From positions 174,501-238,500 of the forward strand of contig CP028514.1 of assembly GCA_003054495.1 (NCBI GenBank): DNA of 64,000 nucleotides. The letters run 5' to 3'. The position numbers were made by a program, and so were the translations under genes. The notes beneath the pieces are model-generated. The model did not search any database and was not told where the DNA came from. It saw only the letters and a list, made by a program, of their open reading frames with translations. Each line of letters begins with the position of its first letter. The stretch's first letter is position 1. This document shows, one piece after another, positions 1 through 64,000 of the stretch. This DNA comes from Carboxydocella thermautotrophica. Lineage in GTDB: Bacteria > Bacillota > GCA-003054495 > Carboxydocellales > Carboxydocellaceae.

Positions 1-1
1 G

Positions 2-1363
2 CCCCATAACATTGATGCTGTTATCGCTGAGATTATGGCCCGAACTCATGTGGGTTGTGATGCCGATGCAGCCAACATTTTGCTCGGCGGATTAAAGGGA
101 GCACTGGCTGATTATACCGGTATGTGTTTGTCAACTGAGCTGTCTGATGTCCTGTTTGGTACCCCTGAACCGGTAGTTACTCAGGCCAACCTTGGCGTGC
201 TGAAGGAAGATGCTGTTAACATTGCGGTTCACGGTCATAACCCGTTACTTAGTGAAATTATTTGTGATGTCGCGTTGAAAATGAATGAAGAAGCTAAGAA
301 AGCCGGGGCCAAAGACGGTATTAACATAGTGGGTATTTGTTGTACGGGTAATGAGGTGATGATGCGACGGGGGATTCCGCTGGCTACTAACTATCTATCC
401 CAGGAAATGGCCATAGTTACAGGTGCTGTAGATGCGATGGTCGTAGATGTGCAGTGCATTATGCCTGCTCTTACCAGTGTAGCGGAGTGTTTCCATACTG
501 AAGTAATCACCACTATGCCTGTAAATAAAATCACTGGCGCCACTCACATAGAGTTTCGGGAAGAATCGGCTGTGGAAAGCGCCAGGAAAATCGTAGAAGT
601 GGCAATTGAGGCCTTTAAAAGACGGGATAAGCGCAAGGTCAACATTCCTGACTACAAGCAAACAGCCATTGCCGGTTTCAGTGCCGAGGCAATTCTAGCG
701 GCCTTAAGCAAGCTAGATGCCAAAGACCCGTTAAAGCCATTGATAGATAATATCGTTAACGGTAATATTCAAGGAATTGCGTTGTTTGCAGGATGTAACA
801 ATCCTAAGGCGATCCAGGACAATAACTTTATCACCATTGCGAAAGAGCTGGCGAAAAATAACGTCCTGATGCTGGCTACTGGTTGTGGAGCCGGTACCTT
901 TGCTAAAACCGGTTTAATGACTCAGGAGGCAACCGAGGCTTATGCCGGTGAATCCTTGAAAGCTGTACTCACTGCTATTGGCAAGGCAGCCGGATTAAAC
1001 GGACCTTTGCCTTTAGTACTGCATATGGGATCTTGTGTAGATAATTCCAGGGCCGTTAATGTAGCCGTAGCTATAGCTAACAAGCTGGGAGTGGATTTAG
1101 ATAAACTGCCTCTTGTCGCCTCTGCTCCTGAGTTTATGTCGGAGAAGGCAGTAGCTATTGGGACCTGGGCAGTTACTCTGGGAATACCAACCCATATTGG
1201 AATAGTACCCCAGATTATGGGTTCCCCGGTAGTGGCTGAATTTTTAACTGAAAAAGCAAAAGAGTTGCTGGGTGGCTACTTTATAGTAGAAACCGATCCA
1301 GAACAAGCCGCTGCTAAACTGGTTGCCGCTATTAAGGAAAGACGTAAGGGTTTAGGGATTTAA
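2..1363 (+). CDS. cooS: Anaerobic Ni-Fe-S carbon monoxide dehydrogenase catalytic subunit, 5'-truncated
   Basis: This is the C-terminal 453 residues of CooS, which oxidises CO to CO2 at a Ni-Fe-S C-cluster. The reading frame is open from base 2, so the true start and roughly the first 180 residues, which carry the B and D cluster cysteines, lie outside the window. All six usual C-cluster ligand contexts are visible in order: the His of VHGHNP, then Cys in CCTGNE, VDVQC, FAGCNNP, ATGCGAG and HMGSCVDNSR. No acetyl-CoA synthase or hydrogenase genes follow; the partner cooC comes 71 bp downstream. Which respiratory or biosynthetic system it feeds cannot be judged from here. Confidence 0.97.
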   Translation, partial: PHNIDAVIAEIMARTHVGCDADAANILLGGLKGALADYTGMCLSTELSDVLFGTPEPVVTQANLGVLKEDAVNIAVHGHNPLLSEIICDVALKMNEEAKKAGAKDGINIVGICCTGNEVMMRRGIPLATNYLSQEMAIVTGAVDAMVVDVQCIMPALTSVAECFHTEVITTMPVNKITGATHIEFREESAVESARKIVEVAIEAFKRRDKRKVNIPDYKQTAIAGFSAEAILAALSKLDAKDPLKPLIDNIVNGNIQGIALFAGCNNPKAIQDNNFITIAKELAKNNVLMLATGCGAGTFAKTGLMTQEATEAYAGESLKAVLTAIGKAAGLNGPLPLVLHMGSCVDNSRAVNVAVAIANKLGVDLDKLPLVASAPEFMSEKAVAIGTWAVTLGIPTHIGIVPQIMGSPVVAEFLTEKAKELLGGYFIVETDPEQAAAKLVAAIKERRKGLGI

Positions 1364-1375
1364 ATTTTGTTAATG

Positions 1376-1413
1376 GGACAGGATTAGGGCTCTTTGGAGC
1401 TCTAATCCTGTTC
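1376..1413 (+). promoter_or_regulatory. Intercistronic hairpin between cooS and cooC
   Basis: A 17-bp inverted repeat (left arm 1376-1392, loop TTTG, right arm 1397-1413) pairs with only two G-T wobbles. No T-run follows, so it is not a good intrinsic terminator. An mRNA stability or processing element that lets cooS outnumber cooC is a reasonable reading. The cooC ribosome site (GAGGAAGG) lies just beyond it. Confidence 0.7.
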
Positions 1414-1434
1414 TGATAGAGAGGAAGGTTAACT

Positions 1435-2211
1435 ATGAAAATAGCAGTTACAGGTAAAGGCGGAGTAGGAAAAACTACAATTTCCGGGGTTTTAGCCAGG
1501 CTTTTTGCCGATGAAGGTTATCGGGTTTTAGCTGTAGATGCTGACCCGGACGCAAACCTTGCTTCAGCTCTGGGTATACCTGAGTCGCTTTACAAAACAA
1601 TAACCCCCTTTTCTAAAATGAAAAAGTTAGCGGAAGAACGTACCGGAGCCAATGGGGGCTATGGTTCCTTTTTCATTTTAAACCCCAAAGTGGATGATTT
1701 GCCTGAGAAATATTGTCTGGAACATCAGGGTGTTAAATTACTGGTTATGGGCACTGTTGAACAGGGTGGCAGCGGTTGTGTTTGTCCGGAGCATACTTTA
1801 CTTAAGCGATTAATGAAACATCTTCTGATTGAAAGAGACGAAGTGGTAATTATGGATATGGAAGCCGGAATTGAGCATCTTGGTCGGGGTACGGCTGAGT
1901 CGGTAGATGCTTTGTTAGTTGTAGTAGAACCAGGTCGGAGAAGTATTCAGACCGCTAACCAGATCAGGAAATTGGTTGAAGATCTTGGGATCAAAAAGGT
2001 CTTTGCTATAGGTAGTAAAATAGCTGATGAGGCGGATATTCGCTTTATTAAAGACAGTTTGGCTGATTTTGAGCTGCTGGGTTTTGTTTCTTTAAGTGAA
2101 GATATCAAACAGGCTGATTTGGAAGGAGTTTCTCCTTATGATATCGGTGGCACGATAGTTGAGGAAATCAGGTCAATCAAGGACCAGTTGCTGGCAAGAT
2201 TGAACAGTTGA
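1435..2211 (+). CDS. cooC: CO dehydrogenase maturation ATPase CooC (nickel insertion)
   Basis: A 258-residue MinD/ParA-type ATPase that helps load nickel into apo-CODH. The deviant P-loop GKGGVGKTT is at residues 7-15 and the Asp-rich Walker motif VDADPDAN follows near 34-41. The C-x-C pair (Cys115 and Cys117, in GCVCPEH) matches the metal-binding pair at the CooC dimer interface. It follows cooS with only a hairpin between, so the two are probably one transcription unit. The start has a good GAGGAAGG site eight bases upstream. Length and motifs are normal for the family. Confidence 0.96.
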   Translation: MKIAVTGKGGVGKTTISGVLARLFADEGYRVLAVDADPDANLASALGIPESLYKTITPFSKMKKLAEERTGANGGYGSFFILNPKVDDLPEKYCLEHQGVKLLVMGTVEQGGSGCVCPEHTLLKRLMKHLLIERDEVVIMDMEAGIEHLGRGTAESVDALLVVVEPGRRSIQTANQIRKLVEDLGIKKVFAIGSKIADEADIRFIKDSLADFELLGFVSLSEDIKQADLEGVSPYDIGGTIVEEIRSIKDQLLARLNS

Positions 2212-2274
2212 AGTCGGCCGTAATACCAGGTGAAAAAATATGACCATTATGTCGAAACTTGCTGGAATTTTTGG

Positions 2275-2303
2275 CAAGGAATTGCTGTAATCGTGCCGAA
2301 TAA
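2275..2303 (+). promoter_or_regulatory. Sigma-H-type promoter for the SLH/vWA gene
   Basis: -35 CAAGGAATT (2275-2283), 11-bp spacer, -10 GCCGAATAA (2295-2303), matching the Bacillus sigma-H consensus except the first -35 base. The TTG start codon is 48 bp downstream. It is one of seven such sites in the window. Confidence 0.65.
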
Positions 2304-2307
2304 ACTT

Positions 2308-2339
2308 CCCTGTGAGAAAAAGAGAAAAATATCACAGGG
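2308..2339 (+). promoter_or_regulatory. Inverted repeat overlapping the ribosome site of the SLH gene
   Basis: CCCTGTGA (2308-2315) and TCACAGGG (2332-2339) form an 8-bp stem around an A-rich loop. The right arm contributes the first bases of the GGGGAGG ribosome site (2337-2343) of the TTG start at 2352, so the structure could limit translation initiation or be a protein operator just after the predicted promoter. Confidence 0.5.
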
Positions 2340-2351
2340 GAGGCGGGAGGG

Positions 2352-5152
2352 TTGACCGGAAGACTGAAGCAACTGCTGGCAGGCTGGCTGGGGCTATTGC
2401 TGACCCTGAACAGTCTGCCTTTGCTTTGGGCGGCAGAAATGCCGCGAGATATCAAGGGCCACTGGTCAGAAGCCGTTCTGCTGCGGCAGTGGGAGCGGGG
2501 GATACTCACCGGCGAACGGCAAAAGGAAGGCTTTTATCTCCGGCCCAACCGGCCGGTCAGCCGGGCGGAGCTGGTGGTGGTGCTGCTGCGTAACGGCTAT
2601 GTGCTGGCGCAGCCATTAGCAAAAGAGCCGGTGTTGCCCGGGGACAGCCGGGGCCACTGGGCAGCCCCTTATCTGGCACAGGCGCAGGCTCAGGGGCTGT
2701 TAAAAGGCTATCCCGACGGCAGCTTCAAGCCTGACAGACAGGTAACCAGAGCCGAACTGGCCGTCTTGTTGGCCCGGCTGCCGGGCCTGCCAGCAAAGGG
2801 GAGCGGTGACGGTAAGAAGCTGCCACAGGATGTCCGGGGGCACTGGGCAGAGGAGGAAATCAAGCGTCTGGTGACAGCAGGCATAATCCAGGGCTATCCG
2901 GACGGCAGTTTTCAGCCGGAGCGGGCGGCCAGTCGGGCCGAAGTGGCGGTGTTGCTGGATCGCCTTTGGCCGGCCCATACACCTCCTGATCAGGATGGCG
3001 ATGGCCTTAATGACGGGCTGGAGGCCCGGCTGAACACCAATGCTCAGCTTGTGGACAGTGATTTTGATGGGGTAAGGGATGGAGAAGAGGGGCAACTGGG
3101 GCTAGATCCGCTGCGACCAGATAGTGATGACGATGGCCTCAGTGACCAGGAGGAAATTCTGCTGCAGACTGATCCGCGGCGGCGGGATAGTAATGGCAAT
3201 GGACGCAGTGATGGGGAGGAACTCTACCCGCAGACTTATTACAGGGCGGACAAGCCTCTGCAACCGGCTATTTCAGCCTTGCTGCCGGCGCCCGCGATTT
3301 ACGCGCTGGCGGTCAGGGAGAAAGGGACCAAAGAGAGTTTGGCCCTGCAAAACAATCCTGCTCTGTTAGGATCGGCCCTGGAGGTTATTGCTGCCCCCAG
3401 GCGACAGGGAAGCATCACCTTGCAGGCAGATCTGGCACTGGCAGCAGCTGGAGGGGCGGCCAATTTGCTGGTAGCCCATTACCGGCCAGAACGGGGGCAG
3501 ATGGAGTATTTTTCACCCCGGATACTGGAAGATGGGCGAATCCGGGTGGAAGCTGTGGAGCTGGCAGGCACCTGGTATCTGGTAGATAGGCGGCGTCTGG
3601 GACAGGCGGTTTCCCGGGAGGAACTGAAAGAGAGGGATGTGCTGTTACTGGTGGATGCTTCCGGCTCCATGGGTACAGTGGATAAAGAAGGCTACCGGCT
3701 GGAACTGGCTGCTGACCTGGTGCAGAGATTGGGGGCTGCTGATCGAGTGGCAATAATGGCCTTTACGAAAAAACTGAATTATTAGTACCACTGACCGTGG
3801 ATAAGGCCAGGATCCGGACTGCCCTGACCGGGATCGGCAGTGATGGGGATACTGATCTGCAGGGGGCAGTGGCAGCGGGGATAGATTACATGCTCAGGGA
3901 AGGCCGCCCGCAAGCGGAAAAATCCATTGTCCTTTTTACAGAGGGACACAATACCCGACCGGAGGTATTATGGGAACTGGGCGAGAAGGCAGGTAGCAGT
4001 GGGATCAGGATTCACACCCTGGGCCTGGGCGTTGGGGTGCATGGAGTGCTGCGGGACCTGGCGGAAGCCAGTGGTGGTCAGTATCAGGATGACTGGCATG
4101 GGGAGGAACTGCTGGCTTTGTATCCCCCCGCTCCGGCAGAGGACAGGGATGGAGATGGTTTGCCTGATGGGGAAGAAAGGCAGGGCCTGTTGACCCAATA
4201 CGGCCAGGTTATTTTTACCGATCCGGAGCGAGCAGATACGGATGGGGATGGCTTAACTGATGGAGAGGAAATGGGTATCAGCCAGGCCAAACCTTTCGGG
4301 TTGACAGCACAGATGGCAGTTCCAGGGTATAATATTCAGTCCAATCCTTTATTCCCGGATACAGATGGAGATGGCTTGCCGGACAAGGAGGATCCCAGGC
4401 CCCAGGTACCGGACTGGCCGATTCTGGTATTATTGCATGGTTTATTTTCTGACCGCACTATCTGGGGAATGTATAAAGACAGGGAGCATATCGCTCCTGA
4501 CAGTTTCCTGGGTTACTGGCGGGAAATGGGCTATAATCTGGAGCAGGTACTTGCCTATCAGTATCCTTCAACAGAACATGTCAGCAGGGTGGCGGCCAGT
4601 CTGGCCGCAGCCTTACCAGTTGAAGAAAAAAAGCGACATCCCTATGGCAAAAGCTATTGTTATCTGCTATTAGGCCATAGTAAAGGAGGGCTGGTGGCCC
4701 GTTATGTAGTGGAGCACAGTCTGTTCCGGGGGCGACCGGTGCTGGGGCTTTTCACACTGGGAACCCCGCACTGGGGCTGGTCACTGCTGAGCGGTTTTTA
4801 CAATGACCTGGCCCCGGATAGTGAATTGTTTGTTGTCCAGGAAAGAGAGCCCCTGAAGCGCATTTGTCAGCCATTGACGGGCAAGCCGCTGGGAGTACCA
4901 TATATTCCGCTGGCAACTGAGTACAATTCCTGGACGGAAAAACTGGTAATAGCTGACGAGGAGGTAGCAGCTTTGAAAAAAGCCGGAGACTGGGTGGTGG
5001 GCAATACCAATGCTCTGGCGCAGGGTATTCCGGCCCGCAAGCGTTACCTCCTGCGCACTCCGGAGAAATATTATCACTGGGAAAGTCACCACAATTCTCT
5101 GGTCTGGGCCACTGTCTGGCAGGAAACAGAAAAAATTCTGGGCAGCAATTAG
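2352..5152 (+). pseudogene. S-layer-anchored vWA / lipase-like surface protein, frameshifted
   Basis: One ~933-residue protein is split in two frames at an A6 run near 3769-3774. The first frame (2352-3785, TTG start with GGGGAGG eight bases upstream) has a signal peptide cut near AA28/E, three SLH domains (about 30-215) for cell-wall anchoring, DxDxDG thrombospondin-type-3 calcium repeats (about 215-300) and the start of a vWA domain with MIDAS DASGS. Moving back one base after the As continues that vWA domain (TELLVPLTVDKAR..., then DTDLQGAV). After it come three more calcium repeats (to about 4390) and an alpha/beta-hydrolase with HGLF near the oxyanion site and nucleophile GHSKGG. The second half (from GTG 3797) has no ribosome site, so it is not an independent gene. 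Either a real mutation or a missing A in the assembly is possible. Confidence 0.85.
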
Positions 5153-5183
5153 CTTCATGCCTGTGCATGAGGCTTCTTTTTTT
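5151..5183 (+). terminator. Intrinsic terminator after the SLH/lipase gene
   Basis: AGCTTCATGC and GCATGAGGCT pair around CTGT with one wobble, followed by a T7 tract. It overlaps the stop codon of the preceding frame. Confidence 0.85.
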
Positions 5184-5213
5184 GCTCATACTAATGCCAG
5201 GAGGTGAAAGGCT

Positions 5214-5648
5214 GTGGAAAATCGCTATCGCATTGCCTTTTTTACACTGCTGGCGGTTGTAATCATCGGGCTCTTATTGACTATTAATTTTGCCTATGGG
5301 GACAGGCCCCGCTTTTGTTCCAATTGTCATCTGATGCAGGGGGAATATCGCACCTGGGCAAGTTCGGTCCATCAAGGAGTAGGGTGTAATGACTGTCATG
5401 CTCCCCATGAGTGGCCCCGGAAATGGTGGTTTAAAAGCAAGGCTGGCCTGGGGCATATTTATCGCAATACTACGGGACAGTTTCCGGCGGTGCTGCGGGC
5501 TACTCCTCAGAGCCAGGAAGTGATTCAGGCCAATTGTATTCGCTGTCATAAAGGGACATTGCAGAAAATCAATACGGAACAGAAATGCTGGAATTGTCAC
5601 CGGGGAACCCCGCATGGACAAATGCTGGAAAGGGTGAAAGAAGGATGA
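5214..5648 (+). CDS. nrfH: NrfH-type tetraheme cytochrome c, quinol-oxidising subunit of nitrite reductase
   Basis: A 144-residue NapC/NrfH-family membrane cytochrome. One N-terminal transmembrane anchor (about 8-28) is followed by four CxxCH heme sites at 35-39, 58-62, 108-112 and 125-129. It should take electrons from the menaquinol pool and pass them to NrfA outside the membrane. The GTG start is preceded by GGAGG with nine-base spacing. Its stop overlaps the nrfA start as ATGA, so the two are translationally coupled. Length and heme count are normal for NrfH. Confidence 0.95.
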   Translation: MENRYRIAFFTLLAVVIIGLLLTINFAYGDRPRFCSNCHLMQGEYRTWASSVHQGVGCNDCHAPHEWPRKWWFKSKAGLGHIYRNTTGQFPAVLRATPQSQEVIQANCIRCHKGTLQKINTEQKCWNCHRGTPHGQMLERVKEG

Positions 5649-6898
5649 ATTTTTCAATGCGCACTAAAGGAATAATCTTGCTGGTTTTAGCTGGCCTGGT
5701 CCTCTGGGCTGCCGGTTGTGCCGGGCCGGAGGGGCCAAAGGGACCGGAAATCAAGAAAGGTGCCATCAAGGAAGAAACCTATGATCCCTCCGAATGGGGC
5801 AAGGTCTATCCCCTGGAATATGAGACCTATCAAAAAAATAAACTGGCGGAGCGCACCAAATATGGCGGATCAGTTAAATACTCAAAATTTACTACAGAGC
5901 CGGAAATCAAGGAATTGTTCAAAGGCTATGGTTTCAGTATCGACTATAACGAGGAACGGGGACACGTATATTCACTGGAAGATATTCGTGCCACCAAACG
6001 GAAAAAACCCAGTGCCTCTTGCTGGACCTGCAAATCGGCGCAAGTACCCAAGTTAATCCGCGACATGGGGGATAAGTTTTTTACCAGTGATTTTGAGGAA
6101 GTAGGGAAGAAGATCAATGTCCCCATCAGCTGTGCTGACTGCCACGACCCGGAAACTATGAACCTGCGCATTACCCGGCCACCATTTGTGGAGGCTATGA
6201 AGGAACGGGGGATTGATGTTACCAAAGCCAACCGCCAGGCCATGCGCAATTATGTCTGTGGCCAGTGCCATGTGGAGTATTATTTCCGCAAGGATAACAA
6301 GAAAGTGGTATTTCCCTGGAAAAACGGGCTGGAACCGGAGCAAATCGAGAAATATTATGACCAGTATGAGGGGGGCCCTTTCTTCGACTGGGAGCACCCG
6401 GATTCCAAAGCCAAATTGCGAAAAGTCCAGCATCCCGAATTCGAAACTCATATGACAGGTATCCACGGTAAAGCGGGAGTGACCTGCGTGGATTGCCACA
6501 TGCCCTATTTACGGGATAAGAATAAAGTCAAATATTCTTCTCACTGGTGGACCAGTCCCCTGAAAGATGTGGAGCGCTCCTGTGCCGTTTGCCACCGGGC
6601 TCAGAAACCGGAATGGTTCAAGGAAATGATTTACCGGATTCAGGACCGGACCTGGGCGTTGCAACAGCGGGCAGCTCAAACCCTGGTGGAGGCTCACCAG
6701 GCTGTAGCCGCGGCTGAAAAAGCCGGACGCCCGGCAGCTGACCTGGAAGCCGCCCGGCGCTTGATCGTGCAGGCTCAGTGGCGCTGGGACTGGGTGGCAG
6801 CGGAAAACTCCCGCGGTTTCCACAACCCTGACCAGGCGCTAACAGTCCTGGGACAGGCTATTGACCTGGCCAATCAGGCTATCAAAAAAGTTAAGTAA
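5645..6898 (+). CDS. nrfA: Ammonia-forming cytochrome c nitrite reductase NrfA
   Basis: A 417-residue pentaheme enzyme reducing nitrite to ammonium. The active-site heme has the Lys-ligated CWTCK motif (126-130). Four His-ligated hemes follow: CADCH (163), CGQCH (205), CVDCH (281) and CAVCH (313). The catalytic-region signature [13 protein letters not shown] is present. The N-terminus is a lipoprotein signal with lipobox AAGC, Cys25, as expected for a Gram-positive cell without a periplasm. The start at 5645 overlaps the nrfH stop. The C-terminal helices used for dimerisation are intact. Electrons come from NrfH. It may serve respiration or nitrite detoxification. Confidence 0.96.
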
Positions 6899-6905
6899 AA
6901 GAAGT

Positions 6906-6945
6906 AGCCCTGACCTGTACAAACATCGGTCAGGGCTTTATAATT
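6906..6945 (+). terminator. Intrinsic terminator after nrfA
   Basis: AGCCCTGACC (6906-6915) pairs perfectly with GGTCAGGGCT (6928-6937) around a 12-base loop, then a T-rich tail TTATAATTTT. Confidence 0.85.
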
Positions 6946-6974
6946 TTGATAGCAAGCAAGAGAGAGGTGAAGGG

Positions 6975-7301
6975 ATGTTTAAAGCAGCAATGCTGTTTAT
7001 TCTGGCCGGTCTGGCGGAAATCGGGGGCGGCTATCTGGTCTGGCTGGCCTTGCGGGAGCAAAAGGGCTGGTTCTATGGAATCGCCGGGGCGACTATCCTC
7101 ATTCTCTACGGTATTCTCCCCACCCTGCAGGAGTTTCCTTCCTTCGGGCGGGTTTACGCCGCTTACGGTGGTGTATTTATCGCCCTTTCGCTGCTCTGGG
7201 GCTGGGGGATTGATGGCAGACAGCCCGATTTCTGGGATGGGCTGGGTGCGGCCATAGCATTGCTAGGAGCTGGTATTATCCTCTATGCACCCCGGGGTTA
7301 A
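6975..7301 (+). CDS. YnfA/UPF0060 family small membrane protein
   Basis: A 108-residue protein with four predicted membrane helices and the family pattern [16 protein letters not shown] near the N-terminus, then [21 protein letters not shown]0060 proteins resemble small multidrug-resistance (SMR) subunits, but their substrate is not established. The start at 6975 is chosen because GAGAGGTGAAGG lies just upstream and the sequence begins like other family members; a longer frame upstream overlaps the nrf terminator. It appears to be a single-gene unit between the nrf terminator and the yerC promoter. Confidence 0.9.
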
Positions 7302-7311
7302 TCCCCCTTGT

Positions 7312-7327
7312 CTTTAACTAATTAAAA
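7312..7327 (+). promoter_or_regulatory. Candidate HisR/YerC operator upstream of yerC-hisZ
   Basis: CTTTAACTAATTAAAA. The core TTTAACTAATTAAA is a near-palindrome (12 of 14 positions agree with its reverse complement) and differs by one base from the motif before hisG at 11133. It lies 10 bp upstream of the predicted -35. Confidence 0.6.
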
Positions 7328-7337
7328 CACTAATATA

Positions 7338-7366
7338 TTGCAGAAGCGATGAGAATGGCGTATAAT
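7338..7366 (+). promoter_or_regulatory. Sigma-A-type promoter of yerC-hisZ
   Basis: -35 TTGCAG (7338-7343), 17-bp spacer, perfect -10 TATAAT (7361-7366). The yerC start is 32 bp downstream, with AAGGAGGGGG as ribosome site. Confidence 0.75.
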
Positions 7367-7398
7367 GGCAGGTGAACAGGCAGTGAAGGAGGGGGACC

Positions 7399-7704
7399 AT
7401 GAACTATCGGTCCAAACTGGAACATCCACTGGTTGACCGGCTGTTTGACGCCATTTTGTTATTGCAAAACCGGGAGGAGTGCTATCGGTTTTTTGAGGAT
7501 ATCTGTACGGTGGCGGAAATCCAGGCCCTGGCCCAGCGCCTGGAGGTGGCCAGATTGCTGGAAGCCAATGCCACTTACGGGGAAATTGCGGAACAGACCG
7601 GGGCCAGCAGTGCCACTATCAGCCGGGTCAAACGGGCCCTCTATTACGGTGCTGATGGTTATAAGCTGATTTTGCGCCGTCTGGCCGAGGAGAAAGGGGA
7701 ATAG
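7399..7704 (+). CDS. yerC: TrpR-related YerC/YecD regulator, probable histidine-regulon repressor (HisR-like)
   Basis: A 101-residue all-helical protein of the TrpR-like YerC/YecD family. The N-terminal dimerisation helices are followed by a helix-turn-helix at about 58-80 (YGEIAEQTGASSATISRVKR). From memory of comparative genomics, this family is proposed as a histidine biosynthesis repressor (HisR) in Gram-positives. The context agrees: hisZ follows after 2 bp, and the same near-palindrome lies in front of this gene and in front of hisG. It would repress both units and itself; the ligand, presumably histidine, is inferred. Confidence 0.85.
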   Translation: MNYRSKLEHPLVDRLFDAILLLQNREECYRFFEDICTVAEIQALAQRLEVARLLEANATYGEIAEQTGASSATISRVKRALYYGADGYKLILRRLAEEKGE

Positions 7705-7706
7705 AG

Positions 7707-8783
7707 ATGGAGAAAGAAAAATTCTGGCGCATACCGGCAGGAGTGCGAGACTGGTTGCCGGGGGAAAGAGCCAGCCGCAGGCAGCTGGAGGAGGTTATGA
7801 CCCGGACTTTTGCCCTCTGGGGTTATCGGGAGGTGGCCACTCCCACCCTGGAATACTGGGATAGCATCAGCCTGGGCCTAAATGATGAGGGCAGGGAAGT
7901 CATCAAGTTAATTGACCGCAATGGCGATATTCTGGCCCTGCGGCCGGACTGGACCACTCCAATTGCGCGGCTGACGGCCAGTCGCCTGGCCCAGTGGCCC
8001 TTGCCCCTGCGCCTTTTTTACAGTGGCCAGGTTTTTACCCAGGTAGAACCGCAGGTAGGGCGCTGGCGGGAGTACGGCCAGGCCGGGGTGGAGTTGATCG
8101 GCTTGCCGGGAGGCTGGGCTGATGGGGAAGTAGTGGCCCTGGCTGCTGAAAGCCTGCTGGCCGCCGGCTTAAAGGAATTTCAACTGCATCTGGGACACAT
8201 GGGATTACTGCAGGGTCTGATGGCTGAACAGGGCCTGACTCCTGAACAGGAGAGGGAAGTGAAAGCCGCTGTGTCCAGAAAAGACCTGGTGCGGGCGGAA
8301 CAGCTGCTGGGTCGGGGAGCGGAACTGCTGACCCTGCGGGGAGGCCGGGAGATGCTGGTGCGGGCAGAGCAACTGACCAGGGGACCGGAAGCGGCTCAGG
8401 CTCTGGCCGAGCTGGGGGAAACCATGGACTACCTGGAGGCTTATGGCCTGGCGGAACGGATTGTCCTGGACTTCAGCCTGCTCAGAGGGCTGGATTATTA
8501 TACCGGTGTAATTTTTGAAGGCTTTGCCCCCGGCCTGGGCTTCTCCCTTTGCGGAGGCGGCCGTTATGATGGGCTGCTGGCCCGCTTCGGGCAGCCGTTA
8601 CCTGCTACTGGCTTTGCCATAGGCTATGAACGGCTGCTCCTGGCTCTGGAACGGCAGGGAGTAAATAGACAGGGGATGGATACCGAGGTACGGTTACAGC
8701 GGAGGGAAAAGAACTGGACAGAAGTGCTGGCTGAGGCCAGAAGGCGCCGGGCAGCAGGGGAGATAGTGATAGTGGAGGGATAA
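7707..8783 (+). CDS. hisZ: ATP phosphoribosyltransferase regulatory subunit HisZ
   Basis: A 358-residue histidyl-tRNA-synthetase-like protein that lacks aminoacylation function and forms the regulatory half of the HisG/HisZ enzyme. Class II synthetase core motifs are recognisable: the GVRDWLPGE opening, RPDWTTPIARL, RGLDYYTGVIFEG and GGGRYDGLLARFG. Total length is well below a true HisRS (about 420) because the anticodon domain is missing. The short-form hisG at 11161 needs such a partner. The gene is unusual in being separated from hisG by an Agr-like cassette; agrB starts 3 bp after its stop. Confidence 0.95.
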   Translation: MEKEKFWRIPAGVRDWLPGERASRRQLEEVMTRTFALWGYREVATPTLEYWDSISLGLNDEGREVIKLIDRNGDILALRPDWTTPIARLTASRLAQWPLPLRLFYSGQVFTQVEPQVGRWREYGQAGVELIGLPGGWADGEVVALAAESLLAAGLKEFQLHLGHMGLLQGLMAEQGLTPEQEREVKAAVSRKDLVRAEQLLGRGAELLTLRGGREMLVRAEQLTRGPEAAQALAELGETMDYLEAYGLAERIVLDFSLLRGLDYYTGVIFEGFAPGLGFSLCGGGRYDGLLARFGQPLPATGFAIGYERLLLALERQGVNRQGMDTEVRLQRREKNWTEVLAEARRRRAAGEIVIVEG

Positions 8784-8786
8784 ACT

Positions 8787-9362
8787 ATGCTCAAGAAAAT
8801 GGCAGCCTGGTTGGCCACCAGTCAGGGCCTATCGGCAGAGGACGAGGAAGTACTCCTTTACTCCTTGACCATCCTTACCACTACCCTCGGTAATATTCTG
8901 GGCCTGGCCCTGCTGGCCTGGCTGCTGGACACCGGGTGGGAAACCATGGCAGTAACCCTGCCTGCAGTTACCCTGCGCATGTGGGCCGGAGGTGGCCATG
9001 CCACTGCCCCCTGGCGCTGCGTTATGGTAGGAACTACCGTAATGGCTCTGCTGGCCTGGCTAACCCGGACGGCCTCCTACTGGTTGGAGCCGGTTGTGCC
9101 TGTGCTGGTAATACTGGCTGCCCTAATTACCTGGCGTTATGCTCCGGCGCCGGCCCCCAATAAGCCGCTGAGCAGCCGGCAACAGGCGGATAAACTGCGT
9201 CGACGGGCTTTGATTACCCTGACCTTCTGGGCGATTATCATCTTCTTGTTCTGGTTGCTGGCAGTACCGGCCTGGTTGACAGCAGGGATGGCTTTAGGTC
9301 TGTTCTGGCAGGGGTTAACGGTAGTGCCTCCTGTTTATCACTGGCTGGGCAAATATTTTTAG
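8787..9362 (+). CDS. agrB: AgrB-type peptide-processing membrane protease
   Basis: A 191-residue multi-pass membrane protein of the accessory gene regulator B family. These cysteine endopeptidases cut the C-terminal tail off AgrD and cyclise it. The catalytic pair is present as RMWAGGGHATAPWRC, with His71 and Cys78 seven residues apart, as for His77 and Cys84 of S. aureus AgrB. The NKPLS motif typical of the family follows near residue 130. It starts 3 bp after hisZ, so it may be transcribed from the yerC promoter, while its substrate gene agrD has its own promoter downstream. Confidence 0.92.
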   Translation: MLKKMAAWLATSQGLSAEDEEVLLYSLTILTTTLGNILGLALLAWLLDTGWETMAVTLPAVTLRMWAGGGHATAPWRCVMVGTTVMALLAWLTRTASYWLEPVVPVLVILAALITWRYAPAPAPNKPLSSRQQADKLRRRALITLTFWAIIIFLFWLLAVPAWLTAGMALGLFWQGLTVVPPVYHWLGKYF

Positions 9363-9368
9363 ATACCA

Positions 9369-9398
9369 GCAGGATTTTTGCTATATTTTGTCGAAAAT
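9369..9398 (+). promoter_or_regulatory. Sigma-H-type promoter for agrD
   Basis: -35 GCAGGATTT (9369-9377), 12-bp spacer, -10 GTCGAAAAT (9390-9398). The agrD start is 59 bp downstream. The -10 has GAAA where the consensus is GAAT. It would let the peptide gene be induced apart from the histidine promoter. Confidence 0.65.
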
Positions 9399-9457
9399 GC
9401 ATCTAGAGAGTATAAATAGCGACAGCCCGGCCCCTGTTTCGAGGAGGCGATGGACCC

Positions 9458-9580
9458 ATGTTGAAGCGGATCTTGAGCGGGTTGGTTAATGTGCTGTTGT
9501 TGCTGGCACAGGCTAATGTGGATATAACCAGTAGTCTGTTTGTCTATGAACCCGAAGTGCCGAAAAAATTGAGGAAATAG
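9458..9580 (+). CDS. agrD: AgrD-like cyclic lactone autoinducer precursor with serine in place of cysteine
   Basis: A 40-residue precursor. The N-terminus (MLKRILSGLVNVLLLLAQA) is an amphipathic membrane-binding helix. The core TSSLFVY is followed by the acidic recognition tail EPEVPKKLRK, closely matching the tail of staphylococcal AgrD. In the usual layout the ring residue is Cys five positions before the tail; here it is Ser (SLFVY), which would give a true lactone rather than a thiolactone. The start is preceded by GAGGAGG with 8-9 base spacing; an ATG eight bases earlier opens only four codons. It lies downstream of agrB and upstream of the kinase genes. Confidence 0.88.
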   Translation: MLKRILSGLVNVLLLLAQANVDITSSLFVYEPEVPKKLRK

Positions 9581-9633
9581 GGCGGGTTTCTTGGGCTGTC
9601 GCTATTTTAAAAATAAACAAGAAGAGGGAGAAA

Positions 9634-10119
9634 ATGCAGTTACAGGTTTTGTTACTATCCTGGTGGCCGGCCATGGCAGCCTATTTGTTATTGTTTACTA
9701 CCTTGCTGGGCAAGCGGGGAACATTGCTACAGGTACTGGGGTTGGGCCTGGTGCTGGCGCTGGCAGATGGTGTTGTTGCTGCCCTGGTTAAACAGGCGGG
9801 CCTTCCTTATGGTTTGCATATTCCTGTTTCTTTGGCCTTGATGGCTTTAGGGGGCAGCATTGTTTGGAGGCGTATCTGGTTTAGCCTGGTTGTGGCAATA
9901 TTAAGCTATCTAACCATGATAGTTATTGACATTTTTACCGGAATACTGGTTGTAAAAATCTTAAATCAACAAAATTTTTTACAAAAAGCTTTAAATGACT
10001 GGCGTTTAATGATTTTAGTTGGCCAGTTACAAATGATTCCTGTTTATCTGGCTGCCTGGTGGACTGGACGCCGACGGATAGTCTGGTTTGACCTGTACCA
10101 GCGCAGGATTCGTGGATAA
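9634..10119 (+). CDS. Multi-pass membrane protein, possible detached AgrC sensor domain
   Basis: A 161-residue protein with about five hydrophobic segments (roughly 5-25, 30-52, 60-80, 82-105 and 125-145) and a basic C-terminus (GRRRIVWFDLYQRRIRG). No catalytic motif is visible. Placed between agrD and a histidine kinase, and with the size and loop pattern of the membrane half of AgrC receptors, it may be the peptide-sensing part encoded separately. That function is inference; an immunity or export role is possible. It begins 53 bp after agrD, with AGAGGGAGA as ribosome site, and ends 15 bp before the kinase. Confidence 0.75.
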   Translation: MQLQVLLLSWWPAMAAYLLLFTTLLGKRGTLLQVLGLGLVLALADGVVAALVKQAGLPYGLHIPVSLALMALGGSIVWRRIWFSLVVAILSYLTMIVIDIFTGILVVKILNQQNFLQKALNDWRLMILVGQLQMIPVYLAAWWTGRRRIVWFDLYQRRIRG

Positions 10120-10134
10120 AAGGATGGGGGAGAA

Positions 10135-11055
10135 ATGCCTTCCAGACAAATCAGCCGCAAAGTGGCTTTTTTGATCGCTAATATTCTCTTGCAAGGTTGG
10201 CTCTTCTTATTGCTGGTAACTTTACAGCTATTTTGGCGACACGAGACTCGCTGGAGTTTGTTACTGAGAAGTGATAGCTTGCTCATCACCATCGGACTCC
10301 TGGGGGTCTTTTGCGCTATTTTGGGGGTATTCATGGTCAGGGAAATCATCCGTATGGCTGATGTGGAAGAAGAAGCCAGACTGCAGGCTCTGCAACTGGA
10401 AGAGGCCAAAGAGTTTAATGCTACTTTAAGTGCTTATCGTCACGATTTCCTCAATCACCTCCAGGTCATCGGGGGCTTGATTCAACTGGGCAAGCCTCAG
10501 GATGCATACGAATACCTGGCGGAAATCACTGCCCAGTTGATCGGGGCCAATAAAAACCGGCTGGTCAGTCAGCCGGAGGTAGAAGCCCTGTTGTGGAAGA
10601 AGAAGGCACTGGCCGAGGAAAAAGGGATACGGTTACAGTTCAATATCCGCTCCAATCTGGGTCAGGCGGAAATCAGCGGTCTGGATCTGGCCCGCATCCT
10701 GGGCAATCTGCTGGATAATGCCATTTATGCTGTCAAGGATTTGTTGCCCCGGGACCGGATAGTTACTGTAAGCATCGAGGAACTGGAAGAAGGCTTTCGC
10801 CTGGCGGTACATAACTGGGGGCCCCCTATCCCCGTCAAACTGCAAAGACTAATCTTTGAGCGGGGTTTCACTACCAAAGGGGCTGAAGGCAATGGTCTGG
10901 GACTGGATATAGTAGCCACTCTGGTTCAGAAGAATCGCGGAAAAATCAACCTGGTCAGCACCGAAGCGGAGGGAACCACTTTTACTGTCTGGTTGCCCCG
11001 CCGGGACGGGAATCTGGCGGTTACCATTTGGGCTGGACCGGGCTTATGGCTCTAG
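10135..11055 (+). CDS. Sensor histidine kinase with Spo0B/AgrC-type histidine box
   Basis: A 306-residue kinase with two N-terminal membrane helices (about 9-32 and 48-69), a short linker, a dimerisation helix with YRHDFLNHLQVIGGL (phospho-acceptor His103) and a GHKL ATPase with N-box NLLDNAIYA (191-199) and G-box GNGLGLDIV (253-261). RHDxxNH boxes are typical of AgrC and of Spo0B/CitA-type kinases. It has no large extracellular domain of its own, which fits sensing through the preceding membrane protein. No response regulator is encoded nearby, so its target is unknown. A terminator follows directly. Confidence 0.9.
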   Translation: MPSRQISRKVAFLIANILLQGWLFLLLVTLQLFWRHETRWSLLLRSDSLLITIGLLGVFCAILGVFMVREIIRMADVEEEARLQALQLEEAKEFNATLSAYRHDFLNHLQVIGGLIQLGKPQDAYEYLAEITAQLIGANKNRLVSQPEVEALLWKKKALAEEKGIRLQFNIRSNLGQAEISGLDLARILGNLLDNAIYAVKDLLPRDRIVTVSIEELEEGFRLAVHNWGPPIPVKLQRLIFERGFTTKGAEGNGLGLDIVATLVQKNRGKINLVSTEAEGTTFTVWLPRRDGNLAVTIWAGPGLWL

Positions 11056-11088
11056 CGCCTGATGCAAATCCGGCGCTTATTTTTTTAT
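11054..11088 (+). terminator. Intrinsic terminator after the Agr-like kinase
   Basis: AGCGCC (11054-11059) pairs with GGCGCT (11072-11077), followed by a T-rich run. It separates the peptide cassette from the hisG promoter. Confidence 0.75.
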
Positions 11089-11117
11089 TGACTTTTTCTC
11101 CATTACCATGATAGTAT
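11088..11117 (+). promoter_or_regulatory. Sigma-A-type promoter of the hisG operon
   Basis: -35 TTGACT (11088-11093), 18-bp spacer, -10 TAGTAT (11112-11117). The candidate operator at 11133 lies just after the expected transcription start, a suitable place for repression. Confidence 0.65.
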
Positions 11118-11132
11118 ATTAGTAAATCATCA

Positions 11133-11148
11133 CTTTAACTAACTAAAG
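11133..11148 (+). promoter_or_regulatory. Candidate HisR/YerC operator before hisG
   Basis: CTTTAACTAACTAAAG. The core differs by one base from the motif at 7312 in front of yerC-hisZ. The overall shape is a loose palindrome. It ends 12 bp before the hisG start codon. Confidence 0.62.
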
Positions 11149-11160
11149 AGGAGAAGGGCT

Positions 11161-11832
11161 ATGTTCAGTAAAAATAACGATTTCTTAACCGTTGCCCTGC
11201 CCAAGGGGGCTTTGTTTGCGGAGGCGGTGGAGTTGCTGGGCCGCTGTGGCTTAAATACAGACCAGTTGCTGGGGGACAGCCGCAAGCTCTTTTTTACTGA
11301 TGCGGAACAGGAAGTTAATTACCTCATTTGCCGGCCCACGGATATTCCTACCTTTGTGGAATACGGAGCAGCGGATCTGGGGATAGTGGGGAAAGATACC
11401 ATTGCCGAACAGGGCAAGGATGTTTATGAGTTGCTGGATTTGAAATTCGGTTTTTGCCGTTTTGTGGTAGCGGCTCCTAAGGCGCTCACTCCCATAACCG
11501 ATTGGTCGCAATGGGCGGCAGCCCGGGTAGCCACCAAGTTTCCCCGGGTGGCGGAACAGTTTTTCCAGAGCAAAGGTTTGCAGATGGAAATTATCAAGCT
11601 GCATGGCAATATCGAGCTGGCTCCCCTGGTGGGGCTGGCGGACTTGATTGTGGATCTGGTTTCTACCGGTCGTACTTTGCGGGAAAACAATCTGGCGGAA
11701 GTGGAGGAGATTTTTCCGGTTACCGCTCGCCTGATTGCCAACCGGGTCAATCTGCGCATCAAGGATAGGCGGATCGGGCCGTTACTGGAAAAGCTGAAAT
11801 TCCATACCAGCCAGCGGCACAGTGATTGTTGA
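11161..11832 (+). CDS. hisG: ATP phosphoribosyltransferase catalytic subunit, short form
   Basis: A 223-residue HisG catalysing the first step of histidine synthesis, ATP plus PRPP to phosphoribosyl-ATP. It is the short form, without the C-terminal regulatory domain, and therefore needs HisZ (encoded at 7707). The VALPKGAL opening, the substrate-binding GAADLGIVGKD and the PRPP-loop-like DLIVDLVSTGRTLREN are visible. It is the first gene of an eight-gene operon ordered by pathway. GAGGAGAAGG serves as ribosome site. The enzyme is the usual feedback-inhibition point, acting through HisZ. Confidence 0.96.
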   Translation: MFSKNNDFLTVALPKGALFAEAVELLGRCGLNTDQLLGDSRKLFFTDAEQEVNYLICRPTDIPTFVEYGAADLGIVGKDTIAEQGKDVYELLDLKFGFCRFVVAAPKALTPITDWSQWAAARVATKFPRVAEQFFQSKGLQMEIIKLHGNIELAPLVGLADLIVDLVSTGRTLRENNLAEVEEIFPVTARLIANRVNLRIKDRRIGPLLEKLKFHTSQRHSDC

Positions 11833-11844
11833 GGAGGGACGAAG

Positions 11845-13152
11845 ATGGTGTTCAGGATTTTGCAAGCCGGTTCGGTAGAGGCAGAACGGCTGTTAATGAA
11901 GGAATATGGCGATCTGGCCTGTTATGAACAGGCAGTCAGGGAGATCCTGGCGGAAGTCAAATGTCGAGGAGATGAGGCGGTACTGGCCTACACGGCCCGC
12001 TTTGACGGGGTAGAGCTAACAGCAGCCACCATGCGCGTATCCGAGGCAGAGGTAGCTGAGGCTTATACCCGGGTGGATGAGGAGTTTCTGGCGGCCCTGC
12101 GCCTGGCCCGGGATAATATTAGTGCCTTTCACCAGAAACAGCTGCCCAAATCCTGGGCAGAACCAGACCAAAAGGGGAATGTGCTGGGCCAGCTGGTAAG
12201 GCCCCTGGAGCGGGTAGGAATTTATGTCCCGGGGGGGACTGCCGATTATCCCTCCTCAGTGCTAATGAATGCCATTCCTGCCCGGGTAGCAGGGGTAAAG
12301 GAGATTGTTATGGTGGCTCCACCCAGGCGGGATGGACGTTTGAGTCCCTATACCCTGGTGGCGGCCCGGGAGGCAGGAGTGACGGAAATCTATAAAATCG
12401 GGGGAGCGCAGGCTATCGCTGCCCTGGCCTTTGGCACCGAAACCATCCGGAAGGTGGACCTGATTACCGGTCCGGGCAATATCTATGTTACCCTGGCCAA
12501 GAAGGAAGTCTATGGCCGGGTCAATATCGACATGCTGGCCGGGCCCAGTGAAATCCTGATTATCGCTGATGAGACTGCCAATCCTCGTTATCTGGCAGCT
12601 GACCTTCTATCCCAGGCTGAACATGATGTGCTGGCTTCCTCAGTGTTGCTCACCCCCAGCCGGGAGCTGGCAGAAGCGGTAGCTGGGGAAGTGGAAAAAC
12701 AGCTGCAGGCCCTGGAGAGACGGGAAATAGCGGCTAAAAGTCTGGTGTCTTACGGTGGGGCAATTATCACTGCTGATCTGGAGGAAGCGGTAGCACTGGC
12801 TAACCGCTATGCTCCTGAACACCTGGAATTGCAAGTGCAGGACCCCTGGCAATGGCTGGGCCGTATTCAGCATGCCGGTGCCATTTTTCTCGGACCCTAT
12901 ACACCGGAACCGGTAGGGGACTATCTGGCCGGGCCCAACCATGTGCTGCCGACTGGTGGTACCGCCCGTTTCTATTCCGCCCTTAATGTGGAGACATTTA
13001 TGAAGAAAACCAGCCTCCTTTCCTATACCGCCCGGGGTTTGAAAGCAGAAGGAGAGGCCATTGTCAAACTGGCTAATACAGAAGGATTGACCGCCCATGC
13101 CAGGGCAGTAGCGGTACGCCTGGAAGACCTGACAGAGGAGGGAGAGCAGTGA
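11845..13152 (+). CDS. hisD: Histidinol dehydrogenase
   Basis: A 435-residue zinc enzyme oxidising histidinol to histidine in two NAD-dependent steps, the last of the pathway. The signature LSQAEHDVLASSVLLT, the catalytic YAPEHLELQ and the GPNHVLPTGG motif are present. Length is normal. It begins 12 bp after hisG, and its TGA overlaps the GTG start of hisC by four bases, so translation is coupled. Confidence 0.97.
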   Translation: MVFRILQAGSVEAERLLMKEYGDLACYEQAVREILAEVKCRGDEAVLAYTARFDGVELTAATMRVSEAEVAEAYTRVDEEFLAALRLARDNISAFHQKQLPKSWAEPDQKGNVLGQLVRPLERVGIYVPGGTADYPSSVLMNAIPARVAGVKEIVMVAPPRRDGRLSPYTLVAAREAGVTEIYKIGGAQAIAALAFGTETIRKVDLITGPGNIYVTLAKKEVYGRVNIDMLAGPSEILIIADETANPRYLAADLLSQAEHDVLASSVLLTPSRELAEAVAGEVEKQLQALERREIAAKSLVSYGGAIITADLEEAVALANRYAPEHLELQVQDPWQWLGRIQHAGAIFLGPYTPEPVGDYLAGPNHVLPTGGTARFYSALNVETFMKKTSLLSYTARGLKAEGEAIVKLANTEGLTAHARAVAVRLEDLTEEGEQ

Positions 13153-14207
13153 TTGAGGCGCGCGCCTGGCTACAGGCCCTTAAACCTTATGATCCCCACG
13201 AATTACCCTGGCGGGTGAAACTGGATGCCAATGAAAACCCCCATCCGTTTCCGGCACCGGTGCTGGCCGAAATGCTGGCGACTTTGTCGACCGGTCTGTT
13301 TCAGCGCTATCCTGACGCTACTGCCAGTCAGCTGCGGGTTGAGCTGGCGGCCTACTGTGGGGTAGAAGCTGACCAGATTCTGCTGGGCAATGGCTCGGAT
13401 GAAATCCTGCATCTGGTCTGCCAGGCTTATGTTGGACCCGGGCGCCAGGCGGTTTATGGTGGACCCAGTTTTGCCATGTATGCCATCAATACTCTGGCTA
13501 CTGGTGGTACCCCGGTTGAAGTGCCGCTGGATGAGGAATTCAACCTGGAACTGGCGCCTTTACTGGAACAGGCACAGCAGCCAGCTACCGGGGCAGTCTT
13601 TATCTGTACCCCTAATAACCCTACCGGCAACCTGGTGGGAAGAGATGAGATCATTCAGGTGCTGGAAAGGACCGAGGCCCTGGTGGTAGTGGATGAGGCC
13701 TACTACGAATTCTGCGGGCAAACGGTAGTGGATTTGCTGCCCCGTTACCCCCAGCTCCTGATTCTCCGTACCTTTTCCAAAGCCTTTGGCCTGGCGGGAC
13801 TGAGGGTGGGCTATGCCCTGGGTAACCGGGAGCTAATCCGGGAATTGCATAAAGTGCGCCAGCCCTATAATCTCAATGCCTTTAGCCAGCTGGCAGCATT
13901 GACGGCATTACGCCACCGGGAGCTGTTTGTCCAGCAAATAGAGACTATCTTAAAGGATAAAGAGGAATTGAGCCGGGAGCTGGCAGAGATAGCGGGGGTG
14001 AAAAAAGTTTGGCCCAGTGCCGCCAATTTCCTGCTGGTGGAATTTGACCGGCCAGCGCAAGCAGTAGCTGCTGCTTTGGCTGAACGGGGGATACTGGTGC
14101 GTTTTCTGGGCCATCCCCGTTTGACTAATTGTCTGCGAATTACTGTGGGTACAATGGAGGAAAACCGCCTGCTGATGGCGAATGTAAAAGAGGTGCTGGC
14201 AAAATGA
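13149..14207 (+). CDS. hisC: Histidinol-phosphate aminotransferase
   Basis: A 352-residue fold-type I PLP enzyme converting imidazole-acetol phosphate to histidinol phosphate. The LDANENPHPFP opening, NNPTGN, DEAYYEFCG and the PLP-lysine context TFSKAFGLAGLRVGY are all seen. The GTG start is chosen for its four-base overlap with the hisD stop and because it begins just before the conserved N-terminus. It ends with ATGA overlap into hisB. Confidence 0.96.
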   Translation: MIEARAWLQALKPYDPHELPWRVKLDANENPHPFPAPVLAEMLATLSTGLFQRYPDATASQLRVELAAYCGVEADQILLGNGSDEILHLVCQAYVGPGRQAVYGGPSFAMYAINTLATGGTPVEVPLDEEFNLELAPLLEQAQQPATGAVFICTPNNPTGNLVGRDEIIQVLERTEALVVVDEAYYEFCGQTVVDLLPRYPQLLILRTFSKAFGLAGLRVGYALGNRELIRELHKVRQPYNLNAFSQLAALTALRHRELFVQQIETILKDKEELSRELAEIAGVKKVWPSAANFLLVEFDRPAQAVAAALAERGILVRFLGHPRLTNCLRITVGTMEENRLLMANVKEVLAK

Positions 14208-14791
14208 ACCGAACCATAGCGGTGGAGAGGACAACCAGGGAAACCCGGGTGAAGGTGGTACTGGAACTGGACCAGATACGTCCGCCCCGGATCGAGACCG
14301 GGGTCGGGTTTTTCGATCATCTTCTGACCCAGATCGGACAGCATGGGCTCTTCGGGCTGACAGTGGAAGCCAGTGGGGACTTGCAGATTGATGCCCATCA
14401 TACTGTGGAAGATGTGGGCATCACCCTGGGACAGGCCCTGGTACGCGCACTGGGGGATAAAGCGGGAATTAACCGCTTTGGGGAGGCGACAGTGCCGCTG
14501 GATGATGCCCTGGTCCAGGTAGTAGTGGACTTGAGTGGCCGGCCTTACCTCAATTTCGACCTGACCTTTCCCCGGGCCCAGGTAGGCAATTTTGACCTGG
14601 AACTGGTGGAGGAATTCTGCCGGGCCCTGGTTAACCACGGGGGCTTGAACCTGCATGTGCGCGGTCTGGCGGGGCACAATTGCCACCACCTGGCCGAGGC
14701 CTGTTTCAAGGCTCTGGGGAGGGCTCTGGGTCAGGCGACTATGGTAAATCCCCGCATTCCGGGGGTTTTGTCCAGCAAGGGTGTATTATGA
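14204..14791 (+). CDS. hisB: Imidazoleglycerol-phosphate dehydratase
   Basis: A 195-residue monofunctional HisB, without the HisN phosphatase half found in enterobacteria, so histidinol-phosphate phosphatase must be encoded elsewhere. Paired metal-binding histidine motifs are present: DAHHTVEDVGI and GHNCHHLAEA, along with GVGFFDHLL. The ATG at 14204 overlaps the hisC stop. A frame extending upstream within hisC is not used by homologues. Confidence 0.96.
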   Translation: MNRTIAVERTTRETRVKVVLELDQIRPPRIETGVGFFDHLLTQIGQHGLFGLTVEASGDLQIDAHHTVEDVGITLGQALVRALGDKAGINRFGEATVPLDDALVQVVVDLSGRPYLNFDLTFPRAQVGNFDLELVEEFCRALVNHGGLNLHVRGLAGHNCHHLAEACFKALGRALGQATMVNPRIPGVLSSKGVL

Positions 14792-14804
14792 TGGGGGTAG
14801 GAAA

Positions 14805-15443
14805 ATGACCGTCGGTATAATCGATTACGGTGCCGGCAATTTGCGCAGTGTGGTGCGGGCTTGTCAGGCTGCCGGATTGGAAACGAAAATTCTGGCTGAA
14901 CCGGGAGAGATGGTGGCCGTCAGGGCCCTGATTTTACCCGGGGTTGGCCACTTTGGCTATGGTATGGAACGGCTCAGCGGGGGTGGCTGGGTGGAGCCCT
15001 TAAAGGAACTGGTTGCCATGGGCAAGCCGCTTTTAGGGATCTGCCTGGGTATGCAGCTTCTGTTTGAAAGCAGTGAAGAAAGCCCCGAACAGCCGGGACT
15101 GGGTTTGTTGCCCGGACGGGTGGTGCGTTTTCGGGGAGAACTGAAGGTGCCCCATATGGGCTGGAATCAGCTGGAGTTTACCGCTAACCCCTGGGGGCAA
15201 CAGCTGTTTCAGGGGCTGGCGACAGGGACCTATTGTTATTTTGTCCATTCCTATTATGTGGAAGCAGCACAGGCAGAAACGGTAGCTGCCTGGTCTGAGT
15301 ATGGTCGTCCTTTTGCGGCGGCGGTGGCAGCTCCCGGATTATGGGGGGTACAATTCCATCCGGAAAAGAGCAGCCGGGATGGATTGCGGATACTAAAAAA
15401 TTTCGGGGAGTTGATTTACGGTGCTGATTATTCCGGCCATTGA
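14805..15443 (+). CDS. hisH: Imidazole glycerol phosphate synthase glutaminase subunit HisH
   Basis: A 212-residue class I glutamine amidotransferase supplying ammonia to HisF. The IDYGAGNLRSV opening, the nucleophile GICLGMQLLFE and the catalytic QFHPEKS are present. The start at 14805 is preferred over one 24 bases upstream because it gives the standard N-terminus and follows GGGGGTAGG. The end overlaps hisA by 23 bases. Confidence 0.95.
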   Translation: MTVGIIDYGAGNLRSVVRACQAAGLETKILAEPGEMVAVRALILPGVGHFGYGMERLSGGGWVEPLKELVAMGKPLLGICLGMQLLFESSEESPEQPGLGLLPGRVVRFRGELKVPHMGWNQLEFTANPWGQQLFQGLATGTYCYFVHSYYVEAAQAETVAAWSEYGRPFAAAVAAPGLWGVQFHPEKSSRDGLRILKNFGELIYGADYSGH

Positions 15444-16146
15444 TTTGCGGGAAGGCAAGTGTGTCAGGCTAGTGGAGGGAAAGGTGGAAAATGAGACCAT
15501 CTATTCCCATGATCCCGTGGCAGTTGCTCTGGGCTGGCAGGAGCTGGGGGCTAGAATGCTGCATCTGGTCGATCTGGATGGAGCTTTTACCGGCAAACCC
15601 TATAACCGGACCTGTATTGAAGCCATTGTCAGGGAAGTGAAAATCCCTGTTCAGCTGGGTGGTGGTATTCGCAGCCTGGAGACCATCGAGGAGCTGCTGA
15701 ACCTGGGAGTGAATCGGGTGATCCTGGGTACGGTGGCCATTAACCAGCCTGCCCTGGTGCGGGAAGCCATCCAGCGCTTTGGGGAGGAGGCCATTGTGGT
15801 GGGAATAGATGCCAAAGATGGCCTGGTTGCCATTGAAGGCTGGGAAGCAACGGTGGAAAAAACGGTCGGTCAACTGGCCCGGGAGATGGTGGAGATCGGG
15901 GTCAAACGGGTGGTCTTTACCGATGTGCGGCGGGACGGCACTCTGAAAGGTCCTAATCTGGACAGCATTGCTGCCCTGGCCCGGGAAAGTGGACTGAGGG
16001 TGATCGCTTCCGGTGGGGTGGCCACTCTGGCAGACCTGCAGGCTCTGAAGGAACTGGAAAGTCTGGGGGTTGAAGCAGTTATCGTGGGTAAAGCCCTTTA
16101 TGCGGGAACGGTCAACCTCAGTGAAGCATTGGAGGTTTGTGGCTGA
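15421..16146 (+). CDS. hisA: ProFAR isomerase HisA
   Basis: A 241-residue (beta-alpha)8 barrel performing the Amadori rearrangement of ProFAR to PRFAR. The catalytic acids sit in [12 protein letters not shown] and in [15 protein letters not shown], with the phosphate sites GGIRS and ASGGV. The GTG start lies 23 bases inside the end of hisH, which indicates tight coupling. The stop shares one base with the hisF start. Confidence 0.96.
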
Positions 16147-16907
16147 TGTTAGCCAAACGCATTATTCCCTGCCTGGATGTGGATGGGGGACGGGTGGTCA
16201 AGGGCACCAATTTTATCAATTTGCGGGATGCCGGTGACCCGGTGGAACTGGCCCGCTTTTATGACCAGGCCGGGGCCGATGAACTGGTTTTTCTGGACAT
16301 ATCTGCCTCCCATGAGGGGCGGCAGACCATGCTGGAGGTAGTGCGGCGAACGGCGGAAGAGGTGTTTATTCCCTTTACTGTCGGGGGAGGTATCCGCACC
16401 GTTGATGATATGCGCCAGATGCTGCTGGCCGGAGCGGACAAGGTTTCGGTCAATACGGCTGCCATCAAAAATCCGGCGCTGGTAGCAGAAGGAGCGCGGC
16501 AGTTTGGCAGCCAGTGCATTGTAGTGGCCATTGACGCCCGGCGTCGTCAGCATGGGGATGGTTGGGAAGTTTTTATTCATGGTGGTCGCACTCCCACCGG
16601 GCTGGATGCAGTGGCCTGGGCCCAGGAGGTAGAGCGTCTGGGGGCAGGCGAAATTTTGCTCACCAGTATGGACCGCGATGGCACCAAGGATGGCTATGAC
16701 CTGGAGCTGACCCGGGCCATTGCCCGGACAGTGCGCATACCGGTGATTGCCTCCGGGGGGGCCGGGACGTTAGCACACCTTCTGGATGGGGTGACAAAAG
16801 GTGAAGCTGACGCTGTACTGGCTGCTTCCATTTTCCACTTTGGCACTTATACTATCAGGGAAGTCAAGGAATATCTGCGGCAGCAAGGGGTGAAGGTGAG
16901 GATATGA
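16146..16907 (+). CDS. hisF: Imidazole glycerol phosphate synthase cyclase subunit HisF
   Basis: A 253-residue barrel that uses ammonia from HisH to form IGP and AICAR. The catalytic Asp pair is in [16 protein letters not shown] and [22 protein letters not shown] and ASGGAG bind phosphates. The ATG at 16146 overlaps the hisA stop as TGATG; a start three codons upstream would add residues not seen in the family. It ends in ATGA overlap with hisIE. Confidence 0.96.
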
Positions 16908-17539
16908 AACAAAAGGGAATCCAGGACTTGCAGTTTGGCCCCGATGGCCTGCTGCCGGCTATTGTTCAGGATGTGCATACCAGGGAAGTGCTGATGCTGG
17001 CTTATATGAACCGGCAGGCTCTGGAACGGACCCTGGCCACAGGGCGTACCTGGTTCTGGAGTCGCAGTCGCCAGCAGTTATGGAATAAAGGGGAAACCTC
17101 CGGCCACTACCAGCTGGTACGGGAAATCGCTTATGACTGTGATGCCGATGCCCTTCTTATCAAGGTGGAACAGGTGGGGGTAGCCTGTCATACCGGGGAA
17201 TATTCCTGTTTTCACAATCGCCTCAGTTTTGGGGAGAGAGAAGAGCAAGAAAGCCTGGCGGGCAGTGAAATTCTGGTGGAACTCTGGCGAGTAATCAAGG
17301 AGCGGCAAGAGACCAGGCCGGAGGGCTCTTATACTGCCAAACTTTTCAATCAGGGGCTGGATAAGATCCTGAAAAAAGTGGGAGAAGAGGCGGCCGAGGT
17401 AATTATCGCTGCCAAAAACCGTCAGCCCGAGGAAGTGGCCTGGGAAGCTGCTGACCTGATTTATCACCTCTGGGTACTGCTGGCGGAACAGGGCATGGAA
17501 CCGGCCCGGGTCTACCGGGAGCTGGCCAAACGGAGATGA
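16904..17539 (+). CDS. hisIE: Bifunctional phosphoribosyl-AMP cyclohydrolase / phosphoribosyl-ATP pyrophosphatase
   Basis: A 211-residue fusion doing the second and third pathway steps. The N-terminal cyclohydrolase (about 1-115) has the metal motifs YDCDADALL and [11 protein letters not shown]. The C-terminal MazG-like pyrophosphatase (about 120-211) has [16 protein letters not shown]. It closes the operon and is followed by a strong terminator. With hisZ, the locus covers every step except histidinol-phosphate phosphatase. Confidence 0.96.
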
Positions 17540-17546
17540 ATTTATC

Positions 17547-17587
17547 AGGGTGTCTATCAATAGTGTATAAATGATAGACACCCTTTT
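17547..17587 (+). terminator. Intrinsic terminator of the his operon
   Basis: A perfect 13-bp stem (17547-17559 with 17572-17584) around a 12-base loop, with a short TTT tail. Confidence 0.82.
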
Positions 17588-17622
17588 CGATTTGTCTATA
17601 ATATACTGACTTAAATCTGATG

Positions 17623-17651
17623 GCAGGAAATAGACAAAAATTGACGAATAT
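17623..17651 (+). promoter_or_regulatory. Sigma-H-type promoter of the Cache chemoreceptor gene
   Basis: -35 GCAGGAAAT (17623-17631), 11-bp spacer, -10 GACGAATAT (17643-17651): a full match to RnAGGAwww-N11-RnnGAATww. The start codon is 42 bp downstream. Confidence 0.75.
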
Positions 17652-17693
17652 TTGTAATCAAAAATTTAATTGCTTATAAGCGGAGGCGAGAAG

Positions 17694-19862
17694 ATGAAGG
17701 CCAGGTTCTGGAATTTTCGTGCTAAATTATTGTTTATGTTTGCGGCTCTGATTATCATTCCGCTGGTAGTGGCCGGGGTACATGCCCGGCAAAATGCCCA
17801 GGCGGGTATTGAAAACCAGACGCGCAAGGGGATTAACGCTCTGGTGGATTCCCTGGCCCGGGAGACCGATAACCATATCCGGGCTTCGGAGAAAATCGTG
17901 GAAACCCTGGCTGTTCTGCCGGCTTTGGAGAGCAAGGATTTTGCCGCCCAGCGAGCGATTTTTTCCCAGGTGATTAAAAATAATCCCCAGTTTATGTTTA
18001 TTTATGCCGGATACCTGGATCAGCCTGGTTTGCCCAGTATCACTCCGACTACAAATCTGCCGGCAGACTATGATGCCCGGCAACGCCCCTGGTTTCAGCA
18101 AGCCATCAAGAGTGATAAAATCGAAATCACCGACGTTTACAATGATGCTTCTACAGGGTTGCCGATTGTAACTGTAGCGAAAGCCATCAAAGATAAAAAC
18201 GGTAAAGCTATCGGGGTACTGGCTGCTGACATCGATCTGGGCAGCCTCAGTGACATGGTTTCCAAGATGAAACTGGGCAAAAGCGGTTATGGCTATATTG
18301 TGGACAGAAAGGGGATTGTAATTGCCCACCCGGACCGGGAACTGGTCAGAAAACAAACCAATTTAGGAGAGCAATTGCCTTTCATTAAAAAGGCTCTGGC
18401 CGGGGAAGAGGGCTTTACCACTTATACCTTCCAGGGGGTAGAAAAAGTCGCCGGTTACAAGCCCCTGCAGCGCCTGGGTTGGGGTATATTTGTACAGGAG
18501 CCGACAGCAGAGGCTTTTGTTGAGCTGGAACACCTGAATACAGCTATTCTCTGGACGACTGTTATCGCAATTCTGGTTGCGATGCTGGTGGGCACCATCT
18601 TTGCCCATGGGGTAGCCAAACAGGTGCGCCATCTGGCGGCTGTGGCTGATCAGGTCGCCAGAGGAGATCTGACGGCTGCAGTACAGGGCAAAGGATCCGA
18701 TGAGCTGGGGTTACTGGCCCAGGGCTTTAACGCCATGCTGGAAAATATGCGCCAGGTTATTACTGAGGTCTTCAATACTTCCAATGCTGTGAATGGCGCC
18801 AGTCAGGAATTGACTGCCAGTGCTCAGCAGGCTGCGGTGACTACTGAGGAAATCATGAATGCCATTAATGAAACCATCCGGGTGGTGGAAGAAGGCGCCA
18901 GACTGCAGAGCAGTTCTGTACAGACCGCGGAAACAGCCATGCGGGAGTTGAGTCAGGCAATTGCCCAAATCGCCGCCGGGGCCCAGGAGCAAGCAGTGAA
19001 CGTAACCAGAGGTGCAGAAATGGTTAACCGTATGGCCACAGGAATTGCTGAAATCGGAGAGCGCATGCAACTGGTGGAGGAGGCGGCTCGTCTTAACCGG
19101 GAAAAGGCGGAAGCCGGTGGCCAGGTAGTAGCGGAAACCGTTCAAGGTATGGAAGAAATTCGCCGGGTAGTATTTGCAGCAGCGGAAGATATTAAGCAGC
19201 TGGGGGCGCACTCCAAACAGATTGGGGAAATTGTCCAGGTTATCGATGATATTGCTGAACAGACTAACTTGCTGGCTCTTAATGCGGCTATTGAGGCTGC
19301 ACGGGCCGGGGAACATGGCAAAGGCTTTGCGGTAGTAGCCGATGAAGTGCGCAAACTGGCAGAACGATCCAGCCGTTCCACCCAGGAAATCCGGCAATTG
19401 ATCCAGACTATCCAGAAAGCCACCGAACAGGCGGTTGCGGCGATGGCAACGGGTACCACTCAGGTAGAACAGGGAGTTAGCAAAGCCCATGCGGCCGGTT
19501 CCGCTTTACAGGAAATCGTGGAAATCGCCCGCAAGGCAGGGGACGAGCTCCAGGCCATTGCTGCTGCCATTCAAAATGTGCAGCAGCAAAGCCGGGATGT
19601 GGTGCAGGCAATTGACAATATCGCTGCTATCACTGAGGAAAATACTGCCGCTACGGAGGAAATGGCTGCTGGCAGTGACAACGTCCTGCTCACTATTGAA
19701 AATATCGCCCGGGCTACTGATGATAGCGCCAATGCGGTCAAGAATGTCAGTCACAGTACTCACGAGCTCAAGGCCATTGCCCAGCAGGTAGCAGCTGCGG
19801 CCCAAAATCTCTCCGGACTGGCGCAAAACCTGCAGCAGATGGTTAATCGTTTCAGGGTATAA
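17694..19862 (+). CDS. Methyl-accepting chemotaxis protein with double-Cache sensor
   Basis: A 722-residue transmembrane chemoreceptor. A first membrane helix (about 10-32) and a second (about 282-305) enclose an extracellular dCache-like domain with the typical RPWFQQA and [19 protein letters not shown] stretch; such domains bind small ligands such as amino acids. A HAMP domain (about 305-360) and a long coiled-coil signalling domain follow, with the CheA/CheW-binding tip [16 protein letters not shown]. The start at 17694 follows GGAGGCGAG. No che genes are nearby. The ligand cannot be read from the sequence. Expression is probably sigma-H dependent. Confidence 0.95.
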
Positions 19863-19867
19863 AAACG

Positions 19868-19894
19868 AAAAGGGGTTAGCCCCTTTTTCTTTTT
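19868..19894 (+). terminator. Intrinsic terminator after the chemoreceptor
   Basis: AAAAGGGG and CCCCTTTTT pair around TTAG, followed by further Ts. Confidence 0.88.
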
Positions 19895-19905
19895 GTTTAA
19901 AAACT

Positions 19906-20727
19906 TGCCTTTATACAAACAGCAGTCTCCTCAGATTTTAGATGCCCTCAGGCAGGTTGCGATGATCCAATCTACAGAAGCGTCTAATAGTATTGAAGGC
20001 ATCAGGATCAAAAGGCGTTATTCAACAACTTCATCGAGATCTTTATAAATTCTCGTCAATCCCGGGTGGAAGATGGAAGGCAACGGATAATTCAATTGTA
20101 GAAAACAGGCCAGATGGTAGCAAACTTACCTGTTTTCAACCTGTATCGGCATTCATGACTCCTTTGGCTATGGAGGAACTCTGTCAGGCATTCAATCTGG
20201 AAGTAGCGAAAGCAGAAATTGAACCTTTAGTACTTACTGCTTCGTTCATTTTGGACTTCCTATGTATTCATCCATTTAGAGATGGTAATGGCCGTCTTTC
20301 AAGACTATTGACTTTACTGCTTTTATACAAGTTTGGCTTTGAAGTGGGTAGATTTATCAGTTTGGAAAAGCTGATTGAGAAAAGCAAAGAGTCATACTAT
20401 GAAACCCTGTGGGCTTCTTCGCAAGGCTGGCATGAGGGCCAGCATGACCTGTTGCCCTGGCTGGAATATTTTTTGGGGATTATTCTGGCCGCTTACCGTG
20501 AGTTTGAGGAAAGGGTTGGTAATATAAGCTCTTATAAAGGGAGTAAGGGTGAAAGAATAAAAGAGGCGATTAACCATTTCAATGCAGAATTTACTATTTC
20601 AGATATAGAAAGAGTTTGTCCGGACATCAGTCGCCCTACTGTCTATAGAGTTCTCAAAGAACTAAAGGACCAGGGTTTAATTACTCCTGTAGAAATCGGC
20701 CGTAAAGCCAGGTGGAGAAAACTCTAA
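19906..20727 (+). pseudogene. Fic-family AMP transferase gene with internal deletion and frameshift
   Basis: The fragment opens without a start codon. It encodes LPLYKQQSPQILDALRQ and then the inhibitory-helix motif SNSIEG, of the form (S/T)xxxE(G/N), near 19987-20000. The frame then changes, and about 60 residues expected between this helix and VIQQLHRDLYK are missing. The remainder (from 19993 in the second frame) is intact, with the catalytic loop HPFRDGNGRLSR at 20269-20304 and a C-terminal winged-helix segment (ISRPTVYRVLKELKDQGLI). Composition is more AT-rich than its neighbours, suggesting transfer. Expression of the C-terminal frame from a TTG at 19993 cannot be excluded, but no ribosome site is seen. 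Confidence 0.8.
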
Positions 20728-20733
20728 TTTTAC

Positions 20734-20761
20734 GCAGGAAACAAATAGCAGGAAACAAACA
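20734..20761 (+). repeat. Tandem 14-bp repeat at the pcrA promoter
   Basis: GCAGGAAACAAATA (20734-20747) is followed directly by GCAGGAAACAAACA (20748-20761). The second copy supplies the -35 of the sigma-H-type promoter, so the upstream copy is a duplicated -35 half-site with no matching -10. Confidence 0.8.
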
Positions 20762-20776
20762 GATTTTGTAGAATAT
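20748..20776 (+). promoter_or_regulatory. Sigma-H-type promoter of the pcrA operon
   Basis: -35 GCAGGAAAC (20748-20756), 11-bp spacer, -10 GTAGAATAT (20768-20776). The pcrA start is 38 bp downstream. Confidence 0.7.
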
Positions 20777-20814
20777 ATATCAATCTTAGTACAAGCAAAG
20801 AAAGGAAGAACAAA

Positions 20815-22989
20815 ATGGCTGATTTGCTGGCCAACCTCAATCCTGTGCAGCGGGAAGCTGTTACCCATATCAATGGCCCCTTGCTAATTCTGGCCGGGGC
20901 CGGCAGTGGCAAAACCCGGGTCTTAACCCATCGTATCGCTTATCTGATCAGGCAGGGAGTCAAGCCCTGGCAGATTTTAGCCATCACTTTTACCAACAAA
21001 GCGGCCGGTGAGATGAAGGAAAGAGTGGAACAGCTGGTAGGGGAAGCTATCAGCAGAGACATGTGGGTTTCCACTTTCCATTCCGCCTGTCTGCGAATCC
21101 TGCGGCGGGAAATCAGCTATCTGGGCTATGATCCCAATTTTGTTATCTACGATACGGCAGACCAGCAGACAGTGCTGAAGGAATGTCTGCGGGAACTGAA
21201 TCTGGATGAGAAAAAATACTCCCCTCGCCTGATGGCTGCCCTGATCAGTGATGCCAAAAACCGCCTGGAAACCCCGGCCCAAATGCGGCGCCGGGTTTAT
21301 GGTGACTGGCTGGCGGAAACGGCGTCCCGGGTCTATGAGAGCTATCAGCAAAAACTGATTCGTAACCAGGCCCTGGATTTTGATGACCTGATCATGCTGA
21401 CTGTGCAGCTGTTTGAGGAGTTTCCGGAAATCCTGGCCTATTATCAGCAGAAATTCCTCTATATCCTGGTGGATGAATACCAGGATACCAACCATGCCCA
21501 GTACCGCCTGGTCAATTTGCTGGCTTCGGCCCATCGCAATTTGTGTGTGGTGGGGGATGATGATCAGAGTATTTACCGTTTTCGGGGAGCGGATATTGGC
21601 AATATTCTGGATTTTGAACGGGACTATCCTGAGGCGAAAGTAATCAAACTGGAGCAGAATTATCGTTCCACCAGAACTATTCTGGCTGCGGCCAATGCGG
21701 TGGTAGCCAATAATGTGGGTCGCAAGGATAAGTCCCTCTGGACGGAAAACCCGGCAGGTGAACCAATCGTCTGTGTGCAGCTGGGGGATGAAAAGGAGGA
21801 AGCCCGCTTTATCGTGGGAGAAATCCTGCGTTTAAATAAGAATGGCCGCCCTTACAGCGATTTTGCGGTTTTATACCGCACTAACGCCCAGTCCCGGGCC
21901 ATTGAAGATGAGCTGATCGGCAATGCCATCCCGTACACAATGGTCGGAGGCCTCAAGTTCTATGAACGCAAGGAAATCAAAGATGTGCTGGCCTACCTGC
22001 GGGTACTGGTCAATCCGGCTGATAGTGTCAGTCTGGAGCGCATTATCAATGTGCCCAAACGCAATATCGGGGAAGCTACGGTGAACAAAATCCGCCAGGA
22101 AGCGGCCCGGCGCAATCTCAGCCTCTACCAGGCCTTAATGGTAGTGGAGGAAATTCCAGGACTTTCTGCCCGGTCCCAGAAGGCAGTGCGGGACTTCATT
22201 AATCTAATGGAGGATTTGCGTCGGCAGGTGGAGATCGCTTCGGTTACGGAAATGCTGGATGCAGTGCTGGAGCGCACCGGCTACCAGGCAGAACTGGAAG
22301 CGGAAAAAACGGTGGAGGCCCAGACCCGCCTGGAAAACCTGCGGGAATTCCGGACGGTAACCATGGAATTTGATGCCCGCCAGGAAGAAGAAGGCCTGGA
22401 AGGTTTTCTGGCCGGGATTTCCCTCATGAGTGACCTTGATACTTTGGAAAGTGGGGAGCAGGTGACTCTGATGACTCTCCATTCCGCTAAAGGTCTGGAG
22501 TTTCCCGTGGTCTTCCTGGCCGGAATGGAAGAGGGGATTTTTCCCCACTCCCGGGCCCTGCTCAGCCTGGAAGAAGCGGAACTGGAAGAAGAGCGTCGCC
22601 TTTGCTATGTGGGCATCACCCGGGCCAAAGAGAAGCTCTATCTGACCCATTGCTGGAGCCGCAACCTCTTTGGCCGTATCAGCACTAACCCCCCTTCCCG
22701 CTTCCTGAGTGAGATTCCCGCCCATTTGCTGGAACGGGGGACAGGGGCCAGCAGAAGCGGGGTAGACCGCCTGGAGGCGGGAGCTGCCTCCACATCAGCT
22801 CAAGGGTCGACAGCAGCTGAACAGGAATGGCAGCTGGGGGACCGGGTAGTGCATAAAAAATATGGACCGGGGGCTATTGTCGGCATTAAGGGCCAGGGAG
22901 AAGATACCGAGCTTTCTATTGCTTTTCCGAACCTGGGAATCAAGGTTTTTATAGCAAAATACGCACCAATCAGAAAGGAGCAGTTGTAG
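20815..22989 (+). CDS. pcrA: ATP-dependent DNA helicase PcrA/UvrD
   Basis: A 724-residue superfamily 1A 3'-5' helicase for repair and replication restart. Motif I AGAGSGKT (about 29-36), motif Ia TFTNKAAGEM, motif II LVDEYQDTN, motif III GDDDQSIYRFRGA, motif IV YRTNAQSR, motif V LMTLHSAKGLEFPVVFLAG and motif VI YVGITRAKEKLYL are all present. The C-terminus carries a Tudor-like domain (GDRVVHKKYGPGAIVGI) typical of PcrA that contacts RNA polymerase. It heads a four-gene unit with a pyrophosphatase, amj and ligA; pcrA-ligA linkage is common in Firmicutes. Confidence 0.97.
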   Translation: MADLLANLNPVQREAVTHINGPLLILAGAGSGKTRVLTHRIAYLIRQGVKPWQILAITFTNKAAGEMKERVEQLVGEAISRDMWVSTFHSACLRILRREISYLGYDPNFVIYDTADQQTVLKECLRELNLDEKKYSPRLMAALISDAKNRLETPAQMRRRVYGDWLAETASRVYESYQQKLIRNQALDFDDLIMLTVQLFEEFPEILAYYQQKFLYILVDEYQDTNHAQYRLVNLLASAHRNLCVVGDDDQSIYRFRGADIGNILDFERDYPEAKVIKLEQNYRSTRTILAAANAVVANNVGRKDKSLWTENPAGEPIVCVQLGDEKEEARFIVGEILRLNKNGRPYSDFAVLYRTNAQSRAIEDELIGNAIPYTMVGGLKFYERKEIKDVLAYLRVLVNPADSVSLERIINVPKRNIGEATVNKIRQEAARRNLSLYQALMVVEEIPGLSARSQKAVRDFINLMEDLRRQVEIASVTEMLDAVLERTGYQAELEAEKTVEAQTRLENLREFRTVTMEFDARQEEEGLEGFLAGISLMSDLDTLESGEQVTLMTLHSAKGLEFPVVFLAGMEEGIFPHSRALLSLEEAELEEERRLCYVGITRAKEKLYLTHCWSRNLFGRISTNPPSRFLSEIPAHLLERGTGASRSGVDRLEAGAASTSAQGSTAAEQEWQLGDRVVHKKYGPGAIVGIKGQGEDTELSIAFPNLGIKVFIAKYAPIRKEQL

Positions 22990-22993
22990 AAAA

Positions 22994-24637
22994 ATGTCCA
23001 AACCAGTGTATGTAATCGGCCACAAAAACCCTGATACTGATTCCATCTGTTCTGCCATTGCCTATGCCTATCTCAAAAACGCCCTGGGGGGCGGGGAATA
23101 TCAGGCGGCACGGGCGGGTAAACTCCATCTGGAAACCCAGTTTGTGCTGGACTACTTCGGAGTGGAAGCTCCGCCTCTGCTGACTGATGTCAAAGCCCGG
23201 GTGGAGGATATGTTAAACGGGGATACACCGGTAGCAGTGCTGCCGGGCACGCCCCTGCGGGAAGTGGGCATTCTCACCCGCACCCACAACATTAAAACCA
23301 TTCCCATTGTGGATGAGCAAAACCATTTTCTGGGTCTGGTCACCCTGGGGGATATTGCCCACAAATACATGCAGGAACTGGGGCTGGAAAACCTGGGTAA
23401 AATGCATGTTACCCTGGGAAATATTATCCGCACTCTCAATGGTCAACTGCTGAGCGGTCCGGCGGAAAGTACCGAACTGACCGGGAATGTGATTATCGGG
23501 GCGATGGCGGCCCAGACCATGGCAGATTACATAAGCCCGGGAGATGTGGTCATCCTGGGCAACCGGGAAGAAGCTCAACTGACGGCGCTGGCCCGGGAAG
23601 CGGCCTGCCTGATTATCACCTGTGGCTATACGGTCAGTGACCGGGTTAGGGCGGAGGCGGAAAAGCGGGGAGCAGCCCTGGTTTCCGTACCCCATGATAC
23701 TTTTGCTGCTGCCCGTTTGATCAATATGAGTGCCCCGGTCAGCAGCTTGATGCGGCCTGCCAGTGACTGCATTGTATTTCAGGCTGATGACCTGGCAGAT
23801 GAAGCCAAAAAGGTAATGCTGGAAACCCGTTACCGCAATTACCCGGTAGTGGATGAAAATAACCGCTTCCTCGGGGTAGTCTCCCGTTATCATTTGCTGG
23901 CCCTGTCCCGCAAGAAAGTGATTTTAGTGGACCATAATGAAAAGAGTCAGGCTGTTGATGGCCTGGAACAGGCGGAAATCCTGGAAGTCATTGACCACCA
24001 CCGGGTGGGGGATATCCAGACCGGTCAACCCATCTTTTTCCGCAATGAACCGGTGGGCTGTACTGCGACCATTGTCGCTGGCATGTACCGGGAATCAGGA
24101 GTGGAAATCCCCCGGACCATGGCGGGGTTGATGCTGGGAGCTATCCTCTCTGATACTGTGCTGTTCAAATCCCCCACCTGCACCAAACGGGATGAGGAAA
24201 CCGCCCGCTGGCTGGCGGAAATTGCCGGGGTAGATATAGACCAGTTTGGTTTGGAGATGTATAAAGCCGGTACCAGCCTGGTGGGGCGGACCAATGAGGA
24301 AATCATTTATCAGGATTTCAAGGAATTCAAGATGGGTCCCCTTACCCTGGGTATCGGCCAGGTGGAAACCATGGACCTCTCTCAGCTGGCTCAGCTGAAA
24401 GCAGGACTGCTGGCGGATATGGAGGCCATTCGCAAGGAGAAAGGCCTGGATTTGGTCTTGCTGATGATTACCGATATCCTGCAAGAAGGGACCGAATTGC
24501 TGGTCACCGGCCCGGAAAGCCGGGTGGTGGAGGAAACTTTTGGCCAGCCTCTTGTCGACCAGGCCATGTATCTGCCTGGAGTTATGTCCCGCAAGAAACA
24601 GGTTGTGCCGCCATTAACGGCTCATTTGAGTAAATAA
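22994..24637 (+). CDS. CBS/DRTGG-regulated family II Mn-dependent inorganic pyrophosphatase
   Basis: A 547-residue DHH-superfamily pyrophosphatase, longer than plain PpaC (about 310) because a regulatory insert is present. The N-terminal catalytic motif HKNPDTDSI is followed by a CBS domain (about 70-125), a DRTGG domain (about 130-240), a second CBS (about 250-305), then the DHH part with EVIDHHRVGD and GAILSDTVLFKSPT. CBS-pyrophosphatases bind adenine nucleotides and diadenosine polyphosphates, which adjust activity. It starts 4 bp after pcrA. Removing pyrophosphate would support the ligase and DNA synthesis. Confidence 0.94.
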   Translation: MSKPVYVIGHKNPDTDSICSAIAYAYLKNALGGGEYQAARAGKLHLETQFVLDYFGVEAPPLLTDVKARVEDMLNGDTPVAVLPGTPLREVGILTRTHNIKTIPIVDEQNHFLGLVTLGDIAHKYMQELGLENLGKMHVTLGNIIRTLNGQLLSGPAESTELTGNVIIGAMAAQTMADYISPGDVVILGNREEAQLTALAREAACLIITCGYTVSDRVRAEAEKRGAALVSVPHDTFAAARLINMSAPVSSLMRPASDCIVFQADDLADEAKKVMLETRYRNYPVVDENNRFLGVVSRYHLLALSRKKVILVDHNEKSQAVDGLEQAEILEVIDHHRVGDIQTGQPIFFRNEPVGCTATIVAGMYRESGVEIPRTMAGLMLGAILSDTVLFKSPTCTKRDEETARWLAEIAGVDIDQFGLEMYKAGTSLVGRTNEEIIYQDFKEFKMGPLTLGIGQVETMDLSQLAQLKAGLLADMEAIRKEKGLDLVLLMITDILQEGTELLVTGPESRVVEETFGQPLVDQAMYLPGVMSRKKQVVPPLTAHLSK

Positions 24638-24659
24638 ACCCTTTAAGGAGGCCAGGCCC

Positions 24660-27550
<2,891 letters not shown>

Positions 27551-27554
27551 CCTC

Positions 27555-27583
27555 TTGTCATTTTGCCCGGGTTGTTGTATAAT
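27555..27583 (+). promoter_or_regulatory. Strong sigma-A-type promoter of the nickel/cobalt transporter operon
   Basis: -35 TTGTCA (27555-27560), 17-bp spacer, perfect -10 TATAAT (27578-27583). It implies a leader of about 140 nt before the cbiM start at 27732. Confidence 0.85.
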
Positions 27584-27593
27584 AATTTTGCAA

Positions 27594-27712
27594 GATACCA
27601 TGGAGGTATCACTGGACAGAGTTATTTTCAACAAGCATAATATTGACGGAACGATGACCACGGAGGTCTGTCTCTCCAGCAAGGAGAGGGGCTTTGCCGT
27701 GGTTTTTATTTT
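27594..27712 (+). promoter_or_regulatory. Structured leader with terminator-like hairpin before the ECF transporter
   Basis: Near the 5' end GATACC/GGTATC forms a small hairpin (27594-27610). A larger two-part hairpin follows: outer stem ACCACGG (27657-27663) with CCGTGGT (27697-27703), inner stem CTCTCC (27672-27677) with GGAGAG (27683-27688), and a T-rich tail. This layout suits transcription attenuation. I do not recognise it as a cobalamin, NiCo or other known riboswitch. Confidence 0.65.
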
Positions 27713-27731
27713 AAAAGAAAGGGTGAGGGAA

Positions 27732-28373
27732 ATGCATATTCCAGATGGTTTTTTAAGCCCTGGCGTTTGGGTGCCGGCGGCGGCCATTAGTACCGGAGCT
27801 TTAGGGTATAGCATCAAGCAGGCTCAGGCTAGTCTCAAGGAGCGGCAAATCCCGGTGCTGGGCATCATGTCAGCCTTTATTTTTGCCGGTCAGATGGTCA
27901 ATTTCCCGGTGGCCGGCGGGACTTCGGGTCACTTGCTGGGGGCGGCTCTGGCTACCTCCTTGCTGGGGCCCTGGAGTGCCAGCTTAATTCTGGCAACAGT
28001 CTTAATCATCCAGAGTCTGTTTTTCCAGGATGGTGGCATCACAGCTCTGGGGGCTAATATCCTTAACATGGCGGTGATTGGCGTCGGAGCTGCCTGGTTG
28101 ATGGAAAACAGCTTGAAAAAATTGCGCTTGCCTGCCGGGGTAAGCAATTTCCTGGCCGGCTGGGTTTCGGTTATGGCAGCAGCGGTGGCGGCTTCTCTGG
28201 AGCTGGCTATCTCTGGCACCATTCCTCTGGCCAAGGTTTTACCGGCGATGGCCTTCTGGCATGCCTTGATCGGTATCGGTGAAGGAATGCTCACGGCTGT
28301 GGCTGTAAACTTCGTCTTTAAAAATCGTCTGGTCTATGAGGTTGAACAGGAGAAAGCGGGGTGGGAAGCATGA
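27732..28373 (+). CDS. cbiM: ECF transporter S component CbiM/NikM (nickel or cobalt)
   Basis: A 213-residue membrane protein beginning MHIPDGFL, the N-terminus whose amino group and His2 bind the metal in CbiM/NikM. About six or seven hydrophobic segments follow, with the family motif FPVAGGTSGHLLGA. The start at 27732 is fixed by this N-terminus; the frame stays open upstream through the leader but that is not coding. The neighbouring cooT gene and the CO dehydrogenase at the window start argue for nickel; sequence alone does not decide nickel versus cobalt. Its stop overlaps the next gene. Confidence 0.93.
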   Translation: MHIPDGFLSPGVWVPAAAISTGALGYSIKQAQASLKERQIPVLGIMSAFIFAGQMVNFPVAGGTSGHLLGAALATSLLGPWSASLILATVLIIQSLFFQDGGITALGANILNMAVIGVGAAWLMENSLKKLRLPAGVSNFLAGWVSVMAAAVAASLELAISGTIPLAKVLPAMAFWHALIGIGEGMLTAVAVNFVFKNRLVYEVEQEKAGWEA

Positions 28374-28660
28374 AAGGCAAAATTCTGAGCGGACTGGGCC
28401 TGGCCCTGGCGATTGCGGCTTTTCTTTCGCCTTTCGCCTCCTCCAGCCCGGATGGCCTGGAACGGGTAGCCGAAGATCATGGCTTTCTGGAAAAGGGAAC
28501 CTCATTGCTCTCTTCTCCTATCCCTGACTATCTTTTTCCCGGTATTCAAAATGAAAAAATAGCTACGGCTGTGGCAGGAATTGTGGGGACTTGTCTGGTA
28601 TTTATATTTATGTACGCAATGGGCAAACTCTTAATTGGTGGCAAGGAAAGGAGGAGCTAG
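28370..28660 (+). CDS. PDGLE-domain protein, small auxiliary subunit of the ECF transporter (CbiN/NikL-like)
   Basis: A 96-residue protein with two membrane helices (about 5-22 and 64-85) enclosing an extracellular loop that holds SSPDGLERVAED, the PDGLE signature. Such proteins, alone or fused to CbiM, are needed for metal loading in some nickel and cobalt ECF systems. The ATG at 28370 overlaps the cbiM stop; a GTG nine bases earlier is possible. Confidence 0.88.
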   Translation: MKGKILSGLGLALAIAAFLSPFASSSPDGLERVAEDHGFLEKGTSLLSSPIPDYLFPGIQNEKIATAVAGIVGTCLVFIFMYAMGKLLIGGKERRS

Positions 28661-28663
28661 GCT

Positions 28664-28855
28664 ATGTGTGAGGCCAATGCCTATCTACGCCAGGGGGAAA
28701 AAGAGGAATTGCTGCTGGAACGGGTAGACAAAATCATCCCCCAGGGTAATGAGTTATATCTGGAGAATATTTTCGGTCAGCGCAAAACCATAAAAGGCCG
28801 GATTGTGGAAATGGCCCTGGTGGATCATAAGATCGTTCTGGAAAGGAATGAATAG
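28664..28855 (+). CDS. cooT: CooT-family small nickel-binding protein
   Basis: A 63-residue protein beginning MCEANAYL, with Cys2 in the position reported for nickel binding in CooT. The family pattern LENIFGQRKTIKGRIVEMALVDHKIVLE fills the C-terminal half. CooT is linked to nickel supply for CO dehydrogenase in Rhodospirillum. Its place inside the ECF transporter operon supports nickel as the cargo. It begins 3 bp after the PDGLE gene and ends 2 bp before the T-component gene. Confidence 0.9.
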   Translation: MCEANAYLRQGEKEELLLERVDKIIPQGNELYLENIFGQRKTIKGRIVEMALVDHKIVLERNE

Positions 28856-28857
28856 CT

Positions 28858-29667
28858 ATGTGCCAGGCAGGTTATCACGGGGACTTCCCAACTGTTGCCG
28901 CAGGGCGTTCCCCTCTGCTGCAGCTGGAAACTCGCTTGAAAATTCTCTCCCTCATTTCGATGATTATCATTTTCTCCACCATTAAAAATATTTTACTGCT
29001 GGCAGTTGCTGCTCTGGTCTTACTGGGAATAGCGCTGCTGGCGCGAATTAGCCCTGTTGCCTTGCTGAAAAGACTAATCTGGTTCTTGCCTTTTGCCGGA
29101 GTGATGGTTTTGCTGGTTCCCTTTATCACTCCAGGGCAGCCGCTCTGGACGGGAAATATACTGGCCTTTAAATTGACCGCAACTGTGGAAGGCGGGCAAA
29201 AAGCCCTGTTTCTGGCTTTGCGTGTCTTGAATGCTGTCTTGGCTTTGACCATATTGACGGAAACTACTACCCAATCTCAGTTATTACAGGGCTTACGTCA
29301 GCTGGGATTGCCTGATTTGCTGGTCAGTTTGATCGCCTTTACCCTCCGCTATTTCAGTCTGCTGGGCAGTGAACTGGAGAGAATGCAAACTGCCCGCCAG
29401 GCCCGGGGTTTTCAAAGAGGCAAAGGGCTTTATCACTGGCGCACCATGAAAACCCTGGGGCAGATGGTGGGGATGCTGTTTTTGCGGGCAACTGAACGGG
29501 GAGACCGGATTTATATTGCTATGCTGGCCCGGGGTTACCAGGGAGAAGTAGCCTGCAGTACCCAGATGGCACCGCGCTGGCAGGACTGGGTGACCGGCGC
29601 TGCCATCGTGTCGATGGGGATTTTGCTTAAAATCGCTGAAATAAGCGGGGTGGAGAAGTGGCTCTAA
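28858..29667 (+). CDS. cbiQ: ECF transporter T component (CbiQ/EcfT family)
   Basis: A 269-residue integral membrane scaffold protein linking the S component to the ATPases. Several hydrophobic helices fill residues 40-120 and 235-260. The coupling-helix signature with an Ala-Arg-Gly core appears twice: QTARQARGFQRGKG and AMLARGYQGE. It follows cooT by 2 bp and overlaps the ATPase gene by 10 bases. Confidence 0.93.
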   Translation: MCQAGYHGDFPTVAAGRSPLLQLETRLKILSLISMIIIFSTIKNILLLAVAALVLLGIALLARISPVALLKRLIWFLPFAGVMVLLVPFITPGQPLWTGNILAFKLTATVEGGQKALFLALRVLNAVLALTILTETTTQSQLLQGLRQLGLPDLLVSLIAFTLRYFSLLGSELERMQTARQARGFQRGKGLYHWRTMKTLGQMVGMLFLRATERGDRIYIAMLARGYQGEVACSTQMAPRWQDWVTGAAIVSMGILLKIAEISGVEKWL

Positions 29668-30479
29668 TTGAAGTTCAGGACCTATTTTACCGTTACAAGG
29701 ATGGGACAGTGGCCCTGCGCGGTCTTTCCCTGACCATTCCCCGGGGCAAAAAGGTAGCCATTTTAGGCCCGAATGGAGCCGGGAAATCCACTTTGATCCT
29801 GCATTTGAACGGGATCCATCTGCCTCAACGCGGGCAGGTATTGTTTGATGGCGAACCGGTTACCGCCCGGAATGCGCGGCTTTTGCGCAGCAAGGTAGGA
29901 CTGGTCTTTCAGGATCCGGATGATCAGGTTTTTTCCGCCACAGTCTGGGAAGATGTAGCCTTTGGGCCGCTGAACATGGGACTAGAACCGGATGAAATCA
30001 GCCGGCGGGTAGCGGCTGCCCTGGCGGCTGTGGGGATGACGGCCTATCAGGATAAAGCTCCCTACCATTTGAGCTACGGGCAGAAAAAACGGGTGGCCAT
30101 TGCCGGCATTCTGGCCATGGATCCGGAAGTGATTATCCTGGATGAACCCGTAGCCTTTCTGGATCCTCAGGGAAAAGATACTCTGTTTCACATTCTGGAT
30201 GAATTAAATGCCAGAGGCACTACCATCGTGATTGCTACCCATGATGTGGACCTGGCGGCAGAATGGGCAGATCAGTTAATTGTGATTAAGGATGGAACCT
30301 GTCTGGCCCAGGGAGGGCCGGAACTGTTAACTGATAAACAGTTAGTAGAGGCTGCTGCCCTGCGTTTTCCCATCATCACCAGGCTCTTTCAGCAGCTGCC
30401 GGAATTGCAGCTGGAACAAATGCCGAAAACTATAGCTGAAGGGGCGGCCATTATCAGGAAGCTTTTACAGACAAAATAA
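29658..30479 (+). CDS. cbiO: ECF transporter ATP-binding subunit (CbiO/NikO)
   Basis: A 273-residue ABC ATPase with Walker A GPNGAGKST (about 37-45), Q-loop LVFQDPDDQVF, signature LSYGQKKR, Walker B VIILDEPVAFLDPQG and the switch His in IATHDVDLAAEW. The DDQ after the Q-loop is typical of ECF ATPases. GTG is used as start, inside the end of the T-component gene. It completes a one-ATPase metal transporter; a strong terminator follows. Confidence 0.95.
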   Translation: MALIEVQDLFYRYKDGTVALRGLSLTIPRGKKVAILGPNGAGKSTLILHLNGIHLPQRGQVLFDGEPVTARNARLLRSKVGLVFQDPDDQVFSATVWEDVAFGPLNMGLEPDEISRRVAAALAAVGMTAYQDKAPYHLSYGQKKRVAIAGILAMDPEVIILDEPVAFLDPQGKDTLFHILDELNARGTTIVIATHDVDLAAEWADQLIVIKDGTCLAQGGPELLTDKQLVEAAALRFPIITRLFQQLPELQLEQMPKTIAEGAAIIRKLLQTK

Positions 30480-30490
30480 CGATGAGAATG

Positions 30491-30545
30491 AAAAGGTCAT
30501 GGAGACCTGGTCCTCTGATAAGAGAGGGGTTTCCATGGCCTTTTT
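30491..30545 (+). terminator. Intrinsic terminator of the ECF transporter operon
   Basis: AAAAGGTCATGGA (30491-30503) pairs with TCCATGGCCTTTTT (30532-30545), with one wobble and an inner stem (CCTCT with AGAGG). Confidence 0.85.
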
Positions 30546-30579
30546 CATATATATTCCTCCTTCCAAACCTTCCTTTATG

Positions 30580-30608
30580 GGCGCAAAGGTTTCGCTCGCC
30601 TTTGCGCC
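30580..30608 (+). promoter_or_regulatory. Perfect inverted repeat before the first fmdE-like gene
   Basis: GGCGCAAAGG (30580-30589) and CCTTTGCGCC (30599-30608) form a 10-bp perfect stem with a 9-base loop, without a T-run. It lies 43 bp upstream of the start codon. A protein operator or a leader structure are both possible. Confidence 0.55.
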
Positions 30609-30651
30609 GCACTTTAAAAAAGAGTTTCACAAATGAAAGGAGAAGATGCAA

Positions 30652-31263
30652 ATGTGCAGAGAATTAACTCCATGGGAAAAGTGTGTAGAATTTCACGGAC
30701 ATATCTGCCCCGGACTTGCGCTGGGTTTTAAGGCGGCGGTCATAGCTCTTAACGAACTTGGTGTTTCCAGGGCTGCCGATGAGGAATTGGTAACAATTGT
30801 AGAAAACGATGCCTGCGGCGTTGATGCTATCCAGGTTTTAACGGGCTGCACCATCGGCAAAGGGAACCTGATCTACCGGGATTATGGCAAACAGGTTTAT
30901 ACCTTTGGCAACAGGAAAACCGGCGAGGCGGTGCGGGTTTCGGTGAAACCCGATGTCATGGGACGCGACCCCGAGCACCGGAAATTGATGGACCTGGTCA
31001 TAAAAGGCGAAGCAACTGATGAGGAATATGACTGTTTTAAGAAAAAGCACCTGGAGAAGTCGCAAAAGATCATGGAACTATCTGTTGAGGAGTTCTGCAA
31101 GGTGGAGAAAGTTAAACTCGACTTTCCCAAGAAAGCGCGCATATTTGACACAATCATTTGTGCTGAGTGTGGTGAAGGCGCTATGGAACCCCGCGTGCGG
31201 GTTAAAGACGGCAAGATGGTCTGTCTTGTATGTGCCGGGGAAGAGTATACCAGAGGATGGTAA
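30652..31263 (+). CDS. FmdE-family protein with C-terminal zinc ribbon
   Basis: A 203-residue protein. The FmdE domain (about 1-150) begins MCRELTPWEKCVEFHGHICPGLALG, with conserved CEFHGHxCPG-type Cys and His residues and NDACGVDAIQVLTGCTIGKGNL, a likely metal or cofactor pocket. A four-Cys ribbon (CAECG...CLVCAG) ends it. Despite the family name (formylmethanofuran dehydrogenase subunit E), stand-alone members occur in many non-methanogens with no proven role. The second ATG (30652) is chosen for better spacing to AAAGGAGA and its match to the paralogue at 37023. It precedes an ABC uptake system by 29 bp. Confidence 0.85.
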   Translation: MCRELTPWEKCVEFHGHICPGLALGFKAAVIALNELGVSRAADEELVTIVENDACGVDAIQVLTGCTIGKGNLIYRDYGKQVYTFGNRKTGEAVRVSVKPDVMGRDPEHRKLMDLVIKGEATDEEYDCFKKKHLEKSQKIMELSVEEFCKVEKVKLDFPKKARIFDTIICAECGEGAMEPRVRVKDGKMVCLVCAGEEYTRGW

Positions 31264-31292
31264 ATCGAACTCGGAGGAGGAGGTATAACTTA

Positions 31293-32903
31293 ATGAAGTG
31301 GTTTAAGAAGCAGTTTTATAAAAAGAAAATAGCATTTATTATTTCAATCATGTTGATTATGGTTCTAATCTTTACCGGGTGCAGTAGTACAACACAAACC
31401 AAACAAGCTCAGGATGTAAATTCTTCAACCAAAATAGATACTTATACCATAGCTGACCCTACTGGAGACTGGGGCTATCCCACTCCTTACAGCCACTACC
31501 AGCGGGGGCCTGGTTATGTCAGGATGAGTTTTATCTTTGATACCCTTGTATGGAAAGACGAAAAGGGTTACATACCGGCCCTGGCTAAAAAATGGGAATA
31601 TATCGAAGGAGAAAATGCTTACTACTTTGAGCTCAATGAAAAAGCGAAGTGGCATGACGGGCAGAAATTCACCGCCAGGGATGTAGCTTTCACCTTTGAT
31701 TATACCAGGGAACATCCCTATGCCTGGGTTGATACTACCAAAATAGACAGGGTAGAAATCATTGACGACTACAAGGTAAAGATCTATCTCAGGGAAAAAT
31801 ACGCTCCTTTCTTAAATAACGTAGCCGGAACGATGCCGATAATACCGGAGCACATCTGGAAACAGGTCGAAAAACCCGAAGAATTTCAAGGACCTGAAGC
31901 GGTAATAGGTACCGGACCTTTTAAACTGGCGGATTACAACAAAGAACAGGGGACTTACCTGTACGAGGCCAACCGGAACTATTATTTGGGCAGTCCGCGA
32001 GTGGAAAAACTTAAATTTGTTAAAGTCAGTAATGAAATGGCGGCAGCCGCTTTGGAGAGAGGAGAGGTTAATTTTGCCCAGATTCCACCGGAACTGAAAG
32101 ACGAAGTGGCCAATAAGGGGCTGTCAGTAATAGAGGCACAATCCGATTGGGCTCTGAAACTGTTATTCAACCATCAGAAGGAACCTTTTTCGGCCAGGGA
32201 ATTCCGGCAGGCTTTGGCTTATGCCATTGACTGCGAACAAATGGTAAAAACAACCAGGAGAGGGTATGCCCTGGCGGGTAAACCGGGTCTCCTTTCCCCT
32301 GATTCAGAATGGTATAACCCCAATGTAAAAAAATATGATTATAACCCGGAAAAAGCGAAGGAGTTATTAAGAGGGCTTGGATATGAATTGAAAAACGGCT
32401 ATTTTGTCAAAAACGGGCAGGAGTTAACCCTTGAGCTGCTATGCAGCCCCGACTATGAAAGAGACGGGCAGTTTATCAAACAGCAGTTGGAAAAAGTGGG
32501 AATCAAGGTTAACCTGAAAAGTCTGGAAGCCAAAACTCTTGACTCCATGGTGCAGGACTGGAAATTCGATATGGCCCTGTCCGGACACGGAGGACTGGGG
32601 GGCGATGCCGAGATTTTAAACAAGGTGATCATAGGCAAAGGGGTTACCAGTACAAGATATACTGATAGCAAGATTTTAACCGGTCTGCTGAAGGAACAGG
32701 TTGCGTTTATGAATCCCGACGAGCGCAAAGCAAAAGTGGAAAAAATCCAGGAGCTTTATGCAGAGGAAATGCCTGCTCTAACCCTGTATTATCCGGACTG
32801 GTATTACGGCTACGACGGAAAAATCAGGCTGTTTAATACAAAGAAAGGAATCGGTTCTGGAGTGCCCCTGCCGTTAAATAAATGGGCTTTTGTGCGCCAG
32901 TAG
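31293..32903 (+). CDS. ABC transporter substrate-binding lipoprotein, peptide/nickel family 5
   Basis: A 536-residue SBP_bac_5 protein. The N-terminus is a lipoprotein signal with lipobox FTGC (Cys about 29). The body shows the family markers WHDGQKFTARDVAFTFDY, GTGPFKL and AREFRQALAYAIDCEQMV. Ligand cannot be told from sequence: family members bind oligopeptides, nickel chelates or other small molecules. The start at 31293 has GGAGGAGG upstream. Linkage to two FmdE-like genes and a methyltransferase remnant suggests a metal chelate or cofactor-like substrate, as inference. Confidence 0.9.
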   Translation: MKWFKKQFYKKKIAFIISIMLIMVLIFTGCSSTTQTKQAQDVNSSTKIDTYTIADPTGDWGYPTPYSHYQRGPGYVRMSFIFDTLVWKDEKGYIPALAKKWEYIEGENAYYFELNEKAKWHDGQKFTARDVAFTFDYTREHPYAWVDTTKIDRVEIIDDYKVKIYLREKYAPFLNNVAGTMPIIPEHIWKQVEKPEEFQGPEAVIGTGPFKLADYNKEQGTYLYEANRNYYLGSPRVEKLKFVKVSNEMAAAALERGEVNFAQIPPELKDEVANKGLSVIEAQSDWALKLLFNHQKEPFSAREFRQALAYAIDCEQMVKTTRRGYALAGKPGLLSPDSEWYNPNVKKYDYNPEKAKELLRGLGYELKNGYFVKNGQELTLELLCSPDYERDGQFIKQQLEKVGIKVNLKSLEAKTLDSMVQDWKFDMALSGHGGLGGDAEILNKVIIGKGVTSTRYTDSKILTGLLKEQVAFMNPDERKAKVEKIQELYAEEMPALTLYYPDWYYGYDGKIRLFNTKKGIGSGVPLPLNKWAFVRQ

Positions 32904-32951
32904 CCGCTGGATGCCGGTAATTGTATGACGATGAAAGGCGGAGGCAAATTA

Positions 32952-33956
32952 ATGATCAAGTTTAACGAAGTCACTAATTACCTGGTAGCCTTTTTCATTA
33001 TTATTTCACTTAATTTTTTGCTTCCCCGGTTGATGCCTGGAGACCCTTTAACAGCTATTTACGGAGAGGAAGCCATGATTCAGATGACCCCGGAGTTGAA
33101 GGCGCGGCTGGTCGAACGGTTTTCCCTCGACCGGCCCCTTGCGGGGCAATTTGGCGCTTATTTGTTGTCGCTGTTGAAAGGAGATTTAGGCTATTCCTAT
33201 TTTTATAATGCTCCGGTAACCAAAGTTATATTGGGAGCGCTTCCCTGGACTTTCCTTTTGGTAGGAACAGCAATAAGCATTTCGACAATTATCGGTACCC
33301 TGCTGGGGATAGAATCGGGTTGGCGGCGCGGCCAAAAGATTGACCGGGCCTTGCTTGCCGGAACTATGTTTTTGGACGGCTTACCCGATTTTTTTCTCGG
33401 GATGGTTTTTTTGATTCTGTTCGGGGTGGTTTGGGAAGTTTTCCCCCTTAATGGGGCTATGACTCCCTATGCCGGTTATGCGGGTATAACTCTTGTACTC
33501 GATGTATTAAAACACCTTGTATTGCCTGCCGTTTCACTGACTTTGGTAAACCTGACCGGTTCTTATCTCCTGGCCCGAAACAGTATGGTAACCACCCTTG
33601 GTGAGGCTTTTATCCTTACCGCCAGGGCCAAAGGCTTAAATGATCAGGTGGTAAGATACCGGCATGCCGGAAGAAATTCATTGCTGCCGGTAATTACCCA
33701 TACGGGTATGCAGGTCGGCAGGATGCTGACCGGGGCTCTGTTTATCGAAACGGTTTTTTCCTACCCTGGGCTGGGGCTCTTGATTCAAAAAGCCCTGCAA
33801 ACCAGGGATTATCCCCTTTTACAGGGAGTTTTCCTTGTGGTAACAGTTTTTGTCTTAACAGCCAATTTTTCTGTTGATATGTTATATAAAAAGATTGACC
33901 CGAGGTTAAAATCATGCACATTAAATACTGGCAGGAGATTAAATCCAACAATTTAG
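32952..33956 (+). CDS. ABC transporter permease, DppB/NikB type
   Basis: A 334-residue permease with about six membrane helices. The N-terminal LNFLLPRLMPGDP and the cytoplasmic loop TARAKGL.....RHAGRNSLLPVIT are hallmarks of the DppB/OppB/NikB family; the GALFIETVFSYPGLG stretch is also conserved. The start at 32952 follows GGCGGAGG with eight-base spacing; one further upstream is possible. The end overlaps the next permease gene by 43 bases, an unusually long overlap that points to tight coupling. Confidence 0.92.
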   Translation: MIKFNEVTNYLVAFFIIISLNFLLPRLMPGDPLTAIYGEEAMIQMTPELKARLVERFSLDRPLAGQFGAYLLSLLKGDLGYSYFYNAPVTKVILGALPWTFLLVGTAISISTIIGTLLGIESGWRRGQKIDRALLAGTMFLDGLPDFFLGMVFLILFGVVWEVFPLNGAMTPYAGYAGITLVLDVLKHLVLPAVSLTLVNLTGSYLLARNSMVTTLGEAFILTARAKGLNDQVVRYRHAGRNSLLPVITHTGMQVGRMLTGALFIETVFSYPGLGLLIQKALQTRDYPLLQGVFLVVTVFVLTANFSVDMLYKKIDPRLKSCTLNTGRRLNPTI

Positions 33957-34759
33957 GTCGCCTTGGTCTGATTTTATTGACGCTAATAGTCGGCGCTGCT
34001 GTTTTTGCGCCTGTACTTGCTTCTTTTAACCCTACAGAACAGACAACGGCTTCTTTCCGGCCTCCTTCCAGGGAACATTTGCTAGGCACCAATGATGTTG
34101 GGCAGGACATTTTTGCGGGGCTGTTATATGGCGCTCGAACTTCCCTGCTGGTAGCCGTTACCGTAGCTTTATTCTCTACGGCCATAAGTAGTGTTGTCGG
34201 GGCGACGGCGGGGTTTCTGGGCGGGTTTTATGAAAAAGTGGCAATGCGGGTGGTAGATGCCCTGCTGGTAATTCCCCCAATGCTAGTGGTTATCATAATA
34301 GCCGCTTATATCCAGCCAAGCTCGTGGTGCCTGATACTGTTGCTGTCATTGCTTACCTGGCCCGGCGGCGCCAGGATTATCAGGTCTCAGACCCTGGTTT
34401 TAAAAGAAAAAGCCCATGTCCGGGCTGCCCGAACTTTTGGAGCCGGGCCGTTGTATATATTAAGACGCCATATTATTCCTGACCTCGGTCCTATACTTGT
34501 GGCTAACCTGGTTCAGGGAGCGCGGCGGGCCGTTTTTATGGAGGCCGGGCTGTCCTTCTTGGGGGTAACGGACCCTACAACCGTAAGTTGGGGGAAAATG
34601 CTATATCATGCATTAAAATACGTTTATCTTGATGTATGGCAGTGGTGGCTTATACCGGTAGGTGTATCCCTGTCAGCGACTGTTATGGCTTTTACATTTA
34701 TCGGTTATGCCCTGGAAGAGGCCATGGACCCGAGGTTGAGGAGGGGAAGGCATGCTTGA
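33914..34759 (+). CDS. ABC transporter permease, DppC/NikC type
   Basis: A 281-residue permease with the family N-terminus, including HLLGTNDVGQDIFAGLLYGARTSL, and the coupling loop VRAARTFGAGPLYILRRHIIPDL. GLSFLGVTDPTTVSWGKML is also typical. It pairs with the preceding DppB-type protein to form the channel. It overlaps the ATPase gene by eight bases. Confidence 0.92.
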   Translation: MHIKYWQEIKSNNLGRLGLILLTLIVGAAVFAPVLASFNPTEQTTASFRPPSREHLLGTNDVGQDIFAGLLYGARTSLLVAVTVALFSTAISSVVGATAGFLGGFYEKVAMRVVDALLVIPPMLVVIIIAAYIQPSSWCLILLLSLLTWPGGARIIRSQTLVLKEKAHVRAARTFGAGPLYILRRHIIPDLGPILVANLVQGARRAVFMEAGLSFLGVTDPTTVSWGKMLYHALKYVYLDVWQWWLIPVGVSLSATVMAFTFIGYALEEAMDPRLRRGRHA

Positions 34760-36458
34760 AATCAGAAATTTATCGGTAAGTTTTGGCCAGACCAGGGTTT
34801 TGAACAACATCAACCTGACCCTGACCAGGGGTGAATCTCTTGCTTTAATAGGGGAATCAGGCACAGGAAAAACCACTTTGGGCCGTAGCATTATTGGTCT
34901 TAGCGATGGGGCATGTACCGGTGAAATACTTTATGAGGGGCGTAACCTGCTGGGGCTGGCTGCCGGGGAAATGGCCAAAATCAGGTGGAATCAGGTTGCC
35001 ATGGTCTTTCAAAACGTAGAAAATGCCCTGAACCCTTTGTACACTATACTCGATCAGGTTATGGAGCCCATGGTGGAACACGGTTTGTTTAACAGGCGGG
35101 AAGCCCAAATAAGAGCCGGGGAGTTATTAAAAAGGGTCGGGATTTCCCCTGATTTTCATTTTTTCTACCCGCATCAGTTAAGCGGCGGACAGAAGCAGCG
35201 GGCGCTTATTGCCATGGCTTTGGCTAATGAGCCGGAACTGCTGATTCTGGATGAGCCCACTTCGGCGCTTGACCCCATTACGAAGGCAGAGATTATTAAA
35301 ATGCTGCAGCAAATTGGCCGGCAGCACACGATGCTGGTGATTACCCACGATTTTTCCACAGCAGCCGCTCTAACCCAAAAAACTGCCGTTTTATATGGGG
35401 GCAGAATAGTGGAACTGGGGCCCACGGGCGCAATCCTGTTCAGCCCCAAACATCCCTATACCAGAGGGCTGTTGCGCGCCTATCCGAATATGACCACTAC
35501 CAAGGACCTGCAGGGAATTCCCGGCAGGCTTTCAAGGCCGGCCAGGGGTTGCCCCTTTGCGCCGCGGTGCACCCAGAGTAAGCCCGTTTGCAGTCAGACA
35601 TGCCCTGAGTTAATAGAAAATGACAGGCGTATGGTGGCCTGCCATTTGGGGGGGATAGTTCCGCTGCTGGAAGTAAAAAATGTAGGCAAGTCTTTTGGCC
35701 GTCTGCGCGCAGTGGAAAAAATAAATCTTACCCTGTATGAGGGGGAAACGGTAGCCCTTGTCGGCGAAAGCGGATCGGGAAAAACGACGTTGGCCCGGAT
35801 TATAATGGGCAGCATTGAACCGTCAGAGGGGCTAATTTTTTTAAACGGCCGGCCGGTTGAGCGGCGTGGTAAAGATTTTTACCGGCAGGTACAGATGATT
35901 TACCAGAACCCCTCTGAATCCATAAGTCACCGGCAAACGGTCCTGGAAGCTGTGAGTGAACCATTGGAGATACACAAAATAGGTGACCGTATGGAGCGCA
36001 GGGAAAAGGTAAAATGCGTGCTAGAAGAAGTGGAGTTACCCGCTACAGAGGAGTTCCTGCTGACCTACCCGCACCAACTAAGCGGCGGCGAAGCTCAGCG
36101 GGTGGCTATTGCCAGGGCATTGATACTGGCTCCCAAATTACTCATAGCCGATGAGCCGACTTCGGCTCTGGATCCCAGTGTCCAGGCCAAGATACTAAAA
36201 CTGCTCATAAATCTCCAGGAAAAAAAGGGGCTAAGTTTGCTGTTTATTACCCATGATATTGCCCTGGCCCGGAAGGTGAGCGACCGGATTATTGTTCTCA
36301 GGGAGGGCAGGGTATTGGAAGAAGGGCCTTCCCACCGTGTCACTTCTAAGCCCAAACACCCGTATACCAGGAGCCTGTTGGCCGCCGCTCCCTCATTGGA
36401 TGTCAACAGGGAATGGCTTGCTTTACAGGATAATGTTGAGAAATGTTCAACCGCATAG
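34752..36458 (+). CDS. Fused double ABC ATPase, DppD-DppF type
   Basis: A 568-residue protein holding both ATPase domains that are separate genes in most Dpp/Opp/Nik systems. Domain 1 (about 1-270) has GESGTGKTT, LSGGQKQR, LLILDEPTSALDP and the C-terminal oligopeptide-type Cys cluster CPFAPRCTQSKPVCSQTC. Domain 2 (about 295-560) has GESGSGKTT, LSGGEAQR and LLIADEPTSALDP. Both look active. The fusion completes the transporter of this cluster. The methyltransferase remnant begins within its last codons. Confidence 0.94.
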   Translation: MLEIRNLSVSFGQTRVLNNINLTLTRGESLALIGESGTGKTTLGRSIIGLSDGACTGEILYEGRNLLGLAAGEMAKIRWNQVAMVFQNVENALNPLYTILDQVMEPMVEHGLFNRREAQIRAGELLKRVGISPDFHFFYPHQLSGGQKQRALIAMALANEPELLILDEPTSALDPITKAEIIKMLQQIGRQHTMLVITHDFSTAAALTQKTAVLYGGRIVELGPTGAILFSPKHPYTRGLLRAYPNMTTTKDLQGIPGRLSRPARGCPFAPRCTQSKPVCSQTCPELIENDRRMVACHLGGIVPLLEVKNVGKSFGRLRAVEKINLTLYEGETVALVGESGSGKTTLARIIMGSIEPSEGLIFLNGRPVERRGKDFYRQVQMIYQNPSESISHRQTVLEAVSEPLEIHKIGDRMERREKVKCVLEEVELPATEEFLLTYPHQLSGGEAQRVAIARALILAPKLLIADEPTSALDPSVQAKILKLLINLQEKKGLSLLFITHDIALARKVSDRIIVLREGRVLEEGPSHRVTSKPKHPYTRSLLAAAPSLDVNREWLALQDNVEKCSTA

Positions 36459-36973
36459 ACCTGTTCCGGCAATGAAACTGATTTCCGGGCAGAAGCCTGG
36501 GCACAGGCCAAGAATAACCGTCGGAAACAAAACCAACCTGCCTATGACTTGCAAAGAACGGTGGCAATGTGGAATAACCGGGCCGGTCGTTTTGCCAAAA
36601 TACAGCAAAAAAGGACTCCCAAACCAGGATTGAAGCGGCTCTGGCATTTTTAGATTATTGTGGGGTAAAAACAGCAGGAATGACGGTGTTGGATATCGGT
36701 TGCGGTCCCGGGAACTACACCATTCCTTTGGCCAAAAGGGCAGCCCATGTCTGAGCCCTTGATCCGGCATCAAATATGCTGGAGATACTTGAAGAAAGAG
36801 CCAAAAAAGAAGGGGTTTTCAATATCACTTACATCAACCGTCCGTGGGAGGAAGTTGGACTGGACAAAGAAGGATGGTCCGGCAAGTTTGATCTGGTGTT
36901 TGCTTCCATGACGCCAGGTATAAATGATAAAGAAACACTGGAAAAAATGATTTCGGAAAACCTGGGCAAATAG
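36443..36973 (+). pseudogene. Decayed class I SAM-dependent methyltransferase gene
   Basis: A start (MFNRIDLFR) at 36443 overlaps the ATPase gene. The frame shifts near 36470, continues as ETDFRAEAWAQAKNNRRKQ and WNNRAGRFAK, shifts again near 36600 at an A-run, continues as RIEAALAFLDY and the SAM-binding motif VLDIGCGPGNYT, meets an in-frame TGA at 36752-36754 (where Trp is likely), and goes on to LDPASNMLEILEERAK and FDLVFASMTPG before stopping early at 36973. Two frameshifts, one stop and loss of the C-terminal third show that it is dead. Intact homologues are, as I recall, found with FmdE/ABC clusters. The frame at 36776-36973 alone is not a gene. Confidence 0.8.
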
Positions 36974-37022
36974 TGTAAGTTGTGTTATAATCGCCATAGC
37001 AAAAATATGAGGAGCGATGGCG

Positions 37023-37493
37023 ATGTGTACAGAACTGACCCCCTGGGAACGAGTGGTACAATTTCATGGTCATGTCTGTCCGGGCATTGCGGCTGGTTAT
37101 CGGGTGGCCATGCGTATGCTGCAGGAATTAGGACGACAATATCCACCGGGGGATGAGTGCATTATCAGGGCGGGTAAACGTTTTTGCGGTTTGGATGCTC
37201 TGCAGCTGTTGCTGGGGGCAACCTATGGCAAAGGAAATTTGCAGGTTGAGGCTGAGGACAGATACCATTTTGAATTATCATTGCCAGGACAGAGTTTAAG
37301 GATTGAGCTGGAGCTAACCCCCCGGTTAGCTGTTTATGAGGAACAATGGCAACAATTGTTTCAGGAAAAACTGAGCCCAGTAAAAAATGGAAGAAAGTCA
37401 GAAATTATTGCTGAAATGGTGGAACTGGCCCAGCAAGTCATGGATCTGGAGGATGAGGAGTTTTTCCTCAAAGTGGAAACCAGGCAGGAATAA
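37023..37493 (+). CDS. Short FmdE-family protein without zinc ribbon
   Basis: A 156-residue paralogue of the protein at 30652. It shares MCTELTPWERVVQFHGHVCPGIAAG and KRFCGLDALQLLLGATYGKGNL, with conserved Cys and His residues, but lacks the C-terminal four-Cys ribbon. The second ATG (37023) is chosen because GGAG lies eight bases before it; the first would leave only two. A TATAAT at 36986-36991 with no convincing -35 lies upstream. Its function is unknown. With the other copy it brackets the ABC transporter genes. A terminator follows. Confidence 0.85.
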   Translation: MCTELTPWERVVQFHGHVCPGIAAGYRVAMRMLQELGRQYPPGDECIIRAGKRFCGLDALQLLLGATYGKGNLQVEAEDRYHFELSLPGQSLRIELELTPRLAVYEEQWQQLFQEKLSPVKNGRKSEIIAEMVELAQQVMDLEDEEFFLKVETRQE

Positions 37494-37511
37494 CTGCCTG
37501 GCTTATTTTTT
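37480..37511 (+). terminator. Intrinsic terminator after the short fmdE-like gene
   Basis: CCAGGCAG (37480-37487) pairs perfectly with CTGCCTGG (37494-37501); CTTATTTTTT follows. The stem overlaps the last codons. Confidence 0.88.
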
Positions 37512-37681
37512 GTCCGTGAACAGAAGACATGTAAAGAATAGGCACAAAATGAATATCCATTCAATAATTAATATAGACCGTTCAGGGGGAAAATCCGGCC
37601 TTTAGGCAAAAGTTGGTGAGAAAAATGGTGGAATTGTTTAGATTTATTGACAGGAAGACAAAGATAGGGGGAGGTTTCAAA

Positions 37682-39289
37682 ATGGGAGAGAAAAAAGTCT
37701 ATTATGCTCCACTAACTCCACTTAGTTTTTTAAAACGCAGTCTCTATGTATTTCCGGAAAAAACGGCGGTAGTATACAATGACCGGCGCTATACTTACCG
37801 GGAATTTGCCGCCAGGGTCAATCGCCTGGCCAGTGCCTTGAAAGGCCTGGGAATTGAGAAAGGGGACCGGGTGGCCTTTCTTTGCCCTAATATTCCGCCC
37901 ATGCTGGAAGCCCATTATGGTGTACCGCTGGCGGGAGGGGCGTTGCTCAGCCTCAATATCCGTCTGGTTGCCCATGAAATTAAATATATCCTCAATCACT
38001 CGGAAGCGAAAGTGCTGTTCTTTGATGCCGGTTTGGCCCATGTGGTTGAGCCGATTATGAAGGAACTGCCGGCAGTACAGCATTTTATCAAAATCTATGA
38101 TGGCGAAGAAACTGCACAGATTGATGTCATAGAATACGAGGAATTCCTGGCCCGGGGCAGTGAGGAAGAAATCCCCATTCCCGTCGAAGATGAATTGGAA
38201 ATGATCGCTCTTAATTACACCAGCGGTACTACCGGTTTGCCTAAAGGGGTAATGTATTCCCATCGGGGCGCTTACTTGAATGCCCTGGGAGAAGCGCTGG
38301 AGGCCGGGATGAATTCCCGTTCCGTCTATCTCTGGACCCTGCCCATGTTCCACTGCAATGGCTGGTGCTTTACCTGGGCGGTAACAGCGGTAGGTGGTAC
38401 CCATGTCTGCTTGCGCAAGGTGGAACCGGAGCGCATTTTCGAATTGCTGGTTCAGGAAAGGGTAACCCATCTCTGTGCTGCACCTACCGTGCTGGTGATG
38501 ATGACCAACCATCCCAAAGCACAGGAGCTGAAGCTTGAGCAACATCTGCGCATCCTGACTGCGGGAGCACCACCTTCTCCTACGGTGATCAAGAATGCTG
38601 AGGCTATGGGAGCGGAAGTCATCCATGTTTATGGCATGACCGAGACTTATGGTCCTCATACCCTGTGTGAATGGAAAGCGGAATGGGATGAACTGCCGGC
38701 AGAGGAAAGGGCCAGATTGAAAGCACGGCAGGGAGTGCCTTATATCACCTCTGTGGAAATGATGGTAGTCAACAAGGATATGCAGCCTGTGCCCAGAGAT
38801 GGCCAGACCATGGGGGAAATCGTCTTCCGGGGCAATAATGTCAACTGTGGCTATTTTAAAGACCCGCAAGCCACCGCTCTGTCTTCCCTGGGCGGCTGGT
38901 TCCACAGCGGCGACCTGGCTGTGGTCCATCCCGATGGTTATATCGAGATCAAGGACCGGGGCAAGGATATTATCATTTCCGGTGGGGAAAACATTTCTAC
39001 AGTGGAAGTAGAAAATGTCATCTACCAGCATCCGGCGGTGATGGAAGTGGCAGTAGTGGCCATTCCGGATGAGAAATGGGGTGAAGTCCCCAAGGCCTTT
39101 GTCACCCTGAAGCCCGGGATGACAGCAACAGAGGAAGAGATTATCGAGTTCTGCCGGGAACGGATGGCCCGCTTCAAGTGTCCGAAAAAGGTGGAGTTTG
39201 GCGAATTGCCCAAAACCGGTACCGGCAAGATCCTGAAATACATCCTGCGGGAAAAAGAGTGGGCTGGCCGGGAACGCCGGGTAAATTAA
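37682..39289 (+). CDS. AMP-binding acyl-CoA synthetase (medium/long-chain fatty acid type)
   Basis: A 535-residue adenylate-forming enzyme that activates a carboxylic acid with ATP and joins it to CoA. The phosphate loop YTSGTTGLPKGV, the A5 motif YGMTETYG, GWFHSGDLAVVHPDGYIEI, the hinge RGKDIIISGGENIS and the catalytic Lys in PKTGTGKILKY are present. Overall similarity is to the AlkK/long-chain group, but the acyl substrate cannot be read off. The start at 37682 follows GGGGGAGG; earlier starts lack a ribosome site. The 187 bp upstream hold the fmdE terminator and nothing else I recognise. Confidence 0.92.
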   Translation: MGEKKVYYAPLTPLSFLKRSLYVFPEKTAVVYNDRRYTYREFAARVNRLASALKGLGIEKGDRVAFLCPNIPPMLEAHYGVPLAGGALLSLNIRLVAHEIKYILNHSEAKVLFFDAGLAHVVEPIMKELPAVQHFIKIYDGEETAQIDVIEYEEFLARGSEEEIPIPVEDELEMIALNYTSGTTGLPKGVMYSHRGAYLNALGEALEAGMNSRSVYLWTLPMFHCNGWCFTWAVTAVGGTHVCLRKVEPERIFELLVQERVTHLCAAPTVLVMMTNHPKAQELKLEQHLRILTAGAPPSPTVIKNAEAMGAEVIHVYGMTETYGPHTLCEWKAEWDELPAEERARLKARQGVPYITSVEMMVVNKDMQPVPRDGQTMGEIVFRGNNVNCGYFKDPQATALSSLGGWFHSGDLAVVHPDGYIEIKDRGKDIIISGGENISTVEVENVIYQHPAVMEVAVVAIPDEKWGEVPKAFVTLKPGMTATEEEIIEFCRERMARFKCPKKVEFGELPKTGTGKILKYILREKEWAGRERRVN

Positions 39290-39375
39290 TCTTTTTAGAC
39301 AGGCACCGGACAAAAAGCATCTCCATATCCTAGTATTACCCTTGTTGTGGTAAGCGGGATAGGAGGTGCTTTTCT

Positions 39376-40086
39376 ATGTCTGGCTGGCTGGTGCTTTCGG
39401 TCTTATCCCTGATTAATGGTATTCTCCTGCTGGTATCCTATATTACCAGTAACACTTTTCCTCAGCCTTTAACCCCGGAAGAAGAGGCTTATTATCTGGA
39501 GCGGCTGGAAAAAGGGGACCGGGAAGCTCGAAATATTTTAGCGGAGAGGAACTTGCGGCTGGTAGCCCATATTGTGAAAAAGTTTGAGGGTACTGGAGAA
39601 GATAATGATGACCTGATTTCCATTGGCACCATTGGTCTGATCAAGGCGATCAATACCTACAGCCGGGATAAGGGGACCAAACTGGCTACTTACGCTGCCC
39701 GCTGCATAGAAAATGAAATTTTAATGCATTTACGGGCCACCAAAAACCGGCGCCAGGAAGTTTTTCTGGATGACCCCATTGGCCAGGATAAAGAAGGCAA
39801 TGAAATTACCCTCAATGATATCCTGGGTACCGATCCGGATGAAATCAGCCTGATGGTGGAAAGGGAGTTTGATAATAAACAGCTGCTTCAGAAGGTGAAA
39901 GGCCTGTCCAAGCGGGAACTGGCGGTGCTGGATATGCGTTTTGGCCTCTTCGGCGGGGAGGAACGGACCCAGAAATATATTGCCCGTTTGCTGGGAATCA
40001 GCCGCTCCTATGTCTCCCGAATAGAAAAGAGAGCCATCAACAAGCTGCTAAAGGAATATCAGCAGGAGCGCAAGTTGAAACATTGA
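39376..40086 (+). CDS. sigK: Sporulation sigma factor sigma-K (pro-form)
   Basis: A 236-residue sigma-70-family factor for late mother-cell gene expression. Residues 1-20 form the hydrophobic pro-sequence removed by the SpoIVFB protease in Bacillus, followed by the conserved NTFPQPLTPEEEAYYLERL. Region 2 (NLRLVAHIVKKFEGTGEDNDDLISIGTIGLIKAI) and region 4 (YIARLLGISRSYVSRIEKRAINKLL) are intact. The gene is continuous, with no skin-type element. It shows that the host belongs to an endospore-forming lineage. GGAGGTG precedes the start; no clear sigma-E or sigma-K promoter was found in the 86 bp upstream. Confidence 0.96.
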   Translation: MSGWLVLSVLSLINGILLLVSYITSNTFPQPLTPEEEAYYLERLEKGDREARNILAERNLRLVAHIVKKFEGTGEDNDDLISIGTIGLIKAINTYSRDKGTKLATYAARCIENEILMHLRATKNRRQEVFLDDPIGQDKEGNEITLNDILGTDPDEISLMVEREFDNKQLLQKVKGLSKRELAVLDMRFGLFGGEERTQKYIARLLGISRSYVSRIEKRAINKLLKEYQQERKLKH

Positions 40087-40099
40087 CTCTGGAATTTGT

Positions 40100-40154
40100 G
40101 CCTCCGTTATTTTTTTGTTATCATAAAAAGAAAAAAAGAAAAAACAACGGAGGC
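40100..40154 (+). promoter_or_regulatory. Long hairpin overlapping the yqeG ribosome site
   Basis: GCCTCCGTT (40100-40108) pairs perfectly with AACGGAGGC (40146-40154). The interior is T-rich on the left and A-rich on the right, so the stem can extend inward. The right arm contains the GGAG of the ribosome site of the gene starting at 40160. Confidence 0.55.
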
Positions 40155-40159
40155 GGAGT

Positions 40160-40648
40160 ATGGGACACTGGTTAGTTCCGGATGCGGTTTTTGGCAAGTT
40201 GACGGAGATCAGTCCGGAATTTTTTTACGAAAAAGGGATTAAAGCAGTTTTGCTGGATTTGGATAATACCCTGCTGCCCTGGGCAGAGGGGATTTTTCCG
40301 GAGGAGAGCTTGCGCTGGATTGAGGAAATGAAGGCGGCAGGGCTTTTGCTCTGCCTGGTTTCCAATAACAAACCGGAACGGGTAGCTCAGCTGGCCGGGG
40401 AGCTGGGGATCCCGGGGATTTCTCAGGCGGTTAAACCGCGGCGTAAAGGGTTCCGGCAGGCCCTGCGGCTGCTGGCAGTGAAGCCAGAGGAGACGGCTGT
40501 GGTGGGGGACCAGATCATGACTGATGTGCTGGGGGGGAATCGGGCCGGTCTCTTTACGGTGCTGGTCAATCCCCTCAGCCCTGTAGAACATAAGGGGACC
40601 TACTTTTTGCGCTGGCTGGAAAGGGTTTTGACTGGCCGGCGGGTTTAA
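40160..40648 (+). CDS. YqeG-family HAD phosphatase (subfamily IIIA)
   Basis: A 162-residue HAD hydrolase. Motif I DLDNTLLPW carries the nucleophile Asp and acid/base Asp; motif II is VSNN (Ser); motif III Lys is in KPRRKGF; motif IV is VVGDQIMTDVLGG. Members relate to mitochondrial phosphatidylglycerol-phosphate phosphatase Gep4, but bacterial substrates are unproven. In Firmicutes yqeG is commonly next to yqeH and aroE; here aroE follows after one small gene. Confidence 0.92.
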   Translation: MGHWLVPDAVFGKLTEISPEFFYEKGIKAVLLDLDNTLLPWAEGIFPEESLRWIEEMKAAGLLLCLVSNNKPERVAQLAGELGIPGISQAVKPRRKGFRQALRLLAVKPEETAVVGDQIMTDVLGGNRAGLFTVLVNPLSPVEHKGTYFLRWLERVLTGRRV

Positions 40649-40692
40649 ACCTGAATTGAAGCGGGCATAATGGCAAAAGGGAGGTTATGGCA

Positions 40693-40902
40693 ATGGAGAC
40701 CTTTAGCTGTTATGTCCCTTACCAGGAAATTGATAATGGCTGGGCCCTGCTGGCCCGCATCCGCGCTGAGGTGGCGGAAATACGTCAGCAACACCCGGAA
40801 CTGGAAGCTTACCAGCTGGTGGACATGGGCATTGTTGACAGGAATACGGGAATTGAAGTAAAATTATATTTTTCTCCGGAAAAGCAGGAATTTTTTATCT
40901 AA
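40693..40902 (+). CDS. Small conserved-looking protein of unknown function
   Basis: A 69-residue acidic, soluble protein (METFSCYVPYQEIDNGW...) with no signal peptide, no membrane segment and no motif I recognise. One Cys and a mixed alpha/beta pattern are visible. Its coding status is supported by GGGAGG eight bases before the ATG at 40693, normal codon use and a strong terminator immediately after. It lies between yqeG and aroE and probably shares their transcript from upstream. Confidence 0.7.
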   Translation: METFSCYVPYQEIDNGWALLARIRAEVAEIRQQHPELEAYQLVDMGIVDRNTGIEVKLYFSPEKQEFFI

Positions 40903-40907
40903 AGAGC

Positions 40908-40940
40908 GAAAAAAGGAAGGAGTACCTTCCTTTTTTCTTT
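40908..40940 (+). terminator. Intrinsic terminator between the small gene and aroE
   Basis: GAAAAAAGGAAGG pairs perfectly with CCTTCCTTTTTTC around AGTA, giving a 13-bp stem with a T-run. aroE starts 22 bp later, so some read-through or an unrecognised promoter must serve it. Confidence 0.9.
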
Positions 40941-40962
40941 TCTGGCCAAAGGGGAGAAGATT

Positions 40963-41805
40963 ATGTGGATTGATGGCAAGACCCGTCTGGTAGGTATAAT
41001 TGGACAACCGGTGGAACACTCCAGATCGCCCTTGATGCATAATACTGCTTTTCAAGCTTTGGGCCTGAACTGGTGTTATGTTCCACTACCAGTGGCTTCG
41101 GACCAGGTGGCAGCGGCGGTAAGGGGATTAGTGGCCCTGGGCTTTGCCGGAGCCAATGTCACTATTCCCCACAAGGAAGCAGTTCTGACTCTGGTGGACG
41201 AGCTGGACCAGGCGGCGGCTACAATTGGAGCAGTGAATACACTGGTGATCAAAGAAGGACGAATTTGGGGTTATAACACCGACTGGCTGGGGGTAAAGGC
41301 TACTCTGGACCATATCAAGGCTATACCCGCTGGTAGGCGGGTGCTGGTTTTAGGAGCAGGGGGCTCGGCCCGGGCGGTGGTTTATGCCCTTGCACAGGAG
41401 GGGGCCGGGGAAATCCTGGTGGCAGCCCGACGGCCGGAGGCAGTAGGGAGTTTACAGACCATCGCGGCAGTAACTTACATACCGTGGCAGGAGCGGGCTT
41501 TAGCCCGGGTTGCGGCAGAGGTGGAGATTATTATTAACACCACGCCTTTAGGTATGAGTCCGGAACCCCATTTATGCCCACCTTTGCCGCCAGAGGTTTT
41601 TGGCAGACAGCACAAGGTTTTCGACCTGATTTATAATCCGCAGGAGACCCGCTTACTGGCCAGGGCCAGGAGTCGGGGGGCTACTACAGTAAATGGTATC
41701 TTGATGCTGGTGGAACAGGGACGGGAGGCTTTCCGGCTCTGGACGGGAATGGAGCCTCCGCTGGAGGTGATGTTGACAGCTCTGGGTATCAGTGAACAAA
41801 ATTAA
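40963..41805 (+). CDS. aroE: Shikimate dehydrogenase
   Basis: A 280-residue NADPH-dependent enzyme for the fourth step of the shikimate pathway. The substrate site GQPVEHSRSPLMHN, the catalytic Lys/Asp context NVTIPHKE, GAVNTLV and the nucleotide loop GAGGSARAV are present. The start follows AAAGGGGAGAAG. The remaining aro genes (aroC, aroK, aroB) are 12 kb downstream in their own unit. Confidence 0.96.
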   Translation: MWIDGKTRLVGIIGQPVEHSRSPLMHNTAFQALGLNWCYVPLPVASDQVAAAVRGLVALGFAGANVTIPHKEAVLTLVDELDQAAATIGAVNTLVIKEGRIWGYNTDWLGVKATLDHIKAIPAGRRVLVLGAGGSARAVVYALAQEGAGEILVAARRPEAVGSLQTIAAVTYIPWQERALARVAAEVEIIINTTPLGMSPEPHLCPPLPPEVFGRQHKVFDLIYNPQETRLLARARSRGATTVNGILMLVEQGREAFRLWTGMEPPLEVMLTALGISEQN

Positions 41806-41885
41806 CAAATTTGTCACATTTGCCATTACAATTATGTGATATAATCTATTTGTATCGGTTTACCTGGAATGGGAGGGGTGTTCCG

Positions 41886-42095
41886 GTGGCGAAAAGAAAC
41901 GGCCAATCCCGTTTTGCCTTTCAGCTTTGTCCCCAGTGTGGCAGTAAAAACATTGGCCGCATTGCCAAACAAACCTATTTTTGCCGGGATTGTTTTACGG
42001 AAATCGTGGAAAAGAAACAGGGCCAGTTGTCAGAACGGCTGACCCTGCTGGAAATACTGGAAGATGGTTCGGTGCAGGCCATTGGTGAGATTTAA
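41886..42095 (+). CDS. Small zinc-ribbon protein
   Basis: A 69-residue protein with one zinc ribbon: CPQC (about 17-20) and CRDC (about 35-38), in the pattern CPQCGSKNIGRIAKQTYFCRDC. The N-terminus is basic and the C-terminus acidic. Function is unknown; nucleic-acid binding is plausible. The GTG start at 41886 follows GGGAGGGG; a frame extending upstream crosses the promoter region. A -10-like TATAAT lies at 41840-41845, but TTGCCA upstream leaves only a 14-bp spacer. Confidence 0.8.
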   Translation: MAKRNGQSRFAFQLCPQCGSKNIGRIAKQTYFCRDCFTEIVEKKQGQLSERLTLLEILEDGSVQAIGEI

Positions 42096-42117
42096 GAGGG
42101 CGGGAGCTCTCTTTTTT
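42094..42117 (+). terminator. Intrinsic terminator after the zinc-ribbon gene
   Basis: AAGAGGGC and GCTCTCTT pair around GGGA with one G-T wobble, followed by Ts. The stem overlaps the stop codon. Confidence 0.8.
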
Positions 42118-42242
42118 GTTTATGGCGAAAAATGCTGAATCGAGACGGAAAGTTTTCTGGCACAGGCGCAAGAAATGGCAAATTTTACTGGGCTTAATCT
42201 GTTAAAATATTGCAGTAAATAAAGGGTCGGAGGTGAAAATCG

Positions 42243-42800
42243 GTGGAGGCAGAACTGGAGAAAGAATGGGATGATGCGGAATTATTAGCGGGAGAGGGAC
42301 AGGCCCTGGAAGCTGAAGGAGAACAGCTATTGACTTTAAAGCAGGTAGCCACCATTTTGCAAGTGGAGTGCAGTACGGTCAGGCACTGGGAAAAGGAATT
42401 TGCCGAGTATATGGGGAAGGCGGTGCTGATTAACCAGAAAAAGCATTATACTACCAGACAGCTGGAGGTTCTGACCAAAATCAAGGAGTTGTTGCAAACA
42501 GAACAGTATACCATCAAGGGAGCTAAACGCCGACTGGAACTGGATAATGTACTGGCAGCTTCTCTGGGGGTGGAGCATAATTTTAAGACAACGGTATTTA
42601 TTATGTTCAGTGCCATCATGCAGGAATTGCAGGCTGCCCGCCAGGAGAGCCGGGAACTGGCCCGGGAGGTGGCCCGCTTGCGGGAGGAAAAGAACAGGGT
42701 AGAAGAACAGCTGGCCGCAGCGGAAAATCGCGGTCTCCTGGATTATCTCTGGCGACGCTGGCCAAAGGCAAGGACAGCGGAAGAACAGGGACGGGCATAA
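42243..42800 (+). CDS. MerR-type helix-turn-helix protein with coiled coil (RacA-like)
   Basis: A 185-residue protein. After an acidic N-terminus, a MerR-type winged helix (about 30-95: LTLKQVATILQVECSTVRHW... RQLEVLTKIKELLQTEQYTIKGAKRRL) is followed by a coiled coil (about 120-165). The acidic start, single DNA-binding domain and coiled coil recall RacA-like chromosome-anchoring proteins and phage regulators; neither role is shown. GTG start with GGAGG upstream. It sits just before the pilus operon but is separated from it by a weak terminator and a sigma-H-type promoter. Confidence 0.8.
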   Translation: MEAELEKEWDDAELLAGEGQALEAEGEQLLTLKQVATILQVECSTVRHWEKEFAEYMGKAVLINQKKHYTTRQLEVLTKIKELLQTEQYTIKGAKRRLELDNVLAASLGVEHNFKTTVFIMFSAIMQELQAARQESRELAREVARLREEKNRVEEQLAAAENRGLLDYLWRRWPKARTAEEQGRA

Positions 42801-42815
42801 TGCCCTATTTTTTTA
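42794..42815 (+). terminator. Weak intrinsic terminator after the MerR-like gene
   Basis: GGGC and GCCC pair around ATAAT, followed by TATTTTTTT. The stem is only 4-6 bp. Confidence 0.5.
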
Positions 42816-42845
42816 CGCTATTTCCAGAAAATAATCTGAAATAAA

Positions 42846-42875
42846 GCAGGATTTTGCCGAAGGTATGTCTAATAT
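42846..42875 (+). promoter_or_regulatory. Sigma-H-type promoter of the type IV pilus operon
   Basis: -35 GCAGGATTT (42846-42854), 12-bp spacer, -10 GTCTAATAT (42867-42875). One -10 base deviates (TAAT for GAAT). The pilB start is 49 bp downstream. Confidence 0.6.
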
Positions 42876-42924
42876 AGCATTTAATTGTGACAAATTGTGC
42901 AGTTCAGGGAAGTAGGGGTGAAAA

Positions 42925-44637
42925 ATGTATTTTCCTACCCGCAAACGTCTGGGCGATATTTTAAAAGATGCCCATCTTATAAATGAACAACAATTGCAGC
43001 TGGCTTTGCAGAAACAAAAGGAAAGCGGAGAAAGGCTGGGGACCTTGCTGGTCAAGATGGGGATGGTCAAGGAGGAGGAATTGATTCAGGCCCTGGAGCA
43101 GCAACTGGGAATTCCGGCCATCCGGCTCAGCCGCATGCCACTGGAAGCAGAAGTGGTAAGACTGATTCCGGAAGCCCTGGCCCAGCGCTACAAAGCCATT
43201 CCTATCCGCAAGCAAAACAACCGGCTGACCGTTGCCATGGCTGACCCCTTGAATGTTTTTGCCATTGATGATATTCGGCTTTCCACCGGCCTGGAAGTAG
43301 AACCGGTGATCGCCCGGGAAAGTGAGATCAATGCGGCGATTAACCAGTATTATGGTTTGACCGATTCCCTGGAAAAAATTATCGAAAACCTGGATGAAGA
43401 GGAATTTACCGAAGAGGAACTGGGGCTGGACCAGCTCAAGGAACTGGTGGAGGATGCGCCGGTAGTCAGGCTGGTCAATACCGTCATCCAGCAGGCAGTG
43501 CGCAACCGGGCCAGTGATATTCACATAGAGCCCCAGGAGAAACAGCTGCGCATCCGCCAGCGGGTGGATGGAGTTTTGCAGGAAATGATGACCTTACCCA
43601 GAAAAATGCAGGCTCCTGTCATCTCCCGGGTCAAGATCATGGCCAACCTGGATATTGCCGAACGGCGCATACCCCAGGATGGTCGGATTCAGCTGACGGT
43701 AGAACATAAAGAGATTGACCTTCGCGTTTCCACTTTGCCCACAATTTACGGGGAAAAAGTGGTGCTGCGGATTCTGGACAAATCCCGGGGACTGCTTGGC
43801 CTGTCCGATCTGGGTTTGGCCCCGGAAAACCTGCAGCGATTCGAACAAATCCTCAAACATCCCAATGGCATTTTTCTGGTTACAGGGCCTACGGGCAGCG
43901 GCAAGACTACGACCCTTTATTCTCTGTTAAAACAAATCAACAGTCCGGAGCGCAATATCGTGACCCTGGAGGACCCGGTGGAATACACCCTGGAAGGGAT
44001 AAACCAGGTCCAGGTCAATCCTAAAACTGGCTTAACTTTTGCCGGTGGGTTGCGTTCTATTTTGCGCCAGGACCCGGACGTGGTGCTGGTGGGGGAGATT
44101 CGGGATACGGAAACCGCCCAGATCGCCATACAGGCAGCCATGACCGGGCATCTGGTTTTCTCTACCTTGCACACCAACAGTGCGGCGGCCACCATCAGCC
44201 GCTTGCTGGATATGGGAATCGAGCCCTTTCTGGTAGCCACTGCCTTAACAGGAGTGGCGGCCCAGCGCTTGGTGCGTTCCCTTTGCCCGGAATGCCGCCA
44301 GGAACACTGGTTGCCGGTGAAATGGCTGGAAAATCTGGGCCTGTCGGAGGATGTCTGGCAATATGCCCGGCGGGAAGGAGATCGGGTACTGGTCTATAAA
44401 CCGGGACGCTGTACCCTATGCAACAATACCGGTTACATTGGCCGGATCGGTATCCATGAGGTGCTAATTATGTCTGATAAACTGCGGGAACTGGTGGTGC
44501 AGAAAGCGGCCGCCAGCAAGATTGAGCAGCAGGCTGTAGCGGAAGGAATGATCACCCTGCGCCATGATGGGGTAAGAAAGGTCTTAAGTGGCCTTACCAG
44601 TCTGGAAGAAGTGATGCGGACAGTATTTGTGGACTAG
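42925..44637 (+). CDS. pilB: Type IV pilus assembly ATPase PilB
   Basis: A 570-residue GspE/PilB ATPase that powers pilin polymerisation. The N-terminal MshEN-type domain (about 1-150; RLGDILKDAHLINEQQL), a possible c-di-GMP-binding module in this family, precedes the ATPase core with Walker A GPTGSGKTT, Asp box LEDPVEYTLEGINQVQVN, Walker B ILRQDPDVVLVGEIRD, His box and the four-Cys zinc motif (CPECRQ...CTLCNNTGY). First gene of a long pilus operon. RBS: AGGGGTG. Confidence 0.96.
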   Translation: MYFPTRKRLGDILKDAHLINEQQLQLALQKQKESGERLGTLLVKMGMVKEEELIQALEQQLGIPAIRLSRMPLEAEVVRLIPEALAQRYKAIPIRKQNNRLTVAMADPLNVFAIDDIRLSTGLEVEPVIARESEINAAINQYYGLTDSLEKIIENLDEEEFTEEELGLDQLKELVEDAPVVRLVNTVIQQAVRNRASDIHIEPQEKQLRIRQRVDGVLQEMMTLPRKMQAPVISRVKIMANLDIAERRIPQDGRIQLTVEHKEIDLRVSTLPTIYGEKVVLRILDKSRGLLGLSDLGLAPENLQRFEQILKHPNGIFLVTGPTGSGKTTTLYSLLKQINSPERNIVTLEDPVEYTLEGINQVQVNPKTGLTFAGGLRSILRQDPDVVLVGEIRDTETAQIAIQAAMTGHLVFSTLHTNSAAATISRLLDMGIEPFLVATALTGVAAQRLVRSLCPECRQEHWLPVKWLENLGLSEDVWQYARREGDRVLVYKPGRCTLCNNTGYIGRIGIHEVLIMSDKLRELVVQKAAASKIEQQAVAEGMITLRHDGVRKVLSGLTSLEEVMRTVFVD

Positions 44638-44652
44638 TCAGGGGGGCAGAAG

Positions 44653-45738
44653 ATGGAGCGAATCGAAGGCAGAGACTGGCAGACAGCCAGCGAACTTTTG
44701 CAATTGGCGGTGGAGCTGGGAGCATCGGATGTCCATATCTCCGTTGATGTCCCGCCGGTTTTCCGCATCAATGGCAAACTGGCCGCTATAGGGGAAAGAC
44801 GCCTGAGCAGGGAGGATACCCTGCGCCTGGTCAAGGAAGTGATGACCGAAGAACAGTTTACCCGCTTCAAGGAGAGCGGTGAACTGGACTTTTCCTATAG
44901 TGTTCCCGGCTTTGGCCGCTTTCGGGTCAATACCTATTTCCAGCGGGGTTCGGCCGGGATGGCGGTGCGCGCTATTCCCTTTCAGATCCCCAGCCTGGAA
45001 CAACTGGGCCTACCCTCAGTGGTAAAGGAACTGGCCATGCGGGAACGGGGACTGGTGATTGTAACTGGTCCTACGGGCAGCGGCAAATCCACTACCCTGG
45101 CTTCCATGATTGATTTAATCAATAATACCCGGGACTGCCATATCATGACACTGGAAGACCCCATTGAATATCTGCATCGCCATAAAAAGAGTATTGTTAA
45201 CCAGCGGGAAGTTGGTTTTGATACCAAATCCTTTGCCAATGGCCTGCGGGCAGCCCTGCGCCAGGACCCGGATGTGATCCTGGTAGGGGAGATGCGGGAT
45301 CTGGAGACCATATCCACGGCGGTTACAGCGGCTGAAACCGGGCATCTGGTGCTGGCTACCCTGCATACCTCTGATGCTCCTGGCACCATTGACCGGATCA
45401 TCGATGTCTTTCCGCCTTACCAGCAACAGCAGATTCGCATTCAGCTGGCAGCCACCCTGCAGGGAGTAATTGCCCAGCAACTGGTACCTACCGCTGATGG
45501 CCGGGGCCGGGTGGCGGCAGTGGAAGTGCTGATTGTAAACAGCGCCGTGCGCAACCTAATCCGGGAACAGAAAACCCATCAAATTTATTCCATTATGCAG
45601 ACTAATGCCCGTTTGGGAATGCAAACCATGGACTTTTCCCTGCGGGAGTTGTATTATCAGGGTAAGATCACTCTGGAGGAAGCCATAAAACGGGCCCTGG
45701 ATCCCGATAACTTCCTTCGGCTGGTGAACGGGATGTGA
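44653..45738 (+). CDS. pilT: Pilus retraction ATPase PilT
   Basis: A 361-residue hexameric ATPase that depolymerises the pilus for twitching or DNA uptake. Walker A GPTGSGKST, Asp box LEDPIEYLH, Walker B LRQDPDVILVGEMRDLETI, His box ATLHTSDAPGTIDRIIDVF and the C-terminal retraction motif AIKRAL are present. It starts 15 bp after pilB. Presence of PilT means the system is a retractile pilus rather than a pure type II secretion pseudopilus. Confidence 0.96.
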   Translation: MERIEGRDWQTASELLQLAVELGASDVHISVDVPPVFRINGKLAAIGERRLSREDTLRLVKEVMTEEQFTRFKESGELDFSYSVPGFGRFRVNTYFQRGSAGMAVRAIPFQIPSLEQLGLPSVVKELAMRERGLVIVTGPTGSGKSTTLASMIDLINNTRDCHIMTLEDPIEYLHRHKKSIVNQREVGFDTKSFANGLRAALRQDPDVILVGEMRDLETISTAVTAAETGHLVLATLHTSDAPGTIDRIIDVFPPYQQQQIRIQLAATLQGVIAQQLVPTADGRGRVAAVEVLIVNSAVRNLIREQKTHQIYSIMQTNARLGMQTMDFSLRELYYQGKITLEEAIKRALDPDNFLRLVNGM

Positions 45739-45744
45739 GGCTAG

Positions 45745-46965
45745 ATGAATTTGCAGTTTGAATACCAGGTACGGGACCGGCAGGGCCGGGTATTAACAGG
45801 AGTGGTAGAAGCCGATAGCCGGGAGACGGTGATTCAGCGCCTGCGCCGGGAAGGATATATCGTTACCTCTGTGAAACAAAAAGAGGTTGCTCCTTCGGTG
45901 GGGGAACTGCTGGCCAGTTTGCGCCCGTTGCCCATTAAAGAGCTGGCCCTGTTTAGCCGCCAGTTTGCCACCATGATGGCTGCCGGTTTGAGTTTGCTCA
46001 AGTGCCTCAGCATCCTGCAGCAGCAAACCAGCAATAAACGGCTGGCGGAAGCGGTGGCCGAAATTCGGCGGGATGTGGAGGGAGGTTCCACCCTCTATGG
46101 GGCCATGCAGCGCCATCCCCGGGTTTTTCCCGAGCTTTATGTCACCATGCTGCGGGCCGGGGAGATCGGCGGGGTGCTGGACAAGGTGCTGGAGCGCCTG
46201 GCTGATCATTATGAAAAGGAATATGAACTGCGGGAAAAAATCAAGACCGCTACCCGCTATCCCCTGGTGATCATGCTCTTTGCCATTGGAGTAGTCATCC
46301 TCTTGCTCACTACCGTGGTACCCACTTTTGTGGCCATGTTCAACAGCTTCAAGGCAGAACTGCCTCTGGCTACCCGGATTTTGCTGGGCATAAGTTCAGC
46401 CCTGACCGGTTACTGGTATCTCTGGCTGTTATTACTGGCCGGGGGAGGTCTTCTCCTCAGCCGTTTTCTGGCTACGGAAGAGGGTAAAAACTGGCGGGAT
46501 GCCCTTGTTCTCCGCTTGCCCGTATTCGGGGAACTGAGCAAAAAGGTGGCTTTGGCCCGGGTTTGCCGTACTCTGGGGACGCTGCTGGCTACCGGGGTGC
46601 CCATCCTGCAGGCGGTGGAGGTGGTGGCTGAAGTAGCCGGTAACCGGGTAATTGGCCGGGCCCTGCTCAGCACCAGGGACAATATCCGGGAAGGGGAAGG
46701 AATTGCCGCTCCCCTGGAGCAAACCGGGGTGTTCCCGCCCCTGGTGACCCAGATGGTGGCAGTGGGCGAGGAAACGGGGAACCTGGATGGCATGCTGAGT
46801 AAAGTGGCGGATTTCTATGACCGGGAGGTAAAGAACACCACCGAGAGCCTGGCCTCCCTGCTGGAGCCTTTCCTGATCGGCTTTCTGGCCATTGTGGTGG
46901 GGGCCATTATCGTTAGCACCATACTGCCCATCTTTGATTTATATGGACATATCGGGGGGCAGTAG
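45745..46965 (+). CDS. pilC: Type IV pilus inner-membrane platform protein PilC
   Basis: A 406-residue GspF/PilC protein with two repeats of a cytoplasmic helical bundle (ELALFSRQFATMMAAGLSLL and ALARVCRTLGTLLATGVPIL) and three membrane helices (about 170-190, 210-235 and 375-400). It couples PilB and PilT to the growing pilus. GNLDGMLSKVADFYDREV is typical. It follows pilT by 6 bp. Confidence 0.95.
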   Translation: MNLQFEYQVRDRQGRVLTGVVEADSRETVIQRLRREGYIVTSVKQKEVAPSVGELLASLRPLPIKELALFSRQFATMMAAGLSLLKCLSILQQQTSNKRLAEAVAEIRRDVEGGSTLYGAMQRHPRVFPELYVTMLRAGEIGGVLDKVLERLADHYEKEYELREKIKTATRYPLVIMLFAIGVVILLLTTVVPTFVAMFNSFKAELPLATRILLGISSALTGYWYLWLLLLAGGGLLLSRFLATEEGKNWRDALVLRLPVFGELSKKVALARVCRTLGTLLATGVPILQAVEVVAEVAGNRVIGRALLSTRDNIREGEGIAAPLEQTGVFPPLVTQMVAVGEETGNLDGMLSKVADFYDREVKNTTESLASLLEPFLIGFLAIVVGAIIVSTILPIFDLYGHIGGQ

Positions 46966-47000
46966 GGATAGAGAGAAAGCTTTGAAAGGGGGTGAAAGGA

Positions 47001-47342
47001 ATGTTGATCAAAATCGGGGAGCGCATGAAGCGCATCCGTGAGAGAGAACAGGGCTTTACTCTGATAGAGCTGCTGGTGGTTATCGTTATTCTGGGGGTAA
47101 TTGCTGCTCTGGTGGTTCCGAAAGTAGTAGGTAATGTTGATGATGCAAAGATGAAGGCTGATGAATTAACAGCCAAACAACTAACAAATGCTGTTAACCA
47201 ATACAAAGCAGTTAATGGCAATTATCCAAATTCATTATCGGATTTAGTTCCTAAGTATATCGATGGAGTTCCTAAACAACAATCGAATGGCAAAGATTTT
47301 ACCTATAATAAAACCGATGGTGTAGTAACTGTAACTCAATAG
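47001..47342 (+). CDS. Type IV major pilin
   Basis: A 113-residue prepilin. The basic leader (MLIKIGERMKRIREREQG) is cut before F in QG/FTLIELLVVIVILGVIAALVVPKVV, with Glu5 of the mature chain conserved. The small C-terminal domain (about 45-113) is AT-richer than its neighbours, as in variable surface pilins. The start at 47001 follows GGGGGTGAAAGG. A stable hairpin follows, so this product may be made in excess of the rest of the operon. Confidence 0.92.
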   Translation: MLIKIGERMKRIREREQGFTLIELLVVIVILGVIAALVVPKVVGNVDDAKMKADELTAKQLTNAVNQYKAVNGNYPNSLSDLVPKYIDGVPKQQSNGKDFTYNKTDGVVTVTQ

Positions 47343-47346
47343 TCTT

Positions 47347-47366
47347 CCCGCCCCAGCCGGGGCGGG
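47347..47366 (+). terminator. GC-rich hairpin after the major pilin, partial terminator
   Basis: CCCGCCCC (47347-47354) and GGGGCGGG (47359-47366) form a perfect 8-bp stem around AGCC. The following bases (CCTACCTTTA) are only partly T-rich, so read-through to pilD is expected. Confidence 0.65.
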
Positions 47367-47392
47367 CCTACCTTTACAAAGGAGTTGACTCC

Positions 47393-48136
47393 ATGTCCGT
47401 ACTAACCTTGCTTCTCGGCCTCATTATCGGCAGTTTTCTCAATGTCGTCATCTACCGTCTCCCCCGGGACCAATCCCTGCTCTGGCCGGGTTCGAGCTGC
47501 CCCCATTGTGAACAACCTCTCAAATGGTGGCACCTGGTGCCCGTCTTCAGTTTTTTCTGGCAGCGGGGTAAATGTGCCTATTGCGGTCAACCCATCAGCT
47601 GGCAATATCCCCTGGTGGAAATGACCAATGCCCTACTCTGGTGGCAGGCGTACAGCTTTTACGGGCTTAGCAGTCAGGCTCTGTTTTCGGCTCTACTGGG
47701 CAGCTGGCTGCTGGTGCATACCGTTATTGACTGGCAGCAGCGCTTACTGTTGAATAAAGTCAATCTGGCCGGTGCGGTTCTGGCAGTAGCCCATATTTTC
47801 CTGAATGGAGAACCGTCCTGGACATCGGCATTAATTGGAGCATTCCTGGGAGGAGGAGTCCTCTTCCTTATTGCTTTCCTCTACCCGGCAGGGATGGGTC
47901 TGGGGGATGGGAAAATGGCCCTGGTCATGGGGCTGTGGCTGGGCTGGCCCCAGGTTTTCCTGGCCCTTTTCCTGGCGTCCCTGCTGGGAGCCACAGCTGG
48001 CATTCTCCTGGGGCTGAAAAAAGACCAGATCCGGGGGATGTCCCTGCCCTTTGGGCCTTTTCTGGCTATGGGGACTTATGTAGTCTGGTACTGGAGTGAT
48101 CGGCTCCTGAACTGGTACTGGCAGGTGATGTTATGA
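47393..48136 (+). CDS. pilD: Prepilin peptidase / N-methyltransferase PilD
   Basis: A 247-residue aspartic membrane protease that cleaves and methylates prepilins. The N-terminal domain begins GLIIGSFLNVVIYRLPRD and has two CxxC pairs (CPHC and CAYC) for zinc. The catalytic Asp residues are in TVIDWQQRLL and GMGLGDGKMAL. About seven membrane helices. It processes the pilin and at least two pilin-like proteins of this operon. It ends with a four-base overlap with the next gene. Confidence 0.96.
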   Translation: MSVLTLLLGLIIGSFLNVVIYRLPRDQSLLWPGSSCPHCEQPLKWWHLVPVFSFFWQRGKCAYCGQPISWQYPLVEMTNALLWWQAYSFYGLSSQALFSALLGSWLLVHTVIDWQQRLLLNKVNLAGAVLAVAHIFLNGEPSWTSALIGAFLGGGVLFLIAFLYPAGMGLGDGKMALVMGLWLGWPQVFLALFLASLLGATAGILLGLKKDQIRGMSLPFGPFLAMGTYVVWYWSDRLLNWYWQVML

Positions 48137-48522
48137 TTAAAAAGCAGGCGCAGGAAGGATTTACCCTGGTGGAAGTGCTGGCCGGGCTGGCCATAATAGC
48201 TATTTTGCTGGTGGCTGCTTTGCCGCTCTTTACCTCCAATTTGCGCCAGACTGTGCAGGATAAACAGCGGGAACAGGCACTAAGGCTGGCCCAGGAGCGG
48301 TTGGAGTATTATATTCATCAGGATGTCAGAGAAAATGAGCAGCAATCGGGGCGAATAACTATAGATGGTACTGATTTTAACTGGAGTCTGCAGGTTAAGA
48401 GACCGGCGAGCAGCTCCCCTGCAAACCTTAAGCTCTTGAACCTGACCGTTACAGTCACTTATCTGGAACGCGGGTCTAATGCCAGCAGGGATTTAAGCCT
48501 GTCCGTGCTCAAAACCGAATGA
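48133..48522 (+). CDS. Pilin-like minor subunit (PilV/GspI type)
   Basis: A 129-residue prepilin-like protein with leader MIKKQAQEG cut before FTLVEVLAGLAIIAILLVAALPLF; Glu5 is present. The remainder is a short beta-rich domain with no cysteines. Minor pilins of this type prime pilus assembly. Its start overlaps the pilD stop and its end overlaps the next gene's region. Confidence 0.88.
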   Translation: MIKKQAQEGFTLVEVLAGLAIIAILLVAALPLFTSNLRQTVQDKQREQALRLAQERLEYYIHQDVRENEQQSGRITIDGTDFNWSLQVKRPASSSPANLKLLNLTVTVTYLERGSNASRDLSLSVLKTE

Positions 48523-48536
48523 ATGGGGCGGTGCTT

Positions 48537-49010
48537 ATGAACGGAAGGCGACAAGCAGGCTATACTCTGGTAGAATTGCTGGTGGTGCTGGTGCTTATGG
48601 GTATAGTCCTGATGGCTATAAACAGTTTCCTTTTAACAACTTACAGGAGCTATACGGAAACAAGCAGTGAGTTACAGCTTCAGGACGCACTGGCTGTGCT
48701 CAATGAACAGATTGCCGCAGATATTCGTAGAGCTGAACTGGTAGAAATCAACGGACAGGAAATGCGGGTGATCCTTTCCGCCAACGAAGTGGTCCGTTAT
48801 GTGTTTGATAGCAGCGGTCAGGCTCTTTTCCGGGAAGCCGGTGGTATAAATAAAAAAATTTCCGGGGATGAAATAAAAATCGAAAATTTAGACTGGCTAA
48901 GTCAAGGGGGAGGCCAGGGGTATGTAATCTCCTGGCGGATTACGGCAAGGCTTAAAAACAGCGTTATGACAGTAACGATGGCAGAAAGTCCCCGGCGGGT
49001 CAAGATTTAG
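48537..49010 (+). CDS. Pilin-like minor subunit (PilW/GspJ type)
   Basis: A 157-residue prepilin-like protein. Leader MNGRRQAG is cut before YTLVELLVVLVLMGIVLMAI, with Glu5 present. The ATG at 48537 gives a standard short leader and has GGGGCGG upstream; an ATG 18 bases earlier, overlapping the previous stop, is possible. The C-terminal domain (SSGQALFREAGGI...) resembles the GspJ/PilW class. Confidence 0.86.
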   Translation: MNGRRQAGYTLVELLVVLVLMGIVLMAINSFLLTTYRSYTETSSELQLQDALAVLNEQIAADIRRAELVEINGQEMRVILSANEVVRYVFDSSGQALFREAGGINKKISGDEIKIENLDWLSQGGGQGYVISWRITARLKNSVMTVTMAESPRRVKI

Positions 49011-49022
49011 GGGGGATGGATT

Positions 49023-50240
49023 ATGCTCAAGAACAAGGATGGGCAAAAAGGTTCTACACTGGTAACGGCCCTGGTGGTTTTCATGGTGTTCATGGTTCTG
49101 GCCTCAACCATCCTCTATCTTACTTATGGTCGCACATACACCCTGACCGGAAATATCGCTCAAACCAAAGCCCGCTATGCGGCCCAGTCCGGGGTAGCGG
49201 CCGGGCTGGCGGCCTTGAAAAAGGATAAAGATAAAGTGCAAAGTCAGGTACAGGTTACCCTTGGCAATGAAACGATTGTTGCTAATATTATTAAACCCGG
49301 CTCAAATGATGTTGCCTATGAAATCAGCAGTACCGCTACCGGTCGGGAAGGGAGCCGGGAGTTTCAGGCTACTGCAACGGCCAGGGTGAAACTGGGATTT
49401 GACTGGAGCAACTGGCCCTATGCTCTGGTGGTAGGCGGTGATTTTACTGGAGGTACTGGCACTGAACCGGCTAAGATCAAGGTACACAAAGGCAAGGTAC
49501 AGGTGAATGGTGACTGGAATTTTGCCGGGGAAAGCAGATTTGAAGAGTCCCCAGCGGTTGCCGGGGAAATAAAAGAAAGCTTCACGTCCCACTGGAAAAA
49601 TCGGGGCCCTCAAAAAGGAACGCCGATTTACTTGCCGGAAATTATTGTTGAGGATCTCGATAAATATTTACAGAGGCCGGAAATAAGGGAAATCAAGTTA
49701 ACTAACTGGAACCCTGAGTCAGGTAACCCGATTGCCTACTTTAAGAATGCAGACACCCAGCCATTAATTATATATAATGGTAATCCCAAATCCCCGTGTA
49801 TTATTGTAGCGGATAAAGATATTGAAATTTACGCTCCCGCCAAAAAGGGGGATGATAAGCGTAAAAAAGAGGATACCAATCCAGTGGTGATTATCTCCCT
49901 TTCCGGTTCGGTAACTATTAAGGAAGCAGTGAACTTTGATGGCTTTATCTATGCAGCCAGGGATATTAATATTGAAGCAGTGAAAAATGATGGCAAACAT
50001 GATAATGACAAGAAATGGGGCAAGGTCAATATCAATGGCGGAATCATGGCCAGGGGTAATTTTAACTTGAATAAAGGGGACGTCAAAATCCGTCTCTGGG
50101 AAAAAGGGCACAACAAATGGTGGAAGGATGAAGAAGATGATGATGATAGATTCAAGTCTATATTAAACAAAATCAATAGTTCATTAGGCCAGTACATGTC
50201 TTCATTTCAGATCGTTGACTGGCAGGAGTCTTATCGGTGA
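49023..50240 (+). CDS. Large PilX-like pilus-associated protein
   Basis: A 405-residue protein with N-terminus GSTLVTALVVFMVFMVLASTIL, a pilin-like membrane helix preceded by a short basic leader but without the Glu5 of true pilins. RYAAQSGVAAGLAAL is typical of PilX-type proteins. The C-terminal 270 residues form a beta-rich domain, including a highly acidic patch (EEDDDDR) near the end that could bind calcium. The gene is more AT-rich than its neighbours. A tip or adhesion role is inferred. Confidence 0.78.
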   Translation: MLKNKDGQKGSTLVTALVVFMVFMVLASTILYLTYGRTYTLTGNIAQTKARYAAQSGVAAGLAALKKDKDKVQSQVQVTLGNETIVANIIKPGSNDVAYEISSTATGREGSREFQATATARVKLGFDWSNWPYALVVGGDFTGGTGTEPAKIKVHKGKVQVNGDWNFAGESRFEESPAVAGEIKESFTSHWKNRGPQKGTPIYLPEIIVEDLDKYLQRPEIREIKLTNWNPESGNPIAYFKNADTQPLIIYNGNPKSPCIIVADKDIEIYAPAKKGDDKRKKEDTNPVVIISLSGSVTIKEAVNFDGFIYAARDINIEAVKNDGKHDNDKKWGKVNINGGIMARGNFNLNKGDVKIRLWEKGHNKWWKDEEDDDDRFKSILNKINSSLGQYMSSFQIVDWQESYR

Positions 50241-50259
50241 GAGAAAGGCAGGATAGGGC

Positions 50260-51354
50260 ATGAATTGGTTTGCGAAAAAACAGAGTACAGAAGTAGTGGG
50301 GATAGATATCGGGGAGCATTCCCTCAAATTGCTGCAGGTGCGCCGCCAGGGGACCAAAAAGGAAATCGTCCGCTTTAAGCGCTTACCCACTCCTCAGGGG
50401 GCCATGGAAGGGGAATGGATAAGGGATTTTCCCCTGCTGGCTGATGCCCTGCGCCAGCTGGCCGAAGGGGTACCGCCCCAGCTACCGGTAGCAACGGCGG
50501 TAGCAGGTCAGAGTGTATTTATCCGTCATTTTACCCTGCCGGTCATGAAGGAACGGGAACTGGCCATGGCGGTGCCCCTGGAAGCGGAAGCCCATCTGCC
50601 CATTCCGGTGCGGGAGGTTATGCTGGACTATCTGCCTCTGGGGAAAGTGGTGGAAGATGGGGTGCAAAAACAGGAAATCATGGTGGTGGCTGCCCGGACT
50701 GCAGTAGTGGAACAGCTGCAACAACTGTTCCGGGAAGCAGGCCTGAACTTAAAAGTAATGGATGTGGAGTCCCTGGCCCTGGCCCGCACTGCCGCTCTCT
50801 TTGATTCCAGCTGGCAGGCGCCGGAACGGGCAGTGGCCCTGGCTGATATCGGGGCTACCACTACCACCTTTTCCGTCCATGCCGGAGGAGTACTGCGCTT
50901 TACCCGTACTCTGCCCATAGGCGGGGAGAGATTGACCCGGGCCCTGGTGGATTTCTTCCAGATGCCCTGGGAGGAAGCGGAAAATACCAAAACTATTCTC
51001 AACCTGACCGGTGACCTGGGGACTACCGGGTTGACGGTTTTGCTGCACCGCAAGACGGAAGTGGTGCAACAGGTAATCGATCAGCTGGTGATGGAACTGA
51101 GACGCTCTCTGGAGTTTTATCAGACTCGTTATCGTCAGCTAAAAGTGGACAAACTCTATCTTTCCGGGGGTACAGCCCAGATGCAAGGCCTGGCTGCCTA
51201 TCTGGCCGAGGGCCTGGAACTGCCAGTGGAAACCCTGAACCCGCTGTTGAAGCTGGATATCAGTCAGGAGGCCCGCAGTAAACAGAAGGAAATGGAAGCA
51301 ACGGGAGCGGCCCTGGCAGTTGTAGCTGGATTGGCCCTAAGTGAGGTGGAATAA
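50260..51354 (+). CDS. pilM: Type IV pilus assembly protein PilM
   Basis: A 364-residue actin-like cytoplasmic protein with nucleotide-binding motifs VGIDIGEHSLKLLQV, ALADIGATTTTFSV and LSGGTAQMQGL. PilM binds the N-terminus of PilN and links the inner-membrane platform to the motor. Followed directly by pilN and pilO, the standard order. Confidence 0.94.
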   Translation: MNWFAKKQSTEVVGIDIGEHSLKLLQVRRQGTKKEIVRFKRLPTPQGAMEGEWIRDFPLLADALRQLAEGVPPQLPVATAVAGQSVFIRHFTLPVMKERELAMAVPLEAEAHLPIPVREVMLDYLPLGKVVEDGVQKQEIMVVAARTAVVEQLQQLFREAGLNLKVMDVESLALARTAALFDSSWQAPERAVALADIGATTTTFSVHAGGVLRFTRTLPIGGERLTRALVDFFQMPWEEAENTKTILNLTGDLGTTGLTVLLHRKTEVVQQVIDQLVMELRRSLEFYQTRYRQLKVDKLYLSGGTAQMQGLAAYLAEGLELPVETLNPLLKLDISQEARSKQKEMEATGAALAVVAGLALSEVE

Positions 51355-51897
51355 ATGCAGGTTAACCTTTTAGCACCGCGAACCCATCTGGCCCAGCAGC
51401 CGGAGCGCAAAGGCCCTGCCCTGCAGGAACGCTGGTTAATAACGGGGGCGGGCATCCTGTTGCTGGGCTGGCTGGGGATAGTTGGCTGGCAGGTATATAG
51501 CCTGGGCCAGGCTGTGGAACAGGAAAAAGCGGCATTACAGCAGTTGAAGAGCCAGGTAGAGAAGCAGAACCAGGTGCTGCGCCTGGCCAAAAGGATTGAG
51601 GTGCAGCAGCGGGTCTGGCGGGAACTGGAGGGAAACCCTACCAACTGGCAGGGCGCCATTGCTAAAGTGGAGGGCTATGCCGGAACGGAACTGACACTAA
51701 GCCGGATCAAATTTGGACCGGCACCGGCAGACTGGCTTTTTCAGGGGGAGAGCCGGAATACAGCGGCAATAGAGGCTTTCCAGGCCAAACTGGAACAGGA
51801 TAAATACTGGCAGGCTGCTGTAGTCAGGGAACTGGTGCGTCAGGCTGAACAGGGTAGCTATGCCTTTACCATCAGTCAGGGAGGGGAAGGACAATGA
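51355..51897 (+). CDS. pilN: Type IV pilus assembly protein PilN
   Basis: A 180-residue bitopic protein. It begins MQVNLLAPR, matching the short PilM-binding motif (I/V)NLLP seen in PilN. A single membrane helix (about 25-47), a coiled coil (about 55-85) and a small external domain follow. It starts right after the pilM stop and overlaps pilO by four bases. Confidence 0.88.
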   Translation: MQVNLLAPRTHLAQQPERKGPALQERWLITGAGILLLGWLGIVGWQVYSLGQAVEQEKAALQQLKSQVEKQNQVLRLAKRIEVQQRVWRELEGNPTNWQGAIAKVEGYAGTELTLSRIKFGPAPADWLFQGESRNTAAIEAFQAKLEQDKYWQAAVVRELVRQAEQGSYAFTISQGGEGQ

Positions 51898-52451
51898 AAC
51901 TGCCGGGATTGAGTTTTACCCTGACTGAGCGGGAAAAAAAGTTGATTAAACTGGCAGCAGTATTGCTTGTTTTTACCCTGGCCTATTACTATGGGATTGA
52001 GCCCTTGCAGGTAAAAAAGGCTCTGCGGGAACAGGAACTGCTGCTTCTGCAGCAACAAAAACAGCAGCTACAGGCGCAAGCAGCCGTGGTCCAGAAAAGC
52101 CTGGCCTTAGAACAACAGGGCCGGGAACTGGAAAAGCGCTTGCCTTCCAGCCTGGCTCAGGCTGATCTGCTGGGGCAATTGCGCCAGCTGGCCCAGGAGC
52201 ATCAGGTCACTCTTGAACTGGTGCGCCTCAATTCCCAGCAGGAGGAACAAACTGTTGCCGGGGTGAAGGTCAAGAGTGTGCAGATGGCGCTGGCTTTAAG
52301 CGGCAGCCGTCAGGCTTTGCGGGATTTTCTTGCCGACCTGGAAAAACTGCCCCGGGCTGTCCGGGTACAGGCCGGGGAGCTCAGTACCAGTGAACAGGGG
52401 CAGCGACTGGACTTGAATCTGGTAATTTATTTTTTGCCCCCGGAGGTGTAA
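51894..52451 (+). CDS. pilO: Type IV pilus assembly protein PilO
   Basis: A 185-residue bitopic protein with one membrane helix (about 18-38), a Gln/Leu-rich coiled coil (about 45-85) and a ferredoxin-like external domain containing LLGQLRQLAQEHQV and LSGSRQALRDFLADLEKLPRAV, the PilO pattern. It ends the operon. No PilP or PilQ follows, as expected without an outer membrane. Confidence 0.9.
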   Translation: MKLPGLSFTLTEREKKLIKLAAVLLVFTLAYYYGIEPLQVKKALREQELLLLQQQKQQLQAQAAVVQKSLALEQQGRELEKRLPSSLAQADLLGQLRQLAQEHQVTLELVRLNSQQEEQTVAGVKVKSVQMALALSGSRQALRDFLADLEKLPRAVRVQAGELSTSEQGQRLDLNLVIYFLPPEV

Positions 52452-52452
52452 A

Positions 52453-52482
52453 TTGACAACATACTGGTTTTGGCGGCATAAT
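52453..52482 (+). promoter_or_regulatory. Sigma-A-like promoter before aroC
   Basis: -35 TTGACA (52453-52458), 18-bp spacer, -10 CATAAT (52477-52482). The next element downstream is a terminator hairpin, so a transcript from here would begin inside it. Confidence 0.45.
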
Positions 52483-52522
52483 AGTAGATAACATCCAGGA
52501 TGATGTTATCTGCTATTTTTTT
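52482..52522 (+). terminator. Intrinsic terminator between the pilus operon and aroC
   Basis: AGATAACATC (52486-52495) pairs perfectly with GATGTTATCT (52502-52511), with ATAG/CTAT extending the stem, then T7. Confidence 0.85.
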
Positions 52523-52541
52523 GAGTTGAGGAGGAGCAGGG

Positions 52542-53690
52542 ATGAGGAGATTGCGCTTTTTAACTGCCGGGGAATCCCACGGGCCGGCGTTAACAGTGAT
52601 CATTGAAGGAATGCCGGCAGGGGTGCCTCTGACCAAAGCAGAGATTGATGAGCAGCTATGGCGCCGCCAGCAGGGTTATGGCCGCGGTGGGCGCATGGCC
52701 ATAGAAAAGGATGAAGTGGAAATTTTGAGCGGAATCAGGCACGGTCTGACTCTGGGCAGTCCCATCAGTTTGTTAATTCGCAACCGGGACTGGGAAAACT
52801 GGCAGGAAATAATGTCTCCCCATCCCCGAACGGAAGGGACGGGGACAGAAAAAAAAGTGACCCGGGCCCGGCCTGGTCACGCGGATTTGAGTGGTGGCAT
52901 AAAATACAAACACGGGGACCTGCGGAATATACTGGAACGGGCTTCGGCCCGGGAAACAGCTGCCCGGGTGGCAGCCGGTGCTGTGGCCAGGGCCTTGTTG
53001 AGGGCAGCCGGAATAGAATTAGTTGGGCAGGTGACAGCAATAGGTGGTGTAACCGCAGATACTTCCGACCTAACCTGGGAGGAGATTGCTTGCCGGATAC
53101 CCCGGTCTCCTGTTTTTTGTGCCGATGAAAAGGCCAGCCGGAAGATGATGGCCGCTATTGATGAAGCCCGGGCAGCAGGAGATTCCCTGGGCGGGGTAGT
53201 GGAGGTAGCTGCCCTGGGAGTACCGGTGGGGCTGGGCAGCCATGTCCACTGGGACCGGCGGCTGGACGGGCGGCTGGCGCAGGCTGTAATGAGTATCCAG
53301 GCCATCAAAGGGGTGGAAATCGGGATGGGGTTTCTCGCCGCAGCCCGTCCTGGTTCGGAAGTGCATGATGAAATTTTCTGGGAAGAGGGACGGGGGTATT
53401 ACCGGGAGACTAACCGGGCCGGAGGGATTGAAGGTGGTATCAGTAACGGTGAGCCCATTATTGTGCGGGCAGCAATGAAGCCCATTCCCACCCTCTATCG
53501 TCCTTTGCGCAGTGTGGATATCGAAACCAACCAGCCGTATCTGGCTTCGATTGAACGCAGTGATATCTGCGCTGTACCGGCAGCCCTGGTAGTGGTAGAA
53601 GCGATGGTGGCCCTGGTGCTGGCTGATGCAATTCTGGAGAGATATGGTGGAGATAACTGGCAGGATCTGAAAGTGGCTTTAGGTAGGTGA
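52542..53690 (+). CDS. aroC: Chorismate synthase
   Basis: A 382-residue FMN-dependent lyase making chorismate from EPSP. Conserved signatures are [45 protein letters not shown] and [23 protein letters not shown] precedes the ATG. It heads a tight aroC-aroK-aroB-tldD unit with overlapping ends. No AroA or AroF is in view. Confidence 0.97.
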
Positions 53691-54247
53691 GGGTAGTGCT
53701 GGTATTTTTAACAGGTTTTATGGGTACCGGTAAAACCGCTGTTGCCCGACGGCTGGCGGCCATACTGGGATGGCCCTGGGTGGATACTGATCAGGAAATT
53801 GAAAAGGTAACAGGCCTCTCTATTGAGGATATTTTCCGCAAACACGGGGAAATTCGCTTTCGTTCGGAAGAAACCCTGGCTCTGAAGCGGATTGTGCGGG
53901 ACTGGGCAGGACAGCCGGGAATAGTTTCCACCGGGGGCGGTATGGTTTTGAAGGCGGAAAATGTGGAACTGATGAGGGCCCACGGGGTGATCATTGGCTT
54001 AACAGCCACCCCGGAGGTGATTTTCCAGCGGGTAAAAATGCGGCAGTTGCGGAAACGGCCACTGCTCAGGACCAAAGGGGATGTGCGGGCCCGCATTGAG
54101 GAGCTGATGAGCCTGCGGGAACCGGTTTATCGGTCGGTAGCAGAAGTGATTATCGATACCTCCAGCAAAGAACCGGAGCAGATTGCCCGGGAGCTGGTCG
54201 AATGGATAAAAGGCAGGATGGCAGGTGAAAAGAGTGGAAAAAGTTAA
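53687..54247 (+). CDS. aroK: Shikimate kinase
   Basis: A 186-residue P-loop kinase phosphorylating shikimate. Walker [13 protein letters not shown], the substrate-binding [11 protein letters not shown], the Arg in GEIRFRSEE, the STGGGMVLK glycine loop and the RRxxY-like lid region (LRKRPLL) are present. The GTG at 53687 overlaps the aroC stop by four bases; a GTG nine bases later is an alternative start. The end overlaps aroB by 23 bases. Confidence 0.95.
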
Positions 54248-55316
54248 AGTGGAACTGGGGCGGCGCAGCTATGAGATTCTGGTGGGACGTCAGCTGCTAG
54301 TTCAGATAGGAGAAAGCTTGGCCACCCTGGGTAAAGGGCGGCGGGCACTGGTAGTGACCAACCCCCTGGTCTGGGATTTATACGGGTCAGAAGTGGAAAA
54401 AGGCTTGCGGGAAGCCGGTTTTTCCTGGCGGGTAGCGATTTTGCCGGATGGGGAAGAGTATAAGACTTTGGAATCGGTCCAGACCTTGTATGATCAGGCA
54501 CTGGTTGCCGGTTTGGATCGCCAGAGCTGGATAGTGGCCGTCGGTGGCGGTGTGGTGGGCGATATGGCTGGTTTTGCTGCTGCCACCTTTATGCGCGGTA
54601 TCAATTTTGTGCAGGTTCCCACTACCTTGCTGGCTCAAGTGGATAGCAGTGTGGGGGGTAAAACCGGAGTCAACCACCCCAAAGGCAAAAACCTGATCGG
54701 GGCTTTTTATCAGCCCCGGCTGGTGGTCAGTGACATCGATAGCTTAAACTCCCTGCCAGAACGGGAATGGGCAGCCGGTCTGGCGGAAGTGGTAAAATAT
54801 GGTATGATCTGGAATGAGTTTTTCTTTGAGTTTCTGGAGCAAAATAAAGAAGGAATCTGGCAGAGACAGGCTCAGCCGGTACAGGAAATGGTCAAGGCCT
54901 CCTGCAGCATCAAAGCCCAGGTGGTCAGCCAGGATGAGCAGGAACAGGGGCTAAGGGCTATCCTCAATTTTGGGCATACTTTTGGTCATGGCCTGGAGGC
55001 GCTGGGCCAGTATCGGGAATGGAAGCATGGTGAGGCAGTGGCTGTCGGCATGGTCATGGCCAGCCGGCTGGCTGTCCGGGCTGGCTGGCTGAAAGAGGCA
55101 GCACTGGAACGGCTGGAACGGCTGCTTACGGCCTTTAATTTACCAGTACGGGCCCCGGGGGTAGATCCGGAAGCTCTCTGGCAGGCCATGCTCTATGACA
55201 AAAAAGGCGAGGAAGGGCGTTTAACTTTTATCCTGCCGGATCGCATCGGAGGAGTGAAAATCGTCAAGGAGCTGGATCGCCAGCTGATTTTAGCTGCAAT
55301 TGCGGAGGTGGTATGA
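54225..55316 (+). CDS. aroB: 3-dehydroquinate synthase
   Basis: A 363-residue NAD- and zinc-dependent enzyme forming 3-dehydroquinate from DAHP. VGGGVVGDMAGFAAATFMRG, PTTLLAQVDSSVGGKTGVNH, LPEREWAAGLAEVVKYG and the zinc His residues in NFGHTFGHGLE are seen. It uses a GTG start within aroK; a second GTG nine bases downstream is equally possible. The stop overlaps the tldD start. Confidence 0.96.
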   Translation: MKRVEKVKVELGRRSYEILVGRQLLVQIGESLATLGKGRRALVVTNPLVWDLYGSEVEKGLREAGFSWRVAILPDGEEYKTLESVQTLYDQALVAGLDRQSWIVAVGGGVVGDMAGFAAATFMRGINFVQVPTTLLAQVDSSVGGKTGVNHPKGKNLIGAFYQPRLVVSDIDSLNSLPEREWAAGLAEVVKYGMIWNEFFFEFLEQNKEGIWQRQAQPVQEMVKASCSIKAQVVSQDEQEQGLRAILNFGHTFGHGLEALGQYREWKHGEAVAVGMVMASRLAVRAGWLKEAALERLERLLTAFNLPVRAPGVDPEALWQAMLYDKKGEEGRLTFILPDRIGGVKIVKELDRQLILAAIAEVV

Positions 55317-56731
55317 TGCTGAAATGCGCCGATTGGGTGGCGGTTTTGCAAAAGGCCCTGGCCCGGGGTGGCGATTTTGCCGATATCTTTTTTGAGGAAA
55401 AGGAAACCACCATTATTACCTGTGAGGATAATCGGATTGAACGGATTAATACCGGGATTGACTGTGGTGCCGGGATTCGAGTAATCAGTGGAGAAACTAC
55501 CGCCTATGCCTATACCAATGACCTGTCCCAGTCCGGTCTGGAACAGGCGGCTCAGGTGGCGGCCAAAGGGGTGGCGGGGGCCCAGCCTGGTACATATGTG
55601 TTTGACCTGACTACACCCAGTGCCAGGGTTCCGGCGCCGGTAATCAAGGAACTGCCGGAACAGATTCCGGTAGAAAACAAAGTAGAGGCGGTGCTAGCCG
55701 CCAATACGGCAGCCCGTCAGGCGGATGAGCGGATTCGCCAGGTTTCTGTCACCTATGGGGATGTAAAACAAAAAGTAGTGATTGCCAGCAGTGAGGGCCA
55801 GCTGGTGGAAGATGAACGCCGGCGCCTCAGGTTTGTGGTCAATGCTATCGCAGCAGCAGATGGAGTCATCCAGACCGGTTATAATGCTGTAGGCGGCGTG
55901 GTTGGCTGGGAGTTTTTACAGGAGGAACAGCCAGCGGCTGTGGCCCAGGATGCGGCCAGGCGAGCCGTACTGATGCTGGGGGCTAAACCGGCTCCGGCAG
56001 GCCGAATGCCGGTGGTGATGGCCGGAGAAGCCGGGGGAACCATGGTCCATGAAGCCTGTGGCCATGGCCTGGAGGCTGACCTGGTACAAAAACAGCTATC
56101 GGTTTATCAGGGCAAACTGGGCCAGGAGGTGGCCAGTCCCCTGGTAACGGTGGCCGATGATGCTACCTTAGCAGGCAAGTATGGTTTTTACCGCTATGAT
56201 GATGAAGGCACTCCGGCTCAGCCGGTAACCTTGATCGAAAACGGGGTACTGGTGGATTATCTCTATGACCGGCATACCGCCGGCAAGGAAGGGCGGAAGT
56301 CCAATGGCCATGGGCGGCGGGAGAGCTATCATTACAAGCCCATTCCCCGCATGGCCAATACCTATATCGCTCCTGGTAAGGAGGACCCGGAGGATATTAT
56401 CCGGGATGTGAAATATGGCTTGCTGGTTAAAAAGATGGGTGGCGGACAGGTAAATACAACCAACGGGGATTTTGTTTTCGACGTAGCTGAGGGCTATCTG
56501 ATTGAGGACGGGGAAATCAGGTATCCGGTCCGAGGGGCGACCCTCACCGGCAATGGGCCCCGGGCCCTGCAACAGGTACAGCGGGTGGGTAAAGACTGGG
56601 GCTTTGCCATCGGTACCTGCGGCAAAGACGGACAAGGGGTTCCGGTGAGTGATGCTCAGCCTACCATCTTGCTGGAAGAGTTGGTGGTCGGGGGAACAGC
56701 TACGGGCGAGAAAAAAATTCGCCGGCTGTAA
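55313..56731 (+). CDS. tldD: TldD/PmbA-family metalloprotease
   Basis: A 472-residue TldD-type zinc peptidase. The metal site is HEACGHGLEAD, a HExxxH motif; the N-terminal half is the barrel typical of modulators of gyrase. TldD acts with TldE to degrade unfolded or leader peptides, such as microcin precursors in E. coli. No tldE is adjacent, so the partner is elsewhere or the protein acts alone. It starts within the aroB stop (two adjacent ATGs). A terminator follows. Confidence 0.93.
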   Translation: MMLKCADWVAVLQKALARGGDFADIFFEEKETTIITCEDNRIERINTGIDCGAGIRVISGETTAYAYTNDLSQSGLEQAAQVAAKGVAGAQPGTYVFDLTTPSARVPAPVIKELPEQIPVENKVEAVLAANTAARQADERIRQVSVTYGDVKQKVVIASSEGQLVEDERRRLRFVVNAIAAADGVIQTGYNAVGGVVGWEFLQEEQPAAVAQDAARRAVLMLGAKPAPAGRMPVVMAGEAGGTMVHEACGHGLEADLVQKQLSVYQGKLGQEVASPLVTVADDATLAGKYGFYRYDDEGTPAQPVTLIENGVLVDYLYDRHTAGKEGRKSNGHGRRESYHYKPIPRMANTYIAPGKEDPEDIIRDVKYGLLVKKMGGGQVNTTNGDFVFDVAEGYLIEDGEIRYPVRGATLTGNGPRALQQVQRVGKDWGFAIGTCGKDGQGVPVSDAQPTILLEELVVGGTATGEKKIRRL

Positions 56732-56737
56732 ATAGTT

Positions 56738-56793
56738 CCTCCCTCTTCCGACTCATACTAACAGAGGAAACTGTCAGAAGAGGGAGGTTTTTT
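56738..56793 (+). terminator. Terminator whose right arm holds the glgA ribosome site
   Basis: CCTCCCTCTTC (56738-56748) pairs perfectly with GAAGAGGGAGG (56777-56787), and T6 follows. The glgA ATG is the next base after the T-run, so the GGGAGG in the right arm is also the only ribosome site for glgA. Confidence 0.85.
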
Positions 56794-58278
56794 ATGCTTC
56801 TGGAACGGAATTTAAAGATTTTGCTGGTCTCCGCAGAAGTCGCTCCTTTTGCCAAGACAGGGGGGCTGGCGGATGTGGCGGGCTCCCTGCCCAAAGCCCT
56901 GGCGGTTATGGGTAATGATGTGCGGATCGTTTTACCCCGCTACCGGGAAGTGGGAAAACAGAGCACTGTCACCGATTTTCCTGTGGAATTTGGACCGCGG
57001 CGGGAGACAGCGATTGTCCGGCAAAACTATATCGAGGCTCATTTAGGGGAGATTCATCGACAAATTCCGGTTTACTTTATCGATAACTATCACTATTTTG
57101 ACCGGGACGGCTTTTACTGTCATCATGATGATGGGGAAAGATTTGCTTTCTTCTGTAAGGCGGTGCTGGAAATGCTGCCCCAGCTGGATTTTCAGCCGGA
57201 TATTATTCATTTAAATGACTGGCAAGCGGGGCCCATTGCCCTTTTGCTGGAGGAAAAATATCGCTCCCAGCCGTTTTATGAGAAAATCTCCACCATTTTT
57301 ACCATCCACAATCTGCAGTACCAGGGCCACCATGATCCCTATCTGCTGGATTGGCTGGGAGTAGATCGGCAACGGGTATTCCATCCTGAGGGAGTGGAGT
57401 TTTACGGCAGTTTCAATTTCCTGAAGGCCGGTCTGGTTTATGCCGATAAAATCAATACCGTCAGCCGCACCTATGCCAGGGAAATTCAGACTCCGGAATA
57501 CGGGGAAAGGCTGGATGGGTTATTGAGAAAGAGGGCGGCTGACCTGTCCGGAATCGTCAATGGCATTAACTTCCACGAGTTCGATCCCAGGACCGACCCG
57601 CGCATTTATCGCAACTATGATGCCGACTCACCGGAAATGAAGCGGGAAAACAAATACGCTTTGCAACAGGAACTGGGTCTGCCGGTGCAGGATGTGCCGG
57701 TAATGGGGCTGGTCAGTCGGCTGGTGGAGCAGAAGGGGCTGGATTTGCTGGTAGAAAGCGCAGACCAGTTGCTGGCACGGGATGTCCAGCTGGTAGTGCT
57801 GGGATTGGGAGAGGCGCGCTATGAACAGTTTTTCCGTCAGTTGAAACAGCGTTATCCGGAAAAGGTGGGAGTGTTTATCGGCTTTAATGGGGTGCTGGCC
57901 CAGCGCATCTATGCCGGAGCCGATATCTTTTTGATGCCTTCCCGGTTTGAGCCCTGTGGTTTAGGCCAGCTGATTGCCCTGCGCTATGGCACCATCCCGG
58001 TGGTGCGGGCTACCGGTGGCCTGGCGGATACTGTCCAGGATTTTGATATCCGCACCCAGACCGGCAATGGTTTTGTTTTTGCTGAATATGACGCCCGGGC
58101 CTTTTTGCGGGCGGTAGAACGGGCCCTGGAGATTTATCAGCATCACCCTTATCTCTGGCGTAAACTGGTACTGGGGGCGCTCCGGGAAGATAATTCCTGG
58201 AACAAAGCGGCCGCTGAATACATGGAATTATATGAAGCAGCCCTGGCCAGACGCCTGCATCTGGAAAGAATAGCTTAA
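56794..58278 (+). CDS. glgA: ADP-glucose glycogen synthase GlgA
   Basis: A 494-residue GT5 glycosyltransferase that extends alpha-1,4-glucan from ADP-glucose. The N-terminal KTGGLADVAGSLPKAL binds ADP-glucose; HLNDWQAG and the C-terminal PSRFEPCGLGQL with the EPCG catalytic loop are present. No other glg genes are in the window. Its ribosome site lies in the terminator stem of the preceding gene, so expression may depend on local RNA folding. In clostridia glycogen (granulose) often accumulates before sporulation. Confidence 0.95.
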   Translation: MLLERNLKILLVSAEVAPFAKTGGLADVAGSLPKALAVMGNDVRIVLPRYREVGKQSTVTDFPVEFGPRRETAIVRQNYIEAHLGEIHRQIPVYFIDNYHYFDRDGFYCHHDDGERFAFFCKAVLEMLPQLDFQPDIIHLNDWQAGPIALLLEEKYRSQPFYEKISTIFTIHNLQYQGHHDPYLLDWLGVDRQRVFHPEGVEFYGSFNFLKAGLVYADKINTVSRTYAREIQTPEYGERLDGLLRKRAADLSGIVNGINFHEFDPRTDPRIYRNYDADSPEMKRENKYALQQELGLPVQDVPVMGLVSRLVEQKGLDLLVESADQLLARDVQLVVLGLGEARYEQFFRQLKQRYPEKVGVFIGFNGVLAQRIYAGADIFLMPSRFEPCGLGQLIALRYGTIPVVRATGGLADTVQDFDIRTQTGNGFVFAEYDARAFLRAVERALEIYQHHPYLWRKLVLGALREDNSWNKAAAEYMELYEAALARRLHLERIA

Positions 58279-58285
58279 AGGAAAC

Positions 58286-58310
58286 GCCCCGCTTTAGGGG
58301 CTATTTTTTT
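58286..58310 (+). terminator. Intrinsic terminator after glgA
   Basis: GCCCC and GGGGC pair around GCTTTA, followed by T7. Confidence 0.85.
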
Positions 58311-58447
58311 GGGGTAAGTCAGGCAAGCTGCAGGCATAAAAAATATTTATAGGCATTACCGCTTGATTAAAAATCATTATACTTTACCTACCAGCTCTCC
58401 CAATCTGCTATAATTTGCAACAGAAAAAACTTCAGGGGAGAGATCAG

Positions 58448-58495
58448 ATGTTTAAAGCGTTAACTGTAAAGGAGGAGAGCCCAAATGGCCAATAA
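58448..58495 (+). CDS. Possible 15-residue leader peptide overlapping the DsrE gene start
   Basis: ATG at 58448, seven bases after GGGGAG, opens a 15-codon frame (MFKALTVKEESPNGQ) that ends ten bases inside the next gene. Its codons span the AAGGAGGAG ribosome site of that gene. It may be a coupling upstream frame or chance. A TATAAT at 58409-58414 lies upstream without a good -35. Confidence 0.35.
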   Translation: MFKALTVKEESPNGQ

Positions 58496-58823
58496 GGTAA
58501 TGGTGATTACCAGTGAGGTTTTAGGTAATGGCCCGGAGGAACTGGGGAAATTGCTGATGAAGAATTTCTTTTATACTTTGACCAGTGCTGAGGCACTGCC
58601 TGGCGCCATTTTATTTCTGAACAGTGGAGTGAAATTGCTGGTAGAGGGTTCGGTGGCAGCGGAATCCCTGCAAGTGCTGGCGGAACGGGGCGTAGATCTG
58701 CTGGCCTGTGGCACCTGTCTGGATTATTATCAGCTCAAGGATAAACTGGTAGTGGGCCAGGTTTCCAATATGGCAACCATCCAGGAAAAAATGTTGCAGG
58801 CTGAAACGGTAATAAATTTTTAG
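58485..58823 (+). CDS. DsrE-domain protein matching the C-terminal half of YedF
   Basis: A 112-residue DsrE/YchN-fold protein. SEVLGNGPEELGKLLMKNFF, FLNSGVKLLVEGS, GVDLLACGTCLDYY and VGQVSNM match the C-terminal half of the selenium-metabolism-associated protein YedF. The N-terminal TusA-like half is missing; nothing like it is coded in the 170 bp upstream. The CGTC cysteines could carry sulfur or selenium. The function of these proteins is unproven. AAGGAGGAG ribosome site. Confidence 0.85.
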   Translation: MANKVMVITSEVLGNGPEELGKLLMKNFFYTLTSAEALPGAILFLNSGVKLLVEGSVAAESLQVLAERGVDLLACGTCLDYYQLKDKLVVGQVSNMATIQEKMLQAETVINF

Positions 58824-58828
58824 CGGCG

Positions 58829-58857
58829 GCAGGAATTTGCCGGAAAAAGTAGAATTA
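58829..58857 (+). promoter_or_regulatory. Sigma-H-type promoter of the 79-residue unknown gene
   Basis: -35 GCAGGAATT (58829-58837), 11-bp spacer, -10 GTAGAATTA (58849-58857): a full consensus match. The TTG start codon is 44 bp downstream. Confidence 0.75.
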
Positions 58858-58901
58858 GAGTATATAAACCGGGAGAAGCTGTCAGTAAAGGAGGAGAAGC
58901 A

Positions 58902-59141
58902 TTGGACAAGGTGGAAACCTACCCCCTGAGTCAGTATCCTGCCCTGGTACCGGTATTAAAAGAGGTGCGGCAGGGGGCCCAGGGGCTGAAAGTGCCGGAG
59001 CTTGGTACTCCTTTTGATGGTTGTGCCATTCGCCGCTGCCCGCAGACTATTGATAAAGGCATTTATCTGGTGGTTCTGGAGGAAGACGGACAGATGTTTT
59101 TTGTAGAAGATGATTTGCAGGCATTACCTCCCCTGGCATAA
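58902..59141 (+). CDS. Small protein of unknown function under a sigma-H-type promoter
   Basis: A 79-residue soluble protein (MDKVETYPLSQYPALVP...) that I do not recognise. It has two Cys in GCAIRRCPQ and an otherwise alternating hydrophobic C-terminus (GIYLVVLEEDGQMFFVED) suggesting a small beta-rich fold. TTG start with AAAGGAGGAG upstream, its own promoter and its own terminator support it as a real gene. Its regulation points to a stationary-phase or early-sporulation role. Confidence 0.75.
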   Translation: MDKVETYPLSQYPALVPVLKEVRQGAQGLKVPELGTPFDGCAIRRCPQTIDKGIYLVVLEEDGQMFFVEDDLQALPPLA

Positions 59142-59155
59142 GGCCAGGGTTTTTT
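59131..59155 (+). terminator. Intrinsic terminator after the 79-residue gene
   Basis: CCCTGGC (59131-59137) and GCCAGGG (59143-59149) pair around ATAAG, then T6. It overlaps the stop codon. Confidence 0.82.
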
Positions 59156-59214
59156 GCACATCCTTGATAAAAGTAATGGCACAAGCCATTAAATAAAGCA
59201 AAGGAGTGGTGAGC

Positions 59215-59742
59215 ATGAGCGAGAAAAAAACTGTTGCCAACCTTTTAGCTGCTTTTGCCGGGGAAAGCCAGGCGCGCAACAAGTACACCTTTTTTGCCAG
59301 CATTGCCCGCAAGGAAGGCTGGCTGGAGATTGCCGAAATTTTTGAGGAGACTGCCAAGAACGAAAAAGAGCATGCCGAGGTTATTATTAAACTGCTGAAA
59401 AAACTGGGTGACAGCAAAATGAATCTGAAAGCGGCCATCGAAGGGGAAACCTATGAATGGCAGGATATGTATCCGGAATTTGAACGGGTGGCCCGGGAAG
59501 AAGGAGAAGAGGAAGCGGCCCGTTTCTTTGCGGAAGTGCAGAAAGTGGAAAAATTTCATGCCGAACGCTTCCAGCAGTTATTGAAACAGCTGGAAGAAGG
59601 CACTCTGCTGAAAAAACCGGAAACCATCCACTGGCAGTGCCGGGAATGCGGTTATATCTGGGAAGGCAACGAACCGCCAGCAGTTTGCCCGCTCTGTGGC
59701 CATGAGCGCAGCTATTACAAACCTATGCCCAGGGAATGCTAA
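59215..59742 (+). CDS. rbr: Rubrerythrin
   Basis: A 175-residue peroxidase protecting anaerobes from H2O2. The N-terminal four-helix di-iron domain has the Glu/His ligand motifs in [21 protein letters not shown] and [10 protein letters not shown]. The C-terminal rubredoxin domain has CRECG and [11 protein letters not shown]. Start at 59215 follows AAGGAGTGG. The next gene, also with a rubredoxin-like domain, begins 23 bp later and may act with it. Confidence 0.96.
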
Positions 59743-59765
59743 GTTTTCGAGAGGAGGCAAGAGAG

Positions 59766-60098
59766 ATGATGTGGAAATGCGGTGTTTGCGGATATATCTA
59801 TGATGGAGAACAGGCTCCCGATAATTGCCCCAAGTGCGGTGCCCCGAAAGAGAAATTCAGTCAGGTTCCCCAGGAGACGGTGGATCTGATTTTAAAGGCC
59901 CGGCGGACCAATGACATACATATGGAACTGGCAGGTCTTCTGGACCATGTTCTGGCTCTGGCCGAGGAAGGGATTGAACTTAACCTTGATCCCCCCTGTG
60001 TGGGCATTTTCACCAGAGCCAAAACCTGTGCCTGGGAACTGAGACAGGCTATTAAAGCGGAAATAGTGGGGCATATCAGTAAAGGCAAATGGGGTTAA
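59766..60098 (+). CDS. Rubredoxin-domain protein with helical extension
   Basis: A 110-residue protein. Residues 1-40 form a rubredoxin-like iron site ([27 protein letters not shown]). The C-terminal 70 residues are predicted helical, with two further Cys (PPCVG and KTCAWEL), and match nothing I can name. It could be an electron donor for rubrerythrin. Two adjacent ATGs (59766, 59769) follow GAGGAGG; the first is given. A terminator follows. Confidence 0.85.
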
Positions 60099-60103
60099 AA
60101 GAT

Positions 60104-60130
60104 TGGCCGCAGCGAGCGGCCATTTTTTTT
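60104..60130 (+). terminator. Intrinsic terminator between convergent genes
   Basis: TGGCCGC (60104-60110) and GCGGCCA (60116-60122) pair around AGCGA, with T8 after. It faces the converging MFS gene. Confidence 0.88.
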
Positions 60131-60161
60131 CGGGAACTATTAGGCTCAAAGACTGGAAGAA

Positions 60162-61334
60162 TTATTGCCTGGCTTTCGTTTGTAAGGAATAGCGATTAAA
60201 CTGGAACAGCAACAGCAAGGCAAGCAGGGCAGGTGCCAGTAGCCAGGTTAGAGCCGGGATAAGACCAGAGCTTTCGGCCTGGTGCCCGGTCAAAAAAAGG
60301 CCGAGACTGCCCAGGCCAAAGCCCAGGCCCTGCATCATGCCGGAAGCCATACCGGCAAAGTCTGGTAACAGCTCCTGGGCCATAACGATAGTCAGAGGGA
60401 AAGAGGCGGAAAGGGCAGCACCCAGCAGGCCCAGATTCAGCCATAATAGCCAGCCGTTGCTGACTAAAGTAAGGCCCAGGAAAACCACGGCCGCACTCAT
60501 GCTGAACCAGAACACCCGCCGGGCCCCCCAGCGGTCAGCCCAGCGGCCGGCCATCAAGGTGCCGATGGTACCGGCAAAGAGAAACCAGGTGAGAGCGAGA
60601 CCGGCGATTTCGCCCCGATAGCCTTTTTCTACCATCAGCTGAACGGCAAAACTGTTAAAAGCCATCTGAATCCAGGAGCGCAAACTGACAATCAGGTTTA
60701 ACAAAATTAAAGGCATTAAAGGCAGCTGCCGCCACTGCTGGCGCAGAAGCGAAGCCGCACTGGTGGTAGACTGCGGGTTAATGCGCACACTGGCAACAGA
60801 GGAAATTGCCAGCAACAGGGAGGTAATCACTCCCGGGATGGCTAGCCAGGCCGTACTGACCAGACCATAATGCAAGGCTATGGGTACAGCGATAACAGGG
60901 GTAAGGGCGTAGCCCAGACTGCCAGCTGTTATGTAGGCAGATAGGACAGAGCCTTTATTGTATGCTGCTACCTGGGTGGTTACTACCGAACCCAGAGGGT
61001 GGTAGAGGGCGTTGGCCATACCGGCCAGAGAAACGGCCAGCAGCATAAAGGGTAATCCAGGCACCCAGGCCACTGCTGTCATGGCCAGGGAAATAATAGC
61101 ACCTGTTACGGCCAGGTGCCAGCCTTTGCCCCGGCTGTCTGCCCACAGGCCCAGCAAAGGTTGCAGGGTGGCGGAAAACATGGAAAGGACCAGCATCAGG
61201 GTACTCTGCTGGCCTAGAGTTAATCCTCTCTCCTTTCCCAGTAGATAAAGGAGAGGGGGTACAAAATTCATATAAAAATCGATCCAGAAGTGGTTAAAAG
61301 CTAGAACGGCCAACTGGAAAGTACGTCGCTGCAT
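60162..61334 (-). CDS. Major facilitator superfamily transporter, fosmidomycin-resistance-like
   Basis: A 390-residue protein with about 12 membrane helices, the only minus-strand gene here. The N-terminal NHFWIDFYMNFVPPLLYLL and ALYHPLGSVV resemble the Fsr (fosmidomycin resistance) group of drug exporters; the MFS loop LLGLWADSRGKGWH and its second-half counterpart AGRWADRWGARR are present. AGGTGA lies before the ATG. Substrate unknown. It shares an intergenic region with the chemoreceptor gene transcribed in the other direction. Confidence 0.85.
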   Translation of the reverse strand: MQRRTFQLAVLAFNHFWIDFYMNFVPPLLYLLGKERGLTLGQQSTLMLVLSMFSATLQPLLGLWADSRGKGWHLAVTGAIISLAMTAVAWVPGLPFMLLAVSLAGMANALYHPLGSVVTTQVAAYNKGSVLSAYITAGSLGYALTPVIAVPIALHYGLVSTAWLAIPGVITSLLLAISSVASVRINPQSTTSAASLLRQQWRQLPLMPLILLNLIVSLRSWIQMAFNSFAVQLMVEKGYRGEIAGLALTWFLFAGTIGTLMAGRWADRWGARRVFWFSMSAAVVFLGLTLVSNGWLLWLNLGLLGAALSASFPLTIVMAQELLPDFAGMASGMMQGLGFGLGSLGLFLTGHQAESSGLIPALTWLLAPALLALLLLFQFNRYSLQTKARQ

Positions 61335-61369
61335 AGATATTCACCTGCCAGAAAAACTCGATAGTATCC

Positions 61370-61398
61370 ATTATAGACCTGTATTAATAGAAAAACAA
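61370..61398 (-). promoter_or_regulatory. Possible sigma-A promoter of the MFS gene
   Basis: On the minus strand, TTGTTT (61398-61393), 17-bp spacer, perfect TATAAT (61375-61370). The start codon is about 35 bp further. Confidence 0.5.
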
Positions 61399-61420
61399 CC
61401 TTATTTTTTCTTTTCTTTCG

Positions 61421-61449
61421 ACAGGAATTGCTCGGAAAATGTCGAATTG
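61421..61449 (+). promoter_or_regulatory. Sigma-H-type promoter of the second chemoreceptor
   Basis: -35 ACAGGAATT (61421-61429), 11-bp spacer, -10 GTCGAATTG (61441-61449). The start codon is 33 bp downstream. Confidence 0.72.
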
Positions 61450-61482
61450 TGAACATTAGAATTTTTAAACGGGGGGAGCGGA

Positions 61483-63090
61483 ATGACTATTAAGCGGCAG
61501 ATTTGGTATAGTGTCATTGCCTTCTGGTTAATGGGAGTGGTACAAGCGGTAGCGGCCTTTACCGGTCTGGCAACTCCTGCTTTTGTGCTTGTTTTCGGAT
61601 TGCTGATGATTATCGGGGCCTTTCTGGCAGGCTGGCTTTTGCTGGGCCGTATCCTGCCTCGGCTGGAAAGAGTGCAGAAAGTAGCAGCACGGGTACGGGT
61701 GGGCGATATGACGGTACAGGCGGACATAGACGGAAAGGACGAGATTGCGGATTTAGCCAGAGACCTCAATGGGATTGGGGCCCACTTGCAGGGTATTATC
61801 CATTCCCTGAAGGAGAACAGTTATGAAATAGGAGATCGGTCCAAATTGCTGGCCCAGGCAGCGCAGACGGCAGCGGCAGCCACCAGCCAGCTGGCAACAG
61901 CGGTTAATGAGGTAGCAGCTGGTACCAATGAGCAATCAGCCAAGTTGCAGGAAGTAACTGATTTGGCCCGGCAGCTGGCGGAAGCCATCGACCAGATCGC
62001 CAGAGGAGCGGAGGAACAGGCCAGCCATGTCAGTGAAACAGCCCGTCTGACGGAGATGATGGCAGGTCGGCTGGCCCAGCTGGAAATGGCTTTGCAGCAG
62101 TTACAGCTGGCTGCCCAGACCACCCTGAATTCCGGCCAAAGCGGGCGACAGGCAGTGGAAGAAACTATTGCTGGTATGCAGCGCATCCAGACTGAGGTAG
62201 AAAAAGTAGGGGTGGTGGTGGCCAGATTAGGGGAACATTCCACCCAGATCGGCAATATTATTCAGGTAATTGATGAAATCGCGGAGCAGACCAACTTGCT
62301 GGCTCTAAATGCAGCGATAGAAGCAGCCAGAGCCGGTGAGCATGGTAAAGGCTTTGCGGTAGTCGCCGATGAGGTACGAAAACTGGCAGAACGGTCAGGC
62401 CGGGCGACAAAGGAAATCGCCCAGCTGATTAACAATATCCAGTCCGGTATCGAAGAAGCCGTTCATGCCATGGGACGCAGTCAGAAAGAGGTAACCAGCG
62501 GAGTAGAACTGGCGGCTGGAGCCGGGCAGGCTTTAGCGGATATTCTGGCCAACCTGGAACAGACCGGGATTGTGATGCAGGAAATGGTCCAATCTCTGGC
62601 GGCAATGGCAGAAGCCAATGAGTCAGTGGTGAAAGCCGTCAGCAATGTGGCAGCTATAACCGAGGAAAATACGGCCTCTACTGAAGAAATGGCTGCCAAT
62701 TCCGCTCAGGTTCTCAACGCCCTGGCCGAAGTGGCCATGGCAGTAGAGGCCCAGGCAGCAGCCAGTGAAGAAATGGCTGCAACCGCCCAGGAAATGAATC
62801 GTACGACCGGGGAAGTAGCGAAAATGGCTACCGACTTACAGACTATTTCCGAGAAATTACGGGAATGTCTGGGAGAGTTTCAGCTTTATCCCATTGAACG
62901 CCCCTGCTGGGAAATCCAAAACTGTCCCACTGAGCGCAAGGAAATGTGTCCAGCCTACCAAAACGAAGAGCTGCGCTGCTGGTTGATTAGTGGCACCTGG
63001 TGTGGAGGTGTCAAACAGGGAGATAAGGATGCCAAGCGCCATAACTGCATGAACTGCACTGCTTTCAAGGAAATGATGCGTTTGAAATAG
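61483..63090 (+). CDS. Chemoreceptor with minimal outer loop and Cys-rich cytoplasmic tail
   Basis: A 535-residue MCP. Two close membrane helices (about 8-28 and 33-55) leave almost no extracellular domain. A HAMP domain (about 55-108) and a signalling coiled coil with [16 protein letters not shown] follow. The last 55 residues hold seven Cys ([26 protein letters not shown]), resembling a CW...CW-type Cys-rich module seen at the ends of some signalling proteins; it may bind metal or an Fe-S cluster. Sensing is therefore likely cytoplasmic, perhaps of redox state. Ribosome site GGGGGGAG. Confidence 0.93.
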
Positions 63091-63117
63091 GGAGCTGCGG
63101 CTCCCTTCAATTTTTTT
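63090..63117 (+). terminator. Intrinsic terminator after the second chemoreceptor
   Basis: GGGAGC and GCTCCC pair around TGCG, followed by TTCAA and T7. It begins on the last base of the stop codon. Confidence 0.82.
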
Positions 63118-63145
63118 GAGAGGCCAGGGTTTTTTGTGGTAAAAT
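63116..63145 (+). promoter_or_regulatory. Sigma-A-type promoter of ldh
   Basis: -35 TTGAGA (63116-63121), 18-bp spacer, -10 TAAAAT (63140-63145). The ldh start is 23 bp downstream. Confidence 0.6.
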
Positions 63146-63168
63146 ATTAAAGATGGAGGTGGAGGTTG

Positions 63169-64000
63169 ATGGAAAAAACCAACAAGATAGTAATTGTCGG
63201 AGCAGGCAATGTAGGAGCCACCACCGCGTATGCTTTGCTAATCAGTGGCATTGCCTCTGAACTGGTTTTGTATGATATAAACCGGCAGAAAGCAGAAGGG
63301 GAAATTATGGACTTGGCCCATGGGGCTTCCTTTGTTCCTCCTGCCAGACTGAGGGCCGGGTACCTGGCTGATTGCCGGGAAGCGGATATTATCATTTTCA
63401 CTGCCGGGGCAGCCCAGCAACCCGGGGAAACCCGGCTGGATCTGGTAGATAAAAACACCAGGATTGTGGAAAAGGCTCTGCTGCCCATTCTGGAGCAGGC
63501 ACCGGAGGCGCTGGTTTTAATGGTAACCAACCCGGTAGATGTTATCACATACCAGGCATGGAAGCTTTCTGGCCTCAGTCCTGAACGGGTGCTGGGTTCG
63601 GGTACGGTACTGGATAGTGCCCGTTTTCGGCACGTGCTGGGCCAGCATTGCGGAGTAGATGTCCGCAATGTCCATGGTTATATTCTGGGTGAACACGGGG
63701 ATAGTGAGCTGGCTGCCTGGAGCTCAGTACATATTGGCGGTATCCGGCTGGATGATTACTGTCTGGCCTGTGGCCAGGGCTGTGGTCAGGAAAAGCGGGA
63801 AGAAATGTTCCGCCAGGTTCGGGATGCTGCTTATCAGATTATCCAGGCCAAAGGAGCAACCTATTATGCAGTTGGGCTGGCGGTCCGGCGTATCTGTGAG
63901 GCCATCCTGCGGGATGAACACTCTATTCTGACGGTATCCAGCCTCATGCAGGGGGAATATGGCTTGCGGGATGTTTGTCTCAGCGTTCCCTGTGTGATTG
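63169..64000 (+). CDS. ldh: L-lactate dehydrogenase, 3'-truncated
   Basis: The first 277 residues of an NAD-dependent lactate dehydrogenase; the rest lies past the window edge. The nucleotide loop VGAGNVGATTAYAL, substrate loop AGAAQQPGETRLDL, catalytic TNPVDVITY, GSGTVLDSARFR and the active His in LGEHGDSE are visible. Gln in the loop (AAQQPGETR), where malate dehydrogenase has Arg, favours lactate/pyruvate. Two SD-like GGAGG stretches precede the ATG. It indicates a fermentative branch from pyruvate. Confidence 0.95.
   Translation, partial: MEKTNKIVIVGAGNVGATTAYALLISGIASELVLYDINRQKAEGEIMDLAHGASFVPPARLRAGYLADCREADIIIFTAGAAQQPGETRLDLVDKNTRIVEKALLPILEQAPEALVLMVTNPVDVITYQAWKLSGLSPERVLGSGTVLDSARFRHVLGQHCGVDVRNVHGYILGEHGDSELAAWSSVHIGGIRLDDYCLACGQGCGQEKREEMFRQVRDAAYQIIQAKGATYYAVGLAVRRICEAILRDEHSILTVSSLMQGEYGLRDVCLSVPCVI

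Follow-up and report, generated by a model that had tools for sequence, protein, structure and literature searches.

How an Agr peptide is received, and where its signal goes, is the question raised by a cassette that encodes AgrB and AgrD together with a short histidine kinase and a separate small membrane protein, all without AgrA. The staphylococcal receptor is a single-chain AgrC. The cassette lies in the genome of Carboxydocella thermautotrophica 41T, a heat-loving, spore-forming bacterium. The window, i.e., the whole 64-kb stretch of DNA analyzed, corresponds to G000:C1:174501-238500. The genes are referred to as agrB, agrD, M and K in the following.

7707–8783, + strand: hisZ, ATP phosphoribosyltransferase regulatory subunit (TIGR00443, 318.7 bits, above cut-off), 3 bp upstream of agrB
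8787–9362, + strand: agrB, membrane peptidase processing AgrD (PF04647, 118 bits, cut-off 23), with His71 and Cys78
9458–9580, + strand: agrD, 40-residue pro-peptide (TIGR04223, 43.4 bits, cut-off 19)
9634–10119, + strand: M, 161-residue protein for which five membrane helices are predicted; candidate for the AIP-sensing half of a split AgrC
10135–11055, + strand: K, 306-residue histidine kinase (SPOB_a 58.8 bits, HATPase_c 69.4 bits), proposed C-terminal half of a split AgrC
11053–11079, + strand: terminator-like hairpin AGCGCC..GGCGCT followed by a T-rich tract at the cassette end, read from the sequence
11088–11117, + strand: promoter-like site of hisG (the number of such matches is near chance)
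11161–11832, + strand: hisG (TIGR00070, 218.6 bits), downstream neighbour 105 bp 3' of the cassette

The four genes follow one another on the + strand between hisZ and hisG (8787–11055). The initial annotation had described this order, with a 40-residue agrD at 9458, a 161-residue membrane protein and a 306-residue kinase, and it had named His71 and Cys78 in AgrB, its catalytic pair; all of this we found as described. This AgrB is the only one in the genome, and its His and Cys are invariant across 30 aligned relatives. At the cassette end, the hairpin region (11045–11085) had a local folding energy of −13.5 kcal/mol. hisG is probably transcribed separately, since it has its own promoter-like site. 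An Rfam search of 7000–12000 gave no match. The annotated absence of a nearby response regulator also held: none of the genome's 27 receiver domain matches falls into the 64-kb window, the closest being located at 139734 and 315070. The operon hence lacks the LytTR regulator AgrA that defines agrBDCA.

K has the features of a SPOB_a/DcuS-type histidine kinase, i.e., a SPOB_a H-box with the motif H103-D104-F105-x-N107-H and a HATPase_c domain with N-box and G2. Its full HATPase_c domain distinguishes it from a Spo0B phosphotransferase. The catalytic core scored 98.9 bits to DcuS/MalK. On the NCBIfam model of AgrC (NF046015, 414 positions), K aligned from position 168 to 396 only and, taken as a single chain, reached 47.9 bits of the 500 bits set as equivalog cut-off; the fused relatives described below reached 58–67 bits. 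The structure model of K contains the two membrane helices claimed earlier, the second being continuous with the phosphorylation helix. They are joined by a loop of about nine residues, and the model has no extracellular domain.

No Pfam or NCBIfam family was found for M, whether alone or in 45 relatives. Its model (pLDDT 91, 20 sequences) consists of five long helical stretches. This fold had no match in the PDB (best E 2.8) and weak matches only among viral models, and a PDB sequence search with M returned nothing credible. Standalone M scored near zero against AgrC, with 3 of 45 members matching (best E 0.0014).

In 15 kinases of our survey, M and K form a single chain. Such a chain is found in G001, a genome of the same order, where the gene next to agrB-agrD encodes a protein of 471 residues that aligns with M at its N-terminus and with K at its C-terminus. 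In this protein (L049), residues 66–425 align to AgrC positions 34–395. Two further fusions are similarly colinear with AgrC, i.e., L041 (448 residues; 23–420 on AgrC 12–395 of 414) and L077 (48–434 on AgrC 17–396). In a fourth, L095, the AgrC match begins only at position 116. Three fused proteins thus run nearly full-length on AgrC while K aligns only from position 168, which places the cut between the fifth and the last two membrane helices. M and K together are therefore likely an AgrC whose chain is interrupted ahead of the final two membrane helices. Evidence that M itself is homologous to the AgrC sensor comes mainly from these three fused proteins, because standalone M scores near zero and the match of L095 starts at 116. 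By score, the system of the window is outside the AgrC equivalog, yet it is built like AgrC, with a multi-helix membrane sensor and a kinase, and it probably works like AgrC. The earlier suggestion that the separate membrane protein is the sensor is accordingly backed by natural M-K fusions and by their colinearity with AgrC.

In a phylogeny of 68 K domains, the label split or fused changed five times, and four of these changes were forced by strongly supported branches. Because at least four changes are forced, fusion or fission must have recurred. The fused protein of G001 (L049 6515-7930) has lost the phospho-accepting histidine motif, with QCDGF in place of RHDF; it may therefore be a pseudokinase or a phosphatase. 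Another genome, G058, carries a second K (L061 8416-9327).

We consider it probable that the locus as a whole is an Agr module with a two-polypeptide AgrC, a serine-lactone peptide, output through the Spo0 relay and feedback by Spo0A. AgrB would cut AgrD and close a serine-lactone ring of the sequence SSLFV. M would provide the N-terminal sensor bundle of AgrC with its five membrane helices. K would contribute the remaining two membrane helices together with the phosphorylation helix and the ATPase domain. Both proteins would assemble in the membrane, bind the peptide and thereby set kinase activity. With AgrA absent, the output of K would enter the Spo0F-Spo0B-Spo0A relay, and Spo0A would in turn regulate the agrD promoter by way of a Spo0A box. 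Computation shows the genes, the split of M and K with its natural fusions, their co-conservation, the Ser at the ring position, and the Spo0A box with its enrichment; closure of the ring, assembly of M with K, binding of the peptide, transfer of phosphate to Spo0F and the Spo0A feedback are steps that we infer.

The components for such an output are present. The genome encodes a Spo0A_C protein; an orphan Spo0F-like receiver lies next to fba, and a SPOB_a-only protein next to obg. We therefore assign it a full phosphorelay. Such a relay has been verified experimentally in Desulfotomaculum acetoxidans (PMC11210211). The Spo0F-like receiver beside fba (L119 1465-1845, G000 C1 at about 315 kb) reads LIVDVQ where Spo0F of B. 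subtilis has LIVDDQ, i.e., one residue of the acidic pocket is changed.

Upstream of agrD lie two overlapping elements, of which the promoter-like site was read directly from the sequence:

9387–9396, + strand: perfect Spo0A box TTTGTCGAAA, overlapping the −35 element of the promoter-like site of agrD
9388 (TTGTCG), 17-nucleotide spacer, 9411–9416 (TATAAA), + strand: promoter-like site of agrD

The Spo0A box consensus is general knowledge. The 64 kb contain two perfect matches to it compared with 0.47 expected, the other one being TTTGTCAAAA at 32403–32412. G002, the nearest relative with the same locus, which belongs to another family of the same order, carries TGTCGAAAA upstream of agrD; a box counted just upstream of agrD was found in the window and in G002 only. 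The heptamer TGTCGAA, the core of the Spo0A box, was present within 250 bp ahead of the agr operon in 27 of 115 loci, about 12-fold more often than the mean of 2.3 for 630 permuted 7-mers, none of which reached 27/115. Promoters of neighbouring genes had it in 12 of 306 cases (odds ratio 7.5, p = 1e-8, a value that overstates independence because the loci are related), and coding stretches showed no excess. The enrichment was strongest in agr operons without a linked kinase of the K type, most of which have c-di-GMP enzymes. Between operons without and with a response regulator there was a trend only (25/92 versus 2/23, Fisher p = 0.096). We rejected the box as a mark of regulator-less loci with the gene order of the window (B-D-M-K): it ranked top in a first set (8/30) and was then found in 0 of 7 new loci compared with 5 of 31 others. 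This failed class-specific claim leaves intact the general finding that the box is enriched ahead of the first operon gene. From these motif counts, Spo0A probably controls agr. The box bears on this step and not on the one from K to Spo0F, and that K feeds Spo0F we infer separately; the Spo0 relay is a plausible output of K.

The strongest competitor accepts the split AgrC and directs K to an unlinked regulator of the LytTR or CitB type rather than to the Spo0 relay. Related split kinases do adjoin LytTR regulators, and the genome has three LytTR and two CitB-like regulators. Each of these, however, adjoins a kinase of its own, those next to the three LytTR regulators being LytS-like, whereas Spo0F, which has no partner, is the obvious shared receiver. 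As Spo0A boxes are moreover enriched at agr operons, we regard an output through LytTR or CitB-type regulators as somewhat unlikely and retain the Spo0 relay.

M is closely tied to AgrB far beyond this genome. Across 399 genomes of the phylum, a profile of M and AgrB were found together in 147 genomes, M only in 11 and AgrB only in 18. Outside the genomes used for training the profile, the association remained (counts 110, 11, 18 and 224, p ~1e-59). Among the matches listed, at least 58 of 90 M genes were located 4 kb or less from an AgrB, and several others also adjoin AgrB. Most of 60-odd clostridial AgrB loci have M beside AgrB, be it split as M and K, fused to K in chains of 434–471 residues, or accompanied by larger partners. 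In Formimonas warabiya, K is followed by a second M gene within the cassette (L165 7284-7769). The M receptor piece is thus widespread in the peptide signalling of clostridia, where it has not yet been given a name, and it probably provides input to the decision to sporulate. Our literature search, largely confined to open papers, found no account of a split AgrC or of M, which leaves such absence unproven.

These partners permit a wider, more tentative reading that we hold to be possible: M may represent an unnamed family of five-helix sensors for Agr-type cyclic peptides, separately encoded, with interchangeable outputs across Clostridia and wired to Spo0A wherever a dedicated regulator is missing. 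The outputs meant here are split or fused SPOB_a-type kinases, PAS kinases and GGDEF/HD-GYP c-di-GMP enzymes. If true, M would connect clostridial Agr peptides to sporulation, a link missing so far, and would open a direct route from peptide to c-di-GMP. A GGDEF and HD-GYP protein of 550–580 residues with N-terminal membrane helices adjoins M and AgrB-AgrD in L045, L046, L055, L074 and some ten loci like them; this neighbourhood points to Agr peptides that control c-di-GMP. The Siphoviridae contig ctOSJ35 encodes an annotated AgrB and a protein with an M-like predicted fold (BFVD A0A8S5PKY4, A0A8S5PJW7; TM 0.62, weak E-value), so that phages may carry the M/AgrB module too, as far as predicted models indicate. 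A search of viral contigs for class I AgrB found none, and the window AgrB alone as query against genome contigs gave no match.

M could alternatively be a helper of peptide maturation or export, e.g., an N-terminal peptidase or a permease comparable to MroQ in S. aureus, with K alone sensing the peptide. This would fit the lack of a known fold match for M and its position next to AgrB in nearly all loci, even in those with GGDEF/HD-GYP outputs that have N-terminal membrane helices of their own. In many loci, however, the covalent fusion partner of M is the kinase and not AgrB, and the M-K pair is kept wherever the B-D pair lies, i.e., in B-D-M-K as well as in M-K-B-D order. K alone, with its short loop, has no extracellular domain, and M, with conserved R, P, G and H in a helix-linker motif, has no recognisable protease motif. 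We therefore consider a helper function of M unlikely and continue with M as the sensor half of AgrC.

The peptide itself was analyzed by comparison with 118 clostridial AgrDs encoded beside AgrB, whose common pattern x5-[Y/H]-[QE]-P sets the ring register. The residue five positions before [Y/H]-[QE]-P was Cys in 62, Ser in 45 and Thr in 9 of the 118. In the AgrD of the window, Ser25 is the equivalent of the ring Cys, so that this peptide is not of the thiolactone type; the predicted ring is SSLFV, followed by Y-EPEVP. In G002, the corresponding stretch is SVLFG-Y-EPEVP. The register SSLFV is favoured over SLFVY because G002 conserves the first, not the second, of the two Ser residues. Hence the serine in place of cysteine noted by the initial annotation stood, while the ring it had proposed, SLFVY, was one residue off. 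Judged from the sequence pattern, AgrD is predicted to give a five-residue serine-lactone ring, Ser25-Ser-Leu-Phe-Val. A five-residue ring is also present in the synthetic C. perfringens peptide 5R (PMC7492741).

Since Ser is a poorer nucleophile than Cys, the peptide might be linear or otherwise closed, and a Ser-containing AgrD was indeed not processed by the AgrB of S. aureus (PMC10482373). S. intermedius nevertheless makes a serine lactone, so this closure is known (PMC10482373), and the occurrence of Ser or Thr as ring residue in 54 of the 118 clostridial AgrDs encoded next to AgrB implies AgrBs suited to it. We thus find a peptide without lactone quite unlikely; the peptide of the window would be closed as a serine lactone. 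With Ser and Thr rings nearly as common as Cys rings, the expected chemistry of autoinducing peptides becomes broader.

agrD is moreover enclosed by a perfect 15-bp inverted repeat:

9414–9428, + strand: left arm
9593–9607, + strand: right arm

The enclosed RNA folds better than shuffled sequences (z = −3.2). G002 has a different perfect repeat of 14 bp in the same placement around agrD (L168 5798-5821 and 6003-6026), and perfect repeats of at least 11 bp surround agrD in 7 of 81 loci compared with 0.2 expected from swapped flanks. Pairing kept while the repeat sequence changed suggests an RNA stem, which perhaps protects or ends the agrD transcript. A long stem around agrD as a trait of one class of loci was rejected, as pairing energies were alike between classes (p = 0.12).

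We compared the cassette with more than 100 related agr loci. The initial annotation had proposed a search in related genomes for clusters of agrB, agrD, membrane protein and kinase lacking agrA. Such B-D-M-K loci without an adjoining response regulator recur in many genera, i.e., in Moorella stamsii, Thermincola ferriacetica, Formimonas, Geosporobacter, Alkaliphilus, Maledivibacter, Sporosalibacterium, Anaerophilus, Marinisporobacter and others, and carry Cys, Ser or Thr rings. In M-K-B-D loci, the kinases are often beside a LytTR regulator. In four families and two arrangements, the cassette lies in or beside the his operon (window 7707-11832; L033; L061; L169), with hisZ upstream in the window and in G002, and downstream in Thermincola and G058. 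The four genes are therefore co-conserved, which makes a chance assembly untenable, and the recurrence of B-D-M-K marks a standing variant and not local decay. Relatives with Cys and relatives with single-chain receptors, which had been named as a sign of decay, do exist, yet many genera have kept Ser/Thr rings and split receptors. A decaying remnant of agrBDCA with agrA lost and agrC broken in two is hardly credible: the lack of AgrA and the single-chain receptors of close relatives would fit it, but all catalytic residues are intact, AgrB is identical in another genome of the same species, and conservation of the same split and order across many families and long divergence largely refutes local decay. 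Of the departure from the standard agrBDCA plan claimed at the outset, the split receptor and the missing AgrA were borne out, whereas the plan is common in Clostridia and not peculiar to this genome.

How an Agr peptide promotes early sporulation in C. difficile was called unknown in a review (PMC11210211). M, conserved, unannotated, found with nearly every AgrB in the surveyed phylum and sometimes fused to a kinase, is a concrete receptor candidate. Searches for a classical AgrC could miss this receptor because it is encoded by two short genes, one of them without a family model.

The system is best filed as a variant of Agr signalling with a split AgrC, a hydroxyl-ring peptide and no AgrA. 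With agrBDCA of Staphylococcus, it shares the His/Cys pair of AgrB and an AgrD with leader, five-residue ring and acidic-Pro recognition tail, and with staphylococcal AgrC (NF046015) a receptor kinase whose membrane sensor has several helices and which, in fused relatives, is colinear with AgrC. It differs from agrBDCA by an AgrC in two chains, the absent AgrA, Ser for Cys and its placement at the his locus, and the core of K is closer to DcuS/MalK/SPOB_a than to AgrC. As in the Agr system of S. intermedius, Ser replaces the ring Cys; this is an exception among staphylococci (PMC10482373) and, together with Thr, common in the clade of the window. Clostridium autoethanogenum likewise has an agrD-agrC-agrB locus without agrA, i.e., without its own response regulator; as far as the accessible part of that report extends, AgrC-type kinase genes are described there and a separate membrane protein is not found (PMC8748961). 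Clostridium perfringens agrBD/VirS resembles the window in its five-residue ring and in signalling to a kinase not named AgrC. It differs in that the receptor VirS is encoded elsewhere, as a single chain and with VirR (PMC7492741). The catalytic core of K, SPOB_a plus HATPase_c, is that of the CitA/DcuS/MalK kinases; unlike these, K has no extracellular PAS domain, and its ligand input presumably comes from M.
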